Virus record (IMG/VR): IMGVR_UViG_3300028844_004824
Coordinates: 1-45,551 of that record
From: a virus
Strand: one strand, 5' to 3'
DNA: 45,551 bases
The translations under genes were made by a program, and so were the position numbers. Each line of letters opens with the position of its first letter. The first letter of the stretch is position 1. The notes under the pieces are model-generated. The model was not told where the DNA came from and ran no database searches. It saw nothing but the letters and a program-made list of their open reading frames with translations. Below are positions 1 through 45,551 of the stretch, piece after piece.

Positions 1-1048
1 CTAACTTTGTATCCATACCAATGGTAGTTTCTGCATGATCTTTAGTTATCTTAATACCATGTTTAGAGTGTTCGATTACACGAAGAAACTTAGGAATAAC
101 ACCGCCAGCACGCTCAATTTGAATCATGTCACCTAATCCAAGATTATGTTCTTCGATAATACCTAGATTATGTAGAGTAACTCTAGAAATTGTAGCATCT
201 TCTAAAACTACGGGATCAATAACTGCTGTAGGATTAACGGTACCAGTTCTACCTACTACCCACAACACATCTTGTAAAGTAGTAATAGCTGTTTCTGTTT
301 CACGTTCTTTAAGAGCTACTGCAAATTTAGGAAACTTAGACGTATAACCTAATTTTAAACATTTAGCGTAAGAATCAGCACGGTATACTACACCATCCAT
401 AGGATAGGTCCATGCATCATCTTCCATTACTGTAAAGAATCCCATATTCTTAACAATTTCCATACGAGCTTTGTACCCAAAATGAGCACCTAACCAGTCA
501 TGAGCAATAAATATGATGTTACGCTCTGTAAACTCTATAGCAGATTTAAGACCGAGCGCACCACTGACGTAGTTTCTAAAATTTTCTACGTCATTATCAG
601 TTACACACTCACCATTAATTACTACTTCATCATATTGTGTATCTATACGTGTAGGTATATTAGCAATAGCTACTGCCAAATGTGTAACATCTTCTCCACG
701 CTCGCCATTACCACGAGTTAGTGCAGTAGTTAATCTACCATTAGTATAGATTAAACTAAGATTAGTGCCATCAATTTTTGGAAGTCTAACATCCATAAAC
801 GCATCAACTTCACCTATATCATATACTTTACGTAACGAATATAAAGGATACGGATGAGTTACTTTGCCTGCCTTTCCACCAACGCGGAAAGTAGGAGAAT
901 CATGATCACGCCAACCTTGGGCGGATTCCATAGCTTCTAGATTATCATACAGTTGATCAAATTCTGCATCTGTAATTTCAGGTGCATAATCATCATAGTA
1001 TAGTTTACTATGTTCTTGTATAAGTGTTTTAAGTTCTTTATAAATCAT
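1..1048 (-). CDS. ligA: NAD-dependent DNA ligase, N-terminal part (runs off left edge)
   Basis: LigA seals nicks in duplex DNA using NAD+. About 349 codons are visible from an ATG at 1048; the 3' end lies outside the window. The N-terminus has the Ia-like YYDDYAPEITDAEFDQLY stretch that binds the nicotinamide moiety. The nucleotidyltransferase motif KIDG, with the lysine that becomes adenylylated, is near residue 91. A TRGNGERGEDVT segment follows, and VGRTGTVNP...SRVTLHNL marks the entry to the OB-fold. All are in LigA order, and the lysine lies slightly earlier than in cellular enzymes of about 670 residues. T4 itself uses an ATP-dependent ligase, so the NAD type is a difference. Family assignment is firm. 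Whether the zinc finger, HhH and BRCT domains are present cannot be seen. Confidence 0.93.
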   Translation of the reverse strand, partial: MIYKELKTLIQEHSKLYYDDYAPEITDAEFDQLYDNLEAMESAQGWRDHDSPTFRVGGKAGKVTHPYPLYSLRKVYDIGEVDAFMDVRLPKIDGTNLSLIYTNGRLTTALTRGNGERGEDVTHLAVAIANIPTRIDTQYDEVVINGECVTDNDVENFRNYVSGALGLKSAIEFTERNIIFIAHDWLGAHFGYKARMEIVKNMGFFTVMEDDAWTYPMDGVVYRADSYAKCLKLGYTSKFPKFAVALKERETETAITTLQDVLWVVGRTGTVNPTAVIDPVVLEDATISRVTLHNLGIIEEHNLGLGDMIQIERAGGVIPKFLRVIEHSKHGIKITKDHAETTIGMDTKL

Positions 1049-1096
1049 ATTATGAATATAGAACAAAAATAAGCATTAAGAAAGCTTAAAATAACT

Positions 1097-1693
1097 TTAT
1101 AGATTGTTATCGTGTATATATAATTGAAGAAGAGCGTAATGTAACACCTTCATTAGATCTTTACGAGCATCGTCTCTCGTACCTTTATTTAAATATCTAC
1201 TTGCATATTTATCTACATTACCCATACAAAATCCGGTGCCATGACCTTTATCTATAATATTCTCCATAGATTGAATTTTATTTGTATTATAGTGAGAAGC
1301 ATAAGTGCTATCAATATAGTCTGTAAACTCTTCTATCAGTTTGTCTTCATTAAACTTATAGATATTTGTTTTAGGTCCAATAGTTATAGAACCATCTTTT
1401 TGACGTTCCATGGTAACTTTAAAACCTAAATCTTCAATTTCCTCTTTTGTATATTGGTTGTGACCATGTCCAGCAGTAGAGTCCCAACCAATTGTTTGTG
1501 GTTCTGGTCTTATATCATTTGGAGATATTGATTTTTCCATTTTTTTTTCAATTTTCCATTTATCTGTTGTTCCTTGGTGTCTACCATATACGACACCATC
1601 TACTCGTTCATAAATTAATCCTACATCTTTTTCAACAGCATTCTCTTTTATTCTTCTTCCCATATAATCATGGTATCGCTCTTGTTTTTCCAA
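1097..1693 (-). CDS. Hypothetical protein with DUF3310-like C-terminus
   Basis: 198 residues. The first 120 residues are charged and unrecognised. The C-terminal third (HYNTNKIQSMENI..., FCMGNVDKYASRYLNKG, DLMKVLHYALLQLY) follows the pattern of DUF3310 / SaV-like phage proteins, which usually read HY...IE.ID...NL..GN..KYI.R...K....DL.KA..YL. Such proteins lie beside phage nucleotide and replication genes, but their function is unsettled. The gene sits 48 bases from ligA and 4 bases from the next upstream gene, so cotranscription is likely. The DUF3310 match is by eye and moderately sure. Confidence 0.6.
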   Translation of the reverse strand: MEKQERYHDYMGRRIKENAVEKDVGLIYERVDGVVYGRHQGTTDKWKIEKKMEKSISPNDIRPEPQTIGWDSTAGHGHNQYTKEEIEDLGFKVTMERQKDGSITIGPKTNIYKFNEDKLIEEFTDYIDSTYASHYNTNKIQSMENIIDKGHGTGFCMGNVDKYASRYLNKGTRDDARKDLMKVLHYALLQLYIHDNNL

Positions 1694-1697
1694 GATG

Positions 1698-2006
1698 CTA
1701 TCCTATCTTCTTTTTAATAGCTTCTAATAACTTACTTAGATTTTCCTTTTTATTAAGATTAGTTCCCAGTACTTCTAATCCTAATAATTCTTCAAGCTCT
1801 CTTAACATAACTTTTACAGTTTGAGATCTATCTTCTTCATGAATTTCTGGTTTTTCATATATTTTAAGTTGTACCAGCTTACTAATTACACTTCTATAAC
1901 CTTTACCAAAATGTGTAGCAAGTCTATGTACATCTTTAATATTTTCTTCTTGATAAAGTCTTTTAAGCTCTGATTCATGATCGTCATTCCAAGCTTTAAT
2001 ACTCAT
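1698..2006 (-). CDS. Small helix-turn-helix-like protein
   Basis: 102 residues. The N-terminal half (ESELKRLYQEENIKDVHRLA followed by HFGKGYRSVISKLVQL) resembles the Myb/SANT-like or GcrA-like trihelix in which an acidic helix precedes a recognition helix with RSVxSKL. This pattern is common in small T4-like phage DNA-binding proteins. The C-terminus is a lysine/leucine-rich helix. The start overlaps the end of the upstream PC4-like gene by 11 bases, which suggests translational coupling. A DNA-binding or regulatory role is inferred from the fold pattern only. Confidence 0.55.
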   Translation of the reverse strand: MSIKAWNDDHESELKRLYQEENIKDVHRLATHFGKGYRSVISKLVQLKIYEKPEIHEEDRSQTVKVMLRELEELLGLEVLGTNLNKKENLSKLLEAIKKKIG

Positions 2007-2280
2007 ATTTATTCTCCAATTCTAATTCTAATTCTAATTGATTATTCCAAACATATCTTTGAGCTACAGCTTCTGCTGCATCTTCAAGTAATGGTATTAA
2101 AGAGCTTACTTCATCAGCAGGTATAGAAAATCCTGATTTTGTAGGAAACCACTGTCCAGTATCTCCGTCCATTGTGTACTCTCTTATATGTAAGTATAAT
2201 TTATCTCTAAACTCATTTACAGTTACTTTTACTGCATTTCCGTTTGGCTTATGAAATGCAGTACCAAAATCTATATTCAT
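1996..2280 (-). CDS. PC4/p15-like single-stranded DNA-binding protein
   Basis: 94 residues. The segment VKVTVNEFRDKLYLHIREY, then GQWFPTKSGFSIPADEVSSL, matches the core of the transcriptional coactivator p15 (PC4) family: strands with the FRxK.Y..IRE motif, then a W.PTK.G.S/I turn leading into the final helix. The family forms dimers that grip ssDNA and is found in eukaryotes, bacteria (YdbC type) and some phages. It overlaps the downstream HTH-like gene by 11 bases and the upstream oxygenase by 4. A replication or transcription role is inferred. The low-complexity ELELELE stretch near the C-terminus is probably not part of the fold. Confidence 0.72.
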   Translation of the reverse strand: MNIDFGTAFHKPNGNAVKVTVNEFRDKLYLHIREYTMDGDTGQWFPTKSGFSIPADEVSSLIPLLEDAAEAVAQRYVWNNQLELELELENKYEY

Positions 2281-2870
2281 ATATTAACTACTTTTTCTGT
2301 ATTTAAAAAGTTTTTTATCCAATCTGTTACTGGATATAATTTAAATATCTGTACCAAAGCATATCTAATTTCTGTATTTGACTTGTTTAACATTCCGTGT
2401 TCTACTAAGTCTGGATCAAAAAATATTGTCTCACCTTGTTCTAGTGTATAAGAAGTAAACTCTTCTTTATACTTAAATTTATATATAAAATCTTTACTAG
2501 CTGTAAGAGCGGTAATACTTCGAATCATATAGTCACTTTTATTTTTTACAGCAGTGTTATTACCGTCAGTATGCATAGGTATTTCTTGACCAGGAAGTTG
2601 CTTATGTATACGTACTCTAGTAGTTTCTAATTTAAAATAATCTGTTAATTTTTTAACTTGTGTTATTTTATCATATAACGCGGTATATTTAAATTGATTA
2701 GGATTTTCTAAAGGATTAGATCTATAAAAGTCAAATACACTACCTGTCTCACTTTTCACTGATATAGCATCTACATGTCCTGCTAAGTCTTGATCTGTAT
2801 GTTCTACAAACTTTAATTGTTTAACCCACTTATTATCAAACTCTAATCTTGTTTTAGCTTTTAGTAACAT
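2277..2870 (-). CDS. 2-oxoglutarate/Fe(II)-dependent oxygenase-like protein
   Basis: 197 residues. Residues H100 and D102 (in PMHTDGN), H158 (in DLVEHGM) and R169 give the HxD...H...R arrangement of 2OG-Fe(II) oxygenases on a jelly-roll fold. The sequence between them (ITALTASKDF..., YTLEQGETIFFDP) has the usual alternating strand pattern. The substrate is unknown; relatives hydroxylate protein side chains, sugars or small molecules. It overlaps the next gene by 17 bases and the PC4-like gene by 4, so it is part of a tight operon. Fold assignment is fairly sure and substrate assignment is impossible from sequence. Confidence 0.7.
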   Translation of the reverse strand: MLLKAKTRLEFDNKWVKQLKFVEHTDQDLAGHVDAISVKSETGSVFDFYRSNPLENPNQFKYTALYDKITQVKKLTDYFKLETTRVRIHKQLPGQEIPMHTDGNNTAVKNKSDYMIRSITALTASKDFIYKFKYKEEFTSYTLEQGETIFFDPDLVEHGMLNKSNTEIRYALVQIFKLYPVTDWIKNFLNTEKVVNI

Positions 2871-4230
2871 AATTTTTTATCTGACCTCCTTCTACTGGTT
2901 TATCTAGATAATCTTTTCCTAGTATCCACATATCAGGATTTCTTTTTTTAATTTGTGTAATCCATGTATTATAACTATTTGATACTCCTTGTAAACCCTG
3001 CATATAATGAGCATTAACAGTATGAAATGCATTACTCCACCAAATTACACTGTTTGAATCATATGGAACTATTTTTTTAGTTATAGATAAAGGACTTTTA
3101 CAAATATCTACATGTGTGTAGGTATGTTTTAATTTTTTATATTCTTGCCAATGACTTTTTATTTTATTCTCATCTCCCCACCAAGCTATTTCTCTTTGCC
3201 ATAAAAAATCATCTGTTTCATTTTCTGTAAGAGTCCCATGTGTTTCATTAAAATTATATTTTTTCCTAGCCCAATTTATAAATGCAGGATAATCTTCTCC
3301 ATTCCACTGTTTTACCATCATATTTTTATAAGCTAATGCGGGTTTGCTATAGTCAAAAAAGTTTACAGTAGTATCTTCTTCAAATCCAAAGGTATTTAAT
3401 ATCATATGAGGTTTGAAACTAGCAGCTACAGAGTATAGATGTTTAATAGGTTTATTTAGTTTACAGTATTTTAAATCTAAATAGGTTTCCGTATTCCATA
3501 AAAATACACATTCTGGTGCATAAGCAACAATATTATTTATCCAAGATAGTTGTTCTTGTAAAGTTTCAATACTACTAGTAGGATAAATAAATTCTTTTGC
3601 ATCTCTAATTTTAGGGTGAAAATTATATACTGTTAAATCATTTTCTAAACTAGTATTTATAAAGTTCCAGCCATCAACTAAGGGAGTACACACTTTTGTA
3701 TCCTGTGTAGGCATTAAAGATAGTGGAGTATAATCATCATGTATATCTTTAGCATGTCTATTAGCAGCAGCTAAATGCTCTGGTTTGTCTAATTTATGTT
3801 TAGCCTCTCCCCATACAGGTTTATCAAACTTTTTATAGTAGTTTAGATTGACTAAAATACACTGTTTGTGTAATCCGTAATAACCGTTACCTTCTGCCCA
3901 ATTACTATTTGGAGTTTCTTTATCCATAATATGTCCTGTGATAAAGAAGTTCTTTTTAGTCATCCATTTTTCTATAATTTTAAAAAATGAACCATCTTTA
4001 ACAATATGACCTACTGCTTGTACTATACAATATTCTACATTATATTCTAATGCTTTATCTAATACGTCATTAACTGACTTACCATATATTATAGGTCCAA
4101 AGTATTTGAATCTTGTAAAAAATTCTGTAATTTCTTTACGTTTTTCTTGTATAGTCATATTTCTAGATGCAAATTTTGGGTCATCAAATATTGCTACTAC
4201 ATAGTTTTTATTGAGTCCCATTTTTCGCAT
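2854..4230 (-). CDS. Large uncharacterised protein, possibly glycan-related
   Basis: 458 residues with no family I can name firmly. It is rich in aromatic residues, with motifs WAEGNGYYGLHKQC, an alpha/beta N-terminus (VVAIFDDPKF...) and a distinctive C-terminal segment VIWWSNAFHTVNAHYMQG. No signal peptide or membrane segment is visible. An alternative start is Met4. It overlaps the oxygenase genes on both sides (23 and 17 bases), which places it in the same transcript and suggests they act on the same target. The layout suggests a nucleotide-sugar or glycan-linked enzyme, but this is inference from context only. Confidence 0.6.
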   Translation of the reverse strand: MRKMGLNKNYVVAIFDDPKFASRNMTIQEKRKEITEFFTRFKYFGPIIYGKSVNDVLDKALEYNVEYCIVQAVGHIVKDGSFFKIIEKWMTKKNFFITGHIMDKETPNSNWAEGNGYYGLHKQCILVNLNYYKKFDKPVWGEAKHKLDKPEHLAAANRHAKDIHDDYTPLSLMPTQDTKVCTPLVDGWNFINTSLENDLTVYNFHPKIRDAKEFIYPTSSIETLQEQLSWINNIVAYAPECVFLWNTETYLDLKYCKLNKPIKHLYSVAASFKPHMILNTFGFEEDTTVNFFDYSKPALAYKNMMVKQWNGEDYPAFINWARKKYNFNETHGTLTENETDDFLWQREIAWWGDENKIKSHWQEYKKLKHTYTHVDICKSPLSITKKIVPYDSNSVIWWSNAFHTVNAHYMQGLQGVSNSYNTWITQIKKRNPDMWILGKDYLDKPVEGGQIKNYVTKS

Positions 4231-4843
4231 AACTACGCTCTACCAATTCTTTAAATTTTTTTGTAGTTTTACCATGTACTATTATATGGTATCTATCTTC
4301 ATTACTATTATTATATACTGCATGGGTATTACCCACATCTAATAGTAATGATTTTCCTGACGCAAAAGGTAAATAACCTTTATGGCCTTTCATTTTAAAA
4401 TTACAACCTTCAGGATTATTCAGTGCTATATTAATAGGAGACAGTCTATGTTCAAAAGAGTCTTCATGTGGTGTAATATACCCTTGAGGCTCTAATAACA
4501 TAAAACGTACTCTATAATATGTATCATAAGGAAAATAATACTTAAAAAACTCATGAGTTATAGGACATCTAGCACATATTTCTGTCCAATTATAAGGAGT
4601 TTCGTTATTTGATTTATATCCATATTGTTCGTAGTGATTAGTTTTATACGGATCTATTCCATGGATACAGAGACTTCGCCACCCTTTATGTCTGTATCCT
4701 CCTCCACCATTATCTTCATCTCTATGCTTAACAAACTCATCTTTAAGATTTATAGCTTCTTCTAGCATATCTTCATGAGGTATTGTTAGATCAAGTTCAA
4801 GCCAAGGTAATCCGCTTTCTGTTACTATTTCTTTATACTTCAT
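4208..4843 (-). CDS. Aspartyl/asparaginyl beta-hydroxylase-type oxygenase
   Basis: 211 residues. H126 and D128 (PHEDS), H174 (NTHAVYNNS) and R184 (DRYHIIVHG) form the HxD...H...R set. The surrounding wording (RFMLLEPQGYITPHEDS, LNNPEGCNFKM, THAVYN.S...RYHII.HG) is characteristic of the aspartyl/asparaginyl beta-hydroxylase family. Such enzymes hydroxylate protein residues or free amino-acid derivatives using 2-oxoglutarate and O2. The stop of the Fe-S carrier gene overlaps this start (ATGA-type, 4 bases). It is one of several oxygenases in the window. Confidence 0.8.
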   Translation of the reverse strand: MKYKEIVTESGLPWLELDLTIPHEDMLEEAINLKDEFVKHRDEDNGGGGYRHKGWRSLCIHGIDPYKTNHYEQYGYKSNNETPYNWTEICARCPITHEFFKYYFPYDTYYRVRFMLLEPQGYITPHEDSFEHRLSPINIALNNPEGCNFKMKGHKGYLPFASGKSLLLDVGNTHAVYNNSNEDRYHIIVHGKTTKKFKELVERSYAKNGTQ

Positions 4844-5316
4844 ATCATAGACTCATCAAATGCAAAACTTGTTCCACAACCACAACTAGCTTTTGCTCCT
4901 GGATTTTCTACTTTAAGTTGTTTACTTAATCCTGATGTGTCTAAATCTATGATACTTCCATATAAATATTTTAGACTAATAGGATCAATAACTGAGGGTG
5001 GATTTTCTGAAAATTGTATATCATCTTTTTTAGGGTGTATTTCTACATCAAAAGCATAATTAAAACCAGAACAACCTCCACCATCAACTGCAAATCTAAA
5101 ATACTGCCCTTGCTCAAGTATGTCTGTTATATAGATTTGTGCTTTCATTGTTATCTTTGGTAGCTGACCCTCAACTTCTTCATTAAATATAGGTACATTA
5201 CCATGAAAATCATTAATAATTTTTTTATCTAAAGATTCTACTAAGTTTGGTGGTGGTGGAGGATTATTTTCTAATTCAGTAAAAAATTTATCTAGTTCTT
5301 CTGAATAATCAGTCAT
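4840..5316 (-). CDS. HesB/IscA/ErpA-type Fe-S cluster carrier with N-terminal extension
   Basis: 158 residues from the ATG at 5316. This start is preferred over an upstream one at 5358 because AAAGGAAT lies at proper spacing and the overlap with the glycosyltransferase disappears. Cysteines 82 (GGGCSGF), 145 and 147 (SCGCGTSF) are the three conserved ligands of A-type carriers, with the usual spacing of about 63 residues. The C-terminal 100 residues are the whole carrier domain. The first 55 residues form an acidic extension with a five-proline run, not found in host IscA. HesB/IscA genes are recurrent in marine T4-like phages. The role, delivering Fe-S clusters to phage or host enzymes such as the radical SAM proteins here, is inferred. 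Confidence 0.9.
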   Translation of the reverse strand: MTDYSEELDKFFTELENNPPPPPNLVESLDKKIINDFHGNVPIFNEEVEGQLPKITMKAQIYITDILEQGQYFRFAVDGGGCSGFNYAFDVEIHPKKDDIQFSENPPSVIDPISLKYLYGSIIDLDTSGLSKQLKVENPGAKASCGCGTSFAFDESMI

Positions 5317-5329
5317 ATAGATTCCTTTA

Positions 5330-6493
5330 TTATCTAACAGTACTTTCTCTACTTGCAATTTGTCTAAATACTTCTAAATAAATATTACTTATGTTTTTCC
5401 AAGTATTATCAAGCATACTATTTTCTGCTTTTTCAGCTAGTTGATTCTCTCTAGTATGAGAGTGGTATATTGTTCTCATTATATTTGATAAATGATCTTT
5501 ATTAGGTTCATGATAGAATGAGTGAGTACTCATATTAGTCATAGCATCTCCTGGTTTCATAGCAAATACATTTTGATTAGTTATATCCATATTACTTCTT
5601 TGAGTTGCAATTTTATAACCAGAATCTTCTGTAATAAAGTCATCCGTAGGGCCTTGCGCAGATACTATAGGTACACATCCACAAGCTATAGCTTCTTGAA
5701 TATGCATCCCAAATCCTTCGGCTCTATACGGATGTACTATCATCTGTGAATTTTTAAATATAGAAGCTATTTCAGTATCAGATAAATCATCGTTAATGTA
5801 TATTACTTCTGCACAATCTGTCTTGTACTGCATTTTAATAGTTTCATTTAGTATGTTACTTTGCCCATATATTTTAGGATTATCTTTAATTATTAATCTA
5901 ACATTATCATATTTTTTAAATGCCTCTTTCCAAACATTCATCAGAATATCTAGACCTTTTCTCCACTGAGAATTTCCTAGATATACAAAATTAAACTTAT
6001 CTGACTTAGCATATTTATCTGGATCTGGTGTAGCTTCGGTATTAAATATATTATCATTATAGCCATTTGGTACTACATATAGATTACCAGGTTTCATACC
6101 TGCTTGACCAAATATATTAGCTATATATTTACTAGGAACTATTAATGCATCTGCAAATGTTTCAAATTTATATTGCCATTCAAAAGGTACTTTATTATAT
6201 TCCCATGGCTGTATATAGATAACTTTAGTAGTATCTGATGTAGGCCAGTTCCAAATAGGAGGATAAGTATGTCTAACTTGTATATCTGGACTGTTTCCAA
6301 GGTCTATACTCTGTAATTTTTTTAATTGTTTGACTATATTTTTATCTACTTGATACTCAGGATCATAAGCATCTAATGCAGTAATTCCTATCTCAATATC
6401 AGGATGCAAGTTACTAATATTAGTAACTATATTTCTATTAACAATAGAAAGAGAGTGATTATCATAAAATTTTCCAACAAATTCAATTTTCAT
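5330..6493 (-). CDS. GT-B glycosyltransferase, family 4 type
   Basis: 387 residues. The C-terminal Rossmann domain begins at about residue 168 (FVYLGNSQWRKGLD) and carries the EX7E signature E259...E267 (AEGFGMHIQEAIACG), followed by the VPIVSAQGP...D loop. These are hallmarks of retaining GT4 glycosyltransferases that use nucleotide sugars. The N-terminal acceptor domain ends with VVPNGYNDNIFN. No membrane segment is seen, so it acts in the cytoplasm or at the inner leaflet. It abuts the next gene with one base between them. The donor and acceptor cannot be deduced. Confidence 0.9.
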   Translation of the reverse strand: MKIEFVGKFYDNHSLSIVNRNIVTNISNLHPDIEIGITALDAYDPEYQVDKNIVKQLKKLQSIDLGNSPDIQVRHTYPPIWNWPTSDTTKVIYIQPWEYNKVPFEWQYKFETFADALIVPSKYIANIFGQAGMKPGNLYVVPNGYNDNIFNTEATPDPDKYAKSDKFNFVYLGNSQWRKGLDILMNVWKEAFKKYDNVRLIIKDNPKIYGQSNILNETIKMQYKTDCAEVIYINDDLSDTEIASIFKNSQMIVHPYRAEGFGMHIQEAIACGCVPIVSAQGPTDDFITEDSGYKIATQRSNMDITNQNVFAMKPGDAMTNMSTHSFYHEPNKDHLSNIMRTIYHSHTRENQLAEKAENSMLDNTWKNISNIYLEVFRQIASRESTVR

Positions 6494-6494
6494 A

Positions 6495-7325
6495 TTAGTA
6501 AGCCCATTCTCTATGTTGTCTAATGTAGTCTTCTACTTGATCTGTATTAATAGGCACTAATTTAGGCCATTGAGCTTCACCTAGTCCTGATGTTTTAAAA
6601 TTACGTAGATCTGTATAGTTATCAAGAGTAACCTGATTCCATACATTATAAAATGGATCTTTTTCTACAAGATCAGAATGTCCTATATTATTAATCTTTT
6701 GATGCAGATCTTCTTTACTTCTACATAGACTCCAATGAAGAGCTACGAGCGGGGATAACAATCTATTATGTCCTGCAGAACTTTTGTTAGTCCATCTAGC
6801 ATATACAAAAGTACTATCATCAGAAGTTACTATGCCTTGATTTTCCCCAAAAAAAGGCGTGTCATCTTCATTAGCTATTACTAAGGTGGTATCATCAATA
6901 GTTTTATAAGGAGTTGCCCAAGTCATACAAATATCTGCCTTTGTATAGTATCTTTCCACTAAAGGACAAAAATCATAGAAAAATTCTTTAGGATTAATTA
7001 ACCATTCATCAGCATCAAAAGAAAAAATCCAATCATTAGAACAGTTAGACTTTAAAAAGTTTCTTTCATAATTATCATTTTCTATCGCAACCTCACCTTT
7101 AACAAAATCTTCTTCAATGATAGATATTTTACTATCACCATCAATAGCATTTAACTCTGACCATAGTTGTGACTCATTAAATGAAAAACTATTACCACTC
7201 CAGGTTTTTCTATTTTTATCTAATCCTAGAATAATTTCATCTACATAATTATAGTATCTTTTAATACTTTCTGGTAAATAACTTGCATCATAGCTTACTA
7301 AGCTAATAACTGACTTCTTTTTCAT
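6495..7325 (-). CDS. GT-A glycosyltransferase, family 2-like
   Basis: 276 residues. The N-terminus (SVISLVSYDASYLPESIKRYYNYVDEIILG) is the nucleotide-binding start of GT-A proteins that describe an actor moving from home, common in GT2-like families. FSFDADEW supplies the DxD metal/nucleotide-sugar motif at residues 104-106. A distal HWSLCRSKEDLHQKI segment with a conserved His matches the acceptor-side region of the same group. It abuts the methyltransferase gene without overlap. The sugar is unknown. Confidence 0.75.
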   Translation of the reverse strand: MKKKSVISLVSYDASYLPESIKRYYNYVDEIILGLDKNRKTWSGNSFSFNESQLWSELNAIDGDSKISIIEEDFVKGEVAIENDNYERNFLKSNCSNDWIFSFDADEWLINPKEFFYDFCPLVERYYTKADICMTWATPYKTIDDTTLVIANEDDTPFFGENQGIVTSDDSTFVYARWTNKSSAGHNRLLSPLVALHWSLCRSKEDLHQKINNIGHSDLVEKDPFYNVWNQVTLDNYTDLRNFKTSGLGEAQWPKLVPINTDQVEDYIRQHREWAY

Positions 7326-8006
7326 TTATGCCTCTTTTTTAGGTTTAAACATTGTTTTTTTGAAAAGTATAATTCTTATCCCATTAAACCAGCCATTAGT
7401 ATTGCCCATAGTTCTAACGGTTTTTTCTTCTTCGTGTAGTATCTTATAATGATCTTGATATTTAGCTAAAGATTGTGTCAAAGGTAGCGCAGAATCTTCT
7501 AAAGAAGTGTTTGTAAAAACTACTAGACATTCTTGTGCTAAATTAGGAAAAACTTTTTCAAAAAAGTTTTCATAAGTTTCCTTTGTTACTGGAGTTACAT
7601 CAAAATGTACTATATTAAATTTTGGTAATTTTTTATAGTTTACTGACTCAAAACTATCTTCAATAAAATTAACATTTGATTCTTCTGTACTTTGGTCTTT
7701 TACATTGTGTAAGTTTAGGTGATGATCAAAAACATCTCTCATACTACTTTTTATAACAAAATTATCAATTCCGACACATTTAGTTTTATGATTACCAGCA
7801 GCAGCTGATAGTAATGTACCCCCACCTTGTACACCTATCTCAAGATAATTTACATTATCTGCTGCGCACAAATTATTTAATAGATGTCTAATTTCTTCTG
7901 AAGACTCTCCCATTATTGTTTGATAATGAAATTGCAGTAATTTAGATTTATTCTGTGCTGCTAGTTCCAACGCTGCTTTTATCCAAGCCACATTTAATTT
8001 AGCCAT
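7326..8006 (-). CDS. Class I SAM-dependent methyltransferase
   Basis: 226 residues. LEIGVQGGGTLLSAA at residues 55-69 is motif I (SAM-binding glycine loop). CVGIDNF ends strand 2 with the acidic residue, and FNIVHFDVTPVT is motif IV. The arrangement fits the Methyltransf_24 / CmcI-like group often found in polysaccharide clusters, where it methylates sugar hydroxyls. The start codon overlaps the stop of the small membrane protein gene by one base. The sugar substrate is inferred from the neighbouring glycosyltransferases. Confidence 0.75.
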   Translation of the reverse strand: MAKLNVAWIKAALELAAQNKSKLLQFHYQTIMGESSEEIRHLLNNLCAADNVNYLEIGVQGGGTLLSAAAGNHKTKCVGIDNFVIKSSMRDVFDHHLNLHNVKDQSTEESNVNFIEDSFESVNYKKLPKFNIVHFDVTPVTKETYENFFEKVFPNLAQECLVVFTNTSLEDSALPLTQSLAKYQDHYKILHEEEKTVRTMGNTNGWFNGIRIILFKKTMFKPKKEA

Positions 8007-8236
8007 TATTTCCTCCTTCTAAAAAGTAAGTTATCTATAAAGTAGAATGGTATGTATAATACAAGAAATACTGTAGATATAATTACAAAAGGAATAAAAA
8101 CAAATAAGAGGCAGATAATTAACCACATAAACACAAAAAATACTAATATAGGAGCATTATTTGATGGTTTAAGTTGTTTTGCCTCTTGTTTAATTCCAGT
8201 CCACATTTCTTCTTTAGATATATATATCTTATCCAT
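8006..8236 (-). CDS. Small membrane protein
   Basis: 76 residues. A soluble N-terminus of about 28 residues precedes a hydrophobic stretch from about residue 28 to 68, long enough for two transmembrane helices, and ends with the positive tail LLFRRRK. It overlaps the upstream glycosyltransferase gene by 8 bases. No family is recognised. It may anchor glycan enzymes at the inner membrane, which is speculation from context. Confidence 0.6.
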   Translation of the reverse strand: MDKIYISKEEMWTGIKQEAKQLKPSNNAPILVFFVFMWLIICLLFVFIPFVIISTVFLVLYIPFYFIDNLLFRRRK

Positions 8237-8969
8237 TTTTAATTTCTTTGTCCAGCATTTTATAAAATTTTGAATTTGCCCATTTAGATTTCAATGTTTC
8301 TAAATTTCTGGCTTCCATGTTTGCTTTAGATTGATCTTTTACTCTTTTATTATCTCTAGATTCGTGATGGTACAGTCTTATTGGGATCTGATAAATTTGT
8401 TCTCCTGCTTCACGAGCTGTTAAACAATAGTCTACATCTCTATTATATGTCCATTCATATTCCGGTGAAAAGTTACCCACAGTATTTAAAAAACTTCTTC
8501 TTAAATAACAGCCACCAAATGTAGTCCAAGCTACTTCTCTGACTATATCATACTGTCCAGTATCTAATTTAAGATTATTTTTAAAGGTAGAACTATTTTC
8601 TAAAACTAACCCGCTACCAAAATGATCAGGATTTCCATTAGTAAAAGTACCTCCTGCACATTGAATATAAAATTGTTTTTGTTCATTCTGCGCAGGATAA
8701 AGTAATAGACATCCAAACATACCTGCTTCAGGATATTTTTTTACATAGTCTAAAACTTCAACAAACCAATTATCATGATGAGGAGTCATATCTGCATGAA
8801 GAATAAATATATCATCTTCAGGATATTTATTCCACATTTTTTGATACATAAGATCTGATCCTATACCTGCTTCATCTTGTTCATAATGTACATCTAGTTC
8901 CCAAAACATATCCTTATGTTGTGATATTTCTTGTTCATATACATATGGTGTAATTATTTTAACTGTCAT
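8229..8969 (-). CDS. GT-A glycosyltransferase, family 2
   Basis: 246 residues. IFILHADMTPHHDNWF around residue 60 holds the acidic DxD-equivalent (HAD). AGMFGCLLLYP, TTFGGCYLRRSFLNTVGNF and YEWTYNRDVDYCLTAREAG are standard GT2 segments, the last containing the ED/DxD-type general base region, followed by HHESRD. The start overlaps the stop of the Cys-rich gene by 11 bases. This start region also belongs to a duplicated 36-base element (8965-9000). Donor and acceptor are unknown. Confidence 0.88.
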   Translation of the reverse strand: MTVKIITPYVYEQEISQHKDMFWELDVHYEQDEAGIGSDLMYQKMWNKYPEDDIFILHADMTPHHDNWFVEVLDYVKKYPEAGMFGCLLLYPAQNEQKQFYIQCAGGTFTNGNPDHFGSGLVLENSSTFKNNLKLDTGQYDIVREVAWTTFGGCYLRRSFLNTVGNFSPEYEWTYNRDVDYCLTAREAGEQIYQIPIRLYHHESRDNKRVKDQSKANMEARNLETLKSKWANSKFYKMLDKEIKNG

Positions 8970-9183
8970 CTTTTACTCTTTCTTCTCTTAATTGGCAACC
9001 TTCTGGTATGTATCTTACAATCGTTGCCTTATTTACCAAATAGTTATCTTCTTCTCCTGATGCTACATATTTGCGAGGTTTTGGATTATACTTTTGATTT
9101 TCTGGGTGAAAACATAAAACTCCTTGTCCTGCACCTATAGCCCAACAAACATACTTACATTGCCAACAATCACTACTGTACAT
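8959..9183 (-). CDS. Small cysteine-rich protein
   Basis: 74 residues from the ATG at 9183, chosen over an in-frame start at 9225 because AAGGTAG precedes it and the overlap with the upstream gene shrinks to 11 bases. CxxCxxxC (C6, C9, C13) plus C24 and a following His could bind zinc or an Fe-S cluster. No family is recognised. Its last 13 codons (GCQLREERVKDDS) recur upstream at 9387-9422 as an orphan fragment. Confidence 0.55.
   Translation of the reverse strand: MYSSDCWQCKYVCWAIGAGQGVLCFHPENQKYNPKPRKYVASGEEDNYLVNKATIVRYIPEGCQLREERVKDDS
8965..9000 (-). repeat. Copy A of a 36-base duplicated translation-start element
   Basis: This element holds the last codons of the Cys-rich gene, the GAAAGAG ribosome-binding site and the ATG of the GT2 gene. 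It matches 9387-9422 at 32 of 36 positions by manual alignment. Confidence 0.8.
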
Positions 9184-9391
9184 TCCAAGTTCTACCTTCA
9201 GGGTATTCTTCCAAGAACCACTCAATACCTTCTAAGTAATCTTTGTCTTCATCATTCATATAACTTCTATACACATTTACTTGCGCCATTTTTGTTACTA
9301 CATTGTGCAGATTTTCTAAATGTGCATCACTTTCCATCATGGCTTGCAATTCATCCATCAGTGGTGTAATTTTTTCTTGAATTTTAGTCAT
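9173..9391 (-). CDS. Small hypothetical helical protein
   Basis: 72 residues, acidic and predicted mostly helical (ITPLMDELQAMMESDAHLENL...), with no cysteine and no recognised domain. The start ATG at 9391 is served by GAAAGAG within the duplicated element. Its 3' end overlaps the downstream Cys-rich gene by 11 bases. Function unknown. Confidence 0.5.
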   Translation of the reverse strand: MTKIQEKITPLMDELQAMMESDAHLENLHNVVTKMAQVNVYRSYMNDEDKDYLEGIEWFLEEYPEGRTWNVQ

Positions 9392-9422
9392 TTTTTACTC
9401 TTTCTTTTGTTAATTGACAACC
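9387..9422 (-). repeat. Copy B of the 36-base duplicated translation-start element
   Basis: It can be read as GCQLTKERVKND plus stop, a remnant of the C-terminus of the Cys-rich protein now detached from any gene body. It supplies the ribosome-binding site of the 72-residue gene. See copy A at 8965-9000. Confidence 0.8.
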
Positions 9423-9423
9423 T

Positions 9424-9975
9424 TTAAGTTAAAAGTTTATAAAGAGAGTTTGCTAGTTTAAAATTATTTTCTTTAGTCATGTGATTAGGATAAATTGAGG
9501 AGTCCCCTACATTATGTAATTCTAAAGATTTTCTTATAATTATTCCATTATTAAAATCATACTTGGCACTTTCAAATGAAAACAAGTGTATTATCTTTCC
9601 TTTATAATGTTTTAGCACTTTTTCATCAAACCAAAAAAAATCTCTTTGTTTGCGGTCAACAGCTAAATCATGACTATGTAGATATTTGTAATACTCATAA
9701 GCTACTGCATGGATTTTACTCTTGTGTTTTTTATTTTCAGCTGAACTCATATTGATTGATTCTGTTTCATGATAGATTCTATGTGGCTCAGTCCAACAAA
9801 ATATTGTTACATGTGCTTGTGAATTAAATGTTTTAATTGCGTGCTCATAGGCTGTTCCTTTTTTGCCTATTCCATAAATTTTATAGCCTAACATATTTGA
9901 TAAAATTATAGTCCAACTTTCTTTATCTTTACTGGCACAGAAAGAATCACCACAAAAATTTATTGTTTGAGTCAT
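9424..9975 (-). CDS. SGNH-hydrolase-like protein
   Basis: 183 residues. FCGDSFCAS near the N-terminus gives the GDS of SGNH block I (S11 as nucleophile). FCWTEPHRIY corresponds to the central block, and YPNHMT near residue 163 gives the catalytic His, but the usual Asp two or three residues before it is Asn. Relatives remove or transfer acetyl groups on glycans. It overlaps the phosphomannomutase gene by 4 bases. The missing Asp makes esterase activity less certain; Ser-His dyads do exist. Confidence 0.65.
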   Translation of the reverse strand: MTQTINFCGDSFCASKDKESWTIILSNMLGYKIYGIGKKGTAYEHAIKTFNSQAHVTIFCWTEPHRIYHETESINMSSAENKKHKSKIHAVAYEYYKYLHSHDLAVDRKQRDFFWFDEKVLKHYKGKIIHLFSFESAKYDFNNGIIIRKSLELHNVGDSSIYPNHMTKENNFKLANSLYKLLT

Positions 9976-10673
9976 TTTATTGTAGTTAATTTATTTAATA
10001 TTTCCCATGTATTTTGCCAATCTTTAACATGATAGTTTGTGCCTTTATTAGCTTTTGCAAGAGAATAATCATTTCCATGTTTGTCCATTCTATCTCCAAA
10101 AAAAATTATATTATCACTTTTGTTAAAATCTATGAGTATTTGGCTTTTATCTACACCTTTTGGTCCTATATCTATTCCTGTTTCCCCACCTGCTGTTGCG
10201 CTTAGTGTTGGAAATCTTAAATTAAAATCATGTACAATATGATTACGTTCATTATACTTTTTATCCCATTCTATATACAACATACGTTCTGCTAATATAG
10301 CATTACGACCTACTATACTAAAATTAAGCATGCCGGGGCGTTCTTCTATGTGTAATCCAGTTCGTAAAACAAAATCACTTTCTTCTAGTCTATCTTCTAA
10401 CCAAATTATTACATTACTAGGAATTTTCCAAGTAATAGTTCTTATATTTTGATCACCTTCATAAACATCACAACCAGAACAATTATAAACACGTTTACAT
10501 TTAAAGTAAATATATTCTCCTACTTGTTCAACTGTTTTAATACGATCACTTCCTGTGACTAAATAAACATTATTTGTTTCACAAAATTTACTAAACCATA
10601 TAGCAAACTTTTTATTCATACGCTTACGACTGGGTGTTAGTGTTCCATCAACATCAAAAATATATTTATACAT
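9972..10673 (-). CDS. Eukaryotic-type phosphomannomutase (HAD superfamily)
   Basis: 233 residues, close to the usual 245. IFDVDGTLTPSR (D7, D9) is HAD motif I with the phosphorylated Asp. LVTGSDR is motif II. ERPGMLNFSIVGR is the sugar-phosphate recognition segment typical of PMM. GIDIGPKGVDKSQIL and IIFFGDRMDKHGNDY supply motifs III and IV. It would interconvert mannose-6- and mannose-1-phosphate, feeding GDP-mannose synthesis for the glycan genes around it. It shares a base with the epimerase end. Family call is firm, and specificity for mannose over glucose is inferred. Confidence 0.87.
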   Translation of the reverse strand: MYKYIFDVDGTLTPSRKRMNKKFAIWFSKFCETNNVYLVTGSDRIKTVEQVGEYIYFKCKRVYNCSGCDVYEGDQNIRTITWKIPSNVIIWLEDRLEESDFVLRTGLHIEERPGMLNFSIVGRNAILAERMLYIEWDKKYNERNHIVHDFNLRFPTLSATAGGETGIDIGPKGVDKSQILIDFNKSDNIIFFGDRMDKHGNDYSLAKANKGTNYHVKDWQNTWEILNKLTTIK

Positions 10674-11683
10674 TAAATTAATTTATCTGTCCAAGTTTTA
10701 GGAGTGTCTTCAGTAATTAATTCTAAAGGAAGGTGATATTCAAATTCTTTTTTGATAGGTCTAATCCAACCAATCATATCTTTAATAGTTTGTTCTGTAC
10801 TTGTTGTAGCATTATAGTTAAATTCTTTTCTAATTTTATCACTTAAACAATATGCATCTTTAACTTCCCTAGGTCTATCAGGGTAATAATCAAGAGATCT
10901 ATAAGTTTCACAATGATGTAATACTAATGCTGCAAGTTGTTTAATACTCATTTCATTATCATCAGGCCCAATATTAAATACCTGTCCACATAAATCTGTT
11001 CTGGTACTTTGTATAATTCTTTCAACAGCTATAATACAATCTCGTACATCTGAAAATGAACGTTTTTGTTCTCCATCACCATATACAATTAAATTTTTAT
11101 TATGTAGCGCTCTGTTAATCATTATTCCTACTACATTTCTAAAAGGATCATAGTATCTTTGCCCTACTCCTATAACATTATGAGGTACTACTGTGACATA
11201 CTGTAACCCATGTATTTCACTTAACATTTGTAAGTGTTGTTCTGCTTGTACTTTAGCTAGTCCATAAGGGTCTACTGGTTTAGTAGGCATATCTTCTGTA
11301 AATGGCGCAACTTGGTCTCCATACCTAGCCATAGAAGAACAATTAATAAATAGTCTAACTTTGTTGTGTAATGCCGCTATTGCCGTACTTATTGTTCCAG
11401 ATACAATGCTTGTAGCTGTTACTGTAGGAGAAAATACACTTAAACCCTCATAAGGAAGTGATGCAGTATGAAATACTACTTCACATCCTATCATAATTTC
11501 TTTCATAAGTTTGGTATCAAGTATATCTCCTCGATGATATACACATTTTGGAGTATCGGGTACGTTACCTTCAACTCCTCCTATCATATTATCAATTCCT
11601 ACAACTTCATGACCTTTATTAATTAGATGTCTAGCCATTCTACTACCTAGTAATCCACTAACTCCCGTAATAAAAACTTTCAT
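10673..11683 (-). CDS. NAD-dependent sugar epimerase/dehydratase (GalE-like SDR)
   Basis: 336 residues from the ATG at 11683, which overlaps the upstream TAA as TAATG. FITGVSGLLGSRMA is the GxxGxxG NAD-binding loop. INCSSMARYGD supplies the Ser/Thr region and DPYGLAKVQAE the YxxxK catalytic pair. VVPHNVIGVGQRYYDP and ERSFSDVRDC-like stretches match extended SDR enzymes acting on nucleotide sugars. The reaction (4-epimerase, reductase or dehydratase) is not decided by sequence. Confidence 0.88.
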   Translation of the reverse strand: MKVFITGVSGLLGSRMARHLINKGHEVVGIDNMIGGVEGNVPDTPKCVYHRGDILDTKLMKEIMIGCEVVFHTASLPYEGLSVFSPTVTATSIVSGTISTAIAALHNKVRLFINCSSMARYGDQVAPFTEDMPTKPVDPYGLAKVQAEQHLQMLSEIHGLQYVTVVPHNVIGVGQRYYDPFRNVVGIMINRALHNKNLIVYGDGEQKRSFSDVRDCIIAVERIIQSTRTDLCGQVFNIGPDDNEMSIKQLAALVLHHCETYRSLDYYPDRPREVKDAYCLSDKIRKEFNYNATTSTEQTIKDMIGWIRPIKKEFEYHLPLELITEDTPKTWTDKLI

Positions 11684-12663
11684 TACCATTTCCACTTTCT
11701 TTTTTTATAATAATTAACTAACTTAATAATTTCTTCATCAAAATTCTTTTGAGGACTCCAACCATAATTTTTAATAGACTCACATGATATTGAATATCTT
11801 ACATCTTGTCCTGGTCTATCGTACTTATAATCTATATGTTCATTATAATCTGGTATATCTATATCTATAGAACCCATAAAATAAGCATTTATAATTTTTG
11901 TAACAGTTATAAAATTTGTTTGTTCATAATCTGATTGTATATTATAAATATTATTTCTACACGCTTTTTCATACAATAAAATAAATGCTTCTGCTGTATC
12001 TTCTACATGAGTCCAAGATCTGATAGGTAAGCCTTTATTATGTACTTTAATTTTTTTATTTCTTTGTAATCTTCTAACTGCAGTAGGTATTAGTTTTTCT
12101 GGATATTGATTAGCTCCATAATTATTAGAAGGTCTAGCAATTATATATTCTAATCCGTGAGTTCTAGCCCAACTTTCAATTAACATATCTGCAGCAGCTT
12201 TAGTAGCTGCATAAGGATTACTTGGGTTTAGTGTAGATGTCTCATCAAAACTTCCTTCCACTGTATCTCCATATACTTCATCAGTTGACACTTGAAAAAA
12301 CAATGGTTTATTATTTTTAATTTGAACACTTTTATGAGTTATAATTTCTAATAAGTTTTTTACTCCTGAAATATTAGAATCAATAAACTTATCTACATTC
12401 ATTATACTATTATCAACATCAGATTCAGCAGCAAGATTAAATACCACATCACATTCCGGCAATCTTTTAATATCTTTAATATCTTGTTCAACAAATTTAA
12501 AGTTAGAGTATTCTAACTTTAAATCAGTAAGTTCGTCTGTATTAGCTACATAAGTTAATTTATCTATACCATATACTAACCAACCTTTTGAAAGTAATAA
12601 TTTAGTAAAAGTAATACCAATAAATCCTGCACATCCTGTTACTACAGCTATTTGTTTAAACAA
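11683..12663 (-). CDS. RmlB-like dTDP-glucose 4,6-dehydratase
   Basis: 326 residues. VVTGCAGFIG binds NAD. VFNLAAESDVDNSI, VSTDEVYGD (with the DE pair of 4,6-dehydratases), NPYAATKAAAD (YxxxK), ARPSNNYGANQYPEKLIP and IRSWTHVEDTAEA are all in RmlB order. It makes 4-keto-6-deoxy sugars, the entry point to many amino and deoxy sugars, and would supply the aminotransferase encoded just upstream. The start is TTG with GGGAG seven bases before it, 16 bases inside the aminotransferase gene. Confidence 0.92.
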   Translation of the reverse strand: MFKQIAVVTGCAGFIGITFTKLLLSKGWLVYGIDKLTYVANTDELTDLKLEYSNFKFVEQDIKDIKRLPECDVVFNLAAESDVDNSIMNVDKFIDSNISGVKNLLEIITHKSVQIKNNKPLFFQVSTDEVYGDTVEGSFDETSTLNPSNPYAATKAAADMLIESWARTHGLEYIIARPSNNYGANQYPEKLIPTAVRRLQRNKKIKVHNKGLPIRSWTHVEDTAEAFILLYEKACRNNIYNIQSDYEQTNFITVTKIINAYFMGSIDIDIPDYNEHIDYKYDRPGQDVRYSISCESIKNYGWSPQKNFDEEIIKLVNYYKKRKWKW

Positions 12664-13643
12664 TCTTCTACTCCCTCTGTAATTCCTATACAGTTTATAT
12701 GTTCAAATGTAAATGTAGCTCCTGGTAGTCCTCTAAGTGGTTTATAATATTTTTTAACTTCTCTCTCTGTTTTATCATTAGAAAAAGTATCTTTAAATAC
12801 ATAAGGCAAACAGGTAGGAAAAAATGATTTAGAGTAGTTAGGCCAAAAATCACCTTCATGATTAATCATTTCATAACGCAATTTATAATAGTTATTTTGG
12901 TACATTTCTTTTAAAGTATTTATATCAAATTGATCCCACCATTGTAATATAGCGGCAGCACTTATATCGCTCATTTTATAATTACTACCATATTCATTAA
13001 ATGACTGATCTAATTTTCCAAAATTACAAGCAGCTCTAACATGAGTTTCATATTCTCTATCTATAATAGCTAGTCCACCTTCTCCGAACCCTAAAGGTTT
13101 AGTATGGTGTAGAGAAATATAACTAGCAGTTCCAAGATTACAGCTATTAGTGTCATTCCAAAAAGAGTATGGAGTAGCTGCATTATCAAATATTAATTTT
13201 TTACTTCTGCCCTCAGTTTTAGCAATTACTTCATCTAAATTTTCTAAGTGTCCAAAACAATTTGTTACTATAACTAAGTCTGATGACTCTTGTAAGTATG
13301 GATCATCTAAATTAATACAGTATTCAGAGTTAAGATCTGCTATAATTGGACCAGAGGCTGGTCCTTGAGAGTTTGAAGGAAAAGTAAAATCTGAAGTAGA
13401 TATTCTATATTGATGATTATCTTTTCTTATCATACCGTATAATATAGCATGTAAAGCTGATGTCCCACTAGAAGTAGCAATAACAGCTTTACTATCATCA
13501 ATTTTTAACATATACTTAGCTCGTAACTCAAGTTCACGAACAGCCCAACCATCATTAGTAAATTGATTAGTTGTTTGTGCAGTAATTAAGTATTCAGCAA
13601 ATGCGTCATGATTTAAATTTTTCTTTAAAATAAAAGGTATCAT
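12648..13643 (-). CDS. DegT/DnrJ/EryC1 family sugar aminotransferase
   Basis: 331 residues from the ATG at 13643 (GGAAAG four bases upstream, ATGA overlap with the preceding stop). ATSSGTSALHA is the PLP-phosphate cradle. NAATPYSF corresponds to the DxA(Q/E)xx region but has Asn-Ala at the usual Asp-Ala position. LHHTKPLGFGEGG carries the PLP lysine. It would transfer an amino group to the 4-keto sugar made by the RmlB-like enzyme, producing a sugar that the NeuD-type acyltransferases could N-acylate. The Asp-to-Asn change near the pyridine nitrogen region deserves checking. Confidence 0.82.
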   Translation of the reverse strand: MIPFILKKNLNHDAFAEYLITAQTTNQFTNDGWAVRELELRAKYMLKIDDSKAVIATSSGTSALHAILYGMIRKDNHQYRISTSDFTFPSNSQGPASGPIIADLNSEYCINLDDPYLQESSDLVIVTNCFGHLENLDEVIAKTEGRSKKLIFDNAATPYSFWNDTNSCNLGTASYISLHHTKPLGFGEGGLAIIDREYETHVRAACNFGKLDQSFNEYGSNYKMSDISAAAILQWWDQFDINTLKEMYQNNYYKLRYEMINHEGDFWPNYSKSFFPTCLPYVFKDTFSNDKTEREVKKYYKPLRGLPGATFTFEHINCIGITEGVEDCLNK

Positions 13644-14398
13644 AAATCTTTCCAATTTCTAAACGGAGATACCCAAGGATCTACACAGTGAGTTGCAAGA
13701 GCAGGCATAGCAGATACAATACTTTTATTAGCTTGTTCTAATAATTTAAATTTATTATGATCACCTAAATTAAAATGAATATGCTTATCTTGTTTAAAAT
13801 CTTTTACACGACCTGCAAAAGTTCCACAAGTACTAGGAACAGTTCTCCAGTGACAATAATTAGAAATTATTATCTGACTATGTAAACCTACATATCTTTG
13901 TGAGTATTTATCAGGATGATCATAAAGAGATACATAGTTTAACGAGGGATACACATCATAAACATTTTGTAGTGCAGTAGGCCATCCTGAAAGATGTAGA
14001 TAATCATCTTCTACCATATAAATAATATCATTATCATCCCAGTTATCAATGTTTGCATATATAAATTCATACATTAAGTGTCCTGCAGCTTTTTCATTAT
14101 CAGGAGCTTCTACGCGTTTACGATAAATATTACCTGCATCATCATTATCTTCATAATATAAATCAGCTTCTTCCCATTCTTTTAGTAGTTCAGGTAGTTT
14201 TTCATCTGAGTTAATCTCTAGAATATTAGCGTGATATCCCCATTCTTCTACTCCCTGTAACTTTCCATCATATAAAACCCAAAGTTCACTATCTTCTTTG
14301 GTAGCAACTAGGTTTTCCCAACAACTTCTATAATGAAACCAATCAGGTCTATTATTATAATTAGTCGAGTTATGTGTTCTATAAATTATACGAATCAT
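13640..14398 (-). CDS. Putative GT-A-like glycosyltransferase
   Basis: 252 residues. The N-terminus (IRIIYRTHNSTNYNNRPDWF...SCWENLVAT) and MVEDDYLHLSGW in the middle look like a GT-A nucleotide-binding start and an acidic metal-binding motif. THCVDPWVSPFRNW closes the protein. It overlaps the PhyH-like gene and the aminotransferase gene by 4 bases each. Assignment to a GT family is not possible by eye. Cytosolic, with no membrane segment. Confidence 0.65.
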   Translation of the reverse strand: MIRIIYRTHNSTNYNNRPDWFHYRSCWENLVATKEDSELWVLYDGKLQGVEEWGYHANILEINSDEKLPELLKEWEEADLYYEDNDDAGNIYRKRVEAPDNEKAAGHLMYEFIYANIDNWDDNDIIYMVEDDYLHLSGWPTALQNVYDVYPSLNYVSLYDHPDKYSQRYVGLHSQIIISNYCHWRTVPSTCGTFAGRVKDFKQDKHIHFNLGDHNKFKLLEQANKSIVSAMPALATHCVDPWVSPFRNWKDL

Positions 14399-15117
14399 AG
14401 TTTTACCGGTTTATAAATGTAAGGATGAGGATACCCTCTTTCAACAAAATTAGGATCATACATATTATTAAATCTAAAATGTGCAGACCATCTAGTTCCT
14501 ACTTCTATTGTACCACTTCTATGTACTAAATTAGAATCAAATATTAATACAGAGCCTTTAGGCACGTCTACTGCTTTAAATTCTAGTTCTTCTGTGTCTT
14601 TAACTTGTCCAAAACCTTCTTCAATATCAGAAGATAAATCACCTAATTTATGACTTTTTGCTACAACTTCTAATCTACCAAGCTCTTCAGTTATGTCTAT
14701 TAGAGGAACCCAGCAAACTAGCGCGTCACTAGAGCCTTGCATAGATTTAGAATCCTGATGAGCTGGAGTAGTATGGTGTATTGCTTTATTAGCTGTATGT
14801 TTATTATTAAAAAATACTACAGGACGAGTACAAATATTAACTAAAGGATCTTTCATAAAGTTTCCTACTTTATATCCTAACATTACTCCTAAATGATGAA
14901 GTTGTAGATTCCATTGAGCATGTTTTGCACAATTTAAAAATCTATCGTTATGCTTTTCGTACAGCTCTATAATATCAGTACTGTTTGTATATTCTACTTG
15001 TGACATGAATAATGCAGTTATACTATTTTTAACATCATCTAAAAATTGATGTTCTACCATTTTTGGTATAATAGCATATCCGTCTTCTTCTAGTTGCGAA
15101 ATATATTTAGGGTTCAT
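14395..15117 (-). CDS. Phytanoyl-CoA dioxygenase (PhyH) family oxygenase
   Basis: 240 residues. The N-terminal EEDGYAIIPKMV...FLDDVK is the standard PhyH opening (G.V.V...L). H120 and D122 (AHQDSK), H199 (LVHRSG) and R209 form the iron and 2-oxoglutarate site. CWVPLIDITEELGRLEVVAKSHK matches the family's W.pLdd...nG.l.v.pgSH line. PhyH relatives in phages and polysaccharide clusters hydroxylate sugars or small molecules. The substrate is unknown. It overlaps both neighbours by 4 bases. Confidence 0.87.
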   Translation of the reverse strand: MNPKYISQLEEDGYAIIPKMVEHQFLDDVKNSITALFMSQVEYTNSTDIIELYEKHNDRFLNCAKHAQWNLQLHHLGVMLGYKVGNFMKDPLVNICTRPVVFFNNKHTANKAIHHTTPAHQDSKSMQGSSDALVCWVPLIDITEELGRLEVVAKSHKLGDLSSDIEEGFGQVKDTEELEFKAVDVPKGSVLIFDSNLVHRSGTIEVGTRWSAHFRFNNMYDPNFVERGYPHPYIYKPVKL

Positions 15118-15998
15118 AATTTATCTATATCCATTGTTGCATGTGCTATACCAGTTTTTCCAAAACCATTACCATTATAAAACATATGAAGTTTATCTTT
15201 ATAAGGAATTATTGCTGGGTAAGCACACATAATTGACTCAAATTCTAGTTCTTGTACTATACCAAATTTTGTATCTCTTGACCAGGCATAACCATCTTTA
15301 GAAGTGGCATGCTGTATAGTATAAGCATGTTCAGGATTAGTTCTAAATTCAATACTATTTCTCACAGAAAACCACATATGAAAAATGTCTTTATGTTTAT
15401 ACACTGTAGCAGCAGAAATACCTGCTTCTTCTCCACGTAGTTTTATTGTAGGTACAACTGATTTATTCCAATATATACCATCTTCTGAAGTAGCTAGTCT
15501 AATATTATAAGAAGGTTGCAAATTACCATTTTCATCTGGCAACCATTTATTACAAGATAAGTAGTAACCCATATATACATTATTAAGTTTAATTACGCAT
15601 ATAGTGCCTGAATATCCTTGATCTATTACATTTGGAGAAAGTATGGGTCCAAGTTTTTTAAACTTAGCATTTAAACCTTCTTCTGCTACAGAACAATAAT
15701 TGTAGTAAGGAACATCTTGTCTTATAGTCCATCCTATGTAGTATAGTTTATTTTCAAATTTACAGACGGGCATAACACCTGCTGAATCAGTACTTCCAGG
15801 CTTACCAGCTACTAATATTTGTTTAGCAGGAGCTAGTATTTTAGATGGTTTACCTTTTTTTACGTCAATAAAATATCCTTCATTTTGGTTTAATTTATTA
15901 CGAGAAGTAAAGTATATCCTCCAAGAACAATTTCTTTCTTCTACTACAGGTAACTGTGCTTTTTTATCAGAATAAATAATACCATGTTTATTCCACAT
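15114..15998 (-). CDS. GH43/GH117-like five-bladed beta-propeller protein
   Basis: 294 residues. Repeated blades can be seen: WRIYFTSRN, KLYYIGWTIR, VYMGYYLSCN, IFHMWFSVRN, KLHMFYNGNGFGKTGIA. Each has the aromatic-rich strand pattern of glycosidase-like propellers, and IRLATSEDGIYWNKS / QHATSKDGYAWSRD are the classic SxDGxxW turns. Proteins of this kind occur inside O-antigen clusters and may act as glycosidases or glycan transferases. No signal peptide is seen, which argues for an intracellular role or secretion with the virion. The start overlaps the acyltransferase stop by 11 bases. Confidence 0.75.
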   Translation of the reverse strand: MWNKHGIIYSDKKAQLPVVEERNCSWRIYFTSRNKLNQNEGYFIDVKKGKPSKILAPAKQILVAGKPGSTDSAGVMPVCKFENKLYYIGWTIRQDVPYYNYCSVAEEGLNAKFKKLGPILSPNVIDQGYSGTICVIKLNNVYMGYYLSCNKWLPDENGNLQPSYNIRLATSEDGIYWNKSVVPTIKLRGEEAGISAATVYKHKDIFHMWFSVRNSIEFRTNPEHAYTIQHATSKDGYAWSRDTKFGIVQELEFESIMCAYPAIIPYKDKLHMFYNGNGFGKTGIAHATMDIDKL

Positions 15999-16611
15999 TC
16001 TTTAATCTCCGTGCTGGACTTCCTCTATACAAACCCCACGGTTCTGTAATATTTTTAGTTACAGAAGTATCCATAGCTAACATGGTGCCCTCTGCAATTT
16101 CCATAAAATCACGTATGGTAGAGTTGACTCCTAACCATGCATATTTACCAATATGACAGTGTCCGGACTGTACAACATGAGAAGTATAAAATACATGATC
16201 GTCTATAATACTATGATGCCCTACATGATTTCCAGCCCACATAACAACATTATTACCTACTGTTGTTTTATATTGTATATTAGTAAATTCTTGAATAAAG
16301 CAGTTATCTCCAATAGCATTTTTATTCCAAATTCTAGCATCATGATGTATAAAAGTAGGCATTGAGTATCCACGACTTTTGCATGCTCTATAAATTTTTG
16401 CTCTTGTTCTATTATCTGCTAATGGAGCAAACATATCATAATCAGTTGCAGGATAATCCTCTGCTATTGTAGCAAAATCATGCATAGGTAAACCAAAAGC
16501 TGTATCTGATTCAGGATTATCTTTAGTAAATCCCACAACTCTTTTACCCCAGTAAAATTTAGCCATTTCAGCTAAATCTCTATCTCCAAATACAATAATT
16601 GGTTTAGTCAT
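15988..16611 (-). CDS. NeuD/PglD-type sugar O/N-acyltransferase
   Basis: 207 residues. IVFGDRDLAEMAKFYW is the N-terminal Rossmann-like unit. From about residue 95 come left-handed beta-helix hexapeptides (AIGDNCFIQEFTNI, VGNNVVMWAGNHVGHHSIID, FYTSHVVQSGHCHIGKYAWLGVNS). The paired HVGHH segment contains the catalytic His of this group, and RGSPARRLK is the usual terminal motif. It would acylate an amino or hydroxy sugar, plausibly the product of the aminotransferase at 12648. It overlaps neighbours by 8-11 bases. Confidence 0.85.
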   Translation of the reverse strand: MTKPIIVFGDRDLAEMAKFYWGKRVVGFTKDNPESDTAFGLPMHDFATIAEDYPATDYDMFAPLADNRTRAKIYRACKSRGYSMPTFIHHDARIWNKNAIGDNCFIQEFTNIQYKTTVGNNVVMWAGNHVGHHSIIDDHVFYTSHVVQSGHCHIGKYAWLGVNSTIRDFMEIAEGTMLAMDTSVTKNITEPWGLYRGSPARRLKNVE

Positions 16612-17311
16612 TATTTGACTCCTTATAGTCAGGTCTGTGATTAGCTCCTTGTGCAGCTTTTTCTTGATGATTTTTCATATCTTGATACTGTTCTTCAGTA
16701 AGCTTAGCTAAAATGGTTAATCCCATACACTCATTAGTATGATAGTATACCATCCATTCTTCATTTTCTTCTAAAAATTCATTGATAGCTGGAACAATTT
16801 CTTGACCACAACCCACTGTATCATGAAATACTAAATATTTTGATGCTTTATTACCATGCAGTTTAAGCTCTGCAGATAGTTGATCATATGTATGATCTGT
16901 ATCAAACATAATCATATGGGCTGATATAATCTCTATGTCAAGAGAACTAGCTTCCATAAAATTATGAATTACATTATTTTCTAATGCAATATCTTGAAAG
17001 TGTTTTAGTGTTCCAGCACCGCCAAATTTATCAGGATGTATATGATCAATTGAGTGAATAATAGCTCCTGGTGTTATTGTTAATTTTCTAGGACTAGCTT
17101 CTACAAAACAAGTATTTCTATCTGCCATACCTGTTAAAAATGCCCAACTAGCACCTAGCTCTCTAACACCTAACTCATAAATAATACTACAATCAGCAGC
17201 AAAATCTCTTAACACAGGAAAATGAAAAGCCATATCAGATAAGGCATTTCTACTATTGGGGGCAATTTCAGATTTTTCATTATAAATTTTAAGTAGTTCG
17301 TCTGTTATCAT
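16604..17311 (-). CDS. SAM-dependent methyltransferase, Methyltransf_24/CmcI-like
   Basis: 235 residues. SIIYELGVRELGAS (residues 42-55) is motif I. MIMFDTDHTYDQLSAELKLH with KYLVFHDT follows the typical D..H.Y......L...G....HD pattern of this group, where the acidic and His residues bind a divalent metal. These proteins methylate hydroxyl groups on sugars or aromatic compounds. It shares 4 bases with the WbqC-like gene. The substrate is inferred only from the glycan setting. Confidence 0.72.
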   Translation of the reverse strand: MITDELLKIYNEKSEIAPNSRNALSDMAFHFPVLRDFAADCSIIYELGVRELGASWAFLTGMADRNTCFVEASPRKLTITPGAIIHSIDHIHPDKFGGAGTLKHFQDIALENNVIHNFMEASSLDIEIISAHMIMFDTDHTYDQLSAELKLHGNKASKYLVFHDTVGCGQEIVPAINEFLEENEEWMVYYHTNECMGLTILAKLTEEQYQDMKNHQEKAAQGANHRPDYKESNND

Positions 17312-17982
17312 TTTTCTATTAACTCATATTTATTTAAATTATTTTTTATATTCTCAGTTTCAAATCTGAAAAGTAAATCTATAATTGATGTTGCAGGTAA
17401 TATGTCTTTTCTATTTATAAATCTCAAATGTATAGGATTAAATAGTTCTTGTGTATAGAAAGGTAAATTTAATCCTCCAATAGGATTAATATACATATTT
17501 GCACCTAACTCACTACATATAGTGATAATCTTTTGTTCTGCTTTTAAATGCTCTACGTCAAATGATGAAGATAAGTGCCATTTTGATGTTATATTAAGTA
17601 TATCTGCTATAGTTTCAAAAATTAAAACACAAGCGTCTGAAAAATTTTTATCTTCTAATTCTTTTATAAGTGAAAAAAGATGAATAGAGTATTCTTCAAA
17701 ATATGGACTCTTCTGATAGTTGTGTTGGATTGACCTAATTAATTTTGTAGACCAGCCTGACCCAACATAATGTTCGTTAATTTTTTTATTCTGAGAAATC
17801 TTACTAACTGGAATGGTAAAGATCTGCTCTTTACCATTAGTTGTAAGTTTGTTTCTATTCATCCAACCTTTTTTAATAAAAGTAACATCATCCATAAATA
17901 CAAAATGATCTACAGCATTCATAAGTTGTAAGTATCCTATATATGGAAACATATAGGGTTGCATTATAGCTACCTTAATCAC
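17308..17982 (-). CDS. WbqC-like family protein
   Basis: 224 residues. The N-terminus VAIMQPYMFPYIGYLQLM...VDHFVFMDDVTFIKKGWMNRNKL is the unmistakable WbqC family signature, followed by IPVSKISQNKKINE and LIRSIQHNYQKSPYF. The family occurs in O-antigen and amino-sugar clusters and is thought to act in sugar-amine modification, but its reaction is not well characterised. It overlaps the acyltransferase gene upstream by 8 bases. Confidence 0.93.
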   Translation of the reverse strand: MIKVAIMQPYMFPYIGYLQLMNAVDHFVFMDDVTFIKKGWMNRNKLTTNGKEQIFTIPVSKISQNKKINEHYVGSGWSTKLIRSIQHNYQKSPYFEEYSIHLFSLIKELEDKNFSDACVLIFETIADILNITSKWHLSSSFDVEHLKAEQKIITICSELGANMYINPIGGLNLPFYTQELFNPIHLRFINRKDILPATSIIDLLFRFETENIKNNLNKYELIEK

Positions 17983-18547
17983 TTACTACACCAGATGATA
18001 AAGTGCAACAATTTGTAATATTATCAAATAGTATTTCTCCAGAACATAGTAAGTTAGAGTCTCCAGTAGATACTCCTTTAGAAATTGACGCATAAGGATG
18101 AAGTACATTATGCTGTTCTATAGAACAATTTACACCAATAGAAGAATATGCACAGAATAAATTAAAGCTACCTATATCAGTATTTGCATTTACCAATGAA
18201 TACATTAAAAATAAATTACCAATACCCATTGTAGCGCTAATTGATTGATATGCATTAGGTGCTGATACATTAGGCCAATGATTTATTGTATGTTCGTAGT
18301 GTTCAGAGAAATGAAGATAAAATTCTTCTCTCCAATCTAAATTATCTGTTCCTATGATAAATTGAGCATTGTTAGGATATTTAAAAGTATCTACACCTTC
18401 TTCCCCAATGCAAAAAGCTTTATCATCTTTTAGGACGATAAAGCCTCCAAAATTATTTATAGAATTAGCTACCACTATTTGCTCAAACACTTCTTGAGAA
18501 AAGCTACCATTTCCAAGAATATATATTTTATTATCTATTTTATCCAT
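17975..18547 (-). CDS. NeuD-like hexapeptide acyltransferase
   Basis: 190 residues. IYILGNGSFSQEVFEQI is the N-terminal nucleotide-sugar-like Rossmann element. From about residue 105 the protein has degenerate hexapeptides (MGIGNLFLMYSLV, IGSFNLFCAYSSIGVNCSIEQHNVLHPYASIS). The usual HD or HH catalytic pair is not clear, since EQHNVLHPY holds the nearest histidines, so activity is less certain than for the protein at 15988. No good ribosome-binding site precedes the ATG at 18547, about 30 bases after the tmRNA coding piece on the same strand. Confidence 0.7.
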   Translation of the reverse strand: MDKIDNKIYILGNGSFSQEVFEQIVVANSINNFGGFIVLKDDKAFCIGEEGVDTFKYPNNAQFIIGTDNLDWREEFYLHFSEHYEHTINHWPNVSAPNAYQSISATMGIGNLFLMYSLVNANTDIGSFNLFCAYSSIGVNCSIEQHNVLHPYASISKGVSTGDSNLLCSGEILFDNITNCCTLSSGVVSD

Positions 18548-18574
18548 TTATATTTTTTATAAATAAAACCTCTG

Positions 18575-18825
18575 TTAGTAGGCCCGTTCTGTTTCTAGGT
18601 GGAACCCATACCCACCAGCATCATGCGGCTAACGCATAACCTGTAGGAGCAAAATTATCATTTGCATTTGTAGTTGTCTTACGATTAAGGTTGTTTGCAC
18701 ACCTGCTTCTCCACTTAACTATACACTACCTGTCGATCCTATTTCAGCCCCATCAAAAATACACATTATGTACTTATGGTGGAGCTGTCGGGTACTGCCC
18801 CCGAGTCCAGTTCAGCTTTCATCTT
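18575..18825 (-). ncRNA. ssrA: Circularly permuted two-piece tmRNA (alphaproteobacterial type)
   Basis: Read on the minus strand. An acceptor piece ends in CAGCTCCACCA (CCA end at 18777). A loop of about 25 bases follows and is removed on processing. The coding piece starts with GGGGCTGAAATAGGATCGACAGG at 18751. GGGGCTG pairs with CAGCTCC over 7 bp, and the third pair is G-U, the alanyl-tRNA synthetase identity pair. A T-arm stem TCGGG/CCCGA with a 7-base loop GGCAGTA is present, the loop differing from canonical TTCRAAT. A PK1-like AGGT...ACCT pairing precedes the tag frame at 18621-18665, and GGTGG...CCACC forms a hairpin after it. Outer ends are approximate; the coding piece probably ends near GAACGGGCC at about 18581. 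The 5' side touches the stop of the 61-codon gene. tmRNA rescues stalled ribosomes and tags nascent chains. Confidence 0.93.
18621..18665 (-). other. tmRNA proteolysis tag reading frame
   Basis: GCA...GCC GCA TGA encodes ANDNFAPTGYALAA and stop. The ANDNFA opening is characteristic of alphaproteobacterial tags. The terminal ALAA is the ClpXP-type degron. The GCA resume codon is assigned by analogy with other tmRNAs. Confidence 0.9.
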
Positions 18826-19004
18826 GCTTCATTGAAGCGCTTAAATTCTTTTTCAAAGCCTTCTTGAGATATATAGGCTTCTTCATTGTACCATAGTCTT
18901 TTAAAGTATGAATCATAGCTTTGTTCTATAGTCTCTTTATCCACTCCGGTTAAGTGGCCTTTTACTATATAGAAAACTCTGCATTTTTCTTTAAAAGTTA
19001 TCAT
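18819..19004 (-). CDS. Small hypothetical protein upstream of tmRNA
   Basis: 61 residues, charged and aromatic (CRVFYIVKGHLTG..., YISQEGFEKEFKRF), with no recognised family. No clear ribosome-binding site precedes the ATG at 19004. Its stop lies at the 5' edge of the tmRNA acceptor piece, so one transcript may carry both, with tmRNA released by processing. Reality of the gene is probable but not certain. Confidence 0.5.
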   Translation of the reverse strand: MITFKEKCRVFYIVKGHLTGVDKETIEQSYDSYFKRLWYNEEAYISQEGFEKEFKRFNEAR

Positions 19005-19018
19005 AGTATTATCACATA

Positions 19019-19702
19019 TTATTTACTGATATGCATAGGTAGTGATATTTCACTATTTGGACGGGTCGCAAAGTAATCAATAGTAATTCTGTTACTAGCA
19101 TTACCTACTACGCTTTCAGTAGGACTAGGTGATGATTTGCTTGATATACAATTATGCCAGGTTACGCCATCAATACCACACATAACAAATGCCCTATTTT
19201 GTTTCCAAGGGGTAGTATGTTTTAAATTTTTATTTTTATCATAGACCATAGTACCTATATTATGTTGAGGAGATAAATAAGTTATAACACTTAAAACTTT
19301 ATCAGAAGTTTCATCGTGAATACCTAATATCTGCCCTTGTTCCCAAGCATATTTAACAGAGATGTATGGTTTAAGTTGGGTATAACTTCTATAAGTTTTA
19401 AAATATTTTTTAATAAAGTCTTCGCCAGTATGCTTTAAAAAATAATTTGTAATTATAGAATCTTCATGAGGTTCATATGATAGTCTATTTGGTCTAACTA
19501 TTACACGATCTAAAGGGCCATATGTTAGTTGTTTTTGTACTTTACATTTACCCCAACGCTCAGGCCATTGTGTAAAATATTTTTTACAATTATGCACTAT
19601 ATTATGTTGTATATAGTTCCAAGTTTCTTCGTCGTAGAAGTTATCAATAACCATATAAGGCCAAGGTTCTTCATGCTTTTCTATAACCCACTGATCAAGC
19701 AT
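19019..19702 (-). CDS. 2-oxoglutarate/Fe(II)-dependent oxygenase-like protein
   Basis: 227 residues. The N-terminus HEEPWPYMVIDNFYDEETWNYI is typical of phage and marine bacterial 2OG oxygenases (P.p...idnfl). H129 with E131 (GIHDETS, an HxE variant of HxD), distal H183 (VTWHNC) and R205 form the candidate iron/co-substrate site. VITYLSPQHNIGTMVY is the strand between. The substrate is unknown. AAGG nine bases upstream supports the ATG at 19702. It lies in a small module with tmRNA and bS21. Confidence 0.78.
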   Translation of the reverse strand: MLDQWVIEKHEEPWPYMVIDNFYDEETWNYIQHNIVHNCKKYFTQWPERWGKCKVQKQLTYGPLDRVIVRPNRLSYEPHEDSIITNYFLKHTGEDFIKKYFKTYRSYTQLKPYISVKYAWEQGQILGIHDETSDKVLSVITYLSPQHNIGTMVYDKNKNLKHTTPWKQNRAFVMCGIDGVTWHNCISSKSSPSPTESVVGNASNRITIDYFATRPNSEISLPMHISK

Positions 19703-19718
19703 AGTCTGCTACCTTTCT

Positions 19719-19970
19719 TTATTGCATAAAATAACTGTCATCAATCAAAAATTCTTGAGGAGCAGATTCAGCAGACTGCCAATTAAATACTCTATAGTTA
19801 TCTGCTTCTAAATCCCATACCAGTTCCATACCTTTTGGATACTGTTGTTCTGATCCTGTTCCTAGTACCATAGTACTAAGAAATTCTTGTGGTAAGTCAT
19901 TTAGCTTAGCAAACACCATATCTCTTGACTCACCATTTTTCTTCTTAAATGTTCCTTTATACGCTCTCAT
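19719..19970 (-). CDS. Small SH3/WYL_2-like beta-barrel protein
   Basis: 83 residues from the ATG at 19970, chosen because GGAG sits 7 bases upstream; an in-frame ATG at 19982 has no such site. YKGTFKKKNGESRDMVFAKLNDLP followed by GMELVWDLEADNYRVFNW matches small phage proteins of the WYL_2 / Sm-like SH3 barrel type, where a K.dG..R.M.ft.... is followed by ..v.d.....R.fn. Function unknown, with possible nucleic-acid or regulatory binding. Confidence 0.6.
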   Translation of the reverse strand: MRAYKGTFKKKNGESRDMVFAKLNDLPQEFLSTMVLGTGSEQQYPKGMELVWDLEADNYRVFNWQSAESAPQEFLIDDSYFMQ

Positions 19971-20033
19971 TATTAACTCCATGATTTATATAAAACTATC
20001 ATAGACAATTAATAACCGGTTAGCAAGCTTACA

Positions 20034-20339
20034 TTAACTGTTTTTTAGTAGACTAACTAACTTTTTTGCAGCTATATCCCATTCTTTGTATGTAAATCTA
20101 AAATGATAATCAACACTGTTTGCTTTATAAAATAGTTTAATATATTTACTTTTTTTATAGTATTGACAATAAGTACTACGCATATCCCACTCATGTCTTA
20201 TAGTGGCAGGACTAAATATTTTAATAGCATCTAGTTTATTCATAACTAGATTATGAACTAGATTATCACTTACTTTTAAACCTAGGTGTATTGTTTGAGT
20301 GTTGTGGTCTACCTGAATTTTTATCTTGTCTGGGAACAT
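20034..20339 (-). CDS. Hypothetical protein overlapping the bS21 gene end
   Basis: 101 residues if started at 20339, with 74 bases overlapping the bS21 reading frame. A shorter start at 20243 (69 residues) avoids the overlap. Neither start has a good ribosome-binding site. Segments such as IQVDHNTQTIHLGL and TIRHEWDMRSTYCQYY look like real beta and helical protein, which favours the longer form. No family is recognised. Two direct copies of ATAATCTAGTT lie just before the shorter start. Confidence 0.5.
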   Translation of the reverse strand: MFPDKIKIQVDHNTQTIHLGLKVSDNLVHNLVMNKLDAIKIFSPATIRHEWDMRSTYCQYYKKSKYIKLFYKANSVDYHFRFTYKEWDIAAKKLVSLLKNS

Positions 20340-20619
20340 GCTTTTTATTCTTATTTCTATGTTTTTTCATAGCATTTTGTTCAGCACGAACCATACGTTG
20401 TTCTATTTGTTCGCGTTTTTTAAGCCAGCGTTTTCTACCAGCTTTTGCTTCAAGTCTGCGTTTTTCTCCTGGAGGAGTAAAATGTCGTTTTTCACGCACC
20501 TCTTTAACAACCCCCTCAAGAAGGAGCTTCTTTTTTAATATTCTTAATGCTTTGTCTACATCATTATTTCTTACAAAAATTTTGGAAGTCCTTGTTATAT
20601 TTTTCAATTGTTGACTCAT
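20266..20619 (-). CDS. rpsU: Ribosomal protein bS21 homologue with C-terminal extension
   Basis: 117 residues, against about 70 in bacteria. FVRNNDVDKALRILKKK, GVVKEVREKRHFTPPGEKRR and AGRKRW follow bS21 residue by residue. The extra C-terminal 40 residues are very basic and polar and overlap the next gene. The ATG at 20619 lies 56 bases inside the epimerase gene without a Shine-Dalgarno sequence. An ATT at 20580 has AAGGA eight bases upstream and would give the canonical bS21 N-terminus. bS21 sits near the anti-Shine-Dalgarno region of 16S rRNA, so a phage copy could bias initiation. bS21 genes are known in marine phages. Confidence 0.92.
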   Translation of the reverse strand: MSQQLKNITRTSKIFVRNNDVDKALRILKKKLLLEGVVKEVREKRHFTPPGEKRRLEAKAGRKRWLKKREQIEQRMVRAEQNAMKKHRNKNKKHVPRQDKNSGRPQHSNNTPRFKSK

Positions 20620-21505
20620 AATCTAAATATTTAAACTGTATATCAAATGTTGATTTTAATTTACTACAGTCTAATATTCCTCTAGTTTTTCCTGTGGGGC
20701 CTAATTTAACTTTAGTTTCAAACTGTTTATCACTAACTGTGTGAAGTGCTTTTCTAGTTCTACTGAAGTCATAACAGATATTATACGAACCCGGAATCCA
20801 TTTGTCTACAATATTTTTGATTGCTAAAATAAAGTCCTCTATGAAAATACACCCCGCTTCTTCTACTAAAACAGGTTTATTTACTGAGACCTGTCTGTCA
20901 ATATTCATCCATACAGAAAATTTACCATCTCCCATTCCATACACATGTATAGGTCTTAGTATCACATCATTGTTATTTAAAGTCTTTTCTGCTAGTATTT
21001 TACTGAGTCCATAAGGGTTCTCAGATGCTAAAGAGTATTGCTCGTCAATTACTTCTTCCCAAGTGCCATAAACCATGCTACTACTTATGTGTAAACACGG
21101 TGTATCAGAAAAAAAGGTTTTTATATTTTTAAGTCCTGAAACTATACTTCTATAAGTAAAGCCTTTAAAATATTGACTTAATATAGCTTCACACAAAGCA
21201 CCACAGTTGATAATAAGATCATATTTATTATTTTTTATTTCATTGGTTAGTTCAAAAGTCCATTGTCTATATAATTTTCTAAACTTTAAATTAATTAAAT
21301 CTAGTCTGTACCTTAAATTTATATTTCTATGATATGATTCGATACTATTAGTTTGTTGTAAACCTTTATTACCTCTATGAATATATTTATGTCCAGGATA
21401 TGATTCTGTAAAATTATCTATAATGTCTATGGTATGCTGTTTTGAAAGTTCAGCTACTAAATGTGAACCAATAAAACCAAGTCCACCTGTAATTAAAATA
21501 TTCAT
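20564..21505 (-). CDS. NAD-dependent nucleotide-sugar epimerase/dehydratase (SDR)
   Basis: 313 residues. ILITGGLGFIGSHLVAEL is the NAD-binding loop. LHISSSMVYGTWEE holds the Ser region and SENPYGLSKILAEK the YxxxK pair. LRPIHVYGMGDGKFSVW matches extended SDR substrate loops. It is a distinct gene from the epimerase at 10673. Its start overlaps the radical SAM stop by 4 bases. The product sugar cannot be predicted. Confidence 0.88.
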   Translation of the reverse strand: MNILITGGLGFIGSHLVAELSKQHTIDIIDNFTESYPGHKYIHRGNKGLQQTNSIESYHRNINLRYRLDLINLKFRKLYRQWTFELTNEIKNNKYDLIINCGALCEAILSQYFKGFTYRSIVSGLKNIKTFFSDTPCLHISSSMVYGTWEEVIDEQYSLASENPYGLSKILAEKTLNNNDVILRPIHVYGMGDGKFSVWMNIDRQVSVNKPVLVEEAGCIFIEDFILAIKNIVDKWIPGSYNICYDFSRTRKALHTVSDKQFETKVKLGPTGKTRGILDCSKLKSTFDIQFKYLDYESTIEKYNKDFQNFCKK

Positions 21506-22581
21506 ATAGAATTAAACCACTCTTTTAGTTCAGGTACAAAATCAGGAAAATTTGTTTTAGAATTTGCATTGTTAATTAAAGTTTTTTTCTTAAATTTATC
21601 AATGTTCTTAACATCTGACTTAATCATTAAACTTTTAAATAGATTGTTTTCAAACTTTGATAATATTGTAGGATGATCAGCAAATCTTTTGCTTATATTT
21701 TTAATAAACTTTGTTTTGATATTATCAGGAAGTATACTAGGATGCAAGTAACTTTGTTGACTTATAAGATATATTCCTACTTCTATATTGTTATTTATAC
21801 CCCACTCAAATAAATCGCCTAAAGAAAATAAAGTGTATATAGTTGGAGTGGCATGAATTTCACTTATATGTTTTTTAATTTGTAACATGTTTGCAGAGAC
21901 AGTATTCCAATCACTACCCTGTCTCTGATAATCATTAGACTCTCCAAAACCATCTATAGATGGTGATACTGATACATTAGCATATCTATCAAAAAAATTA
22001 GGTATATATTGTTTTTTAAAATATAAATTAGTACAATTAGAATTGTAAAATATACTCAGTTTTGGGTTTATACGATATGCTACATTTAAAAACTCATAAT
22101 GATCTGCACATTGAAAAGGCTCTCCTCCACTTATACATATTAATTTAAGATTTGGAACTATATGTTTATAAAAATAACGTTTATCAGCTTTATTATTAAA
22201 AGTATTCCATACTAGTATTTTATATTTTTTTCCTACCAGTTTACGTTCTTGTAATCCTAAACTAGTACTAAAAGCAGGACTACACATATGGCATTTTAAA
22301 TTACAAGTATTTGAGAATCCCATGTGTACAGATATGATGTTATTTTTTATTTCTTCTTCTAATCTGTTAGACCATATATGGTTATCTTCATTTTGCCAGC
22401 ATACATTACAAATAGGATTTTGTATGCCTTGTTGTAAATCATTTTTTAGATCTGACAGATGATCACTTGCCAAATATTGTTCAACATTTTTAAATTTAAC
22501 AGGTTTAGCTACACAGCAAGGAGCATAGCCGTCTTTTTCAAAGGACACCTCATTCCAAGGTCGAGAGCAAAATGTATTAAT
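21502..22581 (-). CDS. Radical SAM protein, apparent ATT start
   Basis: 359 residues from ATT at 22579-22581. The first standard start in frame is GTG at 22548, but it would cut off INTFCSRPWNE, a segment repeated in the second radical SAM protein at the right end of the window. GAGGAG lies six bases before the ATT, and a TAG closes the frame just upstream. The CX3CX2C cluster motif (CNLKCHMC; C82, C86, C89 counted from GTG) binds the 4Fe-4S that cleaves SAM. CISGGEP is the GGE motif. Additional CC and CxxC pairs near the N-terminus suggest an auxiliary cluster or twitch-like domain. The substrate is unknown; a sugar or peptide is plausible. Confidence 0.85.
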   Translation of the reverse strand: MNTFCSRPWNEVSFEKDGYAPCCVAKPVKFKNVEQYLASDHLSDLKNDLQQGIQNPICNVCWQNEDNHIWSNRLEEEIKNNIISVHMGFSNTCNLKCHMCSPAFSTSLGLQERKLVGKKYKILVWNTFNNKADKRYFYKHIVPNLKLICISGGEPFQCADHYEFLNVAYRINPKLSIFYNSNCTNLYFKKQYIPNFFDRYANVSVSPSIDGFGESNDYQRQGSDWNTVSANMLQIKKHISEIHATPTIYTLFSLGDLFEWGINNNIEVGIYLISQQSYLHPSILPDNIKTKFIKNISKRFADHPTILSKFENNLFKSLMIKSDVKNIDKFKKKTLINNANSKTNFPDFVPELKEWFNSI

Positions 22582-22591
22582 TAATCTCTCC

Positions 22592-23644
22592 TCAAACTAT
22601 TTTTGAAACTCTGGAATGTAAATCATTTATATCAATAAACTGATGACAGGGAAGCTCAATTGCTTGTTCATAGAACTGATTTGCTGTGTCACAAGTATTT
22701 GTATTAGGTTTAAATACAGATTTAGCTAGTATTTTTTGTGACTTAAATTTGTTAATTACTGCTTGTTTTTCATTTTTATCTGTTAGAATTATAAAACGAT
22801 GAAATATATAATTTTCTCCGCTTAGAAATTTATAGGGAAGATTATTTATATAGTAAGTAGCAACTGCGACTCTATGCTGTCTATACTTGTTTTGCTCAAT
22901 AAGTTTTATGTCTTTATTTAGTACAGCTGCATTAATTGTATCTAAATAAGACTTTGTACCAATTTTTTCACCATTATCAGTGTGGGAACAAATGGTTTTA
23001 ATTTTATTGTATACTTGCACATCATTAGTAGCTATAGCCCCTCCAGCTCCTAAACAGCCAGGACTCTTAGTAAAGTCAAAAGAAAAACATACTATATCAG
23101 AAAGAGACCCAAGTTTATAAGCATAAGACTCGTTCATTACAAACGAAGGTGCAGCATCTTCTATTATTTTAACATTGTATGTAGCACAAAGCACGCTAAT
23201 TTTTTGTATATCAACTATTGTACCAAAATTATGTACTATTAATACTGCTGTGGGTACATGCAATTGAATTAAAGACTGAAGCTCTATTAAATCTATATTG
23301 CCTGTATCATCAATGTCACAATATATTACATTAAGCCCCATAAACCGTGGAGCATTGTGTATGGCTCTCCAGCCATACGCTGGGATGATAACTGTATCTC
23401 CTTGATTACACAGTGTATGAAATGCTATTTGTAATGAATCTGTGCAACAGTCTGTAAACTGCCAATGAGTTATAGGATTATACAATTTACAAGTAGCTTC
23501 TAACTGCTGATGTATAAGAGAAGCTTCCCTTCCATCTTCAGATTGAAAAGGATGATACATACCATCAGCTACTGCCCTTAGATAATCGTTACGATGAGCA
23601 TCCATTCTCTGATCATGCGGCGTGCATACAATAGCCTTTGGCAC
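22592..23644 (-). CDS. DegT/DnrJ/EryC1 family aminotransferase (second copy)
   Basis: 350 residues. DCCTDSLQIAFHTL is the phosphate cradle, and IIEDAAPSF the D..A...  region with the usual Asp. CFSFDFTKSPGCLGAGGAI carries the PLP lysine. Start is GTG at 23644, directly after the upstream TAA. Unlike the copy at 12648 it keeps EDAAP. It may install an amino group on a sugar supplied by the neighbouring epimerase. Confidence 0.87.
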   Translation of the reverse strand: MPKAIVCTPHDQRMDAHRNDYLRAVADGMYHPFQSEDGREASLIHQQLEATCKLYNPITHWQFTDCCTDSLQIAFHTLCNQGDTVIIPAYGWRAIHNAPRFMGLNVIYCDIDDTGNIDLIELQSLIQLHVPTAVLIVHNFGTIVDIQKISVLCATYNVKIIEDAAPSFVMNESYAYKLGSLSDIVCFSFDFTKSPGCLGAGGAIATNDVQVYNKIKTICSHTDNGEKIGTKSYLDTINAAVLNKDIKLIEQNKYRQHRVAVATYYINNLPYKFLSGENYIFHRFIILTDKNEKQAVINKFKSQKILAKSVFKPNTNTCDTANQFYEQAIELPCHQFIDINDLHSRVSKIV

Positions 23645-23917
23645 TTATCCAATAGCTCCTATAGACCATTGCAAAGCATATTCATCAGTCATTTTTGAAT
23701 TAATATGATTTTTATAGACACCGTCTTTGAACAGCATTAAGCAGGGAAATCTATCAGGAGTTCGAGAATGACGTTTATGTCTTGCATCATTTTCATCAGC
23801 TAACTCAGTTTCTAGATTTAATATATTATTTGCCAACATGCTCAATTGTGAGGTAAGATAGCTTTGTAATTCAGTTTTATCTGAGGGAACAAAAGCTACA
23901 ATTTTATGTGTCATCAA
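23645..23917 (-). CDS. Small hypothetical protein, faintly thioredoxin-like
   Basis: 90 residues. DRFPCLMLFKDGVYKNH resembles the cis-Pro strand of thioredoxins (FPtl.lfk.G), but no CxxC active site is present and only one Cys exists. The preceding region is helical. It overlaps the coiled-coil gene by 14 bases. Function unknown. Confidence 0.5.
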   Translation of the reverse strand: MMTHKIVAFVPSDKTELQSYLTSQLSMLANNILNLETELADENDARHKRHSRTPDRFPCLMLFKDGVYKNHINSKMTDEYALQWSIGAIG

Positions 23918-24089
23918 TAGATCCTTTTATCATTTCAATTTGTTCACTAAGAGTGTTAACAGTTTGTTGCAACTCTTGTACCATATGATGAAGATATTGA
24001 ATATCTCCACCTTGATCATTAGCTACTTGCTTAATAGTAGCATTAACTTCTCTAATTTCTAATTTTAAATCTTGTGCAGTTATATACAT
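23904..24089 (-). CDS. Small coiled-coil protein, possibly leaderless mRNA
   Basis: 61 residues, nearly all helical with heptads (LHHMVQELQQTVNTLSEQIEMI), suggesting an oligomerising coiled coil. The predicted -10 element ends six bases before the ATG at 24089, so the transcript would start at or next to the start codon. No function is recognised. Confidence 0.55.
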   Translation of the reverse strand: MYITAQDLKLEIREVNATIKQVANDQGGDIQYLHHMVQELQQTVNTLSEQIEMIKGSIDDT

Positions 24090-24095
24090 TATTAA

Positions 24096-24123
24096 ATTAT
24101 ACTTATTTATTTGTTTTAGTCAA
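24096..24123 (-). promoter_or_regulatory. Sigma-70-like promoter P1
   Basis: TTGACT, 16 bases, TATAAT on the minus strand, inside the 3' end of the upstream gene. A near-copy, 40 of 45 bases including the downstream AATGTATATAAC, is at 26469-26496. Confidence 0.8.
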
Positions 24124-24711
24124 TATATCTATCAACTCATAATTTGGTATTAGCTTATACCATACTATGTGCTCTAAAAATCTTTGTTGCTTTTGGTCTA
24201 TGCCAGGTAAAGTTTCTCTATTCCATACATCTTTGTTGTTTTGCATATTTTGAGATTTTAACCATGTTATAGCTTCATTACCCCATTGTTTACGCATATA
24301 AGATATAGCTTTTGGATATTGTAAAAAGTGTTTCCAGTTATTTTGCACAGGCTGATGCCAAAAATGTATACCATTACCTTTATATAATAAGTTACACCGT
24401 AAGTTTTTTGGCACTGTGTGACTGTCTAGATTATAAGTTTGCTTAATCCAATTAAACCATTTTTGATCAGGGTCACTAAAAGTTATAAAATGAGGAAAAT
24501 GAGTCTGCATGTAAGGATGAACAGTATGATATCCATTACTATTTATTATTATAATTTTTAAGTTGTATTTAGTATGCAAAGTATCTAAGTATTTTAACAT
24601 ACTTAAATCAGAATATTGATCAAAAGAATGAGCTACTAAACTCGGATTGTCTATTACAGAGTTTATGTCTGTAAGTTTTAAATCTTTATTTAGTAGTTCT
24701 ATAGACTTCAT
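24103..24711 (-). CDS. Hypothetical protein
   Basis: 202 residues, rich in Asn, Trp, His and Tyr. IIIINSNGYHTVHPYM in the middle suggests a Rossmann-like strand and loop, and KNLRCNLLYKGNGIHFWHQPVQNNW is a distinctive aromatic segment. No membrane span or signal peptide is seen. The start overlaps the TRAP-like gene's stop by one base (TAATG), so it is coupled to it and may act on the same ligand. No family recognised. Confidence 0.55.
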   Translation of the reverse strand: MKSIELLNKDLKLTDINSVIDNPSLVAHSFDQYSDLSMLKYLDTLHTKYNLKIIIINSNGYHTVHPYMQTHFPHFITFSDPDQKWFNWIKQTYNLDSHTVPKNLRCNLLYKGNGIHFWHQPVQNNWKHFLQYPKAISYMRKQWGNEAITWLKSQNMQNNKDVWNRETLPGIDQKQQRFLEHIVWYKLIPNYELIDILTKTNK

Positions 24712-25622
24712 TAAGCAGTAGCAATGCGGTCTACTAGATCATTAGCAAAATATGGTTTCCATTTTTCTGTAACAGGAGCTAAAAGATCTTTTAACTTAGT
24801 CATCTGTGTACCATCAAGATTACTAAACAATTTAATACCTAAGTTATCTTGAACATCTTTATTTTCAGCAATGTAATCACCATCAGCTACAGATTTAATA
24901 CGTTCTGCAGCAGCACATATTTTAGATGCAGTTTTAAAATGCTGTTTAGTTGCATCATCAAAACTATTCCACATATCTTGATTAGCTAATATAGTAGTTA
25001 AATACATAGAATGCCCTGTAGATAGTACATAGTTTTGATCTTTACGCGCATCTACATGATAGCGTGGAAGAGTTGTTTGACGTAAATCAGCTTTATCACC
25101 TGATGTAGCTTTACAGCCTAGTGCGGAAAAAATATCTGCTGATACTGCATGATTATGTTGTTTATTAGTTAGCATAGCTAAGTCATCTACAGTATTAACT
25201 GGTGTAGTTGAGGTCATTACACGAAATCCACCGGAGTAGGTAAACGATAGACCTTTAATATCTAAGCGTTCTTGTAGATGAGAAAGTAGTTCTTCACCCA
25301 GTTCTCCTTCAAATACACGAGTAGCATGAGCATGATCTTTAAATAAAAAAGGTAATCCTAGTGCTAAAAAGTTAGTTACACTAGACTGTGCTAGAACATC
25401 AATGTATAGCTGACTCATATGCACACGACCTGATTTAATTTCGGCAATAGGATCACAAGCCTTACCGTTATTATACTTATCATTATAGTCTTCTAGCTCT
25501 AAGATTTCAATCTCAAAAGCATTATCTGTTAGTTTATTAATCTCTTCTTCGAAATGCCTAGCAGTTCTTATAAATAGTTCGGCAGGCTCATGAAAGAGCA
25601 GCCATTTTAATTTATGTTGCAT
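24711..25622 (-). CDS. TRAP transporter solute-binding protein (DctP-like), no signal peptide
   Basis: 303 residues, a full-length DctP domain. FLALGLPFLFKDHAHATRVFEGELGEELLSHL is the classic family segment (lgLPflF.d..ha..v.dG.vG..l), followed by LSFTYSGGFRVMTSTTPVNTVDDL. The later ALGCKATSG...LRQTTLP region should hold the ligand arginine equivalent, but VDGQENP is replaced by VDARKDQ. In bacteria this protein is periplasmic and hands organic acids to the membrane subunits. Here the mature domain begins at residue 3 with no leader. AAAGGAGAATAAT is a strong ribosome-binding site. Confidence 0.87.
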   Translation of the reverse strand: MQHKLKWLLFHEPAELFIRTARHFEEEINKLTDNAFEIEILELEDYNDKYNNGKACDPIAEIKSGRVHMSQLYIDVLAQSSVTNFLALGLPFLFKDHAHATRVFEGELGEELLSHLQERLDIKGLSFTYSGGFRVMTSTTPVNTVDDLAMLTNKQHNHAVSADIFSALGCKATSGDKADLRQTTLPRYHVDARKDQNYVLSTGHSMYLTTILANQDMWNSFDDATKQHFKTASKICAAAERIKSVADGDYIAENKDVQDNLGIKLFSNLDGTQMTKLKDLLAPVTEKWKPYFANDLVDRIATA

Positions 25623-25653
25623 ATTATTCTCCTTTATAGTAATTACTTAATAC

Positions 25654-25680
25654 AGTATAATATTTTAGTAAAAAAGTCAA
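25654..25680 (-). promoter_or_regulatory. Candidate promoter for the TRAP-like gene
   Basis: TTGACT, 15 bases, TATACT on the minus strand, about 30 bases before the ATG at 25622. The spacer is short, so it is a moderate candidate. Confidence 0.5.
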
Positions 25681-25681
25681 T

Positions 25682-26386
25682 TTAAAAAGACATGGTTTTA
25701 TAATCTTTACCAAAGTATTTAACAAATTGTTGATAACCATTATTCTGACCAGGTTGTCGATTAGGTATTACTGCTATAAAATCTCTAAAAAATATAAAAT
25801 CTTTATTTAAACTACTAAAGTAAGCTGTTTGCTCTGTTAAATATGTTAATACTTTATCTCGTAATTTTTTATTTTTAACATATATATCAATAATACCGGC
25901 TCTAGCTACATGATATATATCTGCATCTTGTTTAGTTAAATTAAAAAAATCATAAGAACTACCACGAACATTTATTAATATACAAGATTCTTGTTGCCTA
26001 AATAATAAGTCTATACGGGTACCAAAACCTGAGCAATTAAATATAAAGTTAGTTTTAACAGTAGATTGTTCTACATCAGACCAATCAAAAATAACATTAG
26101 TTTTACTACTATGTTTATTCTCTACATAAGTATAAAAGGTTTGTCTATACTCTTCACTTACCCAATAAACTGGATCTATTGTTACTACTTGTTTATTTAA
26201 CTTAGCACAGGTAGGAGCTATATAGTCAAGATCATTACCTGTAAACGTTCCTGATAGCACTAGAGGTTGACTGCCTAAAAACTTAGCAATTAGCTTACAT
26301 GTTAGTAAAACTGTACTAGATGCCTGCCCATTTTCTGTAAGTATTATTTCTCTATTAGTTGATTTATCTAACGTCTCAAAATCCAT
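25682..26386 (-). CDS. Hypothetical alpha/beta protein
   Basis: 234 residues. Alternating strands and helices (PLVLSGTFTGNDLDYIAPTCAKL, KQVVTIDPVYWVSE, TNFIFNCSGFGTRIDLLF) give a Rossmann-like impression, but no nucleotide-binding glycine loop or catalytic motif is clear. It is the first gene of the leftward transcription unit and has the copied promoter P2 upstream. Function unknown. Confidence 0.55.
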   Translation of the reverse strand: MDFETLDKSTNREIILTENGQASSTVLLTCKLIAKFLGSQPLVLSGTFTGNDLDYIAPTCAKLNKQVVTIDPVYWVSEEYRQTFYTYVENKHSSKTNVIFDWSDVEQSTVKTNFIFNCSGFGTRIDLLFRQQESCILINVRGSSYDFFNLTKQDADIYHVARAGIIDIYVKNKKLRDKVLTYLTEQTAYFSSLNKDFIFFRDFIAVIPNRQPGQNNGYQQFVKYFGKDYKTMSF

Positions 26387-26468
26387 TAGTATAGTCTGCC
26401 TTTATATTTACTGTAATCATTTATCCAAATTAGTTTTTAAACTACTTATAGGTTATATACATTCTTAA

Positions 26469-26496
26469 ATTATACTTATTTGTGCATTTTAGTCAA
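26469..26496 (-). promoter_or_regulatory. Sigma-70-like promoter P2 (copy of P1)
   Basis: TTGACT, 16 bases, TATAAT on the minus strand, about 80 bases before the ATG at 26386. Downstream, ATGTATATAACC repeats the first codons of the 24089 gene but stops after six codons (MYITYK). Confidence 0.82.
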
Positions 26497-26523
26497 TCAA
26501 AAAATAACTTTGTGATTGCATGA

Positions 26524-26532
26524 TGCTATAAT
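26524..26532 (+). promoter_or_regulatory. Extended -10 promoter for the rightward cassette
   Basis: TGCTATAAT is an exact extended -10 (TGnTATAAT), 44 bases before the GTG at 26577. No good -35 is visible, which extended -10 promoters can tolerate. The 190-base space 26387-26576 thus holds back-to-back promoters and nothing else that I see. Confidence 0.65.
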
Positions 26533-26576
26533 AAGTTGTATATTAGTAGAATAATATTAATTGTAAGGAATACTCT

Positions 26577-26753
26577 GTGAAAAGACCAACACTAAGCGAA
26601 GCTAAAGCATTTTTCTATCAAAATGCTTCATTTGTAATGGATGACTATCAAGATATGTGTGAAGATTATGGAGAGTTCTTTGCTGGTAGATATATTATTG
26701 AAATATTAATTGACTATAAAATGAATAATGGAGAGAAAACAGTAAATGGTTAG
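26577..26753 (+). CDS. Small hypothetical protein
   Basis: 58 residues from GTG at 26577 with AAGGA seven bases upstream. Acidic and aromatic (FVMDDYQDMCEDYGEFFAGRYI), soluble, predicted helical. It overlaps the next gene by 8 bases (ATGGTTAG). First gene of a short rightward unit that ends at the terminator at 27488. No family recognised. Confidence 0.6.
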   Translation: MKRPTLSEAKAFFYQNASFVMDDYQDMCEDYGEFFAGRYIIEILIDYKMNNGEKTVNG

Positions 26754-27042
26754 TACAGCAGATTATTCTGATTGGGGAATTAAACGCACAATTCGTGAAG
26801 CTGAAAATGTTGCACGTTGGAATCCGTGGAAAGCTCATGAATGGATGAACGAAGCTCGTGATCGTATGGATTTAGATAATATGTTTTTTGATGAGTATGA
26901 TAGTGCAGTGTGCCGTATCAATGCTCGCTGGAAATTAATCACTAAATTCAGATGGTATAATCCAGATGAATTTTGGAAAAAAGGAAAAGAAAGTATGGCC
27001 CCAAAACTTTTAGAACCTATGATAGACGAATCTAGGCTTTAA
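26746..27042 (+). CDS. Hypothetical protein
   Basis: 98 residues, rich in Trp, Arg, Asp and Met (ENVARWNPWKAHEWMNEARDRM, WKLITKFRWYNPDEFWKKG). Predicted helical and cytosolic. Second gene in the terminator-bounded cassette. No family recognised, and the start is fixed by the overlap with the 58-residue gene. Confidence 0.6.
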   Translation: MVSTADYSDWGIKRTIREAENVARWNPWKAHEWMNEARDRMDLDNMFFDEYDSAVCRINARWKLITKFRWYNPDEFWKKGKESMAPKLLEPMIDESRL

Positions 27043-27094
27043 ATTTTATATATTGCAATAGCACCAAAAGTGTGCTAATAATTAAGGAAAGAAA

Positions 27095-27466
27095 ATGTAT
27101 TTTAAACTTGTGTCAAAAAATGCTTATCGTGATCTGGTACGGAACGCGCGTCGTATAGCTATATCTCAGCTGAGTGATAGTGAGAAAAGCGAAGCTTTTG
27201 CAGAGCTATACGTAGTATTGAAAGACCGTCTCTTTGAGACAACACGTTCACTTAACCAAAGTCCTGCTTTTGCTGATCGTTGTAATTATTGGAACCAACG
27301 TGACATTGCTCAAATTGTTCCTGTGATAAATCCACGCAACCCTTGGTTGAGGTTCAAACGGGAGTTTGAAAATGCTTTGCAGTGCGAAACTCCGTGTATC
27401 GCAATGGGTAAAGCATTAGCATGGTTTTATGCTACCTCACATCGTGATGACTGGATTGCCTCCTAA
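27095..27466 (+). CDS. Hypothetical protein of unlike composition
   Basis: 123 residues. AGGAAAG precedes the ATG at 27095. Basic N-terminal helices (YRDLVRNARRIAISQLS) and a C-terminal ALAWFYATSHRDDW. The DNA is visibly richer in G and C than its neighbours, with codons such as CTG, GCG and CGC, which hints at a separate origin. It is followed by an intrinsic terminator. No function recognised. Confidence 0.6.
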   Translation: MYFKLVSKNAYRDLVRNARRIAISQLSDSEKSEAFAELYVVLKDRLFETTRSLNQSPAFADRCNYWNQRDIAQIVPVINPRNPWLRFKREFENALQCETPCIAMGKALAWFYATSHRDDWIAS

Positions 27467-27487
27467 TACGACCGTAGGGAGTGTGCG

Positions 27488-27516
27488 GGCGCAGCCGGTA
27501 AAGCTGCGCCTTTTTT
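27488..27516 (+). terminator. Rho-independent terminator
   Basis: An 8-bp stem GGCGCAGC / GCTGCGCC with loop CGGTAAA is followed at once by TTTTTT. It closes the 26577-27466 cassette, 22 bases after its last stop. Confidence 0.93.
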
Positions 27517-27532
27517 ATAAGTGAAGTGAATA

Positions 27533-27892
27533 ATGACAATAAAATATAATGACATGGTTTGGAAAATACTGCATGGTATGCCTATAGAAGTATTTGATGA
27601 AGATGATGAATCTATTTGGGAAAATGATACTTGGGAATTGGTTAATCCAAGAATTGAAGGTGATTATAAAGGTTCTAGAGATATAGGATCTGCAAATTTA
27701 GTTACTGCACTGAATTTACTTCATCAAAGACTATTAATTGAAAATAATACTGATCAAGATTCCATTACAAATATAAGTCAAAAGTTGTTCAGAACAATAT
27801 TAGATGACTTTTGTGCGCAAAAAAAGATAAGAAAAAAACCTGAATTAGTAAGAAAAGATTTTAAACTTGTTAAAAATACCTTTAGTATATGA
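27533..27892 (+). CDS. Hypothetical protein
   Basis: 119 residues, acidic in the first half (EVFDEDDESIWENDTWEL) and basic in the second (KKIRKKPELVRKDFKL). No membrane segment. The start lies 16 bases after the T-tract of the terminator. Its end overlaps the next gene by 26 bases. Function unknown. Confidence 0.55.
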   Translation: MTIKYNDMVWKILHGMPIEVFDEDDESIWENDTWELVNPRIEGDYKGSRDIGSANLVTALNLLHQRLLIENNTDQDSITNISQKLFRTILDDFCAQKKIRKKPELVRKDFKLVKNTFSI

Positions 27893-29204
27893 ACATTCAC
27901 AATATCCTAATATTTGGAAACCTAATGCTTCCTGGAATCGCAAACATGAGGTTCATTGGAATCCCCACTATAAAAGAGAAATACCTTGGATTATACAACA
28001 GTTTATTAATTATTGTAGCATACATTACTGTGATGAAGTAGATAGTTTAGATAATTTTATATACCCAGTTATTATGCAAGAACCGTATTTTCAATGGGCA
28101 GCTTTATCACAGCCTGATCATGAAAACTTTGGTTTTTGGTCTTTTATAGATAAACGAGTGATAGAATGTTTAAAAAAAGGTAAAGGCTATGTTTTAATTG
28201 ATTGTACTATGGAACCTATTCGTGATGATCATATGGCTAATATTCTAGCCGCTTTAGATAGAGATACAGATTTTCCTAATAATAGAGTTATTATTAATTC
28301 TTTTTCAGATACTTTTATAGACCATCGTAGTATACAAAATCTTCCCAGTTTTTTAGAAATTACCTTTAGTTTTATGGGCCATAACTATAATAATCTTTTT
28401 TCTACTATGGAAAAAAAATTTCATATACACAGACCAGAACAATATAAAAAAATTCCTTATACAAAATATAAAGATTTTTACTCTATAGATAATGGTTGGC
28501 ATACCCAGTGCTACGATAGGTCAAAAAATAATTATAGTACTCGTAAAGATTTAAATCCTACTTATAGCTTATTCAATCAAAGATCTGAAAAACATGCAGG
28601 TGCACTGCTTGCACTATGTATTTTAGATAAAGCTGACGTACTTAAAAATGGAGTTGTTAGTTCTAATATAGAAGAGTTTGATGTAGCATCTACATGGAAA
28701 GATATAGTTAATACTCAAGTAGTAGATACTGATTGGATGCGTGATTTTATTTTTCCATCTTTTAAACATGAAAAATATATTGAAAATATATTTCTTGATA
28801 TTGGATATTATGCAAAAAAAGTTAAATTTAATTTAGTGATAGAAGCTTATTACCATAGCTATATATGTGAATGGCCGTTACTATCAGAAAAAACTTGGAG
28901 AAATATCGGGCTTGAAAAACCTTTTATAATGATTGGACAACAGAATACATTAAAAACTCTTCATAGACTAGGATATAAAACTTTTCATCCATATATAAAT
29001 GAAAGCTATGATTTAATGCACGATGATAAAAGAGTACTGGCTGCTATGAAAGAGTGTATTAGATTGGCTAAGTTCACAGATGATCAGTGGAATAAATTTT
29101 ATGAAGATATACAACCAATTTTAAAACATAATAAATGTAATTATTTTATGAGAGTTGAACAAACAGGCGATTTTTTACAAAAGTTAATTGATAATGAATA
29201 TTGA
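27867..29204 (+). CDS. Uncharacterised protein, possible glycosyltransferase
   Basis: 445 residues from TTG at 27867. The C-terminal LLSEKTWRNIGLEKPFIMIG with TLKTLHRLGYKTFHPYINESYD resembles the nucleotide-sugar half of GT-B or GT10-like enzymes, where an E(K/N).....  glycine-rich P-F/I strand is typical. VLIDCTMEPIRDDHMANIL in the first half is Rossmann-like. A sulfotransferase follows with a 17-base overlap of reading frames or less, so both may modify the same glycan. The assignment is tentative. Confidence 0.5.
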   Translation: MLKIPLVYEHSQYPNIWKPNASWNRKHEVHWNPHYKREIPWIIQQFINYCSIHYCDEVDSLDNFIYPVIMQEPYFQWAALSQPDHENFGFWSFIDKRVIECLKKGKGYVLIDCTMEPIRDDHMANILAALDRDTDFPNNRVIINSFSDTFIDHRSIQNLPSFLEITFSFMGHNYNNLFSTMEKKFHIHRPEQYKKIPYTKYKDFYSIDNGWHTQCYDRSKNNYSTRKDLNPTYSLFNQRSEKHAGALLALCILDKADVLKNGVVSSNIEEFDVASTWKDIVNTQVVDTDWMRDFIFPSFKHEKYIENIFLDIGYYAKKVKFNLVIEAYYHSYICEWPLLSEKTWRNIGLEKPFIMIGQQNTLKTLHRLGYKTFHPYINESYDLMHDDKRVLAAMKECIRLAKFTDDQWNKFYEDIQPILKHNKCNYFMRVEQTGDFLQKLIDNEY

Positions 29205-29820
29205 TTTAAATAAGTTTGATAACATAAGTTTATATAAAAAACATAACTTATGTTTTTTTGGTATAACAAAGTGTTGTAGTACTTCTATAAAAGCAGCTTT
29301 ATTAAAACAATCAATCATTAACAAATATGCCCTACGTTATGATTATATTTATAATCATAAAGATGCAATGTATATATCTAAAAATAATAATTTTAATGAT
29401 TATATAACTTTTACTGTAATAAGACATCCTTATATTAGAATTGCCTCTTTGTATAAGCATTTTATTATAAGAGATCCAAAAAGACTTTTTGAACTTTCTT
29501 CTTCGATTAAGGCAGTTAATGCTAGAGATATAACTTATTTTTTAGAGTATTTATTTGGAACTACAAATGATTACACATGTAATCACCATTTTAAGTCAAT
29601 TAGTTCTTTTACAGTTGATACATATAATGTTATAATACCTAAGTTAGTATTTGATTTTGATAAAGATAACAACTCTTTAAAAACATTTTTAAAGTCTTTT
29701 GAATGTTCTATTGAGAAATCTAATGTTTCAAATACAGATTTGTTTTTTACTAAGAAACATAAACAACTTATTCAGAATCGGTATGAAAACGATTTTAATA
29801 ATTTTAATTTTGAGGAATAA
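29194..29820 (+). CDS. Sulfotransferase family 2-like protein
   Basis: 208 residues from ATG at 29194; an in-frame TTG lies two codons upstream. CFFGITKCCSTSIKAAL is the 5'-PSB loop that binds the phosphate of PAPS (consensus kvA.TSlk). FTVIRHPYIRIASLYKHF is the 3'-PB motif (v.RdP..R..S.y). These are in the proper order and spacing for carbohydrate sulfotransferases. It would transfer sulfate to a sugar, probably on the same glycan as the preceding gene. It overlaps that gene by a few codons. Confidence 0.82.
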   Translation: MNIDLNKFDNISLYKKHNLCFFGITKCCSTSIKAALLKQSIINKYALRYDYIYNHKDAMYISKNNNFNDYITFTVIRHPYIRIASLYKHFIIRDPKRLFELSSSIKAVNARDITYFLEYLFGTTNDYTCNHHFKSISSFTVDTYNVIIPKLVFDFDKDNNSLKTFLKSFECSIEKSNVSNTDLFFTKKHKQLIQNRYENDFNNFNFEE

Positions 29821-29821
29821 T

Positions 29822-30058
29822 ATGGAAGTAGCACTTAAAGCAGAACTAAGTAAAGAAATTTCAAGAATTGTGGATCTTATGATTCAAGGAGAAGCAATTA
29901 GAGAATCTATTGCAGAACTTAAAAAAGATATTAAAAATGAATATGGTATGCCTGTAGCTACCATCACTAAAGTAGCCACCATTATTCGTAAACAGAATAT
30001 GGATGAAGAACAAGAAAAATGGGATGAAATTAAAGATTTTGTGGAAGCTTGCTCTTAA
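29822..30058 (+). CDS. dsbA: T4 DsbA-like double-stranded DNA-binding protein
   Basis: 78 residues from ATG at 29822 with GAGGAATA before it; a longer frame start at 29699 is inside the sulfotransferase and is rejected. The helical pattern (GEAIRESIAELKKDIKNEYGMPVATITKVATIIRKQN) follows T4 DsbA and its marine phage homologues, including the IKDI..e.g....... .. .yHKxN-like block. T4 DsbA binds late-promoter DNA and modulates late transcription. This marks the window as T4-like. Confidence 0.75.
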   Translation: MEVALKAELSKEISRIVDLMIQGEAIRESIAELKKDIKNEYGMPVATITKVATIIRKQNMDEEQEKWDEIKDFVEACS

Positions 30059-30674
30059 TTAGGTCAGCTAATTTTTTATGAGACTTTGTTCCGGCATGTG
30101 ATCCATCAGGGGCAAAGTCTGTATGCTTTTCTAAATCTAAATGATATTCAATATAATCATCTGTTAAAGTTTCTAACTCTGATTGTAAATGAGGAAAACA
30201 ACAATGGTGTATCAAAGGAATCTTAGCTCTTTGGGCTAAGATTATTTGTTTAGCTACTGATGCTGCCCATATATGTTTAACAGTATCTTCATCTGAAAAA
30301 TACAACATACCTGCGGCATGCCAAGCAGTTTGGTGTTTTTCTGTCTTTCTTCTAGTAGCTAATAGTTGTTCTGAAAAAATCCAGTTTTTATAATACTTTT
30401 CATTCCGTAACACATAATTTGCTACTAAAAAACCTTGAAGCATTTCTCTTCTATAATCCCATACATGCCACCTATATTCACTGGTATGTCCTACTATGAT
30501 TAAATCAGGTTTTAGTTTGACAGCTTGTTCAATTTGTGTTGTAATAAGATATTCAGAAGCGCCGCTTTGAGCAAGATTTGTTATATCTTTAGATAATAAA
30601 TATGGATAAGCTTGAGATTTTTTCTCAAGACCTTGGCCAGTAGTAAAACTATCCCCACAGGAAACTATATACAT
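30030..30674 (-). CDS. SGNH-hydrolase-like protein (leftward)
   Basis: 214 residues from ATG at 30672-30674. A longer TTG start at 30734 is possible but adds a non-conserved leader. VSCGDSFTTG (S9) is block I, IIVGHTSEYRW a central block, and APDGSHAGTKSHKKLAD contributes the DxxH catalytic pair. Probably an esterase or acetyltransferase-type enzyme acting on glycans. It is the only leftward gene between 26.6 and 39.7 kb. Its 3' end overlaps the dsbA end tail to tail by 29 bases. Confidence 0.8.
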   Translation of the reverse strand: MYIVSCGDSFTTGQGLEKKSQAYPYLLSKDITNLAQSGASEYLITTQIEQAVKLKPDLIIVGHTSEYRWHVWDYRREMLQGFLVANYVLRNEKYYKNWIFSEQLLATRRKTEKHQTAWHAAGMLYFSDEDTVKHIWAASVAKQIILAQRAKIPLIHHCCFPHLQSELETLTDDYIEYHLDLEKHTDFAPDGSHAGTKSHKKLADLIKSKLPQNL

Positions 30675-31260
30675 GAGTGATGAAATCTTTGTTGTAGGTA
30701 ATTCTTGGTCTATACCAAGTTTAGAAGCACCCAAACCAGCCTTTGATATTTTAGGTCTAAAAAATAGATGGGAAAAACCTGGTGTAACTTTAGATGCTCA
30801 AGCTGAGTTTATCATAGATAATGATCTTGTCAATAGATATAAAGTAATTTGGTTAGTTGGTCATCATCATAGAGTAGATCCTCAAGGTAATGGTGATTAT
30901 TTATTACCTTATTGGTGGGGGCCAGATGATAAGTGGGGAAAATTAGTACAAGACATTTGGTTTAAAAAAATAACTAAAATGCCTTGGTATTTAAGAACAA
31001 ATGCTCTCTTTGTTAAGGCTGTTTTAGGAGTAGCTAAACCTAAAAATCTAATGTTAGTTCCTATTTACAGACCTAATATTGTTGATGAACCAATGATTAA
31101 AGATAGTGCGTGTATTTGGAGATACTATCTAAGAGATTTAGCTAAAGATTTTCCCGATGGGAGAGGTCATATAGATCAAGCTGGGCACAATTATTTAGCA
31201 CCTCGTCTTGCTTCGGAGATACAATATAGATGGAAGATTTCATTGACCCTGAATGGGTAG
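30673..31260 (+). CDS. SGNH-hydrolase-like protein (rightward)
   Basis: 195 residues. FVVGNSWSIP gives a block I variant (GNS), VIWLVGHHHRV is the central block and DGRGHIDQAGHNYLAPRL the C-terminal His block. Its ATG at 30673 shares CATG with the divergent SGNH gene's ATG. AGGAAA about ten bases upstream lies inside the other coding region. The substitution of Asn for Asp in GDS leaves the Ser. Likely modifies the same substrate class as its divergent partner. Confidence 0.72.
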   Translation: MSDEIFVVGNSWSIPSLEAPKPAFDILGLKNRWEKPGVTLDAQAEFIIDNDLVNRYKVIWLVGHHHRVDPQGNGDYLLPYWWGPDDKWGKLVQDIWFKKITKMPWYLRTNALFVKAVLGVAKPKNLMLVPIYRPNIVDEPMIKDSACIWRYYLRDLAKDFPDGRGHIDQAGHNYLAPRLASEIQYRWKISLTLNG

Positions 31261-31805
31261 ATGCAGTAACAGTTGGTTATAACTTACAAATTGCTCAAGG
31301 CTCTAAAAATTTAGTTAATTATTGCATGAATCGCTATACAAGACACTCTTCTCAATGGGTTTGTCAAATTGCTAGAAAAACTGCAATACTTTTAAAACCT
31401 GGAGAAGGTTATGAGTGGCACTTTGATAATTTAGATTTTTATAATCAAGAACTAACTACATCAAGACCTGGACGTTATTGGACATACATGATTTATCTAA
31501 CTCATGGAAAACCGTTTGAGATAGGTAGTTGGAATCCTAAATCTACTAGAGTTAAAGAAACTGATTTTTCAGCTCCTACACCAGAAAAAATATTAGCCCG
31601 CATATATCCTGAACCAGGAAAAACAGTATTATTTCCTTGTTTTATGGTTCATAGGATTCAACCAGTAGTAGACAATTATAGATGGGCTTTTGTAGACTTT
31701 ATAGATACTCCTAATTATTTGGGAAAAACAAAAAAAGATTTAACTTCTATATTTAAAAGGTATTTTGATGAACATACTAGGGATAAGCTCATACCACCAC
31801 GATAG
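31230..31805 (+). CDS. 2-oxoglutarate/Fe(II)-dependent oxygenase
   Basis: 191 residues. AILLKPGEGYEWHFDN holds H64 and D66, PCFMVHRIQPV holds H141, and R151 follows, giving the full HxD...H...R set. MIYLTHGKPFEIGSW and TVLFPCFM are flanking strands of the jelly roll, similar to prolyl-hydroxylase-like PKHD family proteins. The substrate is unknown. It overlaps the SGNH gene by 31 bases and the carbamoyltransferase by 38. Confidence 0.85.
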   Translation: MEDFIDPEWVDAVTVGYNLQIAQGSKNLVNYCMNRYTRHSSQWVCQIARKTAILLKPGEGYEWHFDNLDFYNQELTTSRPGRYWTYMIYLTHGKPFEIGSWNPKSTRVKETDFSAPTPEKILARIYPEPGKTVLFPCFMVHRIQPVVDNYRWAFVDFIDTPNYLGKTKKDLTSIFKRYFDEHTRDKLIPPR

Positions 31806-33123
31806 TGCTGCAGCTGTAATAAACGATGAAACTATTATTGGTGCATCTCAGGAAGAGCGTTTTACTAGAAAAAAATACGATAATAGCTTTCCTATTAATA
31901 CTATAAATTGGTTACAGAATAGTAGCAATGATTTTGATCATGCAGTATTTTATGAAGAACAATATTACAATCAATTTAAATCAGATATAAAAAAACTTAC
32001 TAAAGCTAAACCTATATTAGTAGACCATCATGAAGCTCATGCTATGAGTTCTATACTCACTACTAAGTGGGATGAGTGTGCTGTTATGGTAATTGATACA
32101 GTTGGAGGTAAGTATTCTACATCACTTGGTGTTTTTCAGAATGGTAAATTTACTTGGCTTAAACGTTTTAGATATCCTAATTCTTTAGGATTATTTTATT
32201 CTGCTGCTACTAAATTATTAGGATTTAAACCTTTATCTGATGAATGTCAAGTAATGGCTGCAGCAGCTTATGGCAAACCAAAATGGCGACAGTTAATTAG
32301 GGATAAGATTTTACACTGGGATTATAAAGCTGACTATACAGTTCTACAAGATCTTGAAAGAGGTATTGGAGCTGGAACTCTAGATTGGGACATAGCAGCC
32401 TCTGTTCAAGATGTATTTGAAACAATATCTGCTAATTTAGCTAGTTGGTTACAGCAAGAAACTGGCATGACAAATCTAGCTTACGCGGGTGGTTGTGCTT
32501 TGAACTGTGTAGCAAATACTAATTTAACACTATGGTCTGGATTTGATGAGATAGCTATTCAACCAGCAGCTGGTGATGCTGGTTGTGCTTTAGGAGCAGC
32601 AGCTATAATTTCTAGACCTATTACTTTTACTCCTTATCTAGGAATTTCTTCTACAAGAAATTTATATGCAGACCATTATGCTAGTTTAATTTTAGATAAT
32701 CAAATAGTTCCTATTATCGAAGGTAGAGCAGAATTTGGTCCTAGAGCTTTAGGTAATCGTAGTTTATTATGTTTACCAAATGATAAGAACATAGAAAAAC
32801 TAAATAAAATAAAAGGTAGAGAAACTGACTCTTGGAGACCTTATGCACCTGTTATACGGGAAGAAGATGCAGATAATTATTTTTACTTAACAAAAAATTG
32901 TCCTTATATGTTATTTACTGGTACTATAAAGAATGGAGAATTTAAAACTCATAATAATACAGCAAGAGTACAAGTAGTTTCACAAACTTCAAATATTTTT
33001 TTATGGAGAATTTTAACATTAACAAGTAAGTGGGGATTTCCATTATTAATTAATACAAGTTTAAATGCTAAAGGAAAACCTATTGTTAATACATTAGAAG
33101 ACCTTAGAGAGCTTGATTTATGA
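31768..33123 (+). CDS. NodU/CmcH-type carbamoyltransferase
   Basis: 451 residues from ATG at 31768 (AAAGG seven bases upstream). ILGISSYHHDSAAAVI and ASQEERFTRKK open the kae1-like domain. VDHHEAHAMSS is the metal-binding His motif. GGCALNCVANTNL and PAAGDAGCALGAAA follow, and AEFGPRALGNRSLL begins the C-terminal carbamoyltransferase domain with its ATP-binding Arg. It transfers a carbamoyl group from carbamoyl phosphate to a sugar hydroxyl. Known relatives number 550-600 residues; this is shorter in the C-terminal region but keeps all motifs. It belongs to a glycan-decorating set with the sulfotransferase and SGNH proteins. Confidence 0.93.
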   Translation: MNILGISSYHHDSAAAVINDETIIGASQEERFTRKKYDNSFPINTINWLQNSSNDFDHAVFYEEQYYNQFKSDIKKLTKAKPILVDHHEAHAMSSILTTKWDECAVMVIDTVGGKYSTSLGVFQNGKFTWLKRFRYPNSLGLFYSAATKLLGFKPLSDECQVMAAAAYGKPKWRQLIRDKILHWDYKADYTVLQDLERGIGAGTLDWDIAASVQDVFETISANLASWLQQETGMTNLAYAGGCALNCVANTNLTLWSGFDEIAIQPAAGDAGCALGAAAIISRPITFTPYLGISSTRNLYADHYASLILDNQIVPIIEGRAEFGPRALGNRSLLCLPNDKNIEKLNKIKGRETDSWRPYAPVIREEDADNYFYLTKNCPYMLFTGTIKNGEFKTHNNTARVQVVSQTSNIFLWRILTLTSKWGFPLLINTSLNAKGKPIVNTLEDLRELDL

Positions 33124-33169
33124 TTTTACTTACTTATTTATAAAGATATTAAAGAATTGGAATATAATT

Positions 33170-33850
33170 TTGACTAACTGGACTACAATAAAAAAGTTTA
33201 CATATACTACAGAAGTAGACACAGATACTCTTCCAACTGGTAGAACATATCATACTCCTGATGGATCATACCCAAGTATTACTACTATACTTGGTAAAAC
33301 TTCTGACCAAACTTGGTTATTAAAATGGAAAGAACGAGTAGGAGAAGAAGAAGCTGCTAGAGTTTCTAAAGAAGCTACTGATAGAGGAACTTTAGTGCAT
33401 GAGTATGCTGAAAATTATTTTAACGGTGAGGACATATGGGACAGATTAAGAGAAGAAAAACTAGATGTTAGACAGATGTCTAGAGATCTTATTAGAGCTA
33501 CTGAACAAGGTGTTGAAGAAATTTGGGGACAAGAACAAGTTCTATGGTCTAATAAATATAAATATGCTGGTAGGACTGATATGGTAGGTATTTGGCGTGG
33601 GAAACCTACTATTATTGATTTTAAAACTTCTAAAAAGAAGAAAAATAATAAACAGATTACAGACTACTATATACAAGGATGCGCTTATGCAGTAGCTCAT
33701 AATGAGATGTATGGTACTGGAATTAAGGATATTGCTATTGTTATGACAATTGACGGTAAAGATCCTATAATATTTGAACAGAGTGCTGTTCCTTTTTTAC
33801 CTTTATTAAAAAATAGAAGGCTATCTTTTGATAAACTTAGTGAGATATAA
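33170..33850 (+). CDS. PD-(D/E)XK nuclease, RecB/Cas4-like
   Basis: 226 residues from TTG at 33170, with GGAA about eight bases upstream; a farther in-frame start at 33113 adds a poor hydrophobic leader. YAGRTDMVGIWRGKPTIIDFKTSKKKK is the signature D...(i)iDfKt core: D of AGRTD, D of IIDFKT and the Lys. DYYIQGCAYAVAH is the following QxxxY motif. RGTLVHEYAENYF gives the upstream His/Glu helix. Such exonuclease-like proteins are common in T4-like marine phages and act in recombination or host DNA degradation. Confidence 0.88.
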   Translation: MTNWTTIKKFTYTTEVDTDTLPTGRTYHTPDGSYPSITTILGKTSDQTWLLKWKERVGEEEAARVSKEATDRGTLVHEYAENYFNGEDIWDRLREEKLDVRQMSRDLIRATEQGVEEIWGQEQVLWSNKYKYAGRTDMVGIWRGKPTIIDFKTSKKKKNNKQITDYYIQGCAYAVAHNEMYGTGIKDIAIVMTIDGKDPIIFEQSAVPFLPLLKNRRLSFDKLSEI

Positions 33851-33853
33851 AAT

Positions 33854-34009
33854 ATGTTTAAATGGTTACAAGAAAAATATGATGACTGGAAATTTGAAAA
33901 AGAGTTTCAAGCAAAGAAAAAAGAATTAATGAAGTCTGATCCTTTTATATATTATATGCCAGAAAATGAGGTACAAATTGAAGACTCGAAGAATAAGAAA
34001 ACATCTTAA
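33854..34009 (+). CDS. Small hypothetical charged protein
   Basis: 51 residues from ATG at 33854, three bases after the nuclease stop. The N-terminus FKWLQEKYDDWKFEKEFQ is amphipathic and aromatic, then SDPFIYYMPE. It resembles small proteins seen downstream of nuclease genes in T4-like marine phages. It overlaps the next gene by 44 bases. Function unknown. Confidence 0.55.
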   Translation: MFKWLQEKYDDWKFEKEFQAKKKELMKSDPFIYYMPENEVQIEDSKNKKTS

Positions 34010-34184
34010 GCAATTTTTTGATGATAAGCAATTGACAATAAAAGAAAAGCAATTTATACTCGGCTGTATAAATGCGCAAAAAAAATTTCCACAACTAACT
34101 TCTAGACAATGGAGTATTATATGTGAGATAGAAGAGAGATATAAAAATGGCGAGCTACGAGAGAACACCATCGGGGAAAATTAA
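33966..34184 (+). CDS. Small hypothetical basic protein
   Basis: 72 residues, highly basic, with a helical pattern KEKQFILGCINAQKKFPQLTSRQWSIICEIEERY typical of short phage proteins of unknown function. The overlap with both neighbours (44 and 38 bases) fits compact phage gene packing. No domain recognised. Confidence 0.5.
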   Translation: MRYKLKTRRIRKHLKQFFDDKQLTIKEKQFILGCINAQKKFPQLTSRQWSIICEIEERYKNGELRENTIGEN

Positions 34185-34488
34185 ATATAGAGATATTACT
34201 TTTGATGGATTTAATAAGCCTAGACGTTCTAATAGAGAAGGTAAAAAAGGTATGGTATTAGCAAAAGATGGTGATAAGATTAAACTTATTCATTTTGGTG
34301 ATGCTAATATGGGACATAATTATTCTCCTGAAGCGCGCGCCAGTTTTAAAGCTAGACATGGTAAAAATATTAAAAAAGGTAAAATGTCTGCTGCATACTG
34401 GTCAAATAAAGTATACTGGTCTGGACCTAGTGGTTCTAAAAAATCTCCGCCATCCTCACAGAAGCATGTAAAAGGAATAAAAAGATAA
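34147..34488 (+). CDS. Conserved marine T4-like phage protein
   Basis: 113 residues, basic. FGDANMGHNYSPEARASFKARHGK with MSAAYWSNKVYW matches a pattern I recognise from cyanophage and pelagiphage small proteins (s..aR..F.aRH.......aryWS....W). No known activity; a virion or DNA-binding role is possible. AAAATGG start follows the preceding frame without a strong ribosome-binding site. Confidence 0.6.
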   Translation: MASYERTPSGKIKYRDITFDGFNKPRRSNREGKKGMVLAKDGDKIKLIHFGDANMGHNYSPEARASFKARHGKNIKKGKMSAAYWSNKVYWSGPSGSKKSPPSSQKHVKGIKR

Positions 34489-34500
34489 TAAGGAGAATAA

Positions 34501-35433
34501 ATGGAATTTAATTTTAAAAAAACTCATCTACAAGCTATACTACATAGAGAAGATTCTACTGATTGGTGGCAAGCTATGATGGAGATGTTTCCAAAATATG
34601 ATATTACTACCCCTAGTCGTGTTGCTGGTTTTGTAGCACAAACTGCTCATGAAAGTATGAACTATAAAGTTCTCACTGAGAATTTAAACTACTCTGCCAA
34701 AGCTCTTGATGCAATATTCGGAAAATATTTTAAACGAGCAGGAGTAGATGCTCAGAAGTATCATAGACAACCTGAAAAAATAGCTAATCGTGTATATGCA
34801 GATAGAATGAAGAATGGTGATTATAGATCAGGTGATGGCTGGCGTTTTAGAGGTGGTGGTATTCTACAACTTACTGGCAGACATAACTACACAGAATTTG
34901 GCAAATCTATTGGAATGACTGCTGAAGAAGCTACTACATATGTGAGAACAAAACAAGGTGCCATTGAATCAGCATGTTGGTTCTGGAAAACTAATAATAT
35001 TAATAAATATTGTGATGCTAATGATATTGTAGGTATGACAAAACGTATTAATGGAGGAACTATTGGTCTAGCTGATAGAAAAAAACATTATGCTCATGCA
35101 ATGGAAATTTTAGGTGGTAATTATAATTTTCAAGAAGATGACGATGATGTTAAATATAAACTTTTACGAAGAGGTAGTAAAGGAGCTGCTGTCAAAAAAT
35201 TACAAGAAGCTCTTGGAGTTTCTGCTGATGGCGATTTTGGTCCTGGAACTGAGGCTGCTGTAAAAGCTTGGCAGCGAGAAAATGATTGTACTCCTGATGG
35301 CATAGCTGGGCCTCAAACTTTAGGTAAAATATTTAAACCAGAGTCTAAATCTATTCCTAAGACTCCGCCCAAACCGGCACCTAAAAAAACAACTTTAAAA
35401 CCTTCATATAGTAAAATCAGTACTAAGAAGTAA
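34501..35433 (+). CDS. Endolysin: GH19 chitinase/lysozyme domain plus peptidoglycan-binding domain
   Basis: 310 residues, AAGGAGAATAA upstream. GH19 part: FVAQTAHESMNYKVLTENLNYSA carries the catalytic Glu (E51) with a second Glu at 60. GDGWRFRGGGILQLTGRHNYTEFG and RINGGTIGLADRKKHY are standard GH19 lines. From about residue 219, LLRRGSKGAAVKKLQEALG, DGDFGPGTEAAVKAWQ and DGIAGPQTLGKIF form a PG_binding_1 repeat. A Pro/Lys-rich tail follows. It degrades the host wall from inside after holin action. No signal peptide. Confidence 0.94.
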   Translation: MEFNFKKTHLQAILHREDSTDWWQAMMEMFPKYDITTPSRVAGFVAQTAHESMNYKVLTENLNYSAKALDAIFGKYFKRAGVDAQKYHRQPEKIANRVYADRMKNGDYRSGDGWRFRGGGILQLTGRHNYTEFGKSIGMTAEEATTYVRTKQGAIESACWFWKTNNINKYCDANDIVGMTKRINGGTIGLADRKKHYAHAMEILGGNYNFQEDDDDVKYKLLRRGSKGAAVKKLQEALGVSADGDFGPGTEAAVKAWQRENDCTPDGIAGPQTLGKIFKPESKSIPKTPPKPAPKKTTLKPSYSKISTKK

Positions 35434-35434
35434 T

Positions 35435-35812
35435 ATGATGGGTGCAAAACTTAGTATTTCACTTTTAGGCATTATAGCTATTATAGGAGTTGCTTTTGCT
35501 TGGTATTTTAATAATACTCAGGCTAAAATGGCCATACTTATTGAAAATGCTGCTACACTTGAAAGTGTTACTAAATCACAAAAAGTAGCTATTGAGAATC
35601 TTGAGGCAGATGTTAAAAAGCAAGCGGCACTGTCTCAAGAGTTAAATTTACAATTGCAACAATCAGAATCAAATAACAAAAAAATAGCAACGATGTTAGC
35701 TGAAACAGATATAGTTAAAAATTCGTTGCTAGATCCTAAAGCAGTGGAGCAACGAATTAATGAAGAAATTAATATATATTTTAACAGTCTTCAGTCTCTT
35801 ACTACTGATTAG
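35435..35812 (+). CDS. Inner-membrane spanin (Rz-like)
   Basis: 125 residues. One N-terminal transmembrane helix (LLGIIAIIGVAFAWYF) is followed by a long coiled-coil region (IENLEADVKKQAALSQELNLQLQ). This is the i-spanin layout, with the periplasmic rod facing the outer membrane. Placement straight after the endolysin and a downstream lipoprotein gene starting inside its 3' end support the call. It has little sequence similarity to lambda Rz, as is usual. Confidence 0.82.
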   Translation: MMGAKLSISLLGIIAIIGVAFAWYFNNTQAKMAILIENAATLESVTKSQKVAIENLEADVKKQAALSQELNLQLQQSESNNKKIATMLAETDIVKNSLLDPKAVEQRINEEINIYFNSLQSLTTD

Positions 35813-36113
35813 TGGTTGTTCTCTTTTACAACCACAAAAAATTATTTCAGAACCAGTTGTAGTAAAATCTACAATAGCTATTGTCCCAAGACCAAGATCT
35901 ATTAATTTATACAATGCTGATATAGTTGTTATAACCGAAAATAATTTAGAAGAGGTAATTGAAGAAGTAAAAGCTAATAACGGTAATTTTGTCATATACG
36001 GATTAACTCCTCAATCATTTGAAAACCTTGCTAATAGTTTTGAAGATATAAAAAGATATGTAGAGCAAGCTAACGATGTTATGCTCTATTACGAAAAGGC
36101 CGTTACTGAATAA
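35760..36113 (+). CDS. Outer-membrane spanin lipoprotein (Rz1-like)
   Basis: 117 residues. A basic start, hydrophobic core and lipobox LLISGC with Cys20 give a lipoprotein signal. Downstream is a short proline-containing stretch (VPRPRS). It begins within the i-spanin gene in another frame, overlapping by 53 bases. With the i-spanin it would fuse inner and outer membranes at lysis. The C-terminus is longer than lambda Rz1 and has an alpha/beta look. Confidence 0.83.
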   Translation: MKKLIYILTVFSLLLLISGCSLLQPQKIISEPVVVKSTIAIVPRPRSINLYNADIVVITENNLEEVIEEVKANNGNFVIYGLTPQSFENLANSFEDIKRYVEQANDVMLYYEKAVTE

Positions 36114-36137
36114 GTTTCCTGCCCCCAGGAGAATAAG

Positions 36138-36620
36138 ATGATAGACCCATTAACAGCAATTGCTGCGGCTAGTGCTGCTTATAAAGGACTGACCAAAATT
36201 GTGCAGGCTGGTCAAGAATTGGAGAATTGTACCGAATCACTAGGAAAATGGTTCGGAGCTCTCAATGATATTAATCGAGCAGAGCAACAAAGAAAAAATC
36301 CCCCATTACATGCAAAGCTCATGGGCTCTGGCTCTATAGAAGAAGAAGCATTTGCTATTCTTACTCATAAAAAGAAAATGAAAGAGCAAGAAAAAGAAAT
36401 TATGTTTATGTTGAACATGAGATTCGGTCCTAACACTTGGGAGGAAATGTTAGAATTAAGAAGATCTATAAAAAAACAACGTGAGGAAACTATCTATGCT
36501 GCCGAAGAGTTTAAACATGCTATAATAAATGGTGTAATTATGGTAGCATTATCATTTGGTATTTTAGCTGGTATTTTTACAGGTGTTTGGTTAATCGGTT
36601 GGGCAGAAGGGTGGTGGTAA
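36138..36620 (+). CDS. Phage membrane protein with C-terminal helix
   Basis: 160 residues. CCAGGAGAATAAG is a strong ribosome-binding site. A soluble helical domain with heptad-like charge (KKKMKEQEKEIMFML...RRSIKKQREETIYAAEEF) is followed by one transmembrane helix (GVIMVALSFGILAGIFTGVWLIG). It looks like a protein seen downstream of lysis genes in marine T4-like phages. Function unknown, lysis or membrane role inferred from position. Confidence 0.65.
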   Translation: MIDPLTAIAAASAAYKGLTKIVQAGQELENCTESLGKWFGALNDINRAEQQRKNPPLHAKLMGSGSIEEEAFAILTHKKKMKEQEKEIMFMLNMRFGPNTWEEMLELRRSIKKQREETIYAAEEFKHAIINGVIMVALSFGILAGIFTGVWLIGWAEGWW

Positions 36621-36626
36621 CATTCA

Positions 36627-36980
36627 ATGTTTGGTAAAGGTAGAGAAATAAAATCCAAGGCAGAATCTACTTCAAAAAAAGTATTACCAGTAATTTTTGA
36701 GGCAATAAAAAATTGCAATGCAAAAGGTGCAAAATTTGAAGAACATCGCATAGAACCTCCATTACGCAAAAATTCAAAAACATCACCATGTTGGGAGTTT
36801 TATGTTTTTTATGAGATTGAGAGTGGATTTAAATATAAGGAAATGTTGGAGGCAGAATTATTAACTGCAACCAGAAAATATCAATCTAAAAATAAAGTTC
36901 CTGATAATATCACAGATTTGGTACCATCAGTTTTAGGTGATAAAGGTATAAGAATTTCATATGGAGTATTAGATAGATGA
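36627..36980 (+). CDS. Hypothetical basic protein
   Basis: 117 residues, soluble, basic. VLPVIFEAIKNCNAKGAKFEE and WEFYVFYEIESGFKYKEMLEAEL suggest an alpha/beta fold. No recognised motif. Seven bases separate it from the preceding membrane protein. Part of the downstream lysis-region operon by spacing. Confidence 0.55.
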   Translation: MFGKGREIKSKAESTSKKVLPVIFEAIKNCNAKGAKFEEHRIEPPLRKNSKTSPCWEFYVFYEIESGFKYKEMLEAELLTATRKYQSKNKVPDNITDLVPSVLGDKGIRISYGVLDR

Positions 36981-37002
36981 TAAAAATAAAGTGGTATAAT
37001 TA

Positions 37003-37314
37003 ATGTGGTTTTTTCTGATAAGTTCTATAGCTGGATCTATTATAGGATCAGCCACAGATTCTTGGTTTAGAGATACTAAACTAGGTATTTGGTTTTATAA
37101 TAAAATAGATAGTTTATATACTTGGGCCTCTAAAAGGTATGGTATAAAACTTCTAACAGATGAGAAAAAAAGAATGGCTAAGTTTCCGGAGTTATCTAAA
37201 AGACTTAAAACTTTAGAACTTAGACTACAAGAAGCAGAAAATAAAATTAATATGAAAGATGCTGTTGTAGATAATACTATAGATTACGGCAGTTTTGGAG
37301 ATGATAATGACTAA
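37003..37314 (+). CDS. Small membrane-associated coiled-coil protein
   Basis: 103 residues. A short hydrophobic N-terminus (WFFLISSIAGSIIGS) could insert or act as a membrane anchor. The C-terminal half is coiled coil (LSKRLKTLELRLQEAENKI). It overlaps the EF-hand gene by 8 bases. Position after the spanins suggests a role at lysis or in the membrane. No family recognised. Confidence 0.55.
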   Translation: MWFFLISSIAGSIIGSATDSWFRDTKLGIWFYNKIDSLYTWASKRYGIKLLTDEKKRMAKFPELSKRLKTLELRLQEAENKINMKDAVVDNTIDYGSFGDDND

Positions 37315-37651
37315 AAAATTACAACCTGGGTCCAGGTTTGCTCAGTATGACGTCGATGGAGACGGTACAGTAACGGATGAAGAAATGGCAAGAGCTAAAG
37401 AAGTAGCAGAGTTTGAACATAATATAGCAAAGTTTGAGAATGAAGATAAAAAAGAAGATCAGATTCGTAACATGGCATGGTTTGCTCTTTGGGGAATGCT
37501 TTTATATCCTGTAGGTATTGTGGGAGCATCTTTGCTTACTCTTGATACTGCTGCTAATTTACTTAGTGATATTGCTCCAACTTATTTTGTAGCAATCTCT
37601 GCACTAGTAGCTGCATTTTTTGGTGCTCAAGCATATACTAAAGGTAAGTAA
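37307..37651 (+). CDS. EF-hand membrane protein, possible holin-like
   Basis: 114 residues from ATG at 37307 (GGAG five to six bases upstream; 37295 is an alternative). Residues 15-26, DVDGDGTVTDEE, form a complete EF-hand loop with Asp at 15, 17 and 19, Gly20 and Glu26. After a charged linker two hydrophobic stretches (MAWFALWGMLLYPVGIVGASLL and APTYFVAISALVAAFFGA) are likely transmembrane helices. Two-helix topology near an endolysin suggests a holin, with Ca2+ sensing as an open question. Confidence 0.65.
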   Translation: MTKKLQPGSRFAQYDVDGDGTVTDEEMARAKEVAEFEHNIAKFENEDKKEDQIRNMAWFALWGMLLYPVGIVGASLLTLDTAANLLSDIAPTYFVAISALVAAFFGAQAYTKGK

Positions 37652-37656
37652 CATGT

Positions 37657-38001
37657 ATGCCAGTATATTATGTTGTTATACCTGTATCAAAATTAAAGGT
37701 TAATATACTGAAAAGACGTATAAATAAAGAGTATTTAGCTGATTTTAGTGAACGAGTTTATAAGTCAGGTATTAAGTATCCTATTATTTTGAGAGATAAA
37801 GGCACTGAGATTGAGTGTCTACTAGGTAATACTAGGATACAAATAGCTATAATGTTAAAACTACCTACCATAGCCTGTTTACTAATTACTACTAAATATT
37901 ATAAAGATCTTAAACGAGTTGAATCATTTGAAGATTTTATGTGTCAGGCTAACTTAACTAAGCATGATGCACTACAGGGTGTAATCAAACCTACATTGTA
38001 A
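37657..38001 (+). CDS. ParB/Srx-like nuclease-domain protein
   Basis: 114 residues. PVSKLKVNILKRRINKEYLADFSERVYKSGIKYPIILRD, then CLLGNTRIQIAIMLKLPTIACLL, follows the ParB N-terminal domain (ip...l......r..........Li.Si...G...Pi.v...g.....i..G.rR..A.....). The CTP/nucleotide-binding GxxR motif appears as GNTR. In phages such single-domain proteins may be nucleases or regulators. Fold call moderate. Confidence 0.65.
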   Translation: MPVYYVVIPVSKLKVNILKRRINKEYLADFSERVYKSGIKYPIILRDKGTEIECLLGNTRIQIAIMLKLPTIACLLITTKYYKDLKRVESFEDFMCQANLTKHDALQGVIKPTL

Positions 38002-38021
38002 TTGCAACTTCCTTATTTTTT

Positions 38022-39128
38022 ATGTATAGTAGTAGAAACTATGGAGATTATATGGAATATTACAATCAAACACAAGACGACTGGCGTATTGCTCAGTGCT
38101 GTCAATTTCACGATAAAGCATTAGTAAAACGATACAATTTAGGAACTACTACTAAAACTTACGCTTTGAAGGAAGGTGGTAAAGAACGTGTGCAAACTAA
38201 AGCCATATCAAACTGTAAAAAACTACTTGATATTATCTCTACATACTTTCCGACACAACCTAAGAATCTGCGGGCATTCCGTATATCTTCCGAGCTTCTG
38301 CCTTGCTATACTTTGGATTTCACTGCGCCATGGTATGATGAGATTCGTGACGAGATTAAAGAAATTTTGGCGGAAACTGGACGAGCAGCAAGAAAGCACT
38401 CTATACGTCTTAGTGTTCACCCTGCTCAGTATACTGTGCTCGCTAGTAATAAAGCTGATGTAGTAAAAAAATCTATTGAAGATCTAGAGTATCATGCTCT
38501 ATACGGACAGTATATGGGTATCCCTGCTGCAGAGTTCTCTATGAATATACACTTACAAGGTTTATACGGAGGAAAACACGAAGATGGTATTTCCAGGTTT
38601 GCGACTAACTTCCCCTACTTATCTGAATACGCCCAAGGATGTCTCTCAGTCGAGAACGAAGATAAGCCCAACGGCTATGACATCAAACACACACTTGAGC
38701 TTGCGCAGAGAATCCCTATACGATGCACTCTCGACACGCATCACTACGCCTGTCACAGAATGGTCGAAACAGAACGAGTCAAATTTAACGGTAAGTATGT
38801 CAACAGAAAAATTAGAGACGTTGAGCACATCACCCATACTAACGAATATTTTAGGGAAGCCGTTAAAAGTTGGAGAGGTTTACGCCCACTATTCCACGTG
38901 TCTCAGTCGTTCCCACCAGAAGATCAATCTCATTGGATGAAACCTAATGCTCATGTAGGTGAGTTTTGGGATGAAGAACTTATGGCTGCTCATGTTCCTA
39001 TGCTACAGTACGCAGACTTTGATATTGAGGCAAAACATAAAGAGATAGCTGTTCAAAGATTTTATAAATTTATACAACAGGAAGAAGAATTTGCAGGAGA
39101 AAAAGTACAATCAAAACGACTGGTGTAG
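38022..39128 (+). CDS. uvdE: UV-damage endonuclease UvdE/UvsE
   Basis: 368 residues, a TIM-barrel enzyme that nicks DNA 5' to pyrimidine dimers and other lesions. FRISSELLPCYTL, IRLSVHPAQYTVLASNKADVVKKSIEDLEYHA and LSVENEDKPNG are the standard UvdE metal-binding strands; HHYACH supplies further His ligands, and HVSQS with DFDIEAKHKEIAV closes the family pattern. An alternative start is MEYYNQTQDDW at 38052. The segment around 38580-38930 has more C-rich codons than the rest. The phage would use it to repair sunlight damage, fitting surface waters. Confidence 0.92.
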   Translation: MYSSRNYGDYMEYYNQTQDDWRIAQCCQFHDKALVKRYNLGTTTKTYALKEGGKERVQTKAISNCKKLLDIISTYFPTQPKNLRAFRISSELLPCYTLDFTAPWYDEIRDEIKEILAETGRAARKHSIRLSVHPAQYTVLASNKADVVKKSIEDLEYHALYGQYMGIPAAEFSMNIHLQGLYGGKHEDGISRFATNFPYLSEYAQGCLSVENEDKPNGYDIKHTLELAQRIPIRCTLDTHHYACHRMVETERVKFNGKYVNRKIRDVEHITHTNEYFREAVKSWRGLRPLFHVSQSFPPEDQSHWMKPNAHVGEFWDEELMAAHVPMLQYADFDIEAKHKEIAVQRFYKFIQQEEEFAGEKVQSKRLV

Positions 39129-39225
39129 GCAAAATAGTAAAGGTGAATGGGTTGTTAACTGGGACTTATTAACTGTTGCTATGATAGAAAGTTTAAATAA
39201 ACAAATAAAAAATAAGGATAGCTAG
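39091..39225 (+). CDS. Small overlapping hypothetical peptide
   Basis: 44 residues from TTG at 39091 (AGGAAGAAGAA upstream), overlapping the uvdE end by 38 bases and ending at the GTG of purS. The peptide DWCRQNSKGEWVVNWDLLTVAMIESL looks like real coding sequence, but the start is weak. Function unknown. Confidence 0.4.
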   Translation: MQEKKYNQNDWCRQNSKGEWVVNWDLLTVAMIESLNKQIKNKDS

Positions 39226-39467
39226 TGGTAAAATATAAAGCTATGATATGTATTAATCGCGGCATTCTAGATAATGCTGGTCAGACAGTAACTTATGCGT
39301 TGCAATCATTGGGCTGGCCTGAAGTGCAAGATGTAAGGATAGATAAGGTGATTGAATTTAACTTATCAGAACGTGACTGGGATAAAGCAGAAGCAATTGC
39401 AAAATCTCAAACAAATGAAGTAATGGAATATTATACTTTAGAAGAGGTATATGATATTGAAACCTAA
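39225..39467 (+). CDS. purS: PurS subunit of phosphoribosylformylglycinamidine synthase
   Basis: 80 residues from GTG at 39225. MICINRGILDNAGQTVTYALQSLGWPEVQDVRIDKVIEF is the PurS core, followed by YTLEEVYDIE in place of the usual ...V.e.Y.ie. PurS joins PurL and PurQ in the fourth step of purine synthesis. A phage copy, known in marine T4-like phages, probably boosts host purine synthesis. The stop of the preceding peptide overlaps this start. Confidence 0.92.
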   Translation: MVKYKAMICINRGILDNAGQTVTYALQSLGWPEVQDVRIDKVIEFNLSERDWDKAEAIAKSQTNEVMEYYTLEEVYDIET

Positions 39468-39687
39468 TATTAATAATTGGAAACTAGATCTAGATGATAT
39501 TCATTGGATTGAGAATGCTTTAAATTATCGTTTAAAAAGACTCACACTTCGTAAAACACAAGTTAAAAAACAATCAAGTATTGTTGAGATAGATAAAGAA
39601 GTAAAACATATTACTGATTTACAAGGTAAAATGTTTAACCAGAAACAGTGGTATCGACCAAAAGATAAAGTTTATATAAGTGGATAA
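39451..39687 (+). CDS. Hypothetical basic helical protein
   Basis: 78 residues, overlapping purS by 17 bases in another frame. LDLDDIHWIENALNYRLKRLTLRKTQVKKQSS looks like one long helix or hairpin. Basic, soluble, no motif recognised. It is last in the rightward unit before the convergent terminator. Confidence 0.5.
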   Translation: MILKPNINNWKLDLDDIHWIENALNYRLKRLTLRKTQVKKQSSIVEIDKEVKHITDLQGKMFNQKQWYRPKDKVYISG

Positions 39688-39718
39688 AAATAGCGGAGGA
39701 TTCACACCCCCCCCGCTA
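39684..39718 (-). terminator. Intrinsic terminator of the PiT-like gene
   Basis: On the minus strand a stem TAGCGG-G-GG / CC-T-CCGCTA (G-U allowed) is followed by TTTTTA. It lies 12 bases after the stop of the permease. On the plus strand the stem is weaker and has no T-tract. Confidence 0.7.
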
Positions 39719-39729
39719 CCATTAACTAC

Positions 39730-40725
39730 CTATTCAGAGTTTTCTATAGGTATAGGCTCTTCAACCTTTTGTTCTGCAGGAGCAATTACATAATGAATAG
39801 ATAGTACAATAGCTAAAGAAGCAGCTAGTCCTACCATCATTTTTAAAAAGTCTTTACCTATCAATGGAAAAACAGTTTTGAATTTTTGTTTTCCTGTAAC
39901 CGTTGCCATAGCAAGTTCACGACCACATAATAGACCAACAAATACCCAAGTGGTTGACATTGGAATATCATTCATCTCCTTAAAGAAATATAGAATGAAA
40001 AAGTAAACTAGATCAATAATTGTAGCAGATCTAACATATCTAGTATTATGTTTCTCTAAAACAATTTGTTGAATCTTACCTCCACCTTCGCTGAACATCC
40101 AACCTAGACCTCCAACAAAAACTACACTGATTAAAATCATTAGATCAACAGGTATTTCACGAGGCAAAAATACAGCAATATTAGCCATATCATGTGATAA
40201 CCAAGTCCACCAAAGAAATCCTGTTGTAATCCATTGACCTATTCTCCAATAGTTTTTATGTTGTTCTTTAACAGGTTTTGCTTCGTCTAATAATCTGCTT
40301 ACAATCATCCATATAGCATATGCAGCAACAGCGGCAACTGCATAACCCATCATTGATTTCATCAACATTTTTTCTAAAACAAATGTTGAAGCAAAAGCTG
40401 ATAATACTAAAAAAGATGTGCTAACTGGCACACCTACTCTTGTTAAAAGTAATAACACGCCCGGGGCACAGGCATGATACCATTGTATTTCTTGAAAGGG
40501 TATTTTATTTAGACGACCATAACTAATATCGCCCCCATAAGAGTACCACCCATACCACAAAGCCCAAAGTAGCACAGCTGAAGCCGCACCCCACATGACT
40601 TTCCAATTAACTTTTTCGTTATTTGATGCGATCCATGTACCAAGTGTCTGTACTGAGTCGTTAGCAATAACGGAGTAGGCGGCAAATAAAAAACCCACTA
40701 ACATCCAAAGTGTTAATAGTTCCAT
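39730..40725 (-). CDS. PiT-family phosphate permease-like membrane protein
   Basis: 331 residues from ATG at 40725, chosen because AAAAGGAAATTAAT precedes it; the longer frame from 40827 adds a leader that crosses a hairpin. LLTLWMLVGFLFAAYSVIANDSVQTLGTWI is the ANDxxxxxG motif of PiT transporters, and GVPVSTSFLVLSAFAS with PMSTTWVFVGLLCGREL are the paired P-S-T-(S/T) repeats. About 8-10 hydrophobic helices. PiT proteins move phosphate with H+ or Na+. It probably aids phosphate uptake during infection, in line with a Pho-box-like repeat upstream. Confidence 0.8.
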   Translation of the reverse strand: MELLTLWMLVGFLFAAYSVIANDSVQTLGTWIASNNEKVNWKVMWGAASAVLLWALWYGWYSYGGDISYGRLNKIPFQEIQWYHACAPGVLLLLTRVGVPVSTSFLVLSAFASTFVLEKMLMKSMMGYAVAAVAAYAIWMIVSRLLDEAKPVKEQHKNYWRIGQWITTGFLWWTWLSHDMANIAVFLPREIPVDLMILISVVFVGGLGWMFSEGGGKIQQIVLEKHNTRYVRSATIIDLVYFFILYFFKEMNDIPMSTTWVFVGLLCGRELAMATVTGKQKFKTVFPLIGKDFLKMMVGLAASLAIVLSIHYVIAPAEQKVEEPIPIENSE

Positions 40726-40772
40726 ATTAATTTCCTTTTCATTTGACAGTTTTACCCTGTCGCTCATAAAAA

Positions 40773-40796
40773 TGAGGACGTATATGTACGCCCTCA
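40773..40796 (-). terminator. Hairpin with T-tract in the 5' region of the PiT-like gene
   Basis: On the minus strand TGAGGGCGTA / TACGTCCTCA makes a 10-bp stem (one G-U pair) with loop CATA and then TTTTTA. It could end transcription coming from upstream, or be a 5' stabilising structure. A second small stem GACAG / CTGTC (40745-40761) follows. Confidence 0.6.
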
Positions 40797-40804
40797 ATGG
40801 AAAT

Positions 40805-40835
40805 ATTATATTACACTTTTGTAACAATTTTGTAA
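40805..40835 (-). promoter_or_regulatory. Candidate Pho-box-like repeat and -10 upstream of the PiT-like gene
   Basis: On the plus strand TGTAA recurs at 40820 and 40831, exactly 11 bases apart, within TTTTGTAACAATTTTGTAAAA; this is the TGTxA-N6-TGTxA layout of PhoB boxes. On the minus strand TATAAT (40805-40810) could be the -10. The repeat reads in reverse relative to the gene, which weakens the claim. The rest of 40836-40962 is AT-rich with no feature that I see. Confidence 0.4.
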
Positions 40836-40962
40836 AATTGACTCTGGGAGAAGTGGGTAAATCTTCACGCTTTTTAAATTATTTTATAATAAACTATTAG
40901 TGGTAATAACTCTTAAAAACTAAAAATTTTGGACACTAATTAAAAATAAGTTATAATCAGAG

Positions 40963-40970
40963 TATAAATA
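40963..40970 (+). promoter_or_regulatory. T4-type late promoter
   Basis: TATAAATA, the exact T4 late consensus, 17 bases before the ATG at 40987. It would be read by sigma factor gp55-like plus clamp, and it heads the run of small basic proteins. Confidence 0.82.
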
Positions 40971-40986
40971 ATTACTTGGAGTTGAT

Positions 40987-41286
40987 ATGGCCCCTAGAAT
41001 ACCCCGTAAGAAAGGACAGAGGCGAAATTCTAAATCGCACTCTGACTTGTATACAGATGAAAATCCTAAAGGTACTATTAAAGGTTTGGGTTTTGCTACG
41101 GTTAAAAGTGCTAGCACTTCTGTGGCTAAAATTAAAGCTTCTAGTAGGTCTCATGAGCATAAAACGCAAGCAGCGATAGCTATGGAACAACGAGCAAAAG
41201 AAATGGGTAAAGTATCTGCTGCTAGAGTTTATAGAACTTTCATAAATCAACAAAAGAAAATTACTGCAAAACGTAATGCAAAATGA
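40987..41286 (+). CDS. Conserved marine T4-like phage small basic protein
   Basis: 99 residues. TTGGAGTTGAT precedes the ATG. RKKGQRRNSKSHSDLYTDENPKGTIKGLGFA and RSHEHKTQAAIAMEQRAKEMGK match a pattern widespread in marine T4-like phages (TDENPKGTIKGL.FA......S......SH.HK.QAA.AMEQRA). Its function is not known; late expression and basic charge suggest a packaged virion protein. Confidence 0.72.
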   Translation: MAPRIPRKKGQRRNSKSHSDLYTDENPKGTIKGLGFATVKSASTSVAKIKASSRSHEHKTQAAIAMEQRAKEMGKVSAARVYRTFINQQKKITAKRNAK

Positions 41287-41298
41287 TAGGAGTCTTAA

Positions 41299-41385
41299 AT
41301 GACCTGTGATTGTAAATGTCAATGTAAGGGAAAACTTGATTGTAGTTGTACTTGTAGTGACTGCACGTGTTGTAAATCAGAGTAA
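41299..41385 (+). CDS. Metallothionein-like 28-residue cysteine-rich peptide
   Basis: ATG at 41299 with AGGAG six bases upstream, and stop TAA at 41383. Ten of 28 residues are cysteine: CDCKCQC at positions 3-9, and CSCTCSDCTCC at 15-25. Cys alternates with other residues (C-x-C) as in metallothioneins and other thiolate-cluster peptides, linked by KGKLD. No signal peptide. It could bind Zn, Cu or Cd, store metal or quench oxidants, but no database match is known to me. It sits within the late run, with no gap issue. Confidence 0.75.
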   Translation: MTCDCKCQCKGKLDCSCTCSDCTCCKSE

Positions 41386-41389
41386 ATAA

Positions 41390-41554
41390 ATGGCTAAGAA
41401 ACCAACTAAGAAAAAATCATCAACACCTACTAATCCTAAATTATATGCAAAAGTAAAGTCTGAAGCTAAACGTAAGTTTGATGTGTACCCTTCTGCATAT
41501 GCTAATGGGTGGTTAGTAAGAACCTATAAATCTCGCGGCGGTGGTTATAGATAA
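41390..41554 (+). CDS. DUF5872-like small basic protein
   Basis: 54 residues from ATG at 41390, very basic. PKLYAKVKSEAKRKFDVYPSAYANGWLVRTYK followed by RGGGYR is a widespread marine phage motif of the DUF5872 kind. Four bases separate it from the Cys-rich peptide, and one base overlaps the next gene. Probably a virion-packaged DNA-binding peptide; function not established. Confidence 0.72.
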   Translation: MAKKPTKKKSSTPTNPKLYAKVKSEAKRKFDVYPSAYANGWLVRTYKSRGGGYR

Positions 41555-41847
41555 TGGCTAAACCTAGAGGTGGTTTAAGCGCATGGTTTGGAAAAGGATC
41601 TAAGGGAGACTGGGTTAATATCGGTGCCCCTAAAAAAGATGGAAAATTTCAACCTTGCGGCAGAAAAACATCTAAAAAAGGTAAGTATCCAAAATGTGTA
41701 CCAAGATCAAAAGCTAATAGTATGACTGCTGCAGAAATTAGAAGTGCGGTTACAAGAAAAAGAGCTGCAGGTAACCCTGGCGGTAAACCTACAAATGTAA
41801 AAACTTTTACAAAGCGTGGTAAGTCTAGTGCCACAAAAAAGAAATAA
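41554..41847 (+). CDS. DUF5872-like small basic protein (second)
   Basis: 97 residues. GGLSAWFGKGSKGDWVNIGAPKKDGKFQPCGRK, then KYPKCVPRSKANSMTAAEIRSAVTRKRAAGNPGGKPTNV is a familiar phage and metagenome pattern (W.dI..pk..G.f.pCGr......yPKC.P..kA..Mt...r..av.rKraag). Two Cys in CGRK and PKCVP could bind metal. Shares the first base with the previous stop. Function unknown. Confidence 0.75.
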   Translation: MAKPRGGLSAWFGKGSKGDWVNIGAPKKDGKFQPCGRKTSKKGKYPKCVPRSKANSMTAAEIRSAVTRKRAAGNPGGKPTNVKTFTKRGKSSATKKK

Positions 41848-41870
41848 TTAGGAAAGAGAGAAAAGTTATA

Positions 41871-42047
41871 ATGGCTATGCATAAAAATGGAATGGGTAAA
41901 AAAGCTAACATGAAATCAAAAAAAGTTGGAAAAGGCCCAATGAAAGCTATGAATGGTAATAAGAAAAATGGTAATGGCGGATTGACTGCTGCACAGAAAA
42001 AATTACCACCAGCTCTTCAAAAAGCAATTCTTAAGAAGAAAAAATAA
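41871..42047 (+). CDS. Small lysine-rich protein
   Basis: 58 residues from ATG at 41871 (AGGAAAGAGAG some twelve bases upstream). The end, LTAAQKKLPPALQKAILKKK, is a motif found on many phage small proteins. About a third of residues are Lys. Probably binds DNA or is packaged. It shares its last base with the next start. Confidence 0.65.
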   Translation: MAMHKNGMGKKANMKSKKVGKGPMKAMNGNKKNGNGGLTAAQKKLPPALQKAILKKKK

Positions 42048-42373
42048 TGACAATATTAGCAGAACGAGGCGCTGTATATAATATTAGTACTGCCACAATA
42101 AGTTCAAATGTGGTAGCAACTGCTACTTTAAGTCTTTTAAAAGGTACAGATAATCTTTTAAGTACTACTGACGTTATTAGTATCACTGCAAACACTCAGT
42201 GTAGATTTGCTATGGATGCTTCCGCTCCTACGGTAAATGTACTTATTGGGGCTAGTGAAACAAGATTTTTTAAAGTCGAAGGAAATATTGGCACAAACTT
42301 TAGTCCTTGTATCATGCAAAATGATGGACGAGCTGATAAAATTTCAGTACAGCTAATAGAGTTTAAAGGCTAA
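42047..42373 (+). CDS. Hypothetical beta-rich protein
   Basis: 108 residues, mostly Ser, Thr, Ala and hydrophobics in strands (YNISTATISSNVVATATLSLL, DVISITANTQCRFAM, NVLIGASETRFFKV). The look is that of a small virion beta-barrel or fibre-tip protein. Two Cys. No family recognised. It is coupled to the previous gene by a one-base overlap. Confidence 0.5.
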   Translation: MTILAERGAVYNISTATISSNVVATATLSLLKGTDNLLSTTDVISITANTQCRFAMDASAPTVNVLIGASETRFFKVEGNIGTNFSPCIMQNDGRADKISVQLIEFKG

Positions 42374-42374
42374 T

Positions 42375-43136
42375 ATGCTAGAACGCGCAGCTCATATGGC
42401 ACACCTATCTAGTATAGCATACTTAGAAGATCACCATTTTGTGCATGCATTATCTAATGTAGGTTATGATAGACACCATTGGTTTGATACTAATGGTACT
42501 CAAGCATTTGTGTTGCCTCCAGATGAAAATAATATTATTATTATTTGTTTTAGAGGTACTCAACTTACTGAGCTTCCAGACTTATTAGCAGATCTTAAAG
42601 TATGGAGATCTACAAGTGATGAAAGAGGTTTAGTACATACCGGATTTAAAGAGGCTTTAGATAATGTATATCCTGATATTTTAAATCTTCTTGATTCTAT
42701 GGACCTTAGTTTAGACTCTAAACCCACTATAATCTGTACAGGACACTCCTTAGGTGGAGCACTAGCTACCATCATGGCAAGTCGTATTGATGCTCAAGAA
42801 CTTTATACATTTGGCTCGCCTCGCGTTGGTGATAGAGCTTTCGTAAAAGAAATGAATAAAGACGGTATTAAACACTATAGATTTAGAAATAATAATGATA
42901 TTGTTACTAAAGTTCCTTTATCTTTATTATTTTATAGGCATCATGGTACTTTAAAATATATAAATCGTAAAGGTATAATTAAAAAATTAAGTATTTGGCA
43001 TAGAGCCCTAGATATGTTGCTTGGTCATTTATCCTCTTGGATAAAACTTAAACCTTTAGACAGTATTTCAGATCACTCTATATACGACTATCATAGGAAA
43101 ATTACTTATAATGTTCATTTATCGAGCAAAAACTAA
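42375..43136 (+). CDS. Class 3 lipase (alpha/beta-hydrolase)
   Basis: 253 residues. IICFRGTQLTELPDLLADLK, VHTGFKEALDNVYPDI, ICTGHSLGGALATIMASR and YTFGSPRVGDRAF are all lipase class 3 lines; the Ser of GHSLGG is the nucleophile, and a His near HHGTLKYI probably completes the triad. No signal peptide or membrane segment, so it may act in the cell on membrane lipids or be packaged. Esterase activity is likely and the substrate unknown. Confidence 0.9.
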   Translation: MLERAAHMAHLSSIAYLEDHHFVHALSNVGYDRHHWFDTNGTQAFVLPPDENNIIIICFRGTQLTELPDLLADLKVWRSTSDERGLVHTGFKEALDNVYPDILNLLDSMDLSLDSKPTIICTGHSLGGALATIMASRIDAQELYTFGSPRVGDRAFVKEMNKDGIKHYRFRNNNDIVTKVPLSLLFYRHHGTLKYINRKGIIKKLSIWHRALDMLLGHLSSWIKLKPLDSISDHSIYDYHRKITYNVHLSSKN

Positions 43137-43326
43137 CTGTCCAAAGTGTGATAGTTACAATGAAGTTTGGATTGAAAAAGGTAAAGTAGTACCTCTTAAT
43201 ATTATTGAATGTACAAATGAGGATTGTGGACATGTTTATGATGGTTGTGATTTTATAAGTGGTTTTATAGAGTTGAGAACTAACTCATCAATATCAAGTT
43301 ATTCAATAACTCATACACCTTTATAA
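43111..43326 (+). CDS. Zinc-ribbon-like small protein
   Basis: 71 residues, overlapping the lipase end by 26 bases. CPKCDSYNE and CTNEDCGHVYDGCDF give a CxxC...CxxxxC ribbon that could bind Zn or a redox metal. The C-terminus is Ser-rich and disordered. Start ATG at 43111. Function unknown. Confidence 0.55.
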   Translation: MFIYRAKTNCPKCDSYNEVWIEKGKVVPLNIIECTNEDCGHVYDGCDFISGFIELRTNSSISSYSITHTPL

Positions 43327-43338
43327 GTAAGTATACTC

Positions 43339-43367
43339 TTGCATACTTTGTTAAAATATCTTATATT
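43339..43367 (+). promoter_or_regulatory. Candidate sigma-70-like promoter
   Basis: TTGCAT, 17 bases, TATATT, about 25 bases before the ATG at 43393. Five of six match at -10 and four of six at -35. Confidence 0.5.
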
Positions 43368-43392
43368 AAGTTATATTAATAAGGAGAGACCC

Positions 43393-43650
43393 ATGGGAAA
43401 GAAACGCTTACGCAAAACTCAGACTTCAAAAGGTATTCACAGTACTGTGAATACCTCTATTCTTAAACAGCTTCGTCAAGATTATCTTGCTTCGCCTGAC
43501 AGAATAATTAATCAGTTAGCTGCTCATAGAGCAGGTAAACGTGTTATGGTTACTATCGCTAACCCTAATAAAAACCAAACTAACAAACGTTTTATTCGTG
43601 TTCCTGCATCTACAGCTTGGAACGCTTCTAAACTAAAAATGTTAGCATGA
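43393..43650 (+). CDS. Small basic hypothetical protein
   Basis: 85 residues from ATG at 43393, with AAGGAGAG at good spacing; a longer in-frame ATG at 43339 lies inside the promoter and is rejected. KKRLRKTQTSKGIHSTVNTS and AAHRAGKRVMVTIANPNK are basic and conserved-looking in marine phages. No function known. It overlaps the next gene by 4 bases. Confidence 0.65.
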   Translation: MGKKRLRKTQTSKGIHSTVNTSILKQLRQDYLASPDRIINQLAAHRAGKRVMVTIANPNKNQTNKRFIRVPASTAWNASKLKMLA

Positions 43651-43937
43651 ACAAATCCACAAAAGCACAAAGATTAGCTGCTCATAATGAGTGGCTAATG
43701 TTGTATGGAGCACACCCCTCTCAAACAAATCGCAAAACTCGGTGCAAACCTGCTAGAGAAAAATTTAAAATTGCTAAAAGTGTCACTTCTGATACTATAG
43801 GTAATGGAATTAAAAACCAAAATAAAGTGTATAGTGGTGAAAATGACTTTGTTCTTGGACTAGCGTATAATAAAGGTAATCTACAACCTCTGACACTTAA
43901 AGAAGTGGCAGACCCAGCAGTTGGAAAACGCAGATGA
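43647..43937 (+). CDS. Hypothetical basic protein
   Basis: 96 residues. MNKSTKAQRLAAHNEWLMLYGAHPSQTNRKTRCKPAREKFKI reads as a helical, Arg/Lys-rich protein; no motif recognised. ATGA overlaps on both sides (4 bases), so translation is coupled to its neighbours. Function unknown. Confidence 0.6.
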   Translation: MNKSTKAQRLAAHNEWLMLYGAHPSQTNRKTRCKPAREKFKIAKSVTSDTIGNGIKNQNKVYSGENDFVLGLAYNKGNLQPLTLKEVADPAVGKRR

Positions 43938-44515
43938 ATAGTATTATGAAAGCTGAATGGCAACATTATGCAAGAGTCTCTTTAGACACTTACATACAAT
44001 TTGTAAATGAAGAAATATTTCCTAAATTTACACTTAATAAGTGTAACTTTGATTGGAGTCCTTCACGTCGTAGTTCAAGAGGGGGTTGGTATGCTGACGG
44101 TCCTGGCATTAATATGGCTATGCACCATTATTGCAGAAATTATACAAAACCTACTTTAATTCGTGTATATGAATATAAATCTTTTGATAACAGTTCTGTT
44201 ATTGGAGGATTTTATACGAAAGATAAATATCAAAAACTTGAGATGGTGCTTTTGCACGAACTATCTCATGCAGTTCAGTATTATACTTATAAGGTTAATA
44301 ATATTAGATGTAAACCTCATGGCCCTGTCTGGAAAAATATTTATTCTAGACTTAGAGAACAATTTCTTAATCCGTGTCTAGGTGATCAAGTTGCACTAAA
44401 AACTGAATATAATAAAGATATAGATAGTTTAGGTAGGAATAGTAAATCAACTATACCTCTTGCTACTAAGAAAGAGTTGGATAAATTATTTGCAAGAGCC
44501 GCCAATAAAAGTTAA
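43934..44515 (+). CDS. SprT-like zinc metalloprotease
   Basis: 193 residues. MVLLHELSHAVQYY gives HExxH, and KPHGPVWKNIYSRL supplies the third ligand His, the SprT pattern. The N-terminus resembles the family helix before the motif. Relatives (SprT, SPRTN) cut proteins stuck to DNA. A role in processing DNA-protein crosslinks or virion proteins is possible. It overlaps the second radical SAM gene. Confidence 0.82.
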   Translation: MNSIMKAEWQHYARVSLDTYIQFVNEEIFPKFTLNKCNFDWSPSRRSSRGGWYADGPGINMAMHHYCRNYTKPTLIRVYEYKSFDNSSVIGGFYTKDKYQKLEMVLLHELSHAVQYYTYKVNNIRCKPHGPVWKNIYSRLREQFLNPCLGDQVALKTEYNKDIDSLGRNSKSTIPLATKKELDKLFARAANKS

Positions 44516-45551
44516 TTTAAATACTTTTTGTAGTAGACCATGGGAAGAATTACACATCGAGGAGGACGGTAAAGTTACTCCTTGTTGTGTAATGCCCTCA
44601 AATAGATTTCCAATGGGTAATAATCTTCAAGAGTACTCAACAGGTAAAGCTTTACATAACTTAAAAAGTGATTTATTACGAGGAATCAAAAATAAAAATT
44701 GTGAATGGTGTTGGAATAACGAGAAAGACGGTATGTCTTCTCATAGAAAAAAAGATGTAATAGCTTTAAATACTCCGGGATTTAGATCTATACATTTACG
44801 TCTAACTAATGTGTGCAATTTAAAATGTCGTATGTGCAATCCTTCATTTTCTAGTACATGGGCTGTAGAAAATAAAAAACATAAACTTTTCTCCGAAAAA
44901 GAAGTAAAAATAAAAGATGTATTTGATAATAATGAAAAACTATATGAATTATTAAAATATAATATATTAGAAGGTAGATTAAGATTTATAGACATATCAG
45001 GTGGGGAACCACTAATCACAGACTCAAACTTTAAGTTATTAAATTTTTTAATAGATAACAAATGTGCTCATTTAGTGAGTATACACTATTCTACTAATCT
45101 AATGAAATTAGATTATAAAAAAATTAATTTAATAGACTTGTGGAAAAACTTTAAACATGTTACAATCGAAGCTAGTTGTGATGGTTGGGGTGAAGCAGTA
45201 GAATATAGTAGAACAGGTTTCAGTAGAAAAACTTTTTTAGAATGTATTTCTAAATTAAATGGACATAAAAATATTAAACTAGCAATAAATTGTGTAGTAA
45301 ATATTTATAGTGTTTGGACACTACCTGAAATAGAAAAATTCAGAGAACGGATCGGAGCTTTTATTACTTATTCTCCTTGTTATTTACCTGATCACTGTAA
45401 TCCACAAAGACTATATAAAGAAGATAAAGAAGCACTATACAAATTATACAAAGGAAATGAGTATTTAGAAAAAGTTTTTAATACTTTTATTAAAACTGAT
45501 TTACCACCTTTAGAACATAAAATGTTAAAATTTAACTCTACCTTAGATAAA
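44490..45551 (+). CDS. Radical SAM protein, second copy (runs off right edge)
   Basis: At least 354 codons. The start is not certain: TTG at 44490 is the best standard codon, 26 bases inside the SprT-like gene. CNLKCRMC is CX3CX2C, and SGGEPLITD is the GGE motif. NTFCSRPWEELHIEEDGKVTPCC and CEWCWNNEK parallel the first copy. SCDGWGEAVEYSRTG follows. The two are paralogues of the same phage-type radical SAM family with extra Cys pairs. Incomplete at its 3' end; substrate unknown. Confidence 0.87.
   Translation, partial: MQEPPIKVNLNTFCSRPWEELHIEEDGKVTPCCVMPSNRFPMGNNLQEYSTGKALHNLKSDLLRGIKNKNCEWCWNNEKDGMSSHRKKDVIALNTPGFRSIHLRLTNVCNLKCRMCNPSFSSTWAVENKKHKLFSEKEVKIKDVFDNNEKLYELLKYNILEGRLRFIDISGGEPLITDSNFKLLNFLIDNKCAHLVSIHYSTNLMKLDYKKINLIDLWKNFKHVTIEASCDGWGEAVEYSRTGFSRKTFLECISKLNGHKNIKLAINCVVNIYSVWTLPEIEKFRERIGAFITYSPCYLPDHCNPQRLYKEDKEALYKLYKGNEYLEKVFNTFIKTDLPPLEHKMLKFNSTLDK

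Follow-up and report, generated by a model that had tools for sequence, protein, structure and literature searches.

The cysteine-rich reading frame at 41299..41385 (+) of the window, the whole 45.6 kb virus record that was analysed, is probably a genuine phage gene that was gained recently and encodes a metallothionein-like peptide, whose expression and metal binding are predicted from the sequence. The product would most likely be a translated metal-thiolate peptide. This explanation was preferred because of the composition and motifs of the peptide, its 10 Cys against a shuffle maximum of 7, its AGGAG site and its tight fit between genes. It is also based on an independent, constrained peptide family that has the same main cysteine spacing and often lies 5' of a DUF5872 gene, and on bridging cysteine-rich peptides in two phages closely related to that of the window (L009/G019 and L004/G016).

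Cysteine-rich reading frame and its gene module

The translation of 41299..41385 (+) is MTCDCKCQCKGKLDCSCTCSDCTCCKSE, followed by a stop. Cysteine accounts for 10 of the 28 residues (36%), arranged as CxCxCxC-x5-CxCxC-x2-CxCC, and beyond cysteine the peptide holds little but Lys, Ser, Thr and Asp. There is no aromatic residue and no His (Phe, Trp, Tyr and His are all absent), and the net charge is about 0. The ribosome-binding site AGGAG lies at 41288..41292 (+), 6 bases 5' of the ATG. The upstream gene stops at 41286, which is 12 bases 5' of the same ATG, only 4 bases separate the stop of the frame from the start of the downstream DUF5872 gene, and no longer reading frame was found over 41299..41385. 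The original prediction had described a 28-residue C-x-C peptide with 10 Cys, encoded by a clean frame with an AGGAG site and set snugly between genes, and both descriptions were borne out.

The cysteine content of the frame was confirmed to be above chance composition. When the whole window was shuffled 60 times with dinucleotides preserved, the maximum number of Cys per open 28-codon stretch was 5 in 35 shuffles, 6 in 23 and 7 in the remaining 2, against the 10 observed. Cysteine averages 1.6% in the large ORFs of the window. The Cys codons of the frame (9 TGT, 1 TGC) match the local preference, the large ORFs having 155 TGT and 18 TGC, and the coding DNA holds the hexamer-like string TGTAGT/TGTACT/TGTAGT.

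The frame takes second place in an operon of small basic-protein genes, in the order U, peptide, DUF5872 and D2. Gene U (40987..41286, +) encodes a 99-aa basic protein with a weak phrog_727 match, which is homologous to part of the cyanophage T4-GC_119 proteins. The DUF5872 gene D1 (PF19197; 41390..41554, +) encodes 54 aa and is without a strong ribosome-binding site of its own; since the only strong site in the gap is that of the cysteine-rich frame, the translation of DUF5872 would be coupled. It is followed by D2 (41554..41847, +), a 97-aa basic protein of phrog_23735, and by D3 (41871..42047, +), a 58-aa basic protein that is kept in relatives of the module. A 108-aa ORF and then a lipase-3 protein lie 3' of D3. 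Upstream of U, a sigma-70-like promoter TGGACA-16-TATAAT at 40930..40957 (+) agrees at 11/12 positions, as a consensus match only. The T4-type late promoter consensus TATAAATA is matched at 40963..40970 (+); it occurs 18 times in the window against 15.4 expected, a count which is not significant alone.

The placement of the frame in a phage late gene run, as claimed earlier, is plausible. Homologues of the flanking genes are found among gp15/gp16/gp17 or head genes in cultured T4-like cyanophages. In S-SM2, the gene of the T4-GC_119 protein that U resembles in part is flanked by the genes of the two terminase subunits, small and large; in S-BM3 it follows the small terminase gene, and in P-TIM68 it is close to the major head protein. 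In addition, gp23 is present on 3 long contigs carrying U. In the window itself, no virion gene was identified beside the cysteine-rich frame.

Other genes of the window were also recognised. A permuted alphaproteobacterial-type tmRNA gene at 18530-18877 (-), with the tag ANDNFAPTGYALAA (RF01849, 108.9 bits; RF04321, 127.3 bits), is likewise present in the close relative G016 (121.4 bits), and such a gene in a phage points to an alphaproteobacterial host. The lysis cassette at 34501-36113 (+) comprises a GH19-like endolysin with a peptidoglycan-binding domain and, 3' of it, a membrane protein and a lipoprotein resembling overlapping spanins. A UvdE UV-damage endonuclease is encoded at 38022-39128 (+) (PF03851, E 2.5e-33) and is 77-96% identical in relatives. 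A SprT-like metalloprotease gene (PF10263) at 43934-44515 (+) belongs to the same gene run as the cysteine-rich frame.

Copies of the frame and a cysteine-peptide family of marine phages

Outside the window record, the peptide was found only in L082/L280, with 100% DNA identity over 4275 bases, and in L281, which aligned over 8408 bases with one gap and no mismatch. By this identity the contigs are the same virus as the window; every copy of the frame that was found is identical, and no relative of the peptide was found outside its own virus. Conservation of the frame among relatives, one of the two tests that the original prediction had set, failed at this locus. In the nearest relatives (L002, L003, L005 and L006) the frame is absent and U abuts D1, and L006, without the frame, has a 96% identical UvdE. 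The absence points to a recent, strain-specific event: the window lineage gained the frame, or the other lineages lost it. It was not taken as refuting function, because comparable cysteine-rich ORFs recur in the same module elsewhere. Searches by tblastn with the cysteine-rich peptides against cultured phages gave no match for most of them and matches at E>=2 for one, which is a weak negative since BLAST masks low complexity.

A family of cysteine peptides was obtained by scanning for the window cysteine spacing, filtering for complexity and overlapping frames, and then searching with an alignment. The convincing non-self survivors of the spacing scan were L161, L211 and L364, which form one group, and L213 was a fourth survivor. 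In each of the three, a peptide of 44-46 aa lies immediately 5' of a DUF5872 gene. Their alignment drew 77 marine viral loci (L366-L442) with 46 distinct peptides of 31-67 aa, having the core C-x2-CGCxCHC-x(2-5)-CxCxC-x2-C-x-H and usually an acidic tail. The invariant positions in a 12-sequence alignment were C-x2-C-G-C-x-C-H-C, C-x-C-x-C and x2-C-x-H. Pairwise comparisons in this CGCxCHC family revealed Cys changes in 0 of 686 cases against 305 of 2498 at other positions, together with 98 synonymous TGT/TGC switches. The pN/pS ratio was 0.10-0.16 in the deeper clusters and 0.35-0.85 in shallow clusters with few changes. Judged by these substitutions, the members of the family are real genes, kept by purifying selection.

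DUF5872 follows the peptide gene immediately in 37 of the 77 loci (gaps of -8 to 14 bases), and DUF5872, D2 or U lies within the fetched stretch in 58 of the 77. No Pfam model matched the family and the PHROGs matches were non-significant only; the family is new and uncatalogued. The earlier statement that no phage family of this kind is known thus holds for the catalogues, while a diverse and constrained family does exist in uncultured marine phages.

The possibility that the window peptide is a distant true member of this family by descent, moved as a cassette with DUF5872, is compatible with the best explanation and is considered doubtful. The cysteine spacing is 1-1-1-5-1-1-2-1-0 in the window peptide against 2-1-1-1-5-1-1-2 in the family. 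The spacing CxCxCxC-x5-CxCxC-x2-C is common to the window peptide and L366/L391 and argues for descent, but this match has a circular element, as the same spacing had served to find the family. The slot also agrees, the window peptide lying immediately 5' of DUF5872 (4-base gap) as in the 37 loci, in a module with U and D2. Among about 80 DUF5872 loci fetched regardless of Cys, a cysteine-rich neighbour was present only in the window virus. The core argues against descent: the window peptide has CDCKCQC and not CGCxCHC, it is without the C-x2 before the core, the His after the last Cys and the usual acidic tail, and it adds CxCC.

Comparison with the CGCxCHC profile among 95,260 ORFs gave no match for the window peptide at E<=1. 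Its raw score was equalled by 5-7% of its own shuffles, and still by 2% when the bridging sequences were added to the profile, which weighs against descent, whereas its best pairwise alignments (L366 and L391) were matched in only 48 and 54 of 5000 shuffles of the peptide, about 1%. The bridging peptides favour descent. L009/G019 and L004/G016, close relatives of the window phage, carry the cysteine-rich peptides MDKCTCEKCGCDCHCNWDSCNCGCDVCDCG... and MTETKNCNKCGCSCHCKWDSC...CGCDICDCG... elsewhere in their contigs. L571/L572 in G019 reached E=1.1e-4 against the profile, and L573 in G016 is their 65% identical counterpart; both contain the core of the family and also a C-terminal C-x2-C-x-C resembling that of the window peptide. 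Most Cys that align between the two are conserved, and several Cys codons differ synonymously. Since the window peptide has no Gly/His core and no significant profile score, it is called here an analogue or a very divergent relative of the CGCxCHC family and is not filed as a member.

The gene of the L571/L572 and L573 peptides is no more than 1 small gene away from an ORF of 362-369 aa, and a lysozyme-like ORF is nearby. The 362-369 aa ORF appears by eye to be a degenerate Rieske-type oxygenase, with no Pfam match in its first 130 residues.

Further cysteine-rich ORFs were observed in marine viral contigs of the collection. A 42-aa ORF at 1031-1159 of L014 (MYKCVKEDCNCLVEEEFTHCSHDCQDGNNCGCEGCDCGSEDS) is flanked by a 56-aa gene and by U, in a relative that has this module; it resembles bacterial metallothioneins by eye, yet it has no PF02069 match. 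In L023 and L076, ORFs of 41-44 aa gave CGCxCHC family scores that were equalled by only 1-2 of 4000 shuffles. The gene of a 26-aa, 8-Cys peptide (MSCECGCPPDCGCTEESNCGCKCWE-) in L483 (883-963) and L569 is directly 3' of an 80-aa ORF, ferredoxin-like by eye, and 5' of a probable membrane-protein gene. Together with the window and CGCxCHC types, these indicate several kinds of short cysteine-rich genes in marine phages.

The matches to the generic CxC pattern were mostly out-of-frame or antisense readings of repeats and were discarded. L570 was rejected as antisense to a 125-aa Gln/Ala-rich ORF, and L282, the sole match in bacterial and archaeal genome contigs, as not cysteine-rich beyond the pattern. 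L160 and L337 have DUF5872 and no real cysteine peptide. Among the translated genes of the cultured DUF5872 phages HTVC023P, HTVC106P, HTVC027P, 023Pt_psg01, P-SCSP2, CRP-2, C72C1 and C75C1, no cysteine-rich neighbour was present.

Proposed function and alternative explanations

The cysteine-rich frame would be translated with its operon, and the translation of DUF5872 would be coupled to it. The peptide, unstructured when reduced, is predicted to fold around metal via its Cys thiolates. By analogy with known metallothionein clusters, the predicted load for 10 Cys is about 3 Zn(II)/Cd(II) or about 6 Cu(I). The peptide may buffer or sequester such metal in the infected cell, and the likeliest benefit would be that free Zn/Cu is kept low, or that Zn is supplied, as host metal homeostasis fails late in infection. 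A metal store in the virion and protection from host redox defence, both raised in the original prediction, are speculative further roles.

The main rival explanation is a metal-dependent structural or adaptor micro-protein, Zn- or disulfide-folded, that acts together with the basic proteins DUF5872, D2 and U, for instance on DNA or as part of the virion. The recurrence of such cysteine-rich peptides beside DUF5872/D2/U is consistent with this role, as are the homologues of the neighbours among virion genes in cyanophages, and the CGCxCHC motif with the H after the last Cys forms a conserved non-Cys core that is more specific than a metal sink needs. The window peptide itself, however, is without that core and is built largely of Cys, Lys, Ser, Thr and Asp, and DUF5872 genes are usually without such a partner, including in cultured phages; the adaptor role is regarded as unlikely. 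A disulfide-rich secreted or toxin-like peptide would be suggested by the high Cys content only and is extremely improbable: there is no signal sequence and no hydrophobic stretch, and the reducing cytoplasm would be the site of synthesis. The peptide's CxC and CC spacing is that typically seen in metal clusters and not in disulfide-knotted peptides.

Several observations count against a metallothionein-like gene. The frame is unique to its own virus and absent in the nearest relatives, the selection signal being that of the CGCxCHC family alone; the similarity to the CGCxCHC profile is not significant and no Pfam metallothionein model matches; and expansion of TGTNNN hexamers could have lengthened the cysteine string. 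An ORF that arose by chance or has no function, produced by such expansion within about 100 bases of recently inserted DNA, would accord with the lack of the ORF in the nearest relatives, with the origin of all copies found from one virus and with the hexamer-like coding DNA, and most CxC strings in the collection are out-of-frame repeat artefacts. This origin is nevertheless quite improbable in view of the well-placed ribosome-binding site, the non-overlapping fit with no longer overlapping frame, a count of 10 Cys far above the shuffles, and the repeated presence of cysteine-rich ORFs in this module across other phages.

The metallothionein-like reading implies that phages may make metal-binding peptides of this kind of their own. 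If this is true, control of Zn/Cu in infection becomes a directly testable phage function. The peptides of the CGCxCHC family, conserved and absent from the catalogues, are of a length that can be synthesised. Such genes are missed by standard phage annotation because of their length and low complexity. It is put forward only tentatively that several unrelated marine phage groups repeatedly acquire and swap metallothionein-like micro-genes (window, CGCxCHC, L014 and MSCECGCPPDCGC types), in which case metal or thiol buffering would be a general, unnoticed part of seawater phage infection.

Comparison with known metallothioneins and small proteins

Metallothionein-like is the best reading of the window peptide as judged from its residues. 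Metallothioneins are generally below 7 kDa with at least about 30% Cys, and the window peptide is of such size and composition (28 residues, 36%); it also has their motifs CxCxCxC, CxCxC, CxxC and CC and no aromatics. No curated family of Pfam, PHROGs, NCBIfam or PDB covers it, and the Pfam metallothionein models gave no match. PF02069 was found at E<=10 in 0 of 16 viral records (the window and 15 others) and above the cut-off in 1 of 14 control genomes.

The short fungal copper metallothioneins of the Neurospora crassa type have about 26-28 residues, CxC-x5-CxC type spacing and no aromatics, and the window peptide resembles them in all three respects. It differs in having 10 Cys and not 7, in being Lys/Asp-rich rather than Gly/Ser/Asn-rich, and in matching no Pfam model, and there is no phylogenetic link. 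With the bacterial metallothioneins (SmtA/BmtA/PmtA, PF02069) it shares small size, high Cys content and the lack of a large hydrophobic core, and thiolate binding of Zn/Cd/Cu is assumed. In contrast to them it has no match to the PF02069 model, which spans 51 positions, and no His, while PF02069 proteins contain His ligands. PmtA is reported as a stress protein in the management of oxidative stress and phagocytosis (PMC11237414).

Like the phage small proteins in general, of which selected ones are described in a review (PMC11323111), the window gene is short and below the usual annotation limit. No paper naming a phage metallothionein was found in the literature searched, most subscription journals being outside it. 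Metallothionein-like peptides are rated here as known in kind; what is new is their setting in a phage and the CGCxCHC family, which no catalogue lists.
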